From Loxodes magnus (lineage: Eukaryota > Ciliophora > Karyorelictea > Loxodida > Loxodidae), in contig CAMPDV010002415.1 of the NCBI GenBank assembly GCA_946699065.1, positions 1-64,000 on the forward strand: DNA of 64,000 bases, read 5' to 3'. Positions 1-64,000 of this stretch are shown here, one piece after another (positions within the stretch are counted from its first letter, which is position 1; each line of letters begins with the position of its first letter). The position numbers and the translations under genes were made by a program. Below the pieces are notes generated by a model, which made no database searches, was not told the DNA's origin, and worked only from the letters and a program-made list of their open reading frames with translations.

Positions 1-2637
1 TGATATTATTTACTCTTAAGACTTTTTTTCGTAAATTAAAAAATTTAATTTTTATCCTTGATTTCAAATGAATAACTTAATAGCATAGCTTAATAAAGAT
101 AAACCATAAAAATGACTGTATCTACAAAGAAGATTTAAATTATTTTTAATGATATAGATAGCAAAAATTAATAATTAGCTTCTTATATTAAGAATTTTAA
201 ATATAAGTTTATTTTGGTTAATTACACTAAATCTCTTATCTAAAATCTTTCAATTAAGTCCGCTAACTTTTATTCAAATTATAAGCCTTAAGTTGACTCT
301 CACTGTCAATTGAATACTCAAAATTATAATTTTAAAATGGGTAAAATAAGGTTCAGAATAGGCTATAATTGCAGAACTTTTGCCCACAGACTTTTATTTT
401 TCTAATTTTAAAATTGAGTATCCAGATAGCTTCCGTTAATTTGTAAACAAAAATAGCTGAAGAAGAGCTTTTTTGTTTATCTTGCTTTAAATTTAACAAA
501 TATACTAATTTGCATCACAAACCCTTATAGATCAAAATTTTAATTCGCTGTGTTGTTAAACTCCCAAATAATTAGGCCTGAAATTTAGTTTAAATTTCAT
601 ACAAAGCTATTCACAGGATTTTCAAACAATTATATGTTAGTAAATTTTTCAAACTCTTATTGAATACTTCACTAAGATATGCAAATGAATTCTAATTACT
701 AATAATTTAATCCACTACAATGAATATCAGATTTTTTTTGTCATTTATTGCCCATGAAAATACCTCTCAATTAAATTTAATACTCCTACACAGTACCAGA
801 GTCATAGTAATAGCGAAACTAGACGTTACCTTTTTTCCATCAGTAAGCAGGAAATTTTCCCTTCTCAATTTATTCAATTAAAGTTCTTCCTTAATCTATA
901 TCTTCAACATAGCTTTGCTATATTTAACTCACTTTAGTTATAGTGAAATAGATTAATTTCATTGAGAATTAACTTATTGAGAATATCCAATTAAATCTGG
1001 ATATATTTCATACTTAACTACCCCTATTCATATCATCTCTGTAACTACACCATTTTATTTCTTTTGCTTTCTTAATATTTTTCTTAGGCATAAAATTTAG
1101 TGGATCGTATTCCTATCACTGTCAGGGTTTTGTAAAGCTTCTATTTAAGATTTAATTTTCCAGAAATAAAGCATTTTTATACAAGACAAATTAAAAAATA
1201 AATAAGGAGGATAAAACGAGAATTATTTATGGGATCTAAGTTCTAAAGGTAAGGGAAAATGTAAGCAAAGAATCAATGTATGAAAGAGAAATTGAGCCAG
1301 TTAATTTCAAACCTACAAGACAAAAAATTGGAAAGTTTGATTTGAAAATATTTCTAAATAATATGAAAGTAAACTATCCATATAATCTCATTGAATGTTC
1401 TTAAATACAAATAATGAAGGTATAAAATATTTAATAGTTCAAGAAATTTATTAGCGACTCGCAATGCTAAAGTTTGCATTAAGGACGTAAATAAAAGTAG
1501 TTAATATACTGAAACTAAGCCAATAAACTTTCTTCGAAAGCTACTTTAAAATAAATTTATCACTTTTATGCTTTTTTAGTAATAAAATCTAAAGATTCAC
1601 TTTAGTTTTTATTCTAAAGTTGAGTGATGGAAATTAGAAGTGAGAAAAGATGACTAACTAAGAAGGAAAGACTTAAACATTGAAACTGATATAAAGGTAT
1701 TATTCATTTAAAAGTTAGAGTTACTCTAGAAAATAAAAATACTTCTGCCTAAGAGCTAAATGGCCAACTTTAGTTTTTTGTTTATTACTAACATATATAA
1801 AAGGGCAATATTTTAGAAATCAACATAAATTGGGCATAGAATAAATAGATCCAGCAATATATTCTCCTATATTAAACAATTAATTATATATTTTATTATA
1901 AATATCAAAAATTTTAGGTGAATTCACTATTTATTTCGAGTTTATCTGAAGAAATATAAATAAAGTAAATTTTTATAAAATGTTAAATACACCCAGGAAG
2001 GATTAAAAAGTAAAACAATCACAATGGATAAGAATCTTTCAATGGGAATTTAATAAAAAAATGAAATAAACAAAAATTTAGACTTTTCATAGCTTCAGTT
2101 GATATTTTACAAAAAAAAAAAATAAAAAAATAATAAAAATATAAAATTAATGTATCCCTTCGTAAATTTATATAGTTAAACATGATTAAAAAAAAAAATA
2201 CATATGTACTTACTAAAAGCTATAAATGCTATTATCCTTATCAACTACTTAAATTATTTCCAAATAAGTACTATATAAATAAATATCATTAGAATAAGAG
2301 ATGAAAAATATATTTAAAAACTTTGTTGAGCGACTTATAACAAATCAGATTTAAAGACCTATTAAGCCATATTGCAACAAGTTAATTTTATATAATTAAG
2401 GGATTTTTAAATTAATTTGGTTAGTTAGATACAGCAGTAAATTCTATTTTTTAAAATATTTTAGATATTATTTTATTAATTAATATAACAATTTAAAGCT
2501 TATTTTAAAAATGAGTTCTTTAATAGATTAAATTTACATCTGATAAAATTGACAGTAATTATGAAAAAAGAAGGATATTTTCAAAACATGAAATTCATAT
2601 AATTTTATTCGTTAAAGTAAAAAAAAATCATAAACAT
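1..2637. other. AT-rich DNA left of the satellite, no clear gene
   Basis: This stretch is AT-rich with mixed composition. No conserved protein motif, RNA gene or repeat family is recognisable on either strand. Short imperfect inverted similarity exists near 318-420 (a GAATACTCAAAATT segment and a later AATTGAGTAT segment). The only frame worth noting is at 1276-1512 and is listed separately. The base composition changes abruptly at 2638 where the 264-bp array starts. Confidence 0.6.
1276..1512 (+). CDS. possible short ORF, unknown product (ciliate code)
   Basis: With TAA/TAG read as Gln the frame runs from ATG at 1276 to TGA at 1510, giving 78 residues starting MYEREIEPVNFKPTRQK. The first half has a plausible protein composition (charged residues mixed with F, P, N). 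The second half is Gln/Lys-rich as expected from AT-rich noise. The frame is also open for about 15 codons upstream of the ATG. I do not recognise a family. In this code an open frame of this length is common by chance, so this is only a candidate. Confidence 0.2.
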
Positions 2638-5600
2638 TGTAAAAAGTATGAAGGTGTATTTTTAGGAATGTAATATTGAATCAAATTTTTGGAAATTTGA
2701 AATAAAAGAGGTATAGAGTTAAAAGAGATAAGGTAAAGAGATGTGAAATCATGAGAAGGGAAGAAGTAAGGTATATTTTAAGTGCTAAAGAGTGGTAGAA
2801 AGAAAAAGGTGAAAGAAGTAAAAGGAAAGAAAAAGGAGTTGGAAAGAAGGATTTTTGAACTTAGTGTATTAAGAGGAGTATATTTGGGTATTTAGTGTAT
2901 GTGTAAAAAGTATGAAGGTGTACTTTTAGGAATGTAATATTGAATCAAATTTTTGGAAATTTGAAATAAAAGAGGTATAGAGTTAAAAGAGATAAGGTAA
3001 AGAGATGTGAAATCATGAGAAGGGAAGAAGTAAGGTATATTTTAAGTGCTAAAGAGTGGTAGAAAGAAAAAGGTGAAAGAAGTAAAAGGAAAGAAAAAGG
3101 AGTTGGAAAGAAGGATTTTTGAACTTAGTGTATTAAGAGGAGTATATTTGGGTATTTAGTGTATGTGTAAAAAGTATGAAGGTGTATTTTTAGGAATGTA
3201 ATATTGAATCAAATTTTTGGAAATTTGAAATAAAAGAGGTATAGAGTTAAAAGAGATAAGGTAAAGAGATGTGAAATCATGAGAAGGGAAGAAGTAAGGT
3301 ATATTTTAAGTGCTAAAGAGTGGTAGAAAGAAAAAGGTGAAAGAAGTAAAAGGAAAGAAAAAGGAGTTGGAAAGAAGGATTTTTGAACTTAGTGTATTAA
3401 GAGGAGTATATTTGGGTATTTAGTGTATGTGTAAAAAGTATGAAGGTGTATTTTTAGGAATGTAATATTGAATCAAATTTTTGGAAATTTGAAATAAAAG
3501 AGGTATATGATATAGAGTAAAAGATGTGAAATCATGAGAAGGGAAGAAGTAAGGTATATTTTAAGTGCTAAAGAGTGGTAGAAAGAAAAAGGTGAAAGAA
3601 GTAAAAGGAAAGAAAAAGGAGTTGGAAAGAAGGATTTTTGAACTTAGTGTATTAAGAGGAGTATATTTGGGTATTTAGTGTATGTGTAAAAAGTATGAAG
3701 GTGTATTTTTAGGAATGTAATATTGAATCAAATTTTTGGAAATTTGAAATAAAAGAGGTATAGAGTTAAAAGAGATAAGGTAAAGAGATGTGAAATCATG
3801 AGAAGGGAAGAAGTAAGGTATATTTTAAGTGCTAAAGAGTGGTAGAAAGAAAAAGGTGAAAGAAGTAAAAGGAAAGAAAAAGGAGTTGGAAAGAAGGATT
3901 TTTGAACTTAGTGTATTAAGAGGAGTATATTTGGGTATTTAGTGTATGTGTAAAAAGTATGAAGGTGTATTTTTAGGAATGTAATATTGAATCAAATTTT
4001 TGGAAATTTGAAATAAAAGAGGTATAGAGTTAAAAGAGATAAGGTAAAGAGATGTGAAATCATGAGAAGGGAAGAAGTAAGGTATATTTTAAGTGCTAAA
4101 GAGTGGTAGAAAGAAAAAGGTGAAAGAAGTAAAAGGAAAGAAAAAGGAGTTGGAAAGAAGGATTTTTGAACTTAGTGTATTAAGAGGAGTATATTTGGGT
4201 ATTTAGTGTATGTGTAAAAAGTATGAAGGTGTATTTTTAGGAATGTAATATTGAATCAAATTTTTGGAAATTTGAAATAAAAGAGGTATAGAGTTAAAAG
4301 AGATAAGGTAAAGAGATGTGAAATCATGAGAAGGGAAGAAGTAAGGTATATTTTAAGTGCTAAAGAGTGGTAGAAAGAAAAAGGTGAAAGAAGTAAAAGG
4401 AAAGAAAAAGGAGTTGGAAAGAAGGATTTTTGAACTTAGTGTATTAAGAGGAGTATATTTGGGTATTTAGTGTATGTGTAAAAAGTATGAAGGTGTATTT
4501 TTAGGAATGTAATATTGAATCAAATTTTTGGAAATTTGAAATAAAAGAGGTATAGAGTTAAAAGAGATAAGGTAAAGAGATGTGAAATCATGAGAAGGGA
4601 AGAAGTAAGGTATATTTTAAGTGCTAAAGAGTGGTAGAAAGAAAAAGGTGAAAGAAGTAAAAGGAAAGAAAAAGGAGTTGGAAAGAAGGATTTTTGAACT
4701 TAGTGTATTAAGAGGAGTATATTTGGGTATTTAGTGTATGTGTAAAAAGTATGAAGGTGTATTTTTAGGAATGTAATATTGAATCAAATTTTTGGAAATT
4801 TGAAATAAAAGAGGTATAGAGTTAAAAGAGATAAGGTAAAGAGATGTGAAATCATGAGAAGGGAAGAAGTAAGGTATATTTTAAGTGCTAAAGAGTGGTA
4901 GAAAGAAAAAGGTGAAAGAAGTAAAAGGAAAGAAAAAGGAGTTGGAAAGAAGGATTTTTGAACTTAGTGTATTAAGAGGAGTATATTTGGGTATTTAGTG
5001 TATGTGTAAAAAGTATGAAGGTGTATTTTTAGGAATGTAATATTGAATCAAATTTTTGGAAATTTGAAATAAAAGAGGTATAGAGTTAAAAGAGATAAGG
5101 TAAAGAGATGTGAAATCATGAGAAGGGAAGAAGTAAGGTATATTTTAAGTGCTAAAGAGTGGTAGAAAGAAAAAGGTGAAAGAAGTAAAAGGAAAGAAAA
5201 AGGAGTTGGAAAGAAGGATTTTTGAACTTAGTGTATTAAGAGGAGTATATTTGGGTATTTAGTGTATGTGTAAAAAGTATGAAGGTGTATTTTTAGGAAT
5301 GTAATATTGAATCAAATTTTTGGAAATTTGAAATAAAAGAGGTATAGAGTTAAAAGAGATAAGGTAAAGAGATGTGAAATCATGAGAAGGGAAGAAGTAA
5401 GGTATATTTTAAGTGCTAAAGAGTGGTAGAAAGAAAAAGGTGAAAGAAGTAAAAGGAAAGAAAAAGGAGTTGGAAAGAAGGATTTTTGAACTTAGTGTAT
5501 TAAGAGGAGTATATTTGGGTATTTAGTGTATGTGTAAAAAGTATGAAGGTGTATTTTTAGGAATGTAATATTGAATCAAATTTTTGGAAATTTGAAATAA

Positions 5601-8600
5601 AAGAGGTATAGAGTTAAAAGAGATAAGGTAAAGAGATGTGAAATCATGAGAAGGGAAGAAGTAAGGTATATTTTAAGTGCTAAAGAGTGGTAGAAAGAAA
5701 AAGGTGAAAGAAGTAAAAGGAAAGAAAAAGGAGTTGGAAAGAAGGATTTTTGAACTTAGTGTATTAAGAGGAGTATATTTGGGTATTTAGTGTATGTGTA
5801 AAAAGTATGAAGGTGTATTTTTAGGAATGTAATATTGAATCAAATTTTTGGAAATTTGAAATAAAAGAGGTATAGAGTTAAAAGAGATAAGGTAAAGAGA
5901 TGTGAAATCATGAGAAGGGAAGAAGTAAGGTATATTTTAAGTGCTAAAGAGTGGTAGAAAGAAAAAGGTGAAAGAAGTAAAAGGAAAGAAAAAGGAGTTG
6001 GAAAGAAGGATTTTTGAACTTAGTGTATTAAGAGGAGTATATTTGGGTATTTAGTGTATGTGTAAAAAGTATGAAGGTGTATTTTTAGGAATGTAATATT
6101 GAATCAAATTTTTGGAAATTTGAAATAAAAGAGGTATAGAGTTAAAAGAGATAAGGTAAAGAGATGTGAAATCATGAGAAGGGAAGAAGTAAGGTATATT
6201 TTAAGTGCTAAAGAGTGGTAGAAAGAAAAAGGTGAAAGAAGTAAAAGGAAAGAAAAAGGAGTTGGAAAGAAGGATTTTTGAACTTAGTGTATTAAGAGGA
6301 GTATATTTGGGTATTTAGTGTATGTGTAAAAAGTATGAAGGTGTATTTTTAGGAATGTAATATTGAATCAAATTTTTGGAAATTTGAAATAAAAGAGGTA
6401 TAGAGTTAAAAGAGATAAGGTAAAGAGATGTGAAATCATGAGAAGGGAAGAAGTAAGGTATATTTTAAGTGCTAAAGAGTGGTAGAAAGAAAAAGGTGAA
6501 AGAAGTAAAAGGAAAGAAAAAGGAGTTGGAAAGAAGGATTTTTGAACTTAGTGTATTAAGAGGAGTATATTTGGGTATTTAGTGTATGTGTAAAAAGTAT
6601 GAAGGTGTATTTTTAGGAATGTAATATTGAATCAAATTTTTGGAAATTTGAAATAAAAGAGGTATAGAGTTAAAAGAGATAAGGTAAAGAGATGTGAAAT
6701 CATGAGAAGGGAAGAAGTAAGGTATATTTTAAGTGCTAAAGAGTGGTAGAAAGAAAAAGGTGAAAGAAGTAAAAGGAAAGAAAAAGGAGTTGGAAAGAAG
6801 GATTTTTGAACTTAGTGTATTAAGAGGAGTATATTTGGGTATTTAGTGTATGTGTAAAAAGTATGAAGGTGTATTTTTAGGAATGTAATATTGAATCAAA
6901 TTTTTGGAAATTTGAAATAAAAGAGGTATAGAGTTAAAAGAGATAAGGTAAAGAGATGTGAAATCATGAGAAGGGAAGAAGTAAGGTATATTTTAAGTGC
7001 TAAAGAGTGGTAGAAAGAAAAGGAGGTGAAAGAAGTAAATAGGAAAGAAAAAGGAGTTGGAAAGAAGGATTTTGTGAACTTAGTGTATGAAAGTGCTAAA
7101 GAGTGGTAGAAAGAAAAAGGTGAAAGAAGTAAAAGAAAGAAAAAGGAGTTGGAAAGAAGGATTTTTGAACTTAGTGTATTAAGAGGAGTATATTTGGGTA
7201 TTTAGTGTATGTGTAAAAAGTATGAAGGTGTATTTTTAGGAATGTAATATTGAATCAAATTTTTGGAAATTTGAAATAAAAGAGGTATAGAGTTAAAAGA
7301 GATAAGGTAAAGAGATGTGAAATCATGAGAAGGGAAGAAGTAAGGTATATTTTAAGTGCTAAAGAGTGGTAGAAAGAAAAAGGTGAAAGAAGTAAAAGGA
7401 AAGAAAAAGGAGTTGGAAAGAAGGATTTTTGAACTTAGTGTATTAAGAGGAGTATATTTGGGTATTTAGTGTATGTGTAAAAAGTATGAAGGTGTATTTT
7501 TAGGAATGTAATATTGAATCAAATTTTTGGAAATTTGAAATAAAAGAGGTATAGAGTTAAAAGAGATAAGGTAAAGAGATGTGAAATCATGAGAAGGGAA
7601 GAAGTAAGGTATATTTTAAGTGCTAAAGAGTGGTAGAAAGAAAAAGGTGAAAGAAGTAAAAGGAAAGAAAAAGGAGTTGGAAAGAAGGATTTTTGAACTT
7701 AGTGTATTAAGAGGAGTATATTTGGGTATTTAGTGTATGTGTAAAAAGTATGAAGGTGTATTTTTAGGAATGTAATATTGAATCAAATTTTTGGAAATTT
7801 GAAATAAAAGAGGTATAGAGTTAAAAGAGATAAGGTAAAGAGATGTGAAATCATGAGAAGGGAAGAAGTAAGGTATATTTTAAGTGCTAAAGAGTGGTAG
7901 AAAGAAAAAGGTGAAAGAAGTAAAAGGAAAGAAAAAGGAGTTGGAAAGAAGGATTTTTGAACTTAGTGTATTAAGAGGAGTATATTTGGGTATTTAGTGT
8001 ATGTGTAAAAAGTATGAAGGTGTATTTTTAGGAATGTAATATTGAATCAAATTTTTGGAAATTTGAAATAAAAGAGGTATAGAGTTAAAAGAGATAAGGT
8101 AAAGAGATGTGAAATCATGAGAAGGGAAGAAGTAAGGTATATTTTAAGTGCTAAAGAGTGGTAGAAAGAAAAAGGTGAAAGAAGTAAAAGGAAAGAAAAA
8201 GGAGTTGGAAAGAAGGATTTTTGAACTTAGTGTATTAAGAGGAGTATATTTGGGTATTTAGTGTATGTGTAAAAAGTATGAAGGTGTATTTTTAGGAATG
8301 TAATATTGAATCAAATTTTTGGAAATTTGAAATAAAAGAGGTATAGAGTTAAAAGAGATAAGGTAAAGAGATGTGAAATCATGAGAAGGGAAGAAGTAAG
8401 GTATATTTTAAGTGCTAAAGAGTGGTAGAAAGAAAAAGGTGAAAGAAGTAAAAGGAAAGAAAAAGGAGTTGGAAAGAAGGATTTTTGAACTTAGTGTATT
8501 AAGAGGAGTATATTTGGGTATTTAGTGTATGTGTAAAAAGTATGAAGGTGTATTTTTAGGAATGTAATATTGAATCAAATTTTTGGAAATTTGAAATAAA

Positions 8601-11600
8601 AGAGGTATAGAGTTAAAAGAGATAAGGTAAAGAGATGTGAAATCATGAGAAGGGAAGAAGTAAGGTATATTTTAAGTGCTAAAGAGTGGTAGAAAGAAAA
8701 AGGTGAAAGAAGTAAAAGGAAAGAAAAAGGAGTTGGAAAGAAGGATTTTTGAACTTAGTGTATTAAGAGGAGTATATTTGGGTATTTAGTGTATGTGTAA
8801 AAAGTATGAAGGTGTATTTTTAGGAATGTAATATTGAATCAAATTTTTGGAAATTTGAAATAAAAGAGGTATAGAGTTAAAAGAGATAAGGTAAAGAGAT
8901 GTGAAATCATGAGAAGGGAAGAAGTAAGGTATATTTTAAGTGCTAAAGAGTGGTAGAAAGAAAAAGGTGAAAGAAGTAAAAGGAAAGAAAAAGGAGTTGG
9001 AAAGAAGGATTTTTGAACTTAGTGTATTAAGAGGAGTATATTTGGGTATTTAGTGTATGTGTAAAAAGTATGAAGGTGTATTTTTAGGAATGTAATATTG
9101 AATCAAATTTTTGGAAATTTGAAATAAAAGAGGTATAGAGTTAAAAGAGATAAGGTAAAGAGATGTGAAATCATGAGAAGGGAAGAAGTAAGGTATATTT
9201 TAAGTGCTAAAGAGTGGTAGAAAGAAAAAGGTGAAAGAAGTAAAAGGAAAGAAAAAGGAGTTGGAAAGAAGGATTTTTGAACTTAGTGTATTAAGAGGAG
9301 TATATTTGGGTATTTAGTGTATGTGTAAAAAGTATGAAGGTGTATTTTTAGGAATGTAATATTGAATCAAATTTTTGGAAATTTGAAATAAAAGAGGTAT
9401 AGAGTTAAAAGAGATAAGGTAAAGAGATGTGAAATCATGAGAAGGGAAGAAGTAAGGTATATTTTAAGTGCTAAAGAGTGGTAGAAAGAAAAAGGTGAAA
9501 GAAGTAAAAGGAAAGAAAAAGGAGTTGGAAAGAAGGATTTTTGAACTTAGTGTATTAAGAGGAGTATATTTGGGTATTTAGTGTATGTGTAAAAAGTATG
9601 AAGGTGTATTTTTAGGAATGTAATATTGAATCAAATTTTTGGAAATTTGAAATAAAAGAGGTATAGAGTTAAAAGAGATAAGGTAAAGAGATGTGAAATC
9701 ATGAGAAGGGAAGAAGTAAGGTATATTTTAAGTGCTAAAGAGTGGTAGAAAGAAAAAGGTGAAAGAAGTAAAAGGAAAGAAAAAGGAGTTGGAAAGAAGG
9801 ATTTTTGAACTTAGTGTATTAAGAGGAGTATATTTGGGTATTTAGTGTATGTGTAAAAAGTATGAAGGTGTATTTTTAGGAATGTAATATTGAATCAAAT
9901 TTTTGGAAATTTGAAATAAAAGAGGTATAGAGTTAAAAGAGATAAGGTAAAGAGATGTGAAATCATGAGAAGGGAAGAAGTAAGGTATATTTTAAGTGCT
10001 AAAGAGTGGTAGAAAGAAAAAGGTGAAAGAAGTAAAAGGAAAGAAAAAGGAGTTGGAAAGAAGGATTTTTGAACTTAGTGTATTAAGAGGAGTATATTTG
10101 GGTATTTAGTGTATGTGTAAAAAGTATGAAGGTGTATTTTTAGGAATGTAATATTGAATCAAATTTTTGGAAATTTGAAATAAAAGAGGTATAGAGTTAA
10201 AAGAGATAAGGTAAAGAGATGTGAAATCATGAGAAGGGAAGAAGTAAGGTATATTTTAAGTGCTAAAGAGTGGTAGAAAGAAAAAGGTGAAAGAAGTAAA
10301 AGGAAAGAAAAAGGAGTTGGAAAGAAGGATTTTTGAACTTAGTGTATTAAGAGGAGTATATTTGGGTATTTAGTGTATGTGTAAAAAGTATGAAGGTGTA
10401 TTTTTAGGAATGTAATATTGAATCAAATTTTTGGAAATTTGAAATAAAAGAGGTATAGAGTTAAAAGAGATAAGGTAAAGAGATGTGAAATCATGAGAAG
10501 GGAAGAAGTAAGGTATATTTTAAGTGCTAAAGAGTGGTAGAAAGAAAAAGGTGAAAGAAGTAAAAGGAAAGAAAAAGGAGTTGGAAAGAAGGATTTTTGA
10601 ACTTAGTGTATTAAGAGGAGTATATTTGGGTATTTAGTGTATGTGTAAAAAGTATGAAGGTGTATTTTTAGGAATGTAATATTGAATCAAATTTTTGGAA
10701 ATTTGAAATAAAAGAGGTATAGAGTTAAAAGAGATAAGGTAAAGAGATGTGAAATCATGAGAAGGGAAGAAGTAAGGTATATTTTAAGTGCTAAAGAGTG
10801 GTAGAAAGAAAAAGGTGAAAGAAGTAAAAGGAAAGAAAAAGGAGTTGGAAAGAAGGATTTTTGAACTTAGTGTATTAAGAGGAGTATATTTGGGTATTTA
10901 GTGTATGTGTAAAAAGTATGAAGGTGTATTTTTAGGAATGTAATATTGAATCAAATTTTTGGAAATTTGAAATAAAAGAGGTATAGAGTTAAAAGAGATA
11001 AGGTAAAGAGATGTGAAATCATGAGAAGGGAAGAAGTAAGGTATATTTTAAGTGCTAAAGAGTGGTAGAAAGAAAAAGGTGAAAGAAGTAAAAGGAAAGA
11101 AAAAGGAGTTGGAAAGAAGGATTTTTGAACTTAGTGTATTAAGAGGAGTATATTTGGGTATTTAGTGTATGTGTAAAAAGTATGAAGGTGTATTTTTAGG
11201 AATGTAATATTGAATCAAATTTTTGGAAATTTGAAATAAAAGAGGTATAGAGTTAAAAGAGATAAGGTAAAGAGATGTGAAATCATGAGAAGGGAAGAAG
11301 TAAGGTATATTTTAAGTGCTAAAGAGTGGTAGAAAGAAAAAGGTGAAAGAAGTAAAAGGAAAGAAAAAGGAGTTGGAAAGAAGGATTTTTGAACTTAGTG
11401 TATTAAGAGGAGTATATTTGGGTATTTAGTGTATGTGTAAAAAGTATGAAGGTGTATTTTTAGGAATGTAATATTGAATCAAATTTTTGGAAATTTGAAA
11501 TAAAAGAGGTATAGAGTTAAAAGAGATAAGGTAAAGAGATGTGAAATCATGAGAAGGGAAGAAGTAAGGTATATTTTAAGTGCTAAAGAGTGGTAGAAAG

Positions 11601-14600
11601 AAAAAGGTGAAAGAAGTAAAAGGAAAGAAAAAGGAGTTGGAAAGAAGGATTTTTGAACTTAGTGTATTAAGAGGAGTATATTTGGGTATTTAGTGTATGT
11701 GTAAAAAGTATGAAGGTGTATTTTTAGGAATGTAATATTGAATCAAATTTTTGGAAATTTGAAATAAAAGAGGTATAGAGTTAAAAGAGATAAGGTAAAG
11801 AGATGTGAAATCATGAGAAGGGAAGAAGTAAGGTATATTTTAAGTGCTAAAGAGTGGTAGAAAGAAAAAGGTGAAAGAAGTAAAAGGAAAGAAAAAGGAG
11901 TTGGAAAGAAGGATTTTTGAACTTAGTGTATTAAGAGGAGTATATTTGGGTATTTAGTGTATGTGTAAAAAGTATGAAGGTGTATTTTTAGGAATGTAAT
12001 ATTGAATCAAATTTTTGGAAATTTGAAATAAAAGAGGTATAGAGTTAAAAGAGATAAGGTAAAGAGATGTGAAATCATGAGAAGGGAAGAAGTAAGGTAT
12101 ATTTTAAGTGCTAAAGAGTGGTAGAAAGAAAAAGGTGAAAGAAGTAAAAGGAAAGAAAAAGGAGTTGGAAAGAAGGATTTTTGAACTTAGTGTATTAAGA
12201 GGAGTATATTTGGGTATTTAGTGTATGTGTAAAAAGTATGAAGGTGTATTTTTAGGAATGTAATATTGAATCAAATTTTTGGAAATTTGAAATAAAAGAG
12301 GTATAGAGTTAAAAGAGATAAGGTAAAGAGATGTGAAATCATGAGAAGGGAAGAAGTAAGGTATATTTTAAGTGCTAAAGAGTGGTAGAAAGAAAAAGGT
12401 GAAAGAAGTAAAAGGAAAGAAAAAGGAGTTGGAAAGAAGGATTTTTGAACTTAGTGTATTAAGAGGAGTATATTTGGGTATTTAGTGTATGTGTAAAAAG
12501 TATGAAGGTGTATTTTTAGGAATGTAATATTGAATCAAATTTTTGGAAATTTGAAATAAAAGAGGTATAGAGTTAAAAGAGATAAGGTAAAGAGATGTGA
12601 AATCATGAGAAGGGAAGAAGTAAGGTATATTTTAAGTGCTAAAGAGTGGTAGAAAGAAAAAGGTGAAAGAAGTAAAAGGAAAGAAAAAGGAGTTGGAAAG
12701 AAGGATTTTTGAACTTAGTGTATTAAGAGGAGTATATTTGGGTATTTAGTGTATGTGTAAAAAGTATGAAGGTGTATTTTTAGGAATGTAATATTGAATC
12801 AAATTTTTGGAAATTTGAAATAAAAGAGGTATAGAGTTAAAAGAGATAAGGTAAAGAGATGTGAAATCATGAGAAGGGAAGAAGTAAGGTATATTTTAAG
12901 TGCTAAAGAGTGGTAGAAAGAAAAAGGTGAAAGAAGTAAAAGGAAAGAAAAAGGAGTTGGAAAGAAGGATTTTTGAACTTAGTGTATTAAGAGGAGTATA
13001 TTTGGGTATTTAGTGTATGTGTAAAAAGTATGAAGGTGTATTTTTAGGAATGTAATATTGAATCAAATTTTTGGAAATTTGAAATAAAAGAGGTATAGAG
13101 TTAAAAGAGATAAGGTAAAGAGATGTGAAATCATGAGAAGGGAAGAAGTAAGGTATATTTTAAGTGCTAAAGAGTGGTAGAAAGAAAAAGGTGAAAGAAG
13201 TAAAAGGAAAGAAAAAGGAGTTGGAAAGAAGGATTTTTGAACTTAGTGTATTAAGAGGAGTATATTTGGGTATTTAGTGTATGTGTAAAAAGTATGAAGG
13301 TGTATTTTTAGGAATGTAATATTGAATCAAATTTTTGGAAATTTGAAATAAAAGAGGTATAGAGTTAAAAGAGATAAGGTAAAGAGATGTGAAATCATGA
13401 GAAGGGAAGAAGTAAGGTATATTTTAAGTGCTAAAGAGTGGTAGAAAGAAAAAGGTGAAAGAAGTAAAAGGAAAGAAAAAGGAGTTGGAAAGAAGGATTT
13501 TTGAACTTAGTGTATTAAGAGGAGTATATTTGGGTATTTAGTGTATGTGTAAAAAGTATGAAGGTGTATTTTTAGGAATGTAATATTGAATCAAATTTTT
13601 GGAAATTTGAAATAAAAGAGGTATAGAGTTAAAAGAGATAAGGTAAAGAGATGTGAAATCATGAGAAGGGAAGAAGTAAGGTATATTTTAAGTGCTAAAG
13701 AGTGGTAGAAAGAAAAAGGTGAAAGAAGTAAAAGGAAAGAAAAAGGAGTTGGAAAGAAGGATTTTTGAACTTAGTGTATTAAGAGGAGTATATTTGGGTA
13801 TTTAGTGTATGTGTAAAAAGTATGAAGGTGTATTTTTAGGAATGTAATATTGAATCAAATTTTTGGAAATTTGAAATAAAAGAGGTATAGAGTTAAAAGA
13901 GATAAGGTAAAGAGATGTGAAATCATGAGAAGGGAAGAAGTAAGGTATATTTTAAGTGCTAAAGAGTGGTAGAAAGAAAAAGGTGAAAGAAGTAAAAGGA
14001 AAGAAAAAGGAGTTGGAAAGAAGGATTTTTGAACTTAGTGTATTAAGAGGAGTATATTTGGGTATTTAGTGTATGTGTAAAAAGTATGAAGGTGTATTTT
14101 TAGGAATGTAATATTGAATCAAATTTTTGGAAATTTGAAATAAAAGAGGTATAGAGTTAAAAGAGATAAGGTAAAGAGATGTGAAATCATGAGAAGGGAA
14201 GAAGTAAGGTATATTTTAAGTGCTAAAGAGTGGTAGAAAGAAAAAGGTGAAAGAAGTAAAAGGAAAGAAAAAGGAGTTGGAAAGAAGGATTTTTGAACTT
14301 AGTGTATTAAGAGGAGTATATTTGGGTATTTAGTGTATGTGTAAAAAGTATGAAGGTGTATTTTTAGGAATGTAATATTGAATCAAATTTTTGGAAATTT
14401 GAAATAAAAGAGGTATAGAGTTAAAAGAGATAAGGTAAAGAGATGTGAAATCATGAGAAGGGAAGAAGTAAGGTATATTTTAAGTGCTAAAGAGTGGTAG
14501 AAAGAAAAAGGTGAAAGAAGTAAAAGGAAAGAAAAAGGAGTTGGAAAGAAGGATTTTTGAACTTAGTGTATTAAGAGGAGTATATTTGGGTATTTAGTGT

Positions 14601-15423
14601 ATGTGTAAAAAGTATGAAGGTGTATTTTTAGGAATGTAATATTGAATCAAATTTTTGGAAATTTGAAATAAAAGAGGTATAGAGTTAAAAGAGATAAGGT
14701 AAAGAGATGTGAAATCATGAGAAGGGAAGAAGTAAGGTATATTTTAAGTGCTAAAGAGTGGTAGAAAGAAAAAGGTGAAAGAAGTAAAAGGAAAGAAAAA
14801 GGAGTTGGAAAGAAGGATTTTTGAACTTAGTGTATTAAGAGGAGTATATTTGGGTATTTAGTGTATGTGTAAAAAGTATGAAGGTGTATTTTTAGGAATG
14901 TAATATTGAATCAAATTTTTGGAAATTTGAAATAAAAGAGGTATAGAGTTAAAAGAGATAAGGTAAAGAGATGTGAAATCATGAGAAGGGAAGAAGTAAG
15001 GTATATTTTAAGTGCTAAAGAGTGGTAGAAAGAAAAAGGTGAAAGAAGTAAAAGGAAAGAAAAAGGAGTTGGAAAGAAGGATTTTTGAACTTAGTGTATT
15101 AAGAGGAGTATATTTGGGTATTTAGTGTATGTGTAAAAAGTATGAAGGTGTATTTTTAGGAATGTAATATTGAATCAAATTTTTGGAAATTTGAAATAAA
15201 AGAGGTATAGAGTTAAAAGAGATAAGGTAAAGAGATGTGAAATCATGAGAAGGGAAGAAGTAAGGTATATTTTAAGTGCTAAAGAGTGGTAGAAAGAAAA
15301 AGGTGAAAGAAGTAAAAGGAAAGAAAAAGGAGTTGGAAAGAAGGATTTTTGAACTTAGTGTATTAAGAGGAGTATATTTGGGTATTTAGTGTATGTGTAA
15401 AAAGTATGAAGGTGTATTTTTAG
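2638..15423. repeat. 264-bp tandem satellite array, about 48 copies
   Basis: Units of exactly 264 bp repeat head to tail: the marker AAAAAGTATGAAGG recurs at 2641, 2905, 3169, 3433 and onward to the last partial unit near 15407. Most copies look identical. Exceptions are a one-base variant in the second copy (near 2920), a 255-bp unit at 3433-3687 (9 bp shorter) and a 359-bp unit at 6856-7214 that contains an extra 95 bp of internally duplicated, slightly diverged sequence. The unit contains 72 G but only 4 C on the + strand, a GC skew near 0.9. The array ends mid-unit at 15423 and is flanked by unrelated AT-rich DNA. Such homogeneous satellites are typical of centromeric or other heterochromatic germline DNA. 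No function is shown by the sequence. With TAA/TAG as Gln, one minus-strand frame has no stop (264 = 88 codons), probably only because TCA is rare on the + strand. Confidence 0.97.
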
Positions 15424-18400
15424 TGTTATAAATGTAATCATTTCAGTGTATTGATGTCAATAGGATTAAAGTTTTTTAAATTAACGTGTTATATTCAATT
15501 TTATTATTTCTTCTTTAGTAGGCTTTTTTTCTTAATGAAATAATAAAAATTTATTTGAATGTTTTTTTTGAACTTTAAAATATATTATAAAGTATTTTCG
15601 CAAGAATTTTATAATTTTAAAAGAAATAAAAAATGTTTAATGTATAAAAATACAAAAAAGTTAAATAAATTGTTGTTAAAAATTGATAATATTATTTTAT
15701 ATTTATCAAGAAAAAAATCATAAATAGTATTAGAATTTTTTTCTCATAAAAGTTAAAAAAATATAATATAAAATTTTTTTATTTTTTTTAATATCATTTA
15801 CAAAGAAATAAGAGTTGAATTAAGATTTTTCATTAGTGTTAATTTCTTAATTAAATTTAAGTATCTTGATAAAATATTTACAACTTATAGATAATGAGCA
15901 AAATTATTTTATTTTTATTCTGTATGTTATTTATTCTCTATAAGTTATAAAAGCATTTTTGATTTATATAATATAACTTAAACATATTTTTATTTCTTCA
16001 AATGAATAAGAAATTTCTTATGAATTTTTATGAAGATATAGAGTTACAAATCGATTTAGTATATATTTTATAATAATAGTTTGTATTTAAAATTAAATAT
16101 TTCAAGTACAATGGAAAAATTAACAATTAATAAATATGCCACTCTTTAATTTATTTTAGCTTGCCTTATATAATTATAATTTTTAATGAATTGTTCCAAG
16201 TTATTTCTATATACTATATTTATTTTCTATTTATTTTTAGTTTCTTTAATATTTTTTTAAAATTATATCTAAAAAAAGAATGTTGAAAATCTTTATGCTA
16301 TGTATAAATACATATAAAAAAGTAAGACATTTGTAATAATTTTTCTATCAAAGATTTATTAATAATTAAAATTTATTGCAAACAACTCCATTTAATTTAA
16401 AAAATGTAAATATTATTCTTTTATCAAATAAATTTAAGTAAGAAGATTAATATTTATTTAACTTAAGTTAGAAGGTATATTAAAATATTGTGAATAAATA
16501 GAATGAAATAATTAAAAACAATTGAGTAAAGTTTAAATAGAATTTAAATTAAATATTTAAAAAATGTAAAAGTATTAAGTTTGAATAGTTATTATAACAA
16601 TAACAGATTTAGTTCCTTATTTTATATTTCTTTCTAAATCAACTAATATACTTTTCTTTTTTATATAAATCAAAAATTATAAAATTTAAAGAAATTCTTA
16701 TATGAATATTAAAATATATTAATAAAACTTTTGAAGGGCTATGAGAAAATATTCTTCATGATATAAAATGCATATTTTAACAAATATAATCTTTCAATTT
16801 CTTGAGCTCAAACCCTATTTATTACTCATATTTAAAGGTATAAGGTTTGTCTGCTATATTTAAAAAGTAACTAAAGTTTAAGCTTAACTAATAATTTTTG
16901 TGATAAAGCCTATAATCTCGAATAATATACTAATGTATATTAATTAAATGTTTGAAGATTATATTATTTTAATACTCCAGCATTTAAAGGTCAGAATTTA
17001 CATGATTGTTTTATTATCTTTGAAAGACTTATACAAAGAATATTTTAATTTACGACTTAATTTTATTTATGAAATATGAATGGTATTACCAAACTAAATA
17101 TTTATTTCATAGTAATAAATAGAATTTGCATCATAATACAAACTTTTTTAACTTAAGAAAGTAAAAGCTTTTAAATTTAATAATGAAATGGTATTAAATT
17201 AAATTTTATTTGTACTATTTAGCATTTTGAGATTATAATAATTACATTTATTTAATTTCTTCTTTAAATCACACAAAATCCTTTTCTAAAATTTATTATA
17301 ATGCATGGAATAAAATTTCCAGTATACTTATATCATAAAATATTAGTTTAAAGATGAAAATGAAATAATTTATTTTTTAGATAATTGAGATTTATATTAT
17401 TAACTTTATAATTTATTTTACTAATTACTAAATCTCTTTAAAATGTTTTCAAATTTGTTAGATTAAATATGTTCATTTGCCTTTTTTATAATTATAATTA
17501 AAATTTTTGAATGAAGATTTACTAGAATATTTAAAAAAAATAATTAGATTTTAGTATTAAAATAATAGTAATTCCTATTTCAATTAGATGTTATTTAATT
17601 AGTTACTGAATTTTAAGTTTTTATTTAATTAATATTTTCCAAAATGTATATTTTGCAGCTAATTTACTGAATACTTTAAATTCAATTGAAACAAAAAATT
17701 TTTCATACTAAATTTTCTAGTTGTTTGCACATCATACTCACACAATCGACATAGTCTGAAACTACTTCTTTCTTTATTTCAACAGTCTTATGACTAATTA
17801 TGAATTTAGCTTCTCCCATTGTCCTGATATTATTTATATTTATACTTTAACATTTTGTAAGAATAAGGCTTTAACTCTTTCTTTAGTTTGATCCAATATC
17901 TACGACTTGAATGATAATACTTCTATGATATTTTAACAAAAAGCATTGCTTAATTTCTATTCCATTCATCGGCTAATAATGGTTTAAGTACATATAATCA
18001 TCTTCGCTTTATTTGTTTTTCTGTCTTTATAATTTCTCCTTAGTGTATATTCTTATTGAGATGTCTAGCTATTTTAGTCCATCTATAATAGAAGTTGCGA
18101 AGTTTCATTTTGTCAATGACAAACTAATCTTCTTCATACGACCATTAATCTACAAGCTGTTTTAAGTTTTTAATATTCTAATTTTAGATTATTTAAATTA
18201 AATAAAATAATTAATTTAAACTAAAGTTTTAAATTAAATAAAACTAAATTAAATAGTTATACTTTAAATGTATAAGCATTTCAACTATTCTTATAAAGAT
18301 AAAAACTAACTACCAAAATTTATCTATTTATAGTTTAAGCTAAAGTAATTAGATATTCCTCATAAACTTAGTTATCTTTATTAGTTATTTTATCTTAACT

Positions 18401-21400
18401 TTATATTAATTTAAGATACCAATCATTTAATACTCTTATAATATCACTAATTGAATAATCTTAATCAACTTATTTTTTAATTTTCTAATTAATATTCCTT
18501 CTATCATCCTAAAATAATAATTAATATTCTTTAATCTAATAAATTTTAAAGTTTTTATTTATGCATAAATAATAAAAAGTAAATGTTTAAATAGAATATT
18601 AGCTTATATATTCACTAGTTTATTCTAAATATTTTATTAACTAAATTCTAAGATTTAATTATTATACTTATACCTTTTTTATACCTTTATTAAATTAATT
18701 ATATTGCTAATATAGTTATTTAAATAGACTTTTTAAATTATTTATCTATTTTATTACATTTTATTTAAAGTTAAGAAATTTAATTAAATCTATTTTCATT
18801 TAAATAGTAAAATAAATTAAGTTTATAGAATAAAGTTAAAATTAATGAGAGTTGCATTATAGAAATATATTTTTTTACTTTTCTCAAGTAAAATAAAAGT
18901 TTCTTAATTATTTATTTTTTAAAATAAATAAAATTATAAAATAAATTTATTTATAGCTATCTATAATCTTAATAATTGCTATTAATTTTACATTTTTAAG
19001 ATTTTATTTTAATTTTTAAATTAGCAAGTGTTAAGTTATGAGATAAAGAATATTTTATTAAATTAATATTAATAAAAATTTTTAATGAAGAATTGGAAAT
19101 GCTTAAACATAATTAAATAAATAAAATGATTTTAATTTTAAGAGTTAACTTAGTCTTTGTATATTAGTTTATGTTTAAAATTAGTTTTTATTTATTAAGC
19201 CTTTAAATCAAACATTGACGTGAATTTAAAATACCAAAAATATTTTTTAATGAAAATGCTAAACTTATATAACTTTTATTTTTTTTAATGTTTGTTATTC
19301 AGTTAATTATAAGTTTTTATAATAAATTAAAAGATGATGCATATATAGCACTTAGTTACAATTTTTAATAAAATTGTTTCTCTTTTTTAATTAATAAAAA
19401 GTTTATTTTTTATTCTTAAAAAAATTATAAAATCTTACAATATTAAATAAATTTAATTTTTCATTTTATTACTTTGAAGAATCTTTAAAAGTATAAAGTA
19501 ATTTTAACTATTTATTTGTTTACTTTATATAATTATTTCATTATAGCATAAATTCTGAGCACATATTTTAAAATTAATTGCTTTTATCAGCAATATAAAA
19601 TTTTAATAATGCTAAAGTGAAAAATTTTTAAATATAAATCAAAAAAATCATAAAGCTTCACAAATCTTTAAAATTTTTATTTATAATTAAATCCAAATTT
19701 TATTCCTTTTTTAAACTCTTAAGAAATTATTGATTTATAAAATTATTTATAATTATATTAATTTATTTTGAAATTAATTAATTTTTTAAATAAATCAAAA
19801 GCTAAAATTAAAACTAAAATTAGTCGATCCCAATTAGATAAATTAAGAAAAGCTTAGAATCACAAATTATATTGTCTTTATATAAAATAAATTAATCAAA
19901 CTCTCTTTTTTTATTTATTTCTAATTAAAGGCTTTTAAGAGCGAATTTTATCTTATTTTTTATATTTTTATTTAGATAAAGAAATTATTAAAATTTAGAA
20001 TATCTAAGTTTTTAATTAATATAAATAAAATAATAAATTATAATAATATTATTAAATTTTCATTTATAATTTCCTGCTTATATTAAAACTAATAAAAATA
20101 AGCAAAGCATCCGTTTATTCATGGATGTAAAATAAAAAATTTACAGATAAAAGGAAATTAACATACAGAATGATAAATGAAATAAACTACACCAAAGATC
20201 CTGTTACAGACTAAATTTTATATACCTCAAAGCCTTTTATTATAATTGGAGGAATAATTAAGATACAATATAAAAGGAATTAAAATAATAGATAGATTTA
20301 CTTATTCTTTTATTTAGATGGCAGATTGCTTTCATTGTTGAGAATCGATTTAGAAAATTTATAAAGTGAGATAGAAGTCTACTATGTTTTAATAGTGTCT
20401 AATAAATGTTTAATAAAGTATAAAATTTATTTTTAAATATACACTTCTTTCTTTAAATTATCTAAAATTAGAGTAAAACATAATTAAAACGTAAATTTCA
20501 TATATAAAATTTCATCTATAGTTACTATAAAATTTTATAAAATAGACGAGAAAGTTAGAGAAGATAATGACTATAAATTAAAAATATTAAAAATAAGAGA
20601 TAAAATAATAACTAACAAAAAATAAAGAAAATAATAAATATTACAAATATTATAAAAAAATTAAAGTAATAGCTTATCTATTCATTGCTAATTATATACA
20701 CTTTAAGAATTTTTTATTTATTTAGTTAAAAATTATAAAAAATATAGGTAAAATTAAATAAAAATTATGAAAATTGTATTTTTTAATTTGGTAGCATGTA
20801 ATAAATTAAGGATTTATAGCTAAGAATAAAATCTAAAATTTTAGGTTATATCATATAAACTTTTAATGTACCTCTGAGATTTATTTTAATAATTATCTTT
20901 TAAATAAATCAACTCAAATAGTAAAAGTTGAATTATATTAATAAAGCATTTGCATACAAAGAAAATATGTTGTATAGCTTTATCTTTAATAGATTAAGTA
21001 AAGTTTTTATATAATTTAAAATTTAGAGTTTGTTAATTAAGAAATGTGTGTATTTATAATTAATATAAACTCCTTATCCAATAAATGAGAATTATTATTA
21101 TTTAAGTCATGATAGATTAATTGAAAAACTTAAAGTTCAAATTATAAAGCTAAATTTTATGAAAAAATTTGTATTTTTCTCAAATTAATTAAATTAAATA
21201 ATTTCTAAATAAATTTAAAATCCAATCTTTAATGCAAAGGTTAATGAAGGAGATATGCAGTTTACAATATTTTTTAAACAATTTAAAGCATAAATTATTT
21301 TTAATCAGAAGAATTTAAATAGCTCTTAATTTTTTAAACAAGAAACAAATCCTCAAGTTTAGAGAATTTAGATTGAAAGAAATATAGTTAACCATTAAAA

Positions 21401-21617
21401 ATAAAAAATGATAGAACTTAATAAAGTCGAAACATTTCTTTTTTATGCTAAATAAAAAAATTATGCGAATTAAAATCAAAAAATAATAATTTTAGAAGGT
21501 ATACAATCTCCATAAATTTTAAAATGATCTTCATAAATAAAAAATTAAGTTATATGAAAAAATTTCAAAAAATATTTTTACAAAAAAGACTATTTAAAGA
21601 AGAAAAATTTAGAAAAG
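15424..21617. other. very AT-rich spacer, nothing recognised
   Basis: This is about 6.2 kb of extremely AT-rich sequence with homopolymer runs and simple TAAA/TTTA-type words. I see no zinc knuckle, kinase, transposase or WD motif on either strand, no RNA gene, and no long direct or inverted repeat. The segment at 17.70-18.17 kb is slightly richer in C and G but gave no frame I could defend. Confidence 0.6.
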
Positions 21618-21630
21618 ATAGACGACCAAG
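21618..21630 (+). repeat. 13-bp target-site duplication, left copy
   Basis: ATAGACGACCAAG lies directly before the A-run and ATG of the 21.6-kb retroposon half. Its reverse complement occurs at 23722-23734, next to the poly-A end of the 24-kb half. The inverted orientation of the second copy is the main evidence that the element was split by an inversion. Confidence 0.7.
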
Positions 21631-22109
21631 AAAAAAAAATGGTGGAAGGTTTCAATAAGGGCTTCATGACCACCTCTTCCTAAGCTAAAAAGGAAGGGAG
21701 GAAGCAAGAAACCAATTCTCGGGAGTCGTCTTAACTTTAACTCCAACTTTTTTCTTAACATCCTGGAACCTAGGGCAACCAGGAATAATATAGAGAAATT
21801 AAAAAAATCTAACATTCGGAAACTCCAACTCCAACTTCAAGTGAGAAGCCAAGGAAGCCAAGGAAGTAGACGAAGTCTGCCCTTCACCAGGAGGTTTCTT
21901 AATTCAATCCTTCTGGCTAGATGAGCATGGAGAAGCTCATAAAAGTGGTCCTAAACCCCCAGGAAGAGGTTTAAAAATTTAAGCATTTGAACGAAAAACT
22001 AATGATAAAGCTAGAAGAAAAGAACTAAATGGACGAGTCTCGTATAGACAACTACGAGCGCTAAATGGATACATTCTACAACATCCAAAATCACTAGGAA
22101 AACTTATGA
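21631..22109 (+). mobile_element. 5' half of an ORF1-only retroposon (split by inversion)
   Basis: The element begins AAAAAAAAATGG directly after the 13-bp duplication, matching the 5' ends of the copies at 34881 and 28447, where an A-rich start and an ATG also abut the duplication. It is clearly GC-richer than its surroundings. The matching 3' half (zinc knuckle, poly-A, then the same 13-bp duplication) is found inverted at 23735-24240. The exact right-hand breakpoint is uncertain; the coding frame runs to 22109. Confidence 0.6.
21639..22109 (+). CDS. N-terminal part of Gag/ORF1-like retroposon protein
   Basis: With TAA/TAG as Gln the frame runs uninterrupted from ATG 21639 to TGA 22107 (156 residues). 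It begins MVEGFNKGFMTTSSQAKKEG, continues with a basic, Ser/Gln/Pro-rich stretch (residues about 20-100, containing SEKPRKPRKQTKSA) and ends in a Lys/Glu-rich, coiled-coil-like stretch (about 105-150, containing LNEKLMIKLEEKNQMDESR). Such a layout, basic disordered then coiled coil, is usual for LINE ORF1/Gag proteins upstream of the zinc knuckle. The knuckle itself is absent here and lies in the inverted half at 24 kb. Codon use is less AT-biased than in the flanks. The stop at 22107 is probably created by the rearrangement rather than being the native end. Confidence 0.6.
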
Positions 22110-23721
22110 CAAGGAACTTATGATAATTATTCAGTATACAATTATTTAAACTTATTATATATAATGATGCTATATTATGATTATGATTATATCAATAAAA
22201 AATAATTATTTACAACTCTTAACAGAAATAAAATAAGCCTAAGCTAAATAAAGAGATTTTAATATTTTTATTTATTAATTTGCTTTTAATTTATTTATAT
22301 TAAATTATAATGCTTAAGTTTAGAATAAGCAAGCCTTACTAATAATTTTTGTCTTAACTTTAATAATAAATAAATTATTATGGATCTTTTCTAAAATCTG
22401 CTATATTTATTGATTACAGCAAAATTTATTTTTAAAATCCTTAACTTTATAGCTCATATTTGCTTTAAATTTTTTAAAACTAAAATAATTAAATTTATTA
22501 AGAAATATCTTTTTTTTTATTTTATGAAGCATATTTAGATTAGATTAGTTAGTTTAGGGACTAGAATCATTATATTATTCATTTTTATCTTTTTGGATAT
22601 AAAATTATTTAAAGCCAAAACTATATCAGATGTTGGCAATAATTATAACCTAATTTTTATAAGATTTGTTTACCTTTATTAATTATCCATTTATAAATTT
22701 ATATCTCTTCTTCCTTTAATTTGTTCGACAATATCAAATCCTGCATTATTTTGTAATTCTCTTTGAGTTTTAGTTAGTTGGAAGTATTTCTTTATTTATA
22801 TTATATTTAGACGTTTTTACTCTCTATTAGACTTAAAATTTCATAATTCTTAAATAATAATTGACTCTATCTTTTGACTTACTAGCTTAATTTTGTCACC
22901 ATATAATTCTATGTTTATATATCTGAGTCCTATAACGTATTTTTGAGGAGGCATAAAAATAAAAACATAATAATAATTTTAAATTGAGATAGCCATTTAT
23001 CTTTATTACATAAATTTGAAAAATATCATTTTTAGAGACCTTTTACTTTCTAAAATATAAAAAAGAAAAATAATTAAATCAAAATAAAAATTTATTTTAT
23101 ATAAGTTTAATAATGCTTCTGTATTTAGAAATTCTTTTCTCATATTGTTCCAATTGTTTTCAACTTTAAAACCCAAATATAATGATTCTTAAATAAAAGA
23201 ACCTTAAAATATTTAAAGTTTAAATAGAAAAAAAATTTTGAATTATTTTATTTTGAATTATCTTTTATTTTTTCTATGAAAATTGTAAGAAATCGGAAGA
23301 GCATTTTCTTATTTTGTTTTTAATTATTTACCTGAAATATATAAGCATTAATTCCTATATTCTTTTGTAAACTTAAATTAAGAAATTTCTTTTAAATATA
23401 TAACTAAGTTTTAGATAAAAATTCTTTTTTATAATTTTTAGATATTTTTATTTGGTAAATTTTATTATATCAATTGATGAATTTAATTAAAGGATTTGCT
23501 AGTATTTATTTCTACTAAAATTTAAATTCAACTAGCTATTTTTATTTAATTGTCTTAAAGGTATTAACTTTAAAATATTTTAATTGTCTCATTTATCTAG
23601 AAATTATTATACAATTAATAAAGCTCCAAAACTTTTTAAATGTGATCATCATTTTAAATTAATGAAGAGATTAATTAAATTTTTTATTTAAGTAGTTCTC
23701 CTGATTGCTAAGAATTTATAT
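22110..23721. other. AT-rich segment between the two retroposon halves
   Basis: No gene recognised. If the inversion model is right, this 1.6 kb is flanking DNA that originally lay to the right of the retroposon and was flipped together with its 3' half. Confidence 0.45.
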
Positions 23722-23734
23722 CTTGGTCGTCTAT
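23722..23734 (-). repeat. 13-bp target-site duplication, inverted right copy
   Basis: CTTGGTCGTCTAT is the exact reverse complement of 21618-21630. Reading the minus strand it follows a run of about ten A, as expected for the 3' target-site duplication of a poly-A retroposon. Confidence 0.7.
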
Positions 23735-24240
23735 TTTTTTTTTAAATTTAATAACTAAAAAGTTTCTCCGTTTTTAGGGATTTTCACCCTGTCAGGAGTA
23801 CAGCGCTTCAAGCTCCTCACTGTTAATTAAAATGTTTGGGTCGATAGGAAGATTGCGCGTTCACATCCGCGGGTTTTTAAATTAGGTTTTCCGTCTTAAA
23901 TTCCAGTCAAGTCTTGTATTTAGCTCCATCTTCTTCTTGTACATTCTTCCATTCTTGTTGCAAAAAATCTTGTTTAATCTAATTTTTTCTATTCGCTTTG
24001 CTTATCAGAAATCCCGTTGTTTCTTTTGGAATTTCCGACAGTTCCGATAAAGATGTTGTTGGCTTCCGCAGCAGAAGCATCTCTTCCTAATCGGGATTAG
24101 TCCCATCCGAGGTTAAGCTTAGTGTTCGACAACCATTGGAATCGATCCAGCATTCAGTTGTTCCATTCTTGATTCTTTAAGAAGTTGAATCTCCTATTCT
24201 TATTTCATAACAAGATCCTTTAGCTTAGTTGTGTTCATAT
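23735..24240 (-). mobile_element. 3' half of the same ORF1-only retroposon, inverted
   Basis: On the minus strand this segment carries the zinc-knuckle part of an ORF1-like protein, then a non-coding tail and a poly-A run at 23735-23743, then the 13-bp duplication. It shares the knuckle architecture of the copies at 27.5, 34.9 and 37.2 kb. The upper boundary near 24240 is estimated from where coding composition fades. Confidence 0.6.
23792..24238 (-). pseudogene. zinc-knuckle ORF1-like C-terminal part, three in-frame TGAs
   Basis: The frame from ATG 24238 to TGA 23792 has 149 codons. Residues about 60-73 read CFCCGSQQHLYRNC, a CX2CX4HX4C zinc knuckle, preceded by the basic IPIRKR and followed by a basic region. 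Zinc knuckles bind nucleic acid in retroviral Gag and some LINE ORF1 proteins. TGA occurs in frame at 24005-24007 and 23861-23863 as well as at the end. Coding composition continues across each TGA in the same frame (for example KNPRM-TGA-TRNLPIDPN), so these are either nonsense mutations or sense codons. The motif GLIPIRKR also appears, as GILPIRK, in the 33.5-kb copy. Confidence 0.6.
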
Positions 24241-24259
24241 CAAGAGAACATTGCTTCTT

Positions 24260-27200
24260 TATGTTATAAATAAAATTGCTTATACATCTCATACACTTAT
24301 ATAAATGTATTAAGTTGTAATATATATAGCACCTAAAAATAAATAAATTTGCTTCTTTATAGATATAAAAAAGAATTATCTTAGTTTAAAATCCATTTCG
24401 TAAATCGGGATTTTCTTTGAGTATTTGAAGTTAAAAATTAATTAATATCAACATGTAAAATTTATATTCATGAAATCAAAATATTAAATATTAAACAGAT
24501 CAAAGATAAAATAGACATAACTAATTATTTTTTATGTAAAGGAAATAGAAAAATAAACTAGAAAAAATCAGAATTTTTGCAGTTCTTTCATAAAGCATAA
24601 ATAATATATTTATCTTTATTTATTATGAATATCTTAGTTCTTTTAGACATTTAAAATAAAAATATAAGGATCTCTAGACTGCTAATTCATTTGGTTAATA
24701 GCTTTTAAATTATATTATTAATTTAAATTTTATTAAATTTGCTGAATGAGCTAAAGTTCTTTGAAACTAGCTTGAATGGTTGGAAATATTAATGCTTTTA
24801 AATAAAAAATAAAAAATTAAAATTAAAAAGATTTATTAGGGTTTTTAAGTCCTTAATTATTAATCAATAATTAATAGCGAAATAATTATTTATTTTTGTC
24901 TATTAGTGCATTAAGAAAGAGCTATATGAAAAAAAGCTTTAAAAATATTAAGTTGATTTTATTTTTAATAAAATTTTCATTTAAAGCTTCTCTAACTCAC
25001 AATATTATTAATAGTAAGTATCAAAATCTTTTTTTCTTTCCCTATAGTTATTCTTTTCTTGATAAAATTCTGAAAAATATTGCTCAAACCGAAATTAGAA
25101 ATATGAGAAAATAAAAAAGCAATAAATATATATAATGATAGTTCTTTATTTATTCTATTAAGTTTTCAGAATTAAAAGGACATTGAAGTTTAGTTAAAAC
25201 TTAATAATTAATTAATAACTTAAAAATTATTAATTATTAATTATATGGCTGTATCATTTTCTAATAAAGCATTCTAAAATAAAATTCTTAAGCGAATATA
25301 CTTTGTTCCTTCATACACCTTTATAATTTAACCCTTTAAATTAGAATCAACCTTTAATATATGGGTAAATATAATTATTTTCTCTTTTAATTTAATTAAA
25401 GAATATTATGTAGTCAGTGTATAAAAGAAATTATATTTATTATGTATAATTTTTAATTTAAAGTACTTAAATTTTAAACTAAGAGTGTGGAAATAATAAA
25501 ATAAATAAATCATGTTGCTAGTATTTCCTTTTATTAATATAGCATAATTTATTTCTCTTATTATTATTAAGCTACTTTTACATTTCTTTTATATTATAAT
25601 TTTGTATGCCTTTTACCTTTTTTCCATAAGTCAATTATATCTACTTTACCTGATTATCTTTATTTTAGTCTTTTAAATTATTAAAAATTATATTAACTTT
25701 AATAGGAAAGCTTCAGAAAAAATTAATAATTTCTTTATATATTGACCTTACAATGAAATTCCATGAATTTATTATTATTTGTTTATTACTAAAATAAATT
25801 TTTAAGCGAAAATACTAAAAAAGATTAATTTAAACCAAAAATTCCAAATTTTTATAAAAGGGGTTATGATTTAATTTATAACTTAAAGATATGAGATTGT
25901 AATTAATTAATTTAAGAAAAAGTTGTTTATAGATATTTTATTGCCAATTTTAGTTAAAAACTTTATGTTGGTTGTTTATCTAAATTAATAATGCTTATTT
26001 TTTAATAAATCTTTATTTAGGATATATAAGTTTTATATAAACTCTAAGTTATTTTTAATTTTAGAAGTTGTTTGCTTCCTAAATAAACAAAAATTGCTAT
26101 TATATTTATAATATTTTATATCTTATGAGAAGATTTACTTTGACTTAAGATAAATTTAATAATAATTTTTCTAATTTTTATGCTTTTTAATTAATAAATA
26201 ACTTTTATAAAAATGAATCCTTTGAGTGTATTTAAATGGACTTAATAATAATATCATTAATATACTCTTTATCTACAACTTTCTTTCTTTAATAAATTAT
26301 ACTAAACGCTTATAAAATAAATAAAACCTTAAAAAAGCATAAAACTTATTTATTCAATTTTCTTATATTTTATTTTTTAAAGTTAATTTTAGATTCTCAT
26401 TTATTAAGTTATCATAATAATTTTCTATTAATTATTTTCATATAATAATCTATAACAATAGTTAAGTATAGGAACTTGCAAATGGAAATTTTAAAGAACT
26501 GTAATAAGTTATTTAGAATTTAATCCTTTAAATTTTAAATTTTTGCTCATCTTATAAAAGGGGTTAAATTCTTGGGAAATGTATTTATTTTGACTTAACC
26601 TTTATGTATTTTTTAATTGATGTTCAAATTATTATTTAAATTCTAAAAATAAAGTTTTCTATATTTATCTTAAATATTATATACATACAGGCTATTATAA
26701 GATAAAAATGGTATAATTAAATAGTATTGGCAGATGATTGAAAGTGGATGTTAGTTATTTGTATAAAGTTTTTAATTAAATTTATTTATATTTTAGAGTT
26801 TTAATATTTAGTGTATTAAATAGAAAAAATGAATTTGTATTTTTAGTTTTAATGCTAAATATATTTAATTTAAGAGACTATATAGTTGTATGTTTAAGAA
26901 GATAAAAGTATTTAGATATTTTTTTTAAATATTTTAGACATAGGTAGAAAAAACCTTTTTAGAATCTAAAAATAAAAGATACATAATTAATTACATGGGT
27001 TTAAATTTAGAGCTTTAGTATTCGTTTTTCTAAATTAACTAATTCCAATGCTTAAAAATTCTAATAATGCACTTTATTTATTAACAATTTTTATAGATTT
27101 TTAATATGAGAATAATAATATACAACTATTTTGTAAACTTAATAAATGAGAGAATAAAAAGGAATTTATTTTATGCTTATACGATAATTAACTTACTTTA

Positions 27201-27483
27201 AGTTTATATTTTAGAAGATAAATTATTTCATATCCTTTGATTTAATAGATTAACTATATGCTTTTATATTTTTAATTAAATTGGTTTTTTATCTTTTTCA
27301 ATAGCAACAGTAATGATATATATTTATAATTTTTAGGTTTTAGTTAAAACTTCTTTTTATGATATGATTTAATAGCTAAGAATAATTCTAGATTTAATCC
27401 CAAATATTTAAAATGCTTAATTAATGTGAATATCTTAAATATATTTAAGATAAATTTATTAATAAAAAGGCTGTTATTATTAT
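24260..27483. other. AT-rich spacer, no gene recognised
   Basis: This is highly AT-rich DNA without recognisable motifs. A standard-code frame at 24896-25114 (72 residues, TTG start) has no family resemblance and ordinary AT-rich composition. I treat it as chance. Confidence 0.55.
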
Positions 27484-27502
27484 TTATATGTGGCTTTCTT
27501 TA
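27484..27502. repeat. 19-bp target-site duplication, left copy
   Basis: TTATATGTGGCTTTCTTTA is repeated without mismatch at 28448-28466. The pair brackets the 945-bp retroposon and indicates a recent target-primed insertion. Confidence 0.9.
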
Positions 27503-27541
27503 ATTAATTTTAACTATAAGGGTTAGGGTCATCTTTAATTA

Positions 27542-27557
27542 GAGGAAATGTTTCCTC
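27542..27557 (-). other. hairpin in the 3' end of the retroposon
   Basis: A 7-bp perfect stem (GAGGAAA with TTTCCTC) and a 2-base loop lie just downstream of the stop codon. By analogy with LINE and SINE 3' ends it could be a recognition structure for a reverse transcriptase acting in trans. This role is inference only. Confidence 0.45.
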
Positions 27558-27592
27558 AAATTAAAAACAATAAAAGTTTCTATATTAAATAC

Positions 27593-28444
27593 TCAACTGT
27601 ACATGTCTTCATCTGAATCAATTTCAAACTGAGATAATTCTTCTTTCTCTTCAATAAGCTCATAGAATTGTTCTTCCATCTTCTTGTAATTTTTCTCCAG
27701 CTTCCCTAAAAAAATTCTAAGGTCTTTGTTGTCCTTTTAAAGCTATTTATTCTGTTACTATTAATTACCAAGATCCTGTTTAATTAGTGTCACACTTTAA
27801 TCATTTAATATCAGCTTCTTTCTGTAAAATCCTCCAGAGTAGTTACAATATAGCCTCCTCGATGTTCTAAATTCTTTACGGTTCTGTTCAACCACTCTTC
27901 TTCACTTCGGACATTACCTCCAAAAATGTCCAACCTTTTGACAACAATAGCATCGTTTTATTAAAGGCTTGAATTAAAATTTTTATTCTGTTTACATTTT
28001 TTCAATTTCCATCTTTTCTGACTGAAGTTAGTTTTTTTTGGTTGGTAATCGAATTTCTTCTTTAATTTTCTATTGATTTGCTTCTAGGTTTTTTTTCTAA
28101 TAGTTCAAATTAGGAAGTTAAGGCTTTAATTTAAAACTAAACTTTACTTACCAAGTCTTGGTCTTCCTTTTTCTATCTTACATTAAAAGCCGAAGATTCA
28201 AGTTTTCCACCTTCAGGATCTATATTTCGGTATTAATTTTCTCAATTAATGAATAAAGCTAAATAATGTCTTGCTCGTGGGGTTTCTCAAACTTTTTCAG
28301 TTTGCTAGGAAATTCCATATTTCCCAATCCTTAACAGGAGTAGATTTATCTTTTTTGAATTCTTGGCTCTTTTTAGTTAACTGAGACTTAAGATTGATCT
28401 TTAAGGTTAGAATTCAAGGTTTAGATTCCCGGGTTTTTTTCCAT
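27593..28444 (-). CDS. Gag/ORF1-like zinc-knuckle protein with one in-frame TGA
   Basis: The frame from ATG 28444 to TGA 27593 is exactly 284 codons with a single internal TGA at codon 181 (27902-27904). It starts MEKNPG, like the MEKN start of the 34.9-kb copy. Residues 1-60 are basic and polar, 60-160 are Lys/Glu/Gln-rich and helical in character, and residues 165-178 form the knuckle CYCCQKVGHFWRQC (C165, C168, H173, C178). Residues 182-283 are again clearly coding, ending in a coiled-coil-like acidic tail (LIEEKEELSQFEIDSDEDM). The internal TGA sits three codons after the last knuckle Cys. The 34.9-kb copy has TGA at the same place and the 24-kb copy has Phe there. Either ORF1 ends here with a downstream in-phase frame, or the codon is read through or as Trp. 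Nucleic-acid binding is inferred from the knuckle. Confidence 0.75.
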
Positions 28445-28447
28445 TTT

Positions 28448-28466
28448 TTATATGTGGCTTTCTTTA
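28448..28466. repeat. 19-bp target-site duplication, right copy
   Basis: Identical to 27484-27502. It directly abuts the 5' end of the retroposon (minus-strand orientation). Confidence 0.9.
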
Positions 28467-28711
28467 GTTTACTAACTTTATTAGTATTAAATCTTCTTAA
28501 AAGTAAATATTCTATCTTATTACTTAAATGTATTTAAAAGACAAGAGATACTTAAATCTCAAAGCCAAAGAGATTATTATTAGCATATTTATATATTTTA
28601 TTTATTTCATCAAAGTCTATTAAGCTTTATATTTACTATTATTCCTACTTTAAAAAATACTTATATTTAATTAATAATTTTATATAGCTAAGCAAATATA
28701 AACTTATTATA

Positions 28712-28768
28712 AAGAGCTGCGCACCAACGAGAGTGCTACGCGCTCTATAATCAAATTTATTTATTTAT
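28712..28768 (+). repeat. left terminal inverted repeat
   Basis: 57 bp, matching the reverse complement of 30486-30542 with one difference (position 30 of the repeat). Its tip is much GC-richer than anything nearby. Confidence 0.85.
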
Positions 28769-30485
28769 TTATTATTATGACAAAAAATAAATTATTTTTA
28801 TAGTTTTTAACTTAAATCAATTTAGTTTTTTTGTATATAAGTGTATATTTGAATAAATGGACTGCTAGAGCTTTCTTCATTTAAAGATTAAAATAAATAA
28901 ATTAAAAAAATAAGCATTCCATTCTTAAATCTAAATTAATCCTTTATTTATTCAAAATAATTTATAATTGAAGAAAATCGCTAGTTTTTTATTTTTATTT
29001 TAGTCAATTAATTTGCTTGTAAAACAGCTTTATTTTAAGTAATCATAAAAAGCTTTAATGATTTAGTTTATTAATAACAAAAATAGAATCTAATTAAATA
29101 AACTCATATCTCTTCATGATTTTAGATAAAAATTAAAGGATATAATCAAACTATTTAGTAATTTTTATGTGGTTATATCATGTTTAAGTTGGCTTGGAAT
29201 ATTGCTTCATTAAATAAGTTTGGTCTTCTTTTTTTTATTAAATTTAATAGAATTTTTTTAATTTCATTAATATTCTTTTCTCTTTATCTAATTATTAGAT
29301 TCTGAAAATATTTGTACAATATTTTCTTCTTAGTTTAATTAATTTTATCTAATAATTAATAAATAAAAGGAATATATTAGCTTATTTTTATTAATTTTAT
29401 CATATCACTTAATTTGCGAATTTAAGTTCTTTGTAGTTTTTTTTAATTTTTATTCTTCTTTAATTTTTTCACTATTTAATTTATTGGCAAAAGTATTGAA
29501 ATTTTATTTATTTCCTTTATTTCTTTTAGCATAGATATTAAGAAAAAAATATCATACTAAATTTGTTATCTATTAGATATGACTTTGTATGTGTACTTTC
29601 TTTATTTAAAAAAAAATTAATTTTCTGAAATGTAAAAAATCATTTAATTTCTTTAAAAACCTAAAATTAAATCGTAGTATAACGCTTAATACTCAATAGA
29701 ATATTATGTTCTTATTGATTTTTAAAAAATTATTATATTTATTGAATTTTATAATTAACGAATATTTATTTTGCTTAATAAAGAATATTAAGATTAAAAA
29801 AAAATAGTTAATGAATATTTATTAACTTAATAAAAAGATTTAAAAAGCTTTTATTTTATAGAGCTATTTATTAATTATGAAAAGTAAAAAAATTAAGAAA
29901 TAATTATTAAACTATTTAAGAAAATGTATTACCCATGAAATATCAAGAAATATGAATATCTTTAATCAAATTTTTAATTTATTTATGAAAATAATAGATT
30001 TCTATTAATCTAAAATATAATGAAAATAAATAAGCTTTATACACTCTAACTTTAAAATTGCTTAAGAAAAATATATTGTATTTTTATTAGTTAAACATTA
30101 TAAAATATTTAACTAAATTTAACAATTTTATGATCCTTAAATAACTATTTAAATTAAATAAATTATAAAATCTTAATTTTAAGACTAGGAATTTAATATA
30201 AATTTATTATAAATAATTAATTTTTTGTTATATATCAATTATTAATAATCATGCTTTATATCATTAATTTTTCTTCTTTGAAATTATTGGAAAAAAAAGG
30301 ATAAAATTAAAATCTTTCATGGCTTATTAGAAAAATTCTCAGATCAGTTCCATATTCCTTCAAGTCTTATCCTGTAAATTTATTTCTCTTAACATTCTTT
30401 TAATTCTTTTTCCAATCTTTCCATCATCTTTCATTGGCTAAATTAAAATATATTTTTATAATTGGGTTTTCTTGTAATAGTTGTT

Positions 30486-30542
30486 ATAAATAAATAAATT
30501 TGATTATAGAGCACGTAGCACTCTCGTTGGTGCGCAGCTCTT
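30486..30542 (-). repeat. right terminal inverted repeat
   Basis: Partner of 28712-28768. It ends at CAGCTCTT, followed by the TA target duplication. Confidence 0.85.
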
Positions 30543-30654
30543 TAAAAAAATGTTTCATACTGACAAGAATGTTTGTTACTGATAAAATTATCAGATACTG
30601 ATAAAAATGTTCAATACTGATATAATTTTAGAATACTCGTAATCTTTAATACTT

Positions 30655-30955
30655 GCTGGAGGTCCAAGGATATGGCAGGATTGTGTCTCATTGCATCACC
30701 AAAGCAGAGGACGACATGTGTCAATTATGGGTACTTAAATTTCCCACCTCTGATGAAGCTCGCAATATTATTTCTTTTTAGTTCCAGAGTTAAAAATAAA
30801 CGAAACCAAGTCAAGCCAATGTCGAAGGTCTAAGAATCTTATGTCTCGAGGCCAAACCAAAGCAGAGGAAGACATAAAGTCGATTATGGGTACTTAACTT
30901 CCCCAACCTCTGATGAAGTTGACCTTGTTGTTCACCTTCGAACAACTATGGCGGT
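30655..30955 (+). other. GC-richer segment with a duplicated structured module
   Basis: Two imperfect copies of a roughly 65-base module begin at 30698 and 30856, both starting ACCAAAGCAGAGG and ending CCTCTGATGAAG. Each module can close a CAGAGG/CCTCTG stem. Inside it, a small hairpin is kept by different bases (GACA-TG-TGTC in the first, GAC-ATAAA-GTC in the second), and so is a GGG...CCC pairing. The second copy is followed by a 7-bp hairpin (GTTGTTC/GAACAAC, about 30930-30949). It could be a structured RNA. It could equally be a coding remnant, since the first copy reads LWVLKFPTSDEARNIISF in ciliate code and the second reads PTSDEVDLVVHL in another frame. Upstream, 30557-30640 holds degenerate short repeats of ATACTGATAAAA type. 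Confidence 0.4.
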
Positions 30956-30959
30956 TTTA

Positions 30960-32650
30960 AAAAATGTTAATATTAGGACTAATTTAAAAGTTAAATAATT
31001 AAATGGTTTCAATTAAATAGTATGTTCTTATGGAATTCCAATGATATAAATGATTGCATAAATCTATAAAAATATAGTGGATATTTCTATTTGATAAATA
31101 AATGAATAAGATTAGAGTTTTTAGTTTTTTATTGGTATGACTAAATAAAGTATTCTTAATAAGTAAAGATAAATTTATTATGTACTTAGAATGAACAATT
31201 TGCTTATATTATAATTTTTCTAAAGTTTAACTTTCTGTGTCCCTTTATTATAAATAAAAGCTCATTATAATTTATTCTAGCTATCAGTTGGATAATTATA
31301 TTTTTTTATAAAAGCTAATTTTATAAGACTGACGCTTATGCCTTTTCTATAATTGTGTATAAAGGAAATTCTGAATAACTAAGTTTATTTACAGCTAAAT
31401 TAGATTCTTTTATGACCTATAAAACAACAATTTGATTTAGTTTTTTGTATGTAGGAATTAAAGTTGATTTGATTAAAACAAGCGTATGATTACTCGTAAT
31501 AGTATTATGCTAATTAAAGTTAAATTAGAATTAAATCTAAAATTCTTATTTTATTTATTAAGCATAACCATAAACATTGTACTCTTTATATAAAAAATAA
31601 ATGATAATCATGTATTTAGGTATTAAAAACTTAAGTTTATCACTTATAACTATTATTATATTGTGATTATGATGATTTAATAATAACTAAAATTTATTTT
31701 AAAACTTTAAAAATAAACACAACATAAGAAAAGATAAATAAAAACAGTTAAATACATTTATTTCCTTTTTAGCTTTTAGATTTTCTTTATTTAAGTTATT
31801 TCTAAAAATTAAGCCAATAAAATAAATTAATAATTATTTATCTTATTTTATATATCTATATTTTAATTAAAGTCTAGTTATTTGTAATTTGGAAAACCTT
31901 GCTAATCATATCATATTTTTCTTTTGCTTTTTAAAATTAAAGTTGTAATATACCAAAAAGAAATATTATTTCTATATCTTAACCATTTTTTATAATAGAT
32001 CAGTAGATTTAAAATCTAATATCAATTTAACTTTTAAATGTATTAAGATTTTATTATTGAAATTAATAAAATTAAAGATAGCTATCTAAAGAAATATTAT
32101 AAACAAGCTTTGAAATATTTATAATTTCATTAAATTATCGGTTTAGATAAATACCCTTCTTTATCTTTAATTAATATTTTATATTTTAATTATATTATCT
32201 TTTTTAATTTTATCCTTATGCTTTAATTAGTTTAAACCTTTCTTAACTTTTAATCATCTTCAACATTTTTTCTTCTTCTTCTACTTACAATTTTCTAAGA
32301 TTTCATTTTAAGCAAGTAAATGATAATAATTTTAGATTTATTTTACTATTTTAACATGACAACCAATTTTAATACCATAAAAATCTAAGTTTTCTTGCTA
32401 TATCTAATATCCAAAAGATTTTATTTGATGAAAAATAAATTACCACATTCAATTAAAATTGCTTAAACTTATATTTCTTAATTTCTAAAGAGTTCGTTAC
32501 TTTGATTAGCAGCATCTTACTTCTAATAACAATTTAGCTTATATCAGTTTAAAAATAATTATTAATTAGATGCTAGAATCTGTTAATATTCTAACTATTT
32601 CATTTATATCTAAATAATCATACTTTAAGAACATCAAAGTTAGAATATCT
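30960..32650. other. AT-rich spacer, nothing recognised
   Basis: No frame with recognisable motifs and no repeats beyond simple AT-rich words on either strand. Confidence 0.5.
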
Positions 32651-32655
32651 CTATG

Positions 32656-33207
32656 TTACTCTACCATCTCGCTCTAGAACTTCTACAGCCAGTCAAGTCA
32701 TACTACTCTACCTGAAGTAATTAGTATTACAATAGAATCTGTTGGAAATTCATGCAAAACTAGAGAGAACACTGGAAGATTTTTGAGCTAAAGCGGAGTA
32801 AAGCAAAAAAGGTCAGGAAAATAAAGCAAAGACAAAAGTTGTATTATCAGAATAAGTTATTCTACGTACTGGGTCTTAGGATTTATAGAAAATACTCAAA
32901 CTTTGAGATGTATGAAAACGAATGAGAGCACACGTTTATCTTCAGAATTAACTAAAAATTAGTCTTAAAGCGATATATATTCTTGAAATCTATCGCATTT
33001 GAAGGTAAACAGGAGCAAAATCCGTTGAAAGAAGTATAGACTTTAAGGTATATATCAAAAACTTTTGCTTCGAATAAAAATTTAATTTAACTTAGAGAAG
33101 ATTATATTTAGATAGAAATTGAATTTGATAATAGTTAAGCTTTTCCATTTAATCAAATAAGAATAATAAATATAGTAAAGTTGTAATTCATTAAATCATT
33201 TGTTTGA
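32656..33207 (+). pseudogene. coding remnant, unknown product
   Basis: One frame keeps protein-like composition from 32656 to TGA 33205, interrupted by TGA at 32713 and 32923. The middle part contains NRICWKFMQNQREHWKIFEL and, just before the second TGA, RIYRKYSNFEMYENE. It then continues EHTFIFRINQKLVLKRYIF in the same frame. The region is slightly GC-richer than its flanks. I do not recognise the family. The in-frame TGAs either mark a dead gene or are Trp codons. Confidence 0.35.
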
Positions 33208-33487
33208 CTAACTAAATTTTTATTGACTCTCACTTCTTTGTTTCTATATTATATATTTAAACTGTTTGAATCTATTATGTAAATTTTCTTTTTTGCAGTT
33301 TAAGCACAAACATCAACTTAATTTATTTTATCTAGTTTTCTAGTTGATATAATTCATTCAGATTAAAAATTTAAATATTTCCAGTTCCTTCATTAAAAAT
33401 ATAAACTTACTTTTAAACTAAAAATGTATAGGATCATTCGTTTACGTAAATCTTATTTATAGTGTTTTTCAAGTTTCTTTTTCGATA

Positions 33488-33504
33488 TTATATGCAATGA
33501 TTGC
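33488..33504. repeat. 17-bp target-site duplication, left copy
   Basis: TTATATGCAATGATTGC is repeated exactly at 33936-33952 and brackets the 431-bp insert. Confidence 0.85.
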
Positions 33505-33935
33505 TGCAAGAGCAAGACGAGAAAAACTGAGTGAAATTAGATTCAAGACTCAAATTAATAGAAGAAAACCTGTAGAAGCTTCATAAGAAACTCCAATGGA
33601 AATAGAGAAACAAGAAAAGACATTTCCTAGAGCAAGAAAAAGAGGTTACATCTGCAACAGCACTTGACATTTATGACGAAATATCCCCAATAGAAAAAAA
33701 TAAGAATGAATATCTGTTGAAATTTTAACTAATAGCAACTAAAGTAACGAGCAACGGAATTCTTCCCATCAGGAAATGGTAAAATTTGGAAAAAAAATTC
33801 TCAACTCAGATTATATAAAAGAGAGAAGTCAGGAATAAAATACAATGCAAGGACAGAACATGCAGGAACTGAGATTTTATAAATTTAAAACTTCAATTTA
33901 GCTGAAAGGCGAACAGTTATTTTAATGATTAATGT
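33505..33935 (+). mobile_element. 431-bp ORF1-type retroposon remnant with perfect TSD
   Basis: The insert is bracketed by perfect 17-bp repeats. It encodes a basic N-terminal stretch (RARREKLSEIRFKTQINRRK) and, after a one-base frame change near 33640, a segment with LDIYDEISPIEKNKNEYLL and GILPIRK. The last motif resembles GLIPIRKR, which precedes the zinc knuckle of the 24-kb copy. The knuckle itself is missing, so the copy appears internally deleted or truncated at its 3' end before or during insertion. The ATG at 33497 lies within the target-site duplication. Confidence 0.65.
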
Positions 33936-33952
33936 TTATATGCAATGATTGC
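33936..33952. repeat. 17-bp target-site duplication, right copy
   Basis: Identical to 33488-33504. Confidence 0.85.
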
Positions 33953-34865
33953 ATTTTAAAAGTCTTTAAATAATCCTCCAAATACATATATTTCATTTTA
34001 TATTGCCTAAATACTTGCTTCTTCTGTTTCATTTGCTAAGTCACAAATTCTCTTTAATTTATGCGTTTTTACATTAAAAGCTTCACGCTCAGATAAATAA
34101 TATAATCATTTACCTCCTATTATAAAAATAAATTACAGATATATATGAAAATAAATACAGGATCCATACCTTATTACTTGAGATTCAAGTTCCATAACGT
34201 TATTTTCGCTTATATACTCGATCTATCATCTCCTTAATTCCTATTATATCCACAAACTGCAACAAACTCTTTATTAGAATACTGAATAGATCTACAATAT
34301 TTATTTCAATTTTTTGTTTAAGCTTTAAAAGATGTGAACTTCTGGGTTACTTTCATAAGTAATAAATACAATTAATAAAAGCCACTTAGATCTTAAATCC
34401 ATTATATTAATTATAAGAAAAATTGTAAGAAAAATTTAATTAATGAAGGGTTTTTTAGTTTAAAATTAGGATTTTTTATATTTAAAATCAGTCTTCTTTG
34501 TTGGCTTTTAAAAATACATAGTTACTAAAATAGAATCCTTAATAGGATTATATTAAACTAATTTAAAAATTATGCAATATAAAAATAATAAATTAGAATC
34601 TTTAAATAAGCTCCTATCTACAGATTTTATAATCAAACCAATAAAAAATATGAAGAATAATAATTTACTATAAACTTAAGAGATTGAAAACACAAAGATA
34701 AGTGATCAGTTTAGATGGAACACGTCTAAATGTATAACAGATTAATTAAAATTGTTATTAATGACAAAAAATGTATTTAATGGAATAGTCATATTTAATG
34801 TGACTTTTAAACAATAAAATAGATTAAATTTAATGAAGTTTCAACAATCATTATTTTCATATTTT
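33953..34865. other. AT-rich spacer between two retroposons
   Basis: No gene or repeat recognised. Confidence 0.5.
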
Positions 34866-34880
34866 AAGCCAAAGTCTCTA

Positions 34881-35717
34881 ATTAAAAAAAATGGAGAAGA
34901 ACATTCGTCTTTCTAAGAAATAACAAAGAAAAACAAGAAAACAAGTGACGAACGAGGAGCTAAAAAAGCAAAGACAGGATAGAGAATCTAGCTCGTCTTC
35001 AGAGGGAAAAGTAATGGTTGGACGAATGAACAATAAAACCCTGAAACCAAAAATAACAATTTACTCCAAAGCGAAATCGAAAAATGAAAGAAAAAATTGC
35101 AAAATATGAAGAGATATTTTTTAATCAAGGAGAAAAAATCCAGGAGCTAATGAATTACATAGAAGATTAAAATAACGAACTGCTAATTCTCAAAAGTTAA
35201 CTGATTAAAAACTCAATAGTAACAGAAAATTAACTTTATGAAATGTCGTAAACTAACTTCAATTAATCACAAAGAATGATCATAGAAGAAGATTAGCACA
35301 AAAAACAACATTAAGAAAAGTAAAATTAAGAAAAAAATGATGCTAACATAAACAAAAGAATTGAGATGCTGGAGAAAAAAGTTTTTTAAAAATAGAAATT
35401 AGAAAAACGGTATAAAAATTGTTGGTACTGCTAATCTTGGTATCATTTACTAAGACATTGTAAGAAATGAAGATAACTCAAGTACAATGAAGAATAAAGA
35501 ACCTGAAGAAACTTAAGCAAACTTTGGATTCTGAGTAAGGAATATATAAATAGAAACTATGAACAAGAAATTAAGAGAATCCTTCGTGGTAGCCGTCCAC
35601 TTTAAAAAAAGGTCGTGGAGAACAACCACGGAAAAAAATTTGTCAGCATAAACCTGGTTGAAAACCCAGGATATGCAAACTTTAATTTAACATTTAGTTA
35701 AAATAATAATAATAAAA
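34881..35717 (+). mobile_element. 837-bp ORF1-only retroposon with TAA-repeat tail
   Basis: The element lies between diverged 15-bp direct repeats (34866-34880 and 35718-35732, 13 of 15 bases identical). It starts ATTAAAAAAAATGG, with the ATG ten bases from the 5' end, and ends in an AATAATAATAA tract, a common 3' end of non-LTR retroposons. A copy with the same two ends is nested at 37169-37966. It encodes only an ORF1-like protein. The diverged duplication indicates an older insertion than the 27.5-kb copy. Confidence 0.75.
34891..35700 (+). pseudogene. zinc-knuckle ORF1-like protein, one frameshift, TGAs
   Basis: The first frame starts at ATG 34891 (MEKNIRLSKKQQRKTRKQ) and stops at TGA 35107, with a basic and Ser-rich N-terminus (ESSSSSEGKVMV). 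A second frame, shifted by one base, carries the rest from about 35080: a coiled-coil-like stretch (NQGEKIQELMNYIEDQNNEL) and the knuckle CWYCQSWYHLLRHC (CX2CX4HX4C, starting 35420). TGA follows the knuckle at 35468 and again at 35504. The frame stays protein-like beyond both (NLSKLWILSKEYINR). The 37.2-kb copy aligns to this protein over its length. The TGA after the knuckle is at the same place as in the 27.5-kb copy. Confidence 0.65.
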
Positions 35718-35973
35718 AAGCCAATGACTCTAGGCTTACAAAGATAATGTAACTTTTCTAAATTAAATAATAGCTTCTGATTAAACATTTTATTCATTTA
35801 AATTTGGATTTTATTTCTAGTATTTTTTAAATAGTTAAGTTTAACTTTATACTTATGTTGCTTTTAAGCTGTTTTAACATTAGAAGAAATGAAAGTATAT
35901 AGTGATATGGTACTAGCTAAAAAGTAGAAATTATAATATTAATATTTAAAGAAGTGATTCAATAATAAATAAA

Positions 35974-36034
35974 CAGGTTTAGATCAGTTGGTAGAGCGAC
36001 AGCATTTTAAGCTGGTGGTCAAGGGTTCAAGCAG
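35974..36034 (+). pseudogene. tRNA-Lys(UUU)-like sequence lacking its 3' part
   Basis: An A-box-like segment (TAGATCAGTTGG), an anticodon arm with loop ATTTTAA (anticodon TTT, about 36006-36008) closed by CAGC/GCTG, and a B-box start (GGTTCAAG) follow each other at tRNA spacing. The 3' strand of the T stem and the acceptor stem are missing: after GGTTCAAGC the sequence turns into AGTTAATTAA. It is therefore a truncated tRNA copy or the head of a tRNA-derived SINE, not a functional tRNA. Confidence 0.6.
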
Positions 36035-36039
36035 TTAAT

Positions 36040-36790
36040 TAAAGTAGTAATTAATTAACAAGAAGAAGCTAAGTATTTAAAGTAAATTTATTGAATATGT
36101 TAGCAAATAGAAAGTACTTAGCTCAAATAATTTATACAAATGATGCTGAAATATATATTATTCAAAAATTATTACGGAAAAAATACTGAAAAATTAAAAA
36201 GATAGCTCTATAATTAGTATATTAAGTTTATTATTTCTAAATTAAGCAGATATGCCTTATAAAATTTAACATTTTTTATAGCAGTTGTTCTTGCTTTATT
36301 ATTGACTAAGAAAAAAGCAGAATAATTCAAATGAAAAACTTTAATTTCTAGATTCACTATTCTTTAGATCTTTTATTTAGGTTAATCCTTCTTTTACATA
36401 AAAAGTAAAAAATTTACAAGCTGTAGAGCAGGAATCCTTTATTATTATAATTTTTGAAAGCAGAAAAACTTTTTCCATCTCTATTTAAAATTTCTAAACT
36501 ATTACTAAACCTTTATCTATATTTCTATATCAGAAATTTAATTTAGTTTTAGTTTTGATTTTTCCCATTTTATTAATTCATAATTTTATAAAAAGATTAG
36601 TAGAGAAATACTTTATCAAATAAATATAGAACTTATTTAAATTCTAAAGAATAAGGATAAAAGATGAAGTTAAGAGATTATTCTAAAATAGTATAGAGTA
36701 ATTATATAATTTTAATATAAAATATATATTAAAAGTTAACTATAACTTAATACAAACTATTAATACGCTTCCTATTTCTATCTTTTATCT
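36040..36790. other. AT-rich spacer, no gene recognised
   Basis: Nothing supported on either strand. The NACHT-paralog pseudogene begins (as its 3' part) near 36.8 kb. Confidence 0.5.
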
Positions 36791-37168
36791 CCTATATTTT
36801 AACTATTAGGCTCGCTTACAAATTATAATGTCTTTAGATTATTCATTACCATAAAACCTATTTTTATCATGAGTCACTATATTTTTTTCTTCTAAGGATA
36901 ATTCTAAATCAATGATATTTTAGACTTCACAGTAATCTCTTATCGAAGTGTGGGTAAATTAAATTATATTTTTGTAGCTTTACTCTTCTATCTATATCAA
37001 ACATCCTATATAACTTTATTTTTATTGAATTACTCTCTTCACTTTTAATTTCATTCTTCAAAATTTCTAGCAGGCACTGATATATTCTATAGTATATGGA
37101 TGCTTTTACCTTATTTGAAAGCGCTGTTTATTGCCTTATATTATCCCAATTCATCATGCGCGTCAGAT

Positions 37169-37966
37169 AATAATAATAATAATAATAAGCAAAAGTAATA
37201 AAAGTTTAGTCTCCTCTAGATTTTCAACCAGGTTTTTGCTACCATTTTTTTAGCGTGGGTAGAAAGACTGAGAATCTTCTGTTTTTTATGCAAATAATTT
37301 TTTCTTGTATACCCCTGTTTGAGTAATTCAGAGTCTGCTGATCATGTTTAACGTTCTTCGTTGTTCTTTTATCTAAATTTACCTTTATTGATCGCAATTT
37401 TGTAATAAGTGCCACTTTGATTTGCAGTAATAACATTATTTAATTTGTCTTTTCTTTAATCTATTCAGAAATAATTTTTTCAAATTAGCTAATTCTTTTG
37501 AGTAAGTCTATATTAATCTTTACGTCATTCTATTTATGGACTTTTGCTTATGTAAAAACTTTTTAAATTATCATATTTTGTTCTTGCTTAAAATTCGATT
37601 GAGATTATTCATATAGTTACTATTTCGTGACTAAATTATTCTAAATCAATTGTCGTCTAATTATAAGTAACTCATTATTTTGATCTTTGCTAGTATTCAT
37701 TAGTTCTCTTAGTTTTTCCCCTTGATTGTAAATTGTTTCCTAATAATTATGTATTATTGTTTTCATTTATTCAAGTTATATTTGTAATTATGATTAATTT
37801 TACACCTTTATTAGATTTGTCTCTATTGTTCTGACTATGACTTTTCCTTCAGATGAGGAACTTTATTTATCTTCTTTCTTTTGTTGTCTCGCGTTTGTTT
37901 CGCTGCTTTCCTTTTGCGTTTTTAATTAGATTTTGGAAAGGCGAATAGAATATACAATTTTTTTTA
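37169..37966 (-). mobile_element. ORF1-only retroposon nested in the NACHT pseudogene
   Basis: Read on the minus strand, the element begins at 37966 with an A-rich start and ends at 37169 in a TTA/TAA microsatellite (37167-37189 on the + strand), the same ends as the 34.9-kb copy. It is flanked by a diverged 12-bp duplication (37157-37168 and 37967-37978; TGACGTG versus TGACGCG core, about 9 of 12 identical). Its insertion interrupts the Walker B region of the NACHT paralog, so it is younger than that duplicate gene. Confidence 0.75.
37200..37950 (-). pseudogene. zinc-knuckle ORF1-like protein inside the nested retroposon
   Basis: The frame aligns to the 34.9-kb protein: SIRLSKIQLKTQK with NIRLSKKQQRKTR, SSSSEGKVIV with SSSSEGKVMV, NQGEKLRELMN with NQGEKIQELMN, and QLYEQSQSNF with QLYEMSQTNF. 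The knuckle CYYCKSKWHLLQNC (CX2CX4HX4C) is present but one base out of phase with the long frame, so there is a frameshift just upstream of it. After the knuckle, the position that is TGA in two other copies is TAA here. The ATG is lost (TTG). A Trp codon of the 34.9-kb copy (SKL-W-ILS) corresponds to TGA here. Confidence 0.6.
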
Positions 37967-38774
37967 TACACGTCAAATAAAAACAATATTTTATAAACTT
38001 AAAATTTTATTTCTCTTAAATTGTATTATTTTAAAAAGCAAATTCTTTTAATTTATTTTCAAATGCTTTAATGGTTGGAAGATATACTAATATATATAAA
38101 TATTCATTATTATACTCTAGATACTTTAAAGTTAGAACTTTTAAAAATAAATTTTTCCATAACCAGAATCTCAAAAATTAATAATCTAGTTTACCTATCA
38201 TTATCTAAAAATTTGATAATTTCAACTGGAGATCGTCCTTAGCCATAAACTTGGATTTAGAGAACATTATAAACTTAAGAAATATTCTTATTTCATTATA
38301 TATCATCTTTTTTATTTTTTATCATATTTTAATAGATACTTTTTTTACATTTTAAAGCAAGTCAGTTCTATTATATTGTTTAAGTAAATTAAAAAGCAAG
38401 CTCTAGATAAGTTAAAATTCAAGTTTATATAAAGTCTTAATTTCCAAATGACACAATATTTTAGAATTATAATAATCCATCTTCGATATATTACCTTGCT
38501 AGATCATAAGCAAGAATATCTAAGATATTTAACATTAAAATTGTTTTTTTATGGATTTTTTCATTTATCTATCCATGACTCCTTATAAAGAAATTCTTTA
38601 AGATGGAGATAACATTAGTATCCATAATTCCAACTCAAAAATACAAAGAAAACTGCCTTCTGGCAATTTAGACATTACAGAACTTTCAAAATAGTGATTT
38701 AATATATTATTTGGACAATTTTAAATTTAAAAATTAGATTTTTTATCTTAAAGTGTTAAACAAACTTTTAAAAT

Positions 38775-39037
38775 TTTATTCCGTTCCAAAAAATTTTGTT
38801 ACGTCCCAAAAAAATTTATTCCGTCCCAAAAAATTTTGTTCCGTCCCAAAAAATATTGTTCCGTCCCAAAAAAATTTTGTTCCGTTCCAAAAAAATTTTG
38901 TTCCGTCCCAAAAAATTTTGTTCCGTCCCAAAAAAAATTGTTCCGTTCCAAAAAATTTTGTTCCGTTTTGTTCCGTCCCAAAAAATTTTGTTCCGTCCCA
39001 AAAAATTTTGTTCCGTCCCAAAAAAAATTGTTCCGTC
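38775..39037. repeat. about 20-bp minisatellite, cluster 1
   Basis: About 13 copies of a 19-21-bp unit with core TTTTGTTCCGTCCCAAAAAA, varying in A-run length and in CCC versus TCC. Because the unit length varies, several frames on both strands stay open and give repetitive peptides. These are not genes. Confidence 0.9.
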
Positions 39038-39051
39038 ACTAAAAACTCATG

Positions 39052-39080
39052 TAGTGTAAAACGCTGAGCAAAAAAACAAA
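39052..39080 (+). repeat. conserved tail after minisatellite cluster 1
   Basis: TAGTG, then AAACGCTGAGC, then AAAAAAACAAA. The same tail follows cluster 2 at 39576-39604 with two differences, so the minisatellite and its tail form one duplicated module. Confidence 0.7.
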
Positions 39081-39305
39081 AATAAATTTTTCACGTTTTT
39101 TGGCATTTTTTTCTACTTTTTATCTCTTCACTTTTACAATTTTTAAATTTTTTCAGAAAAAACATACTTTACTATATTACGCCTTTTGACTTTTTTTCTT
39201 CGCTTTTTCACTCCGCTTTTCATTTCAAAACATTATTTTACTCAATCATACTTTTTTGACCTTATTGAAAAAAAAAACTTTTTAAAACTCATTTCTTTTT
39301 TAACC

Positions 39306-39562
39306 CAAAAAATTTTGTTCTGTCCCAAAAAATATTGTTCCGTCCCAAAAAAATTTTGTTCCGTATTTTGTTCCGTCCCAAAAAAATTTTGTTCCGTCCC
39401 AAAAAATTTTATTCCGTCACAAAAAATTTTATTCCGTCACAAAAAATTTTATTCCGTCACATTCCGTCAAAAAAATTATTCCGTCACAAAAAATTTTATT
39501 CCAAAAAAATTTATTCCTTCCCAAAAAATTTTATTCCGTCACAAATTATTTTAGTCCGTCAA
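39306..39562. repeat. about 20-bp minisatellite, cluster 2
   Basis: Second cluster of the same unit as 38775-39037, more degenerate toward the right (ATTCCGTCAC forms). It is followed by the same tail sequence at 39576-39604. Confidence 0.88.
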
Positions 39563-39689
39563 AAAAAATCTCCTATAGTGCTAAACGCTGAGCAAAAAAA
39601 CAAATTTTTTATTTTCTCATTTTTTTCACACTATTACATACCAAATTCAAAAAAAACTTGCACACTCATAACCTAACATACCCAAATAT

Positions 39690-39990
39690 CCAAATACCCT
39701 ACATACCCTACATACCCCATACCCATACCCACATACCCACATACCCACATACCCACATACCCACATACCCACATACCCACATACCCACATACCCACATAC
39801 CCCACATACCCACATACCCACATACCCACATACCCACATACCCACATACCCACATACCCAAATACCCAAATACCCACATACCCACATACCCACATACCCA
39901 CATACCCAAATACCCAAATACCCAAATACCCAAATACCCACATACCCACATACCCACATACCCAAATACCCAAATACCCAAATACCCACA
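39690..39990. repeat. 8-bp C-rich array (ACATACCC / AAATACCC)
   Basis: About 38 octamers in blocks of two variants, CACATACC-type and AAATACCC-type, with a few unit-length irregularities (for example CCCCATACCCATACCC near 39715). The + strand has essentially no G. The minus strand is a regular GGGTATGT/GGGTATTT array. Its repetitive frames on both strands are artefacts of the repeat. Confidence 0.95.
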
Positions 39991-40486
39991 TAAATATCTT
40001 CTTCCAAATTCAAAAAAAAACCTTTCCTTTCTCTCCACCTAAACACTTAACTCTTCAATAAAAAAAAATACTCACCACACTCACATACTTTATTTTCAAT
40101 CCATTTAAATTCTATAATTTAATTTATATTTATATTTATTCACTTATGATTGCTTAATACTTTATTTCTCACACTTTCTCTAATTTTAATATTTCTCTTT
40201 TTGAATTCAAATACTACACTAATTTATCCCTTTTAATAACCTCAAACACTAAATGTTTTCAATTTTAGTTTGTTATTTTTCACACACCCTTTCTTAAATA
40301 CTTTTAACTACTATCTTTATTTCCAACTCTCTTTATATTACTCAATTAACTTTTTAAAACACTTATTATCTAACACTATACATACAACTTGTCTTATTAA
40401 ATACTTTTAATCAAAAAAAATTATAACTTATAATTTACTTATCTTAATTCAATTATTATTATTTGTTAAAATTTATTCAAGTCTCA
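39991..40486. other. G-poor, C/T/A-rich spacer downstream of the NLR-like gene
   Basis: This is the region just 3' of the minus-strand NLR-like gene. The + strand is markedly poor in G over several hundred bases, continuing the strand asymmetry of the repeats to its left. No gene recognised. Confidence 0.5.
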
Positions 40487-43400
40487 TCACAATGAAAGAT
40501 ACCTGTCTCCCATTAGTCTCATATTCCTCTACTCCATTGCCACTCCTTCAAATTCACATTGATGCACCTTCAAACCATGCCTTCCTATCATCCTCTTTAA
40601 CACATAATCCCGATGATCCTTTGCTAACTCCCATATCTTTATTGTTTTATCACCACTTCCTGATATTAAATACTTAGAGTCACTTGATAATACCAAAGAC
40701 CAAACATAAGAAGTATGACCCTCTAATGTTCTTATAAGCTCATATGTTTACATGTCCCATATCATTATTGTTTAGTAACTTCCAGATATTAAATACTTAG
40801 AGTCACTTGATAATACCAGAGAAAGAACATCATAAGTATGACCCTCTAATGTTCTTATAAGTTCATATGTTTACATGTCCCATATCCTTATTGTTTTATC
40901 CTCACTCCAGATATTAAATACTTAGAGTCACTTGATAATACCAGAGATCTAACAGTATAAGTATGACCCTCTAATGTTCTTATAAGCTCATATGTTTACA
41001 TGTCCCATATCACTATTGTTTTATCATAACTTCCAGATATTAAATACTTAGAGTCACTTGATAATACCAGAGAAGTAACAATAGAAGTATCCTCTAATGT
41101 TCTTATAAGCTTGTATGTTTACATGTCCCATATCCTTATTCTTTTATAACTTCCAGATATTAAATACTTAGAGTCACTTGATAATACCAGAGATTTAACA
41201 GACCAAGTATGACCCTCTAATGTTCTTATAATCTCATATGTTTACATGTCCCATATCCTTATTGTTGCATCACGACTTCCAGATATTAAATACTTAGAGT
41301 CACTTGATAATACCAGAGAAGAAACAGAACCAGTATGACACTCTAATGTTATTATAAGCTCATATGTTTACATGTCCCATATCCTTATTGTGTTATCAGC
41401 ACTCCCAGATATTAAATACTTAGAGTCACTTGATAATACCAGAGAAAGAACACCAGAAGTATGACTTTATAGGGGCTTAGTAAGATTATCTACCTACATG
41501 TCCCATATCCTTATTGTTTTATCATCACTTCCAGATATTAAATACTTAGAGTCACTTGATAATACCAGAGAAGTAACACCAGAAGTATGACCCTCTAATG
41601 TTCTTATAAGCTCATATGTTTACATGTCCCATATCCTTATTGTTTTATCATCACTTCCAGATATTAAATACTTAGAGTCACTTGATAATACCAGAGATTT
41701 AACAGACCAAGTATGACCCTCTAATGTTCTTATAAGCTCATATGTTTACATGTCCCATATACTTATTGTATTATCTAAACTTCCCGATATTAAATACTTA
41801 GAGTCACTTGATAATACCAGAGAATTAACATCAGAAGTATGACCCTCTAATGTTCTTATAAGCTCATATGTTTACATGTCCCATATCACTATTGTGTAGA
41901 AACTTCCAGATATTAAATACTTAGAGTCACTTGATAATACCAGAGAAGTAACATAATCAGTATGACCCTCTAATGTTCTTATAAGCTCATATGTTTACAT
42001 GTCCCATATCCTTATTGTTTTATCATCACTTCCTGATATTAAATACTTAGAGTCACTTGATAATACCAGAGAAGTAACAGACCTAGTATGACCCTCTAAT
42101 GTTCTTATGATCTCATATGTTTACATGTCCCATATCATTATTGTTTCACTTCCAGATATTAAATACTTAGAGTCACTTGATAATACCAGAGAATAAACAA
42201 TAGAAGTATGACCCTCTAATGTTCTTATAAGCTCATATGTTTACATGTCCCATATCCTTATTGTTTTATCCTTACTTCCTGATATTAAATACTTAGAGTC
42301 ACTTGATAATACCAGAGATTTAACATCAGAAGTATGACCCTCTAATGTTGGCATTTAACCAAAATTAACCTAACTCATATTTGCACCATTGAATTTACAA
42401 TTCCGTAACCATGCTCCTCTAAAATTCACCCTTGATAAATTAGCACCACTCATATCACAACCATCAAACACCGAATCACTCAAATCCGCCCCAGGTACTT
42501 AGATTGCCCGAAAATCAGTCATCTACGTAAACTGGTAATCCATCCAATTCAATATTGTTATACAATTAGCACCCACTATTTATAAAGCTTTATTAGATCT
42601 TGTCCACTTCACTATCTCCAATAAATTTTATTAAAACTAAACCGAACTATCAATCTCCCTTATAAACTACTAGATCTCCTTATTGTCCACTATCGAATAT
42701 CTATTTATTTCATGAGCTTCTATTGAATTTATGCTATTTTAAAAATTTAAGACTAAATTTACTATATTCCTTGCCACATAGTAATCCCTTATCGATGCAT
42801 GAATAAACTCAAACCTCTTTTAACCATTTTCCTCTTTTATCTATATCAAACATCCTATGTGGTTGGAACTCTCAGTTATTTTCTTTATTCATTCTATATT
42901 TGTTTTTTCCAAACCTTCCCAGTTTACCTAACCAGTTAATAATTACCATGATGCCTCTATTTATATATCTTCGAAAGTCTCTAAATACTCTCCGATTTCA
43001 TTATTTTTTTTATTTAATTTTTTAACTTTTATTCAGTTTTATCATTTCATTTATTTATAAAGATCTCATATATCTTTGCCCTTTACACCTTTTTGTCCAC
43101 TCCTCTCCTCAAATATTCTATTATTTTTTCCTCACTCATACATATATATAACATAAAAGGATTATTTAGAATTTCCATTAAACCCGGAATACTTTAGATG
43201 ATGCTCATTTACTCTTTTACCTTTTCAATAGTTTCCTTTTGCTACTCCTATTAATTTGCATTTTGAATCTGCTTTCCTATAACTAACTTTATATATTACT
43301 CTATCTAACTTTTATCAAAAGGCTTAATATATAACTCCTCCAACTCCTATACCTAAGCTCTTTCATTTTTAAAATGAACAAAATAATCCTTATAATTTTT

Positions 43401-45359
43401 ATCAGTCAATGCATAATTGGTTCTACAAGTTACTATATACTTTGCATACGGATATTTAAGGTTTAATTGATTATTAGCTATTATACTATTATAATTTCCC
43501 AACTCGTCATAGGCATCAAATAGAAAAAACATTTTCCTAAACATCAAATTTTCATTCTTTGTAATTTGATTGTTTTTTAAAGCTGTCTCTATTAACTTTT
43601 CTTCATATTATTTAATGGTTGGAAGATAAACGTATATCGGTAGTCAGTCATGCTTCTACTCCAGATACTTATATGCTAGAGTTTTCAGAAATAGAGATTT
43701 TCCTGAACCTGAATCTCCCAAAAGTAATAATCCCGTTTTATCTTCACTGTCTAAAAAGTTCTAAATTTTGCTTTCAAGATTGATTTATTCCTTAGAATTA
43801 GGACTAGGAGCACATAATAAACTTATGTAATATTCCTACTTTTCTTAAATCTCATTTTACAAATAGTTTTTCATATTCTAATATATTTTATTATCTATAC
43901 CCTTTAAGGCCAACCAATTCTCCTCCATATTTTAGGTAAACTAAGTAATATGGTCCGAATTCTTTAGTATTTCTATTACTATCTATTGTTCCCTAACATT
44001 TTAACTTAAGCTTTCATTCTTTTGCTTAAATACTCTCTCCTTGTAAGTTGTAGCAACTTAGTTCTTGTCAATGCTTAGTTCTAATAATGATTTCAAAGCA
44101 AAGTATCGAATCTACCAATCTTTATCCTTACACAATTGCTCTAGCAGCTAGCACGATTCCTTAACTAATTCTGGAGAAGCTTTAGGATTTCTAATCATGT
44201 ACTTCAAAAGTTAACATGCTCTAAATCTTAGGTCCAACTTTTCTTTCAAGACGAGGCTTTTAAATTATTCAAATGTTTCTTATGAATATTTAATTACCAA
44301 GTCATAGGTGAGGGCATCTAGGTATCTTATTCTAACTATTTTTTTAAGGTGAATTTTGGAATTTATTTTCTCAGTTCCCCATACAATGAATTCCTTTATT
44401 ATGGAGATCGCATCAGTATCGATAGCCCCAATTCCAAAGGATAAAGCAACTGCCCATTAAGCAACCTTTAGAATTTTGCAGAATATTCCGAAGTAATCAT
44501 TTTCTTTATTGTCTGGAATATTCTTCAATATCATCTAACTGTATCTTAAGTAAAAATCTAACTCTGGTCCGCCTATTCTCTTTATATTTACTAATTTTAA
44601 TCCAGCTTCTATTTTTTACTCAAGATACTTTTTCGTTTCAGCACTTATGAAGAATTCATTACTTTTATTCTTTTCCTCACCTTTAGAAGAGCTTTACTCG
44701 TTCTTCTAAAGAAACATGTCTAATAACTCAGGAAGATTTTGTACAAGTTACACCTTTAAGAGTTAAGACCAACCTTCAGCATATTAATGAGAAACTATTT
44801 CTATAAATTGCTTTATAAGCACCAAAGGATCATTTAGTTTGATCAACTTATTTTTTGGAATGGTTTAAATTCCTTGTAGAACTAGTTCCATCTTTTACTA
44901 GCTTAAACCCTCTTTTAAGAGGTTTAATCCTTTTTGATAAATCTCTTAGTCTTCAGTTCCTAAAACTAGTTACTGAGGCTAAGTAGTATTTATATTGTTT
45001 GAAGTTTACTACGTCACCTAAGAGTTTTAGATTTTTGGTTATTGAGATTTAGTAACATCAGCTACTTTAGCACTCCCACATCCCCCTCCCTTCAGTTTCA
45101 TACTTTTCTAGAATTTAAAGTTTTAGATTTATTTGATCCGCACTGCTCCTTAATAAGAAGTCATCTATAAGCTTTCTTTTAGATAATTTGTTTCGTTTAT
45201 CTAAAACTCTTTAACATCTGGTATTTCTACGTTTACCAGATAAGGATAATTTTGAATCAAGCTGTAACTTTCAGTACCTTATTAGTATCGTAAGGCATTT
45301 TCTGCTATTTGTCCTTGAATATACTCTTCCATTAGTCTTGGTAAAGTTTTATTATCCAT
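40487..45359 (-). pseudogene. NLR-like NACHT / pentapeptide / WD40 protein, frame broken
   Basis: Read with TAA/TAG as Gln from ATG 45359, this is a gene of about 1624 codons. The N-terminal about 540 residues are helical and include HEAT-like stretches (IRYFALKSLLELS). Residues 548-555 are the P-loop GDSGSGKS and about 611-620 the Walker B strand MFFLFDAYDE, together a NACHT-type STAND NTPase. Further on come a conserved FIHASIRDYYVAR, then pentapeptide-like repeats (GADLSDSVF, GANLSRVNF), then 14 WD40 repeats and a short tail ending at TGA 40487. STAND proteins are NTP-driven switches that oligomerise when the sensor repeats bind a ligand. As read, the frame has TGA at 43644-43646, 43047-43049 and 42889-42891, plus one-base deletions in an A8 run (about 43012) and in a WD repeat (about 40905). 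All three TGAs would fit Trp (for example IYEIFINK-TGA-NDK). It is either a recent pseudogene or, if UGA is Trp and the two deletions are assembly errors, an intact gene. The N-terminal domain and partners are unknown. Confidence 0.85.
40670..42350 (-). repeat. 14 near-identical WD40 repeats with hypervariable codons
   Basis: Markers CACTTGATAATA occur at 40681, 40804, 40929, 41055, 41175, 41301, 41427, 41553, 41679, 41805, 41928, 42054, 42174 and 42300. Spacing is 126 bp (42 residues) except for in-frame 120 and 123 bp units and one 125-bp unit carrying a frameshift. The scaffold is almost invariant in DNA and protein: SLVLSSDSKYLISGS, then IWDMQTYELIRTLEGHT. Variation is concentrated in HT-x-x-V-x-SL (SG/T, YD/L, YT/R, WS/K, GS/S, SD/N, DY/T, RS/T, SI/Y, SD/K), in the residues after LISGS, and at one residue before IW (R, V, M, S, K). 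One unit (41461-41500) has a divergent blade, DNLTKPLQSHT. Confidence 0.95.
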
Positions 45360-46662
45360 AAGCTAATTATTACTTGATTTTAGCATAAATCTAATTTAAG
45401 TTTATCCCTCAACCTTTTTGAGTATCTTTTAATCATTAAAATTTGCGTTCGTTTAAATTTGCTAGGCTAATCAGATTATAACATCATGAGATTTTAGAAA
45501 TCCATATAATTAGCTTTAAGACTGAAAGCCATGACAGCTTCCAAGAATTTAACCGAAGATAAAGCAATTTGAATTGCAATATTCAGCCATTTTATAATAT
45601 TTTAAAAGTAGAATATCTAAGAATATAAAAGATTAAATAAAATGTCTATTATAACTAATTACTCCATCTATTCGCATTAGACACTTACTATCTAAACCTA
45701 TAATAAACTACTAATTATACTACTATTTTATTTATTACTATCAACTAACTTAACAGCAACTCTTTTAAGACTATCTATCACTTCAATTTCATTAAAAGCC
45801 ATTTTAATTCGCGCTAATGAACCATATCTAAATACTCCTAATCAATACATCTGCTATTGTCGTTTATATGATAATTAGTTTCTTATATGATACAATTAGA
45901 CTTTGAGATATTGTTTTGAATGCCTTTATTGATGCCTTCTATTATTGTCCATGAAAGACTAGAAATAGCTAAGAGATTTGCTTATCGTTTTTGCGTAAAA
46001 AAGAAAGAAAATAAGCTTGGCAATATGTAACCTTACTTTTTATATTTGGTGTAAGAGTAAATATTTCAGCAAAACGAAAATTAAGTTATAAGCTATTAAA
46101 TTAATCAAAGAGATTATAAGAAGAAAGCTATTCATGCAGAACATAAATAAGATATAGAACAAATCTCACTAACTCCTTTATATAAAGAAGAAGGAAAAGA
46201 AGAACAAATAAATAAATAAGCTGTATTAATTAATTTAAATATAAACTAATTAAAAAACAAGCAAACTAAGGATTATTAGACTTTAGATAAGCTACTACTA
46301 GTAAATCTTAATTGCAAGTTTATAAGCAAATCTAGTAAAATAATAATTAATAAATTGATATAAGTAAATAAAGAATATTCAGATATCTCTTAAAATACTA
46401 CCAAATAATTCTTATTTCAGATTTAAGTTAATTAACTAGAAGCTTTAGTTCCTTATTTTTTTTTTCTTAACTAGCATAAAATGTCAATTATTTATGATAC
46501 CTAGAAAAAATTAATTAAGCAATAATAATCAAGCGCTAATATATACTTAAGGAATAATAAATAAGTTTGATGAAAAATTTAAAAATTTAAGGAATAAATC
46601 AAGTATGAGACAGAGAAAAAAAGATTTATCATTTTTAAGATATATACCTTTCATAAAATTGT
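45360..46662. other. upstream region of the NLR-like gene, AT-rich
   Basis: The minus-strand region just upstream of ATG 45359 (to about 45.55 kb) has coding-like composition in a different frame (MAFSLKANYMDFQNLMMLQ), which may be an upstream exon, a lost 5' part or chance. Beyond that the DNA is AT- and A-rich with no motif I can name. Confidence 0.35.
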
Positions 46663-47082
46663 GAAAGATTTGGAGAAGCTAATCGAATTTCGTAATTATT
46701 TAAAAAAAGATAAAAAGAGGCAAAAATTCCTGATTGGACCAAAGATAACTTTAGTTTCTAAACAATTCATTAAAATTGAACATATAAGGATTTTATTGAA
46801 ACTCTAAGATTTAAAGAAGGCTAGCTAACTAAAGAAGCGTATAAAGTATAATTATTAAAAAACATCGATAATATGAGTAACTACGAAAATCTAGAACTTA
46901 TCATAATTAAATTCCAAGAATTCAGGAGAAATTTTTAAGAAACATAAGGATTAGTTTCTTCTTAAGGATATTTTAGGAATTAGAGAAATAACAGAGTTTT
47001 AATATTTTTAAAAATAGCTAAATAAAAAAATAAATCTAAAGAAGCTAAGGATAATTCTATAACACAAGTAAGGAGAATCTGA
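46663..47082 (+). pseudogene. coding remnant, unknown product
   Basis: One frame from 46663 to TGA 47080 reads as a convincing protein fragment: RFGEANRISQLFKKRQKEAK, PDWTKDNFSF, then TGA at 46777, then TYKDFIETLRFKEGQLTKEA, NIDNMSNYENLELIIIKFQE and FRRNFQE. The TGA sits between HQN and TYKDF, where Trp would be plausible. Family unknown. The A-rich strand makes all three frames Lys/Gln-rich, so the extent is uncertain. Confidence 0.4.
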
Positions 47083-47860
47083 ACAACTTCAATTTTATAC
47101 TAAAGCAATTACTCAATTAAATAAACGCTAAAAGTATACTGCTGCTAACAACTTAGATTCAGAACAAAAAGGTAAAATATAAAAATAAAATTGATACTGG
47201 AATTTTGAGAAAGTAGTTACAAGCTAAACTGCATGTACAAGTTGAAAATATTTAAATATATAATAAATAGAAAAACTTCAAAATGTAATTTAAAGTAAGC
47301 ATAAATTATATTTGACCTGAAAAGTCTTTATGGGAACTGGATTTAAAAAAAGATTCCTTATTCCTCTAGTAGAGTTAAGAGATTAAATGGAGAAGCCAAT
47401 ATTATAAATAGATATTTATAGCAATATCTTAAGAATAGGATTAAAAAAAACTTAAAGAAAAATTGAACAAAAGCATAATTATGAAAAAAAGGAGTAAGAA
47501 AGAAATTGGTCTATTACTCAAAATCCCTATTTAATACATATCAAATTTCCATTATAAACTTTACTGAAGCTCCTAGGGAAATTTTTCTACTATTGAAGAT
47601 ATGACTTGGATAACTTAAACTCTTGAATTTTTTATATTAATTTTAAAGTTTATTCTTAATTAAATATCTTCTTATGCATTTCTTTTCTTGAATGTTTCTC
47701 ATTTTAAACTTTTATCATTTCTAAGATTCTTTTATTGGATATCTAATATAAATTTTCCCTAAAGTTTCTACATCTAGTAAAGTGTGTGCTCCAGATAGTA
47801 GTTATTTTTAACATTCTAAAAATGTAAGTAAATATAGATTAATTTCTTTTGTATTTTTAG

Positions 47861-48868
47861 TCAGATTAATTCAAATTCTCCCACATATTGCTCTAAATCT
47901 GAGTAATCTTTCTTGCATTTGTTTTCTTTTTGCTTGGAAAGGTATCTTAATTTCCTTATCTTAATAAACTGCTTTTTTTTAATAATTTTAGCTTTCAAGG
48001 AACTTTCTTTCTAGTCCTTAATTTTTTAATTCAGCCAATTTGTTTTTGATATAACTTCTAGATACTGAAATATTTATAAAGTCCTTTAGTCTGAAATTTT
48101 TTTGGGTTTTATCTTGTATAGGTAGATTGATAACTTTACGTTTAGACTTTTTTATTTGAAGATAATTCCTTAAACCAAACCTTACCTATTTATCGCTTTC
48201 ATATTATAATTAATTTTAACTATTATATTAATCTAAGATAACTAAGCTTAGGTTATAAGAGAGAATAATTAAATCCCTAAACTTTTATAATAGCTTGACT
48301 AAATTTAGGCTCTTTTATTTAAGTAATATGACTGGCTTTTTAAAAATTAAGCAGCTTTTTTTATTTAACTATAAATAAGAGCTTAAAAAGCTCTCTAAAT
48401 TTAACTTAAAAGATTAGTTTTGTCATCAAGGAATTCTTGAAATAACCTTGCTTTTTTTGTTCCTTTAACCTTGTTTTCGTTATTTTTTATTTTAGCACTG
48501 CTTACTATTCCACATGTTCGCTTATATCTTAAGAATCCTATCCTTTTTCTACTTTTTGTTTTGCTTTAATTAGTATCTTAAAGTTGATTTAGAGTTAAAA
48601 AGTGGCCAAGGCTGAGGAGAGATATTTATTTTTTCTCGAATTGCTCTAATAACTTTCTGTAGTTTTAATTTCTATAGTGTAACCCTTGTAATTTTAATCC
48701 TCTAGGTTCATAGGTTTTAGATTCACTTTAAAAGTAATCATTTAGTTAATTTTCCAAGGATAGCAAAACTTATTTTTCGCACCTCTAACTCTTTTACCTC
48801 ACCAATTTTTGGTATATTTGCTCAATTTTTTGTTTAGCTTTCGTGATTGGAAAGACTACCTTGAACTC
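47861..48868 (-). CDS. long ORF of unknown function (partial, ciliate code)
   Basis: On the minus strand a frame without TGA runs for 336 codons, from about 48868 to the TGA at 47861-47863. It also extends upstream past one TGA (VAAQFDVRW-TGA-FLIIQVNQF). Segments such as IKEFKVVFPITKAKQKIEQI, KSQRCEKQVLLSLENQLNDY and KQKENKCKKDYSDLEQYVGE have protein-like composition. Others are only Lys/Gln/Ile-rich. No ATG start can be chosen with confidence and I do not recognise a family. By chance a frame this long without TGA is unlikely but not impossible here. Confidence 0.4.
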
Positions 48869-48899
48869 TTTAATTTCTCTGATCCTAAATTAATTCACT

Positions 48900-49890
48900 T
48901 AGATAATTAGAAATCACCACCTGACGTCGAATTAAGCAGCAACTCAATTTTTAAGCCCTTTTGTGAAGAATCTGTTAACAGTTGCCTTATTAATATTTTT
49001 CTAAACTTATGTCATTTTGAAGAAAATTCTTTATCTTAGACTTTTAATTAATAAGCTTCTTCTACTTTGCAGGTAAATAATACTTAGAATTACTATATAA
49101 GATTAAGACTTAAATTTATCTATATACAATTATTTCTTAAGAGCTTTTTTCTAAAATATCAATTATATTTACCTTTATTTCACTAAGTGCTTCTTTATAA
49201 TTAAGAACAGCTTTTTATTTTAATCTGAAATTAGATTATTTCCGTTTCTCAGCTATGATAATGATAAAGCATTGTCATATACAGAGATTTTAGTTTCTAA
49301 TGTAATTTAATTCTTAAGAAGTGTTAAGAGATTTTAAGAATTTCATAGATTAAATGGAATTAGTCAACCTATGGGAATTGTGAAGAATGCCGTACTTCTT
49401 TGAATTTAATCCTGCAATTCTGCTTTACGAGTTAAAAGAATTTTAAAAGCAGCTAGTAGGCAAACTTTTAGGTATTTGAAACTTCTCAAATGAGTTTACT
49501 TATTAGCTCTTAATTCACTTTACTCTTCTCAAATAAAGAAACTATTCATCCTGCTAACTTCAACTATTATCATTCATTTACTTAAATTCAATCTAAGGTT
49601 TTTATCCTACCATGCTATTTTATAATAATCTCTTAGTGGTTAATCCTTTAGCTAGTTTTTTAATGCTCTTTTTTTATTCTACTTCTTATAATTTTCTAAA
49701 TTTAGTGCTCTTAACTAACTTACTAACTCTAGAGCTAGTAACTACTCTAAATTTGGATATTACTTACGATTAAAGAGGTTTTATTTCAAGCCTATTTTTC
49801 CAAACTAGTCAAGTTTTACATGCGATAATTTGTTTCCTTTTAAAAATCTATTTCATTACACAAAAAATCAAACATTATCAACTAAACCTT
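48900..49890. other. region with competing coding-like frames, not resolved
   Basis: The minus strand around 49.65-49.85 kb reads NRFLKGNKLSHVKLDQFGKI and LEQLLALELVSQLRALNLEN without TGA. The + strand around 49.25-49.40 kb reads LSYDNDKALSYTEILVSNV. Either may be a remnant of a larger decayed gene. I could not identify a family or a consistent strand. Confidence 0.3.
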
Positions 49891-49891
49891 A

Positions 49892-50728
49892 CTCTTCAGT
49901 CCATTTAGGTTTTCTAACTTGCTTCAGAACACTCAATTTCTGATCACTTCAAGTGAGCAGCATTTCAAGAAATACACTTGTTTTAATTATGACATATACC
50001 AGCAATTTGGGTTACTTGGATTTTATAAAGGAAAAGTCTTAGATTTGATTATAGCTTAAGATAGGATTCTGCAAGATGTAAATTATAAATATCTGAAGTT
50101 CTTCTCTGATATACAACTATGGGAAAATATTAATGTCTTTATCTACTTTAGGTAGTATCAAGTATCATCTCCGAGACCGGATTTACTAGGATCGTGGTTT
50201 TACTTAATTGATTTATCTAATTAAAGAATTTTACCTTCACAGATAGTTCCATCAGGCTTATATTATTTTTCTAGAACTCCAGATGGATCATTTTGTATTA
50301 TCCTGCGTCACAACTCTAAGGCTTAAAATCTTAAACTGTTGAAGCTAAATCAGTTAATTTCATTTATAGGCAAAATTCTGAATTAGCTAGACTTGGCAGC
50401 AATTGGGATATGTTCTAATTGTACTCTTGAGGATAGTAACTAACTTAAAGTGGGTTAAATTTACTGAAATTATAAACAATCTATCTAGTCAATGCTAAGA
50501 AATTTTTAATCAAGATATAACTCTTACAACTTTCGGCACTCCTTTGCTCCAACTAATATATCAGTACTCTTTACCTCATATCTAGCTTAATAAGTAGTAA
50601 GTAATTGCACTAATTTGAGGAAAAAAAGGCAATTTTGTTTGAAGTAAAAGAATCTCTTCATTTAAGTAATTAACATTAGCAGCAGAAATCTCGCTACTCT
50701 CAAGGCCTCTTTTGCTCCTAGGAAGTGA
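49892..50728 (+). pseudogene. coding remnant, unknown product, one in-frame TGA
   Basis: A frame runs from about 49892 to TGA 50465 and continues in phase to TGA 50726. The first part (about 190 codons) has convincing composition, for example YDIYQQFGLLGFYKGKVLDL, VSSPRPDLLGSWFYLIDLSN and YYFSRTPDGSFCIILRHNS. After the first TGA it continues NYKQSIQSMLRNFQSRYN and FRHSFAPTNISVLFTSYL. GC content is above that of the flanks. I do not recognise the family. It may belong with the kinase remnant that follows at 51.2 kb, on the same strand, but no direct link is visible. Confidence 0.45.
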
Positions 50729-51198
50729 ATGAGTAGCCTGCAAGTATATATTAGATAAATTTATAATTAAATACTTCTAAGGAGTTTGTTGACATTTTAA
50801 AATCTATATCTGAATATAAAATAAAGTAGTTTAAGTTTAGTCTAAGTTGTAAAGGAAATAAATAAAATGGTTAAATAGTAATTGAATGGGATGCTTAATA
50901 AAATGAAAAATAATTAAGATTAATAGAAAGATTCGGCAAAAAGCATCATTATAGCATACCATAATAGAAATAAATATAACTATTAGAAATTATATTGATT
51001 GAGTCTAAAAACTTACTTTAGAATAAAGATCTAATCTTGCTAAGCATAGCTTGGAATTATGAATATTATTAAATTGGTTATAACAAATAAGAATAAAAGT
51101 TTGTAGCTAAAAATCACTAATTCAAGTCTTTTAATCGTTAGCTCTATTTTGTGCTTAGGCACTTTTCTTCCGGTTTCTTATATCATTTTTCAGTTGGT

Positions 51199-51917
51199 AC
51201 TAAATTTCATCAACCAGCAGAAATCAAAGAGGACTGCTTCTGGTTAGGACTTAAAATAGGAAATAGATAATTCGGAGATATTTATTTGAAAGGAAATTTG
51301 CTTACTAAAAGCAAGCTACGAAACTAGATAAAGTAAACGCTAGATATCCTTAATTTTTATTCGAATCAAAGATAAAAAAGCGACTAAATGACAGCAGAAG
51401 ATCTATTTAATATTCTAGAGTTGGATTCCAAAAACTGCTATGGTATAGAGTGGAGTAAGGTAATTTTTCCTATTACTAGATTTACTATTGCCAAATCTTT
51501 AAGATTTTTTAATCTTCTGACATCAAAAATTCTAAAAAAGACTGTTTTGATGTGCCCTGATAATATGGTTATTTTACTTTAAAAAATAACGAGAACTATA
51601 TCTATGGAAATTATTTCAATGTTTGGTATATTAGACCAGATAACTTTCTTGTTATGAATGGAAAAAAACGCTTATCTAATTATGTAACTGACTTTGGACT
51701 TACTAATTTGTACGAGGGAAATAAAATTCACCAGCATATTCCTAATAGAGAAAACTAAAACTTGAATGAAACCGCAGATATGCGATCAGAGCTAATTGGA
51801 ATTGATTAATCAGAGCAATTTGATTTATAAAATTTATTGATAGGCTTTATATATTCTTAGGAGCATATTGTCTGGGTAAGCGAGGTAATAGTAGTACTAA
51901 GCAAGAGAAGCATCTGA
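51199..51917 (+). pseudogene. decayed casein-kinase-1-like protein kinase
   Basis: The first frame contains WLGLKIGNRQFGDIYL, matching the CK1 glycine loop KIGxGSFGDIYL with its second and third glycines lost, and then AEDLFNI, as in CK1 SLEDLFN. After a one-base shift at the A-run near 51582 the second frame has IRPDNFLVMNGKK (CK1 DIKPDNFLM), the magnesium-binding VTDFGL, and HQHIPNRENQNLN (CK1 HIPYRENKNLTGTARY). It then runs NETADMRSELIGIDQSEQFDL to TGA at 51915. The catalytic HRD motif is replaced, no VAIK lysine is recognisable, and two frames are needed, so it should be inactive. CK1-type kinases phosphorylate Ser/Thr and are expanded in ciliates. Confidence 0.75.
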
Positions 51918-54900
51918 TTTGTGTTTAAGCTAAAAGAAATTTTAAGTAAATATTTCCAAGTAAAAATAAATTTTAGGCTATATACTTTTAACAAATTTAA
52001 AATGATCTAATAATTAAAGTGTTAAACTTTCTTATTTTTATACTTTTTCTAAGTTTATTATATATAATCTATTTAAAGCAAAATTAAATATAATCTAAAA
52101 TAAAGTTAATAGTTCTAATTAAATAACTATGTGTTCCTTCAATGATATATCCTTTTTATCTAATTAATAGATATTTATTAGAAAATTAAACTGATGATAG
52201 AGATTCTTTATTTAATTAAATATTTTATAAATACTAAAAGAAAAAGCCTAATTATAATAAAACTATTAAAATCCTATTTATAAGAACTTAAATTTAAATT
52301 ATTCATTTATATCTTAGTCAATAATTGCTTTGACTCTACCATTTAAATATATATACAAATTATATTCAAAGAATAATTTCTTAAAGATATGATAAAATAG
52401 GCTTATTAAGTATCTTATTTAATTATAAAAGGTAAATTACTAATTTCTTTTATTTATTCTTTGTAATTATATTTCCTCTATCAACAATTATCTAATTTTT
52501 TCCTGCTTGTTATTAATTTATCTTAAAAAGGTTAAATTAAGCTAAATAGTAGATATAACAAAACTTTATTTTTTATCTTTTTTATCTTTAGGAAATCAGT
52601 TACTTCTTTTAATAGTTTTCAAATGTAAATTAAAAAAAGTGTTTTCTATCCTTTTAGATTTAAATAGACTTGCTATTTTTTAATTTTTAAGTCTAAGAAT
52701 CTTTTATTGTATAAAGTAAGATTTATATTAAAGAAATTTAATTTTTCTATAAATAAAAATGTTATATAAGCATAGCTTTTAAGTAATTGAATAGCTTAAT
52801 AAGATGTTAATCTATTATTATAACTTTATATAATCAATTATTTTATTCCTTTTTGAGTTAAATTAAGAATTAATTCTACTCAAATATAGTTAAGCTTTCA
52901 GCTATATAGCAATAATTAAAATTTTGAATTAAGTAGTTTAATATAATTCTTTAGAGACTTTAATAAAATAGATTTATAGAAGCTTTATTATTTCTTTGAA
53001 TCAAATAGCTAGCAAATATAAATTTTATAGATTAATAAATAAAGCAAATAAAATAAATATAGCCTAAATAAATACATCCATTTAGCTAGTAAATATAATT
53101 AATTTCTACTATATAACTAAATAATTAACAATTAAAGCTTTTTCTAATATTTCATATCCTATATTAAAATATTAATTAATCTAAGTCATAAGATAATCAC
53201 TACTTTGTTAGAATAAGCATATTAATAAAGAAAATACTAAATAAAACCTTATAATGCATTTTAATTAATTTTATTACCTTCTATTTTTTAATTTAGCTAA
53301 AAACTTATTTCATATCAATCTTAAATATTCTTTGAGAGACTTAGATATCTTTTTACTTAAAAGCTCGCTATATTTTAGTGAATTAAGAAAAAATAAAATA
53401 GTTTAATCTAATAATGCTATTAAGAAAAATAAATAAAATAAAGGGAATAAAAGCATTCTTTACTTAGATGAGAATCTTCAAAGTTTAAATTACAATAACT
53501 AATGCAAACTACTTTCTATACAAATGTCCATATTAAAGCTTAAATTATTATTGTCTTTTTATACTCTTTTACTAAATAAGTTCTAAGTGTATATCAACCA
53601 AATTGCTATCTAAAGTATTATAATTAGCATTTCTTTATTTTCATATTTAAATAGACTTGTATTTAGATCTGACTGCTATTATTTAGAGTAAATATTGATT
53701 TTCATGATTAAGCTAAAATTTAATATTATGAATAATAACTTACAAGAGAAATAATTTAATTATTATTAAGATAGCTAACTTTAAATAAAAAGGTATTTTA
53801 TATATAAAACTAAGGCTAACTAAAGAGTTCCTCAAATACAATAAGATAAAGAAGCTAGCATAATCATCTTTAAAATTGTAAAATTATATTGAAATTATAT
53901 AACCTAGGTAAATAGTTAATCTATTATAAAACCTTTCAAATTTATAAAACATAGTGATGCTCTTAAAAAAATTAAATGTATATCAAATTTTAAAAATTAA
54001 AGAAAAGCGAATGATAGAAAATACCATGAAGTTAGCTTTATAACTAAAAAAGCAAAAATAATTTTTTAGTATCATAAGACCAAATCAAAATACAAACTGT
54101 TGTTCCATACACTCTTCAAATTTCAAATTTTTTCTTCTTGTTTATAAAAAAGTAGAATGATATTTTCTTTCTTTACTTTTAATAAAATAAGTTAAATTTG
54201 AATAAAAGTTTAGTCCTATAGCTAAAAATATTAATTTTAATTATACTTTTAAAAGTTAAAATTATTCTAATCTTTAAAGAAAATAACTAAATAAACAAGT
54301 TTATTACTAAATTTAAAAGATTTAGTATTTTAGTACCTTCTTTTAATGTTTGTATTATATCACATTAGATATTTATTCTTCTATAACTAAAATAATAAAT
54401 TAAATATAGATATTATATTTAGTTTAACTAGTAAAATAGTAATTCCATCTATAGTTAACTATTTCTGTTGCTTAAGAGTTAAAGAGATAATTATGATCAA
54501 TAATTTAGATTAATAGAAGTCATATAACCTTATAAAAATAAATTAAGCACTATCTTAAATAATTACTAAATTTAAGATATACAAAATAAAGTTAAAGGCT
54601 ATCTTAATAAGACATTGTTAAAATGCTTTCTCTAATTATTTGATATTTAGTAGAAACATTTATCTATAGAGATATTTACTTAATTTTAGTTGCTTGAAGT
54701 TCTTAAGCTTATCAATAATATACTTGTATATATTAAACTTTTCTTTTGATTATGATAATAATCTCTGCTATTGATGTATTTTAATGGTATTGATTTAGAA
54801 TTATAGCCTGCAATTTATTTAAAGTAATGATAATTTTTATTTTATTGCTTTGCTATTTAAATATAATTAGAGTTTCCTCCTGAGATTTAATAAAACTATT

Positions 54901-55425
54901 TAATTCTGATCTTTTATTATTATTTATTAATTAAATCTTTATTGTCTTAAAGCTTTATCATCAATACATGCTAATACAATATAAACACACTAGCATCTGC
55001 TTTTTATTACTAAAAGAAAGGTAAAACAAAATTATTAGTGAATTAATTTCTTAAATAAGCTATTATAGCTACAGAGAGTTTTTATGCTTATTACTATTAA
55101 CTAACTAAGTAAATCTGATTTTTATTAGTCTGATTGTAATAAAAGGGATATTTATTTATTTACTCTTAGATATTTTTATATAAGCTTTTTCATTCTTCAA
55201 AAACTAAAAATATTATTTTGTTGAATCATCTTATAAGAAACTCTAGTTACCTTTTTAAGAAGTATAATACTTAAACAGAGAGAGTATTTAAAATTAAAAT
55301 TAAATTATAAAAGAATAATATTACTATTCTTAAAAGATATTATATATGATTATTGATAAAGTTAAAGTGAAGAATAGTCAAATAATTAGAAGACAATACA
55401 AAGATAGCTTAATTAATGCTTTATA
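51918..55425. other. AT-rich spacer, nothing recognised
   Basis: About 3.5 kb of AT-rich DNA with many A/T runs and no motif, RNA gene or long repeat that I can support. Confidence 0.55.
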
Positions 55426-55429
55426 TATT

Positions 55430-56247
55430 TATTTACTTATTAAATGAAGGATCTTCAAAGAAATTATCAAAGAAATCTATCAATTTCTTATTTGATAAGA
55501 CATCATTTTAAATATATCTTAGGGAATAAATCAACACTAGCTTTTATCATTCATCGTGTATTTTCTTGATAACTATATTCTCCTTTTTGTCTCTTCCAAT
55601 GATAAATTTAAAACGATAAAAGACAAAATCAAATCTTCTAGTTTCTGCTAATCTTTTTTTAAAAGGATCTTTCTGCATAATTTTAGAACGAAGAACTCTC
55701 CAATTATTTTTCAGGATCTTAATAGTCTTAATAAATGCTCATCTATTTTGTTTTCTTGCTTTAGAAATTTATGAGGTAATTCATTAAAAAATGTGATGTT
55801 AGATCCTTCAAAAATATTCACTATTTTGCATTCTAAATAGCAATTCAGCTAGCATAATCAGAATCAGATCCTTCTCGAGGGTGAAATACGACTTGATAAA
55901 CAGGGATCTATTTTTATTTAATAAACTCTAGCAGCTACTATTTTTTCTATTTTTCTATCTTTCTTTCTATAAATCATTTCCCTCAATATGTTATACTTGG
56001 AGTTATTATATATTTCTATGCCTTTTCTACCACTATAATTTATTCTTCTAACTATTATTTAGTTCTCATCTAAAGTTATACTGAAGGTTCCTTCAGTATA
56101 AAGAGGTTAAAGACGCTATTTATATTTAAATACTTAACTTAAAATTAACAACTCTTTATCTAATTGATTTTCTATATATCATACAAATAAAATATTAAAT
56201 TTATCTATTAAAGAGAAAGGATTTTATATATCCTATAGAGTTAAATT
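55430..56247 (-). pseudogene. coding remnant, unknown product, TGAs and one frameshift
   Basis: On the minus strand a frame starting at or above 56247 reads QDIQNPFSLIDKFNILFV, TGA (56179-56181), YIENQLDKELLILSQVF, LYTEGTFSITLDENQIIVRR, NYSGRKGIEIYNNSKYNILR and IEKIVAARVYQIKIDP. Two further TGAs follow at 55858-55866, then FEGSNITFFNELPHKFLKQE. Near 55.71 kb the frame shifts by one base and continues WRVLRSKIMQKDPFKKRL, RRFDFVFYRFKFIIGRDK, KKIHDE, TGA (55547-55549), QKLVLIYSLRYIQNDVL and LIDFFDNFFEDPSFNK. The composition is strongly protein-like throughout. The family is not recognised. Several TGAs lie where Trp would be natural (LFV-TGA-YIENQ). Confidence 0.5.
56076..56101. other. 26-bp near-perfect palindrome
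   Basis: TTATACTGAAGG and its exact reverse complement are separated by two bases. It lies within the coding remnant (encoding LYTEGTFSIT on the minus strand), so it may be accidental. Confidence 0.5.
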
Positions 56248-56249
56248 CT

Positions 56250-59200
56250 AATTATATTAAATCTTATATCTCATAAATAATCTTTAGTTTTATCTTAGAT
56301 ATTAAAAAGTATTAAGCTAATTTAATTTATAATGATATGTTTATAAATGAAAGGTTTGCATCTTAATTAGGTATATAAAGATAATTACTTTAAGGAAGTA
56401 TAATTTTAATTAGTTTTAGCTTGTTTATTTTTATAATATAAAGGTTTACTAAAGATTTAGCGGACTAAATTGTAATTGTATATGCTTTTAATTAAACTGA
56501 TTATCTTATTTATTTGAATCTTTTATTTTCTAATTTTCTTAAAGTTTCTTTATTAATTAAATATTACTAAAAGAATAATTTGGAACTATCATAGAATCTA
56601 AGTGTGCTAGATTATTTTAAGATATGAGAGTTGTAATTTACTTTTATTTGGATTTTATTAATAAATTTAGATTTTTAACAGTAGCCAGGTGATCTTAGCT
56701 GATATTATCCTTGAGTATTAATAGAAATGGAATTTGTTATATGCTAATCTTATTTGAATACTTACTAATAGATCTAGCAATCCAATAGTTCTAAGTATTT
56801 CAATTTATAGGCTTTGAAATTTCTTCTATCTGCTAATTAATTTTAAGGTTTATTACTTACTAGTGTTGCTGATTTGGTATTTTTAGGGTTAAATTAAGGA
56901 AGGTTTTGAATGGCAAATAATAAGGTATTAATTTGAAATAAGTTAAGCTAAAGTTACTTTATATGATAGAGTGTATCTTAAGCTATTAAATAGATAAATA
57001 TACAAATCTATTATACTAAATAAAAATCTAAATATATCATTCCTTTCTTCCTTCACTCTATACTACAACATTCCTTAAGAAGAAGGCATATGATTTGAGT
57101 ATGCTAGACATGCAAATATAAAGTTAGGTAGTATCTTATGAATAGATAATAGTATATTATGAAGGAGTTAATGGATTAGTATCTTTAGTTATTCATAAGA
57201 TTAGCTATTATTACTATAACTAAAAGTATAAATAGATGCCCCTTTTCTTTATTGATAATGCTATTTTATAAAATATAGCTTTCCAATCTTTAGACAATCA
57301 TAAAAAGTATAAAGGCAATTACTAATTTATAAAGCTCTAGAAGAACATTTAATAAACTTAATGTTTTAATTTAAAATATAGTAGATATTTATAAGTAAAT
57401 GATACCAATTTAATTAGGATTATTAGAATTGTTAAGTCTCTAAATATATGAATTCTAATTATTCTACATTAATACTTCTTTCATAATAAAATAATAATGC
57501 TTACTTTATTTATAATAGAAGCTATAACTAAAGCTTATCTAGTTTTATTATTTATTTAATAATTCTACCAATAATTAGGCTAAAAAGATATAATCTAATT
57601 ATAATATCTTATGTTTAATAATAATACAAATCCTTATTAATTAGCTAATTACTATTAATTATGAATTAAGCTTATAGCAAGAGCTTAGTTATTTAATTAA
57701 ACTGTATTGATTATTATTTTTCTTTTGTTATTTTAGTTGTAGTAATTAAATATAAACTAGAATAGATATTTTTAACTAAAAGTTATTTGTCTTAGTAGTT
57801 TTAAATAAAGTAAATCAGTTATTTTTATTTATTGTTCATTTATCTTTATTAATTCTATATTTACTATAACCTTCCTTTATACCAAATCTTACCAAGTCAA
57901 CTATCATATACCTTAACTTATTTTTATATTATTAACCTTCAATTTCTCTCTATACTATCAAATCTTAAATCACAGATGTAAGATTAATAGCTTCTAATTA
58001 TACTGCTATTTCTCATAATCAGCTAAACCTTTATAAAAAGCAAAAAAGTTTCTCATCAATAAAATCTCAAAATATACAAACAGCAATCAATTAAATAATA
58101 TTAGATTAGACATTTTAATTATTACAACCTTAATCTTATCAATGCCTATTTTCTATTATTCTATATCATTCTTTGTTAAATTAAACCTTTTAATCCTCTT
58201 ATAATCATTCATTTCATTACTGAAACTTTATATCTCTTCTAATTATAATAATCAGATAGTAACATAACTACAAATTCTATATCATTGTCATTTAATACAT
58301 TAGTCTAAAATTAAGGAAGGATATGGCTAAGTTTTAGGTTAAAAATTATCTTCATAAAGTGAGTATCTAAAAAGAAATAGAAGTACAGTGTCATTTCTTT
58401 ACGGCTTATATCATGTTATAAGGATAATAGATTATAGCATGATTATTACTAGAACTTGATATAATTGTTTATTTTAGCAACCTATAATCAATTTCTACTA
58501 AAGTGGTCTTAATTATAATGCGTAATAAATTAACTCAAGTATCTATATAAGTATAGAATAATTAATATAGATAAAAAACCCAGCCAACGTCTTTATAAAG
58601 CAAGAGTTATCTGATACTTTATTAATTGATTATTCATCTCAAATTTAGAAAATTTTAATTTTATGCGAGACTTAATTATTGAAGTAAGTACCAAAACCCC
58701 AAATTCACTCCTCAAGATATGAGATAGTTCTTATGATATCCATCCTAAAATAAAGGAAAAAAGAGTAAATCTCAAGAGAAGTTTCAAGTTACTATGAAAT
58801 AAGATTAAAGATAACATCAGGAAACTTACAGAAATTATATAGAAAGTTGTAGCAAGTATCATAACTAATAAGTAAAGAGCCAGATAGTCTAAAATTAGAT
58901 ACCATAGCTTATATAAATTACTAAATAGCTCTATTATATTAAGTTTAATACTGAGCAAGTTACAAAAACTAGTATAATAGTTAGAAGAAATAGATTTAAC
59001 TATACAAAAAGTCCTACGTTTAAAAATCCTTATATAATCTAAATTTTATAAATCTATAAAGTAGTTCTTCTATCCTATGCTAAGGAGAAAGAATATCTAC
59101 TATAAAAGGAGCTATTAGATTTAAATTTTTTTAATTATTTAAAATTTTCAACTCTTAAGGATAAATAATGGTTAATAAAAGAATTGTCTGCAAGAATGCT

Positions 59201-59280
59201 TAGCTTCCCTAACTATCTCTAAGAAGGTTTTTTTGTATTATTTACTATTTAGAAAAAATCCTTGTAAAATAGAGGATTTG
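56250..59280. other. AT-rich spacer, no gene recognised
   Basis: No supported feature. A standard-code frame at 58731-58958 (minus) is hydrophobic and AT-driven, and I do not accept it as a gene. Confidence 0.5.
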
Positions 59281-59288
59281 AGTCATGA

Positions 59289-59582
59289 GGAGCATTAAAT
59301 TTCTAAAAGTTCCTGGAAGAATTCTATATCTAGAAAGAAAATTTAAAAAATGCGAATATCTAAGTTCAATTCGTTGAAATGTAGCAAACGCTTGGACGCT
59401 TCCATCTATAGTGTATCAAATGGGAATATAAGCTAGTAAGAATGAAAAAAAGAAACACTATGTTCTATAGAAAAACCTAACTATTATAAATTTAAAGACA
59501 AGTTTTAGGATTATTTAGATTCGCTTAATTTATGCAAGAATTTGAAGAATAAGAAAAGGATGATTAAATGAGGGAAAAATGA
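59289..59582 (+). CDS. possible coding remnant, unknown product
   Basis: Between TGA 59286 and TGA 59580 a 97-codon frame reads FQKFLEEFYIQKENLKNANI, VEMQQTLGRFHLQCIKWEYK and FMQEFEEQEKDDQMREK. A competing frame from ATG 59287 reads MRSIKFLKVPGRILYLERKF and, past a TGA, NVANAWTLPSIVYQMG. Only one can be real, and I cannot decide which. Confidence 0.25.
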
Positions 59583-59768
59583 AGGAGGCTAAAGTTAAGA
59601 ATAATTTTAAGAAGACTGAAAATATTAAATGTAAAGCGTGGAAGAATCAAGCTAAGAGCGACATTTAAATAAAAAAAGAGAGGATAATGAAAATTAGTCA
59701 AGCTATAAGTATTCAGTTGCTGCTTACTCTTTATAATATGATTTTTTTTAATTTAACTAAAAGGCATG

Positions 59769-59804
59769 AATTTATTCTTGCAATGCGAAAGGCAAGAATA
59801 AATT
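59769..59804. other. hairpin, 13-bp stem and 10-base loop
   Basis: AATTTATTCTTGC (59769-59781) pairs perfectly with GCAAGAATAAATT (59792-59804) around AATGCGAAAG. It could be a terminator-like or processing structure, or a small foldback. No neighbouring gene makes a role clear. Confidence 0.5.
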
Positions 59805-60237
59805 TAGAATGAGTATTTGGTTTTATCCTATAAATTTACCAAATCATCCCAATGAGTAACTTGGTTTCCATAACAGACTCTTGAATAAAATTAATATCAA
59901 ACAATAAGGAAAACTTTTCTGAAGTTTAAAGGTTATCTTTTTACTTTCGACGCATATTGATAAACCTTATAATTCTATTTAATAAGAAGATTGGATAATT
60001 TAAACGCTAAAATTTTATAGTTGCAATTTTAATAGATCTAGGAGTGACTGATGGAAGAAGATTTGTAAAAATATCCTAGTAAAGTTTAAGAAAATATAGT
60101 AAGTCATATATTTTATCTACTATATTTTATACTTAATTGCCATTTCTTATCGCAGAAGAAACTCTTCTATTGGCTATCTTATTTCTTTTTAGCTAATTTT
60201 TCTACTATCTCATTTTGATACATTTTTGTCTATAATA

Positions 60238-60711
60238 ATGATTTAGTGTCTTAGCAAGATTTTAAGATCTACAAGGGAATAAAACAAATTTTAAATATCA
60301 TAAACTGATAATCAATCTTAATATGGAAAGCGATTTAATGAGTGCTTAAATGAGAGAAAAAGTGACTTTACTAACCTAACAAGTAATTTATAGATCTATG
60401 CTTTGGTTGAAGATAACACTGTTTTCTTGAATAAAAACACTTTATAGTAATTCTAAATTACTATATAACTTGATTTTAGTGAATCTTTCATGCATCTAGA
60501 TCATTGTATGGATAATTATCAAATTATGAACGAGGAGCAAATAAAGGAAAAAGCAGATAGAGTGACAAAATTGTTATCCCATATAAATAATGAAAATAAA
60601 ATACCGGATAGTCTGAATCCGTATTAAATTCTGTGCAAAATAAGAACAAACTATCACTCCTTTTTGCTCAAAAATTTTACCTAAAATTCTACATTCATAA
60701 GAGGAAGTTGA
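60238..60711 (+). CDS. 157-residue ORF, unknown product
   Basis: With TAA/TAG as Gln the frame from ATG 60238 to TGA 60709 is uninterrupted (158 codons). It begins MIQCLSKILRSTREQNKF and includes KRFNECLNERKSDFTNLTSN, FSESFMHLDHCMDNYQIMNE and EEQIKEKADRVTKLLSHINN. Acidic, basic and hydrophobic residues are well mixed, unlike AT-rich noise. The frame remains open for about 44 codons after the TGA (QPLTLKKENFK). No signal peptide, membrane segment or known domain is visible, and the 120-residue middle looks mostly helical. It may be a full small gene or a piece of a mobile-element protein. Confidence 0.45.
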
Positions 60712-61718
60712 TAACCTTTAACTTTGAAGAAAGAAAATTTTAAATAAACTGTAATTTAATATTTGAGATATAGAAGATTATAATTATAATATCTCATACT
60801 CTATGAAAAGTAGATATTAATAGAATGAAATATATATTTGAACATATTTATTTGATTATCCTTATTACTATAAATCTAGTAATTTTAAAACCTTTAAATT
60901 TGTTTAGTTATTTAAAGAAGTTTGGAAGGTAAGCGATTTAAGAACTTAAGAAGTCTATAGTAAGAGTTAATCTAGTAAAAGAAAAATGATGCTGAAGAGA
61001 ATAATTTTATGGCTTAGTTTAAATTATTTTTCAGATTAATTTAAACCATTCTTTGAGGAAAAAAGTAAGATAGAAACTAGACATCAGAGATTATATTTTT
61101 TATCATACTGTTTTATTCCAAAATCTAAAGGTTTTACTCTAGCTGTTTTAAGTAATTTTTTTAAAATCTGATTAAGTCTTTGCAGCAATACTTAAATTAG
61201 CCTACTCTTCGAACTTAAATTTACATTCTTATCTTTTATCCAGTTCTTAAGCTTTTAGCTTATCTTCCTTTTTCAACTATAACTATAAGTTTTGGTTTTA
61301 AGTTTAGTTCCTTTGATTTTGTTCCAATACTATCTCAAATTCCTTTACTAAAAGCTGCTAAAAATAAATATTTCTTGTATTTTAATAAGCTACCTTACAA
61401 TAAGTTTTTAGGGCCTTTTAGTATTATTAATAAAAAATTAAAAAATGAAATAGATCTTAAGAAGACTCTTAAAACTAAATTTAATAAAAAGCTAAAGTCT
61501 AAGCAAGAAAGCTAGAAAATAGGAAGATAACTGAAGAAAATGGATGTAAGATGCTTTGATTTGCCGCTTAATTAAACGAAAAACTAGTAAGGATATCAAC
61601 ATTACTAAGTTATTAAAAGGATTTTATTAAAGGGGTTAAAAGAATTTTTGTATGAAAGTAGTGGAAGAGCTGGACTAGCTTTCATAGGTAGTTAAAAAAA
61701 CTTCTAAATAAAAGCTAA
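60712..61718. other. AT-rich spacer, no gene recognised
   Basis: Coding-like scraps exist in several frames but none has a recognisable motif. Confidence 0.4.
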
Positions 61719-62180
61719 ATGAAAGTATAATTAAATTTAATCTTCTATCATGCTAAACCTTTTAGACTTGAAAGAAAAACTGGAATTTAACTTTATAAAA
61801 AGTAAAGAATATTTTTTATAATTATCTTGAAAGTCTAAAAAGAAGCAAAAAGGGATTGTTGGAATATCTGGAAATATATTCCAGTGAACACCATCTAATT
61901 GCAAGATGAAGACAGAGAATTGTATAGTAAAGTTCTTTATAAGCTGTAACTACTTAAGTCAAATAATTGCAGAAAAAATTAAGAAAGGGGATATTAGAAA
62001 AGGATTGCTCTAGATTAAAAAAAAGAACGAGATAAGTATAAAATAAGCAGAAAATAAGGTAATCAAAATATTAAAATGTTAGTCAGAATTTTGCGTACAC
62101 AAGCTCAAGATGCACTCATTAAATAAAACCAAAATATATAACTAAGTTTGAGCTTAAACTCTAAATTTTTGCATAAATGA
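61719..62180 (+). CDS. 153-residue basic ORF, unknown product
   Basis: The frame from ATG 61719 to TGA 62178 has no internal TGA. It contains FYHAKPFRLERKTGIQLYKK, KEAKRDCWNIWKYIPVNTIQ, LQDEDRELYSKVLYKLQLLK and KKERDKYKISRKQGNQNIKM. It is strongly basic and probably helical. The frame is also open upstream (SWTSFHRQLKKLLNKSQ). A competing frame (LYESSGRAGLAFIGSQ) overlaps its start, so the true 5' end is uncertain. No family recognised. Confidence 0.35.
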
Positions 62181-64000
62181 AAATAATTAAATATCAAGAA
62201 CTTATAACTATTCTTTAATTATTCCTTATACACCTTATTCATAATTAATACCAAATTCGCACTTAAAAATATCTTATTTATTAGAAACTATATAAAATAG
62301 TATAATGCATCGAATATTAAAGGCATTAATCAGCTACTGAGTCTCACAGAGTTAAACTTTAACATTATCTCCAAAACAACTCTAATTTCATCTGTGATTC
62401 TTAGGCTAAAGCCTGAAAGATTTAGTCATTCAATTACCTCTACCTTGTAACTTATAATTAAATATATTAACACTGATATAATAAATCCTTTAATGAGGTA
62501 AAAGAGGAGAAAGTATGTTTTAAGAGATAGCCATAACAACTAAATACCATATATTCCATATGATACTAAAAATATTTAAATTTGATAGAAAAATTTAGCT
62601 TAAACTTATGGAATTTGCTATAAATTTTAGAGTACAATAATGTAAGAAGTTTAGGCTTTGGTATTTTTAAATAGAAAAGGTAAGGACTGCTACTTGAAAA
62701 GTTATGGAAATAATAGCTAGAGTTATTAGATGATCTAGGAATTGAACTTTTTGTGATAGGCTTGCGAGTAGAAATCGAAATACTGAGTTATTATTGATGT
62801 GTATGCTCTGAAGCGGAGTTAAAATACCTTATTAAGGAAATGGGTAGCTTGTATATCTACCTAAGGATCTAATCTAGATAAACACCATTATCTGCTAATG
62901 TTGCTAGATAAAGGACTAGCTTATTTAGATTATAGAGACTAATATAGATAAATTGCATTTGGAATATTAAGAAATTTAAAAAAAAGAAAGGACAGTAGAA
63001 TAAAAAATAAAGCTGATTAATGAAGACAATGAGACCTAGCAAAATTAACAATGCACGCAAATAAGTTAATTGAGTGATATTTTAGCTTAAATAGCCTTTA
63101 CTTAAAGAAATAAGACCAATAAAGCTATAAATACTAATTTTAAAGTCCGGTGCAAGAATATTAATAAATCTACTATATGAGATTTAAAAGATCTGTCTAA
63201 GTATCTTTAAAAGAGAGTTCTGTTTAATCAATTTTAAAATTCTTCAATTTAATTTACCTGAAATATTATTTAGAACAGCTAAGTTTTTTCTTTCAAATAG
63301 TATCTTTATATTATTTTTTCTGTTTCTGATCTGCATCACAAATCTTAATAAAATCTAAGTATAATATTTTATCTTATTAATTAAAAAAAACTTATTTATC
63401 TACAAAATTTAAGAGTATTAAATTTAACTAAATTTTGCTTTATATTTACTTATTTTTCTTTAATAATCACTAAAATATTTTCAATATCTAGAGGTAAATT
63501 TCTTGTTACATATAGCATCTCAAGTACATAAAGATCTATGGCTGCTTTTTTAAACAATTTCATAATGTTAAAGAACTCTGAATGACTTATATATCTTTAT
63601 TTTTATAAAATAGCTCTTATATTTCCCTTTTATTAATCTTACATTGGATTTAGATAAACATTTCGTCCAGTTAATCTTATAATTGAATTTTAGATTTGCT
63701 TGCTTCAGGATTTTTATATAACTTATTTTTTAACTTTATAACACTTAAAAGTTTATTATTTTAAATTTCTTCAAATTAAATTATTTTATGTATTATTAAG
63801 ATTTTCTAGTCATAGCTAGCATTAATATTTGATGAATCATGCACAATTTACTAAGAAGTACTTTAAAAAATATTTTAATACAGATGAGTATTTAGATTGC
63901 TATCTGCTAAATATATGATAATGCTTAAAAAACTAAAAATTATATAGTTCAACTCTAATACTAAAAATTATGACTATAAAAAGTCTTTCATTGTATAACT
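62181..64000. other. AT-rich right end, no gene recognised
   Basis: A standard-code minus frame at 62869-63060 is hydrophobic and AT-driven and is not accepted as a gene. Nothing else is supported to the window edge. Confidence 0.5.

Follow-up and report, generated by a model that had tools for sequence, protein, structure and literature searches.

What holds fourteen tandem WD40 repeats nearly identical at the DNA level while a few of their codons differ from repeat to repeat, and what kind of gene carries such an array in a ciliate? The locus that raises the question lies in the first 64,000 nucleotides of contig CAMPDV010002415.1 of Loxodes magnus, a stretch with a G+C content of 24.2% that is referred to here as the window (contig C2415). 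The answer that we consider likely is a family of NLR-like receptors, in which a NACHT domain, a pentapeptide segment and a double propeller are joined, and which diversifies by gene conversion together with diversifying selection. The evidence for this reading, and for the explanations that compete with it, is presented below, beginning with the copy in the window.

Architecture of the window gene

Features of the gene are collected in Table 1. With TAA and TAG read as glutamine and TGA as tryptophan, the domains follow one another as a helical N-terminal part, NACHT, a pentapeptide segment and 14 WD40 units, so that the superstructure-forming repeats are C-terminal, downstream of NACHT.

Table 1. 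Features of the NACHT-WD40 gene, in window coordinates, listed from the N-terminal to the C-terminal end
Feature	Position	Strand	Remarks
Whole gene	about 45455, or further upstream, to 40484	minus	ends in double TGA at 40484-40489
Helical N-terminal part, weakly HEAT/ARM-like	43900..45100 (limits approximate)	minus	HEAT match under cut-off
NACHT-type STAND NTPase, by homology	43290..43727	minus	P-loop GDSGSGKS at about 43695-43718; TGA codons in frame
Second frame break	42990..43045 (exact place approximate)	minus	NACHT-to-array distance 1 nt under common length
Pentapeptide-repeat segment (VPGADLSDSVFDGCDMSGANLSRVNFRGAWLRNCKFNGANMSQVNFGQM)	42352..42498	minus	Pfam PF00805 E 2.4e-16 in paralog C2076
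14 WD40 units, 126-bp period	40604..42348	minus	Pfam PF00400 E 3.5e-130
Diverged junction of units 7/8 (VDNLTKPLQS)	41464..41493	minus	present in paralogs too
1-nt deletion in unit 12, breaks frame	40905..40907	minus	unit length 125
C-terminal tail, TGA TGA at end	40484..40603	minus	25-base tail pattern recurrent in genome

TAA and TAG are glutamine codons in the karyorelict code, which agrees with the window gene. UGA serves as stop or as tryptophan (PMC11441545), and the in-frame TGA codons of this gene fit tryptophan. Two of them align with tryptophan in protein P0121, one of these likewise in P0123, and one aligns with tyrosine in P0012; the same codons recur across paralogs, and on these grounds their reading as stops was rejected.

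The first-pass annotation, made from the window sequence alone, had called the product a NACHT/pentapeptide protein, and both domain names stand. The pentapeptide match is above the Pfam cut-off in C2076. The Pfam NACHT match is under the cut-off of 26.7 bits, both in the window (22 bits, E 1.6e-4) and in paralogs (26.5 bits in C2076, 22.7 bits in another), and support for it comes from a homologous protein whose NACHT match is clear: the NACHT part of the window gene aligns with P0012 (32% over 276 aa, E 7e-33) and with P0121 (E 1e-28), whose own NACHT match scores 38.8 bits. The assignment of a NACHT NTPase domain with a P-loop is thus carried by homology to P0012 and P0121. The genome has 31 NACHT matches above the cut-off, all of them on other contigs and outside this receptor family. 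For the N-terminal part, only weak HEAT-type matches were obtained, of 17.8 bits in the window (at about 44076-44147) and 23.2 bits in C2076, against a cut-off of 23.5. A GGGCGS motif occurs after MGLK or MKLK ahead of the helical domain, both in the N-terminal part of the window gene and at about position 3100 in L029 (C2076), and could mark lipidation or a ubiquitin-like end.

The WD40 units start, on the minus strand, at 42348, 42222, 42102, 41976, 41853, 41727, 41601, 41475, 41349, 41223, 41100, 40977, 40852 and 40729, and are 120-126 bp long. The length of the bc loop differs between units in whole codons, with unit 12 as the exception. Their alignment bears out the fourteen WD units on a frozen scaffold that had been described from first inspection. 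The interval then given, 40670-42350, takes in nearly the whole array and cuts off the final part of unit 14. Near-identity had been said to extend to silent sites; the scaffold is frozen as described, with some silent differences in it (pS 0.063 and pN 0.047 in the core). The variable sites had been named correctly, as the two residues after GHT (codons 6 and 7), the one before SL (codon 9), those after LISGS (codons 25 and 27) and the one before IW (codon 30). Per-codon entropy, the check proposed at the outset, is 1.81-2.85 bits at these six codons and at most 0.99 bit at all others. The six codons hold 393 of the 617 pairwise amino-acid differences among the 14 units, or 393 of the 464 within codons 4-33, and just one of the 117 silent pair differences, the other 116 falling elsewhere. 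Variation is therefore neither spread at random over the blade nor dominated by silent changes, either of which the first-pass annotation had named as grounds for abandoning the idea.

The 14 units are predicted to form two seven-blade propellers, with the VDNLTKPLQS junction as the predicted linker between them. The best match among solved structures, found with seven units of a paralog, is Npun_R6612 (PDB 2ymu, with the record name 'WD-40 repeat protein'), in which 14 repeats make two propellers (PMC5587647); this is a bacterial protein, and the comparison concerns the WD part alone. HET-E has also been modelled as two seven-blade propellers (PMC12222747).

Two breaks of one nucleotide each interrupt the frame of the window copy, one in unit 12 and the other between NACHT and the downstream pentapeptide part. 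An intron at the second break, near 43.0 kb, was considered and rejected, as comparison with paralogs shows a 1-nt loss. Because of its two breaks, the window copy is probably a pseudogene, although the breaks may instead reflect polishing error. The copy would then be either a pseudogene still inside the pool of exchanging sequences or an imperfectly assembled gene.

Two observations concern the 3' side of the gene. The degenerate remains of another NACHT gene of this family occupy 36928-38682 on the minus strand, with 69% DNA identity over 435 bp and protein fragments 53% and 42% identical; no WD array was seen beside it. Just 3' of the gene, at 38770-39569 and 39676-39992, degenerate 20-bp repeats of the AAAATTTTGTTCCGTCCCAA type occur along with a microsatellite of the ATACCCAC type.

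A family of related loci

A search of the assembly of 705,730,643 bases shows that the window copy, besides being frame-broken, is a member of a large family, and on both counts the findings go beyond the first reading. A 28-base core of the unit has 1,010 matches in the genome at up to three mismatches, and its reversed control has none. The 25-base pattern of the C-terminal tail has 92 matches at up to three mismatches, 63 at up to two and 54 at up to one, again with none for the control. Scoring 40 of the 1,718 initial candidates yielded 39 further arrays, mostly 84-92% identical. Forty-one loci were read, comprising 40 arrays and 605 units.

Exactly 14 units are found in 33 of the 41 loci, a count that includes near-identical copies (23 14-unit loci are left after their removal) and that comes from one assembly and a search favouring the length of the window array. 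The other arrays have 11, 11, 15, 18, 18 and 22 units, and an array of 52 units on C2076 was counted as two loci. Change in repeat number, which had been expected from the first reading, thus appears exceptional. The VDNLTKPL junction after unit 7 recurs in paralogs. Among eight further tail sites, read by eye, an array of 14 units is present at three (its end is broken at one of them), and arrays of 7 and of at least 15 units at one each; of the remaining three, one is broken and two are array-less relics. Four of these eight sites are impaired in some way, L071 and L072 being the relics and L075 and L078 being frame-broken.

In the 52-unit array of C2076, 22 of 28 comparisons between units 24 apart show no difference, and from this it follows that block duplication also occurs, unless C2076 is mis-assembled. 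Some contigs look like haplotypes of each other, as do C501 and C2602, which are 99.8% alike, and for this reason the loci outnumber the true genes. For the second array of C953, relative to C501/C2602, allelic replacement was considered and rejected, since flanks only 93% alike mark that array as a paralog. On six contigs (C479, C821, C1102, C1156, C1457 and C1460), a tail site has a GTGACTATGG-type partner about 27-29 kb away in the opposite orientation, which suggests a large duplicated segment; two of these partners were read (L071 and L072) and are relics without an array.

With so many impaired copies, the family might be thought dead or decaying, kept uniform by gene conversion and yielding no product, its pattern being the fossil of past selection. 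The window copy and L015, which has one frame break in its NACHT region, are both frame-broken, and to these are added the four impaired tail sites and the degenerate NACHT relic at 36928-38682. We nevertheless consider this explanation unlikely. A single frame runs from NACHT to the array in 14 of the 16 loci compared, the window copy and L015 being the exceptions, where L017-L019 count as near-identical copies and L021 is covered over a shorter stretch. Unit 12 of the window shows the only unit spacing in 41 loci that is not a multiple of three. The gene on C2076, with TGA read as tryptophan, is open in one frame across 1,074 upstream codons and all 52 units. Finally, the scaffold core has a pN/pS of 0.29 (23 arrays, as specified in the next section).

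Probable selection and exchange at the variable codons

Site statistics were obtained with near-identical copies and locus L055 left out, which applies to the representative units, to pN/pS and to the first linkage run. For pN/pS, the last unit was dropped from each of the 23 14-unit arrays, leaving 299 units from which 6,000 unit pairs were sampled. At the six codons the ratio is 4.24, compared to the scaffold value given above. The WD units are near-identical, with a mean scaffold identity of 0.953-0.960. Across 604 units (one locus-edge unit left out, with fewer units for codons 25-41 and only 9-nt loops for codons 25-27), entropy is 2.97 bits at codon 6, 3.23 at codon 7, 2.75 at codon 9, 3.61 at codon 25, 2.16 at codon 27 and 1.53 at codon 30; codon 2, at the unit junction, is the one other codon to reach 1.53 bits. 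The 442 representative units give 1.5-3.6 bits at the six codons. Nucleotide diversity at these codons is 0.472, 0.606 and 0.226 for codon positions one, two and three, and silent differences among pairs with the same residue amount to 0.002-0.095, where 0.48-0.63 would be expected from the codon use of one gene body, that of C2076.

These values bear on a simpler account by relaxed constraint, in which loops drift freely, folding holds the scaffold and no selection for diversity operates. The variable codons do fall in predicted loops. Moreover, nine repetitive WD40 proteins with 6-12 repeats each (cyanobacterial, fungal and Paramecium proteins among them, taken from search matches by crude motif extraction) vary likewise at positions 6, 7, 9, 25 and 27, with at most 0.72 bit at position 30. 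Free drift, however, would bring pN/pS to about 1 and leave the third base no less variable than the other two. It is disfavoured because the observed ratio is far higher, the third base is nearly frozen and silent alternatives are rare, and we regard it as improbable. As position 30 hardly varies in the nine proteins, variability at codon 30 seems to be peculiar to the Loxodes family.

Counting methods point instead to diversifying selection at codons 7, 9, 25 and 27. The same four codons are reported to be under positive selection in the HNWD genes of Podospora (PMC1805685, PMC2873952), and all four are among the six most variable in Loxodes, for which the chance is 1.3e-4 if six of 42 codons are drawn at random. 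The likeness to Podospora noted at first inspection thus holds site for site. Published WD40 geometry, on which our placement is based, has top-face hotspots at R1-2, R1 and D-1 (PMC3419727); by our own alignment to that scheme, codons 7, 9 and 25 are these three hotspots, and most of the six codons should lie at the top face of the propeller.

Whether the arrays might be products of assembly, with repeats mis-joined or mis-polished, has to be weighed as well. Assembly of tandem repeats is difficult, low-complexity repeats are suspected in the genome paper itself to be mis-assembled (PMC11441545), polishing errors could make single-base breaks, and the block-duplicated array of 52 units is suspect. 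An array of 14 units with the same junction and the same tail nevertheless comes back at many separate loci whose variable codons differ, in a genome built from long accurate reads (PMC11441545), and an artefact of this kind is very unlikely.

The variable codons are organised in patches. Codons 6, 7 and 9 form 159 distinct trios in the 322 units of the 23 14-unit arrays, compared to 219 +/- 4.8 if they were independent. Linkage inside a patch is strong (z 17, 8.5 and 8.0), while linkage between patches, whether of the same unit or of adjacent units, is near nil (z about 1); modest values are seen for the loop against codon 30 (z 3.6) and for adjacent trios (z 3.1). An apparently strong link between neighbouring units (z 19) was set aside, as it came mainly from internally duplicated arrays and dropped to about z 3 without them. 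Identity at the variable codons is 0.231 for units of the same index in different arrays, barely above the 0.226 for units of different indices, and 0.267 within an array.

Swaps of whole patches are seen directly among the copies on C953, C2632 and C3196, for example where CGT and ACT at codons 7 and 9 become TGG and AAT. C953 and C2632 differ at none of 1,749 upstream bases and at 11 of 1,734 bases in the array (p 0.0005), and 8 of these 11 changes fall at the six codons; their repetitive 3' flanks are about 4% different, more than the arrays. Such swaps, seen where the upstream flanks are identical, together with the high pN/pS and the nearly frozen third base, uphold the description of the system as rapidly diversifying, within the limit that some copy sets lack array changes focused on the six codons. 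The six codons hold 3 of 17 nucleotide changes in the pair L044/L047, none of 10 in L045/L046 and one of 3 in L026/L032, and L017 and L019 have identical arrays with flanks that differ at 3 of 1,500 and 8 of 1,362 bases. From these sets it follows that conversion also carries scaffold variants and that the array is not always the first part to diverge. Flanks of the C501/C953 pair differ at 7 of 1,799 and 10 of 1,499 bases.

Candidate sources for the swapped patches are present in the genome. When 16 alternative states were tested, 14 turned up in a different array, embedded in identical stretches of 36-123 nt, and two in a different unit of the array itself, in stretches of 115 and 84 nt; the shared scaffold inflates these lengths. 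Scaffold variants move too, as seen for TCT/GAC at codon 17 in three units. The limitation of variation to few codons might recall a targeted mutator, for instance a diversity-generating retroelement, that writes the variable codons; this is the least probable explanation given both the existing copies of the alternative states and the movement of scaffold variants. On a larger scale, likeness between two NACHT clades rises from about 60% to 91-100% some 500-600 bp ahead of the array and stays there, so that the clades have a homogenised 3' module in common. This pattern points to concerted evolution between loci, and gene conversion would be the simplest cause of both the patches and the homogenisation.

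The receptor family, if it diversifies by conversion and selection, could work as follows. The array would serve as sensor in one copy of an extensive NLR-like family, whose proteins combine a helical, weakly HEAT/ARM-like stretch at the N-terminus with a NACHT domain as the putative STAND switch, followed by a pentapeptide spacer and a predicted pair of seven-blade WD40 propellers. Exchange and overwriting of units by gene conversion, within and between loci, would keep the scaffold uniform, while selection would hold the six codons diverse, most of them toward the top face of the propeller, and these travel in short patches of several codons. If HET-D/HET-E serve as a guide, a ligand touching the propellers would free the NACHT switch and thereby trigger an N-terminal output; the family may have a role against parasites or other non-self. 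A more far-reaching version, offered tentatively and in our estimate unlikely, is a combinatorial receptor system: from a pool of about a thousand blades with pre-formed multi-codon words, frequent ectopic gene conversion would feed mostly 14-blade double propellers, perhaps in connection with the formation of new macronuclei, and cells or lineages would differ in repertoire.

Relation to known systems

The HNWD/NWD genes of Podospora anserina (het-d, het-e and het-r) resemble the Loxodes family in joining NACHT to near-identical WD40 units that vary at codons 7, 9, 25 and 27, and, as described for them, in concerted evolution within and between loci and in having broken members in the pool. 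The Loxodes family, known from sequence alone, differs in its dozens of loci, its ciliate host, its pentapeptide spacer, the extra variable codons 6 and 30, and a unit number that is mostly 14, with 14 uniform units where Podospora has 11 plus 3 cryptic ones. Because no match to the HET domain was found in the N-terminal parts scanned, in the window and in paralogs, the receptor family is not classed as an HNWD gene but only as one that works like it. Fungal NLRs with high internal conservation, more generally, have tandem sensor repeats of more than 85% identity with hypervariable sites (PMC4986451); the paper describes fungi, and protist, ciliate and pentapeptide are absent from its text.

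A search with the NACHT part gave 14 matches of 25-34% identity, of which the three that are named all belong to Mortierella or Linnemannia. These NACHT proteins, along with P0121, P0012 and P0123, are related to the NACHT part. In both P0012 and P0123, NACHT is followed by pentapeptide and WD, as in Loxodes, but their WD scaffolds are less uniform than those of Loxodes. Several matches carry the ARM-like domain PF23948; the pairwise match to P0121 leaves the ARM domain of that protein uncovered.

Among ciliates, the 90-bp-exon LRR genes of Tetrahymena are alike in forming a large family with repeat shuffling, for which a parallel to plant innate immunity has been suggested, and they differ in having LRR rather than WD40 repeats, introns that split the units and mostly purifying selection (PMC6564038). 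In the same account, WD40 is one of the leading domains in the species-specific genes of Tetrahymena (PMC6564038). The literature searched, in which subscription journals were mostly outside, held no report of a ciliate family such as the present one, and the main text of the Loxodes genome paper (PMC11441545), supplements aside, makes no mention of NLR, WD40 or gene families. While fungi already illustrate the principle, the host, the scale, the architecture and the mostly 14-blade frame appear, to our knowledge, to be new.

If the proposed reading is true, a free-living single-celled eukaryote only distantly related to fungi, plants and animals has an expanded and actively diversifying NLR-like repertoire. 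The frame of two propellers with six variable codons would then offer a readable code of residues, order and ligand. The rate and the route of diversification are directly measurable, because C953 and C2632 are identical over their 1,749 upstream bases yet differ in their patches. In the published annotation of L. magnus, gene predictions were compared against tandem-repeat regions; masking of tandem repeats may conceal such genes.

Elsewhere in the window, positions 2638-15423 contain two long tandem arrays with a unit of 264 bp, in about 17 and 32 copies and with 99% matches. Minus-strand frames of 1,423 and 2,760 codons, in the ciliate code, are open across them.
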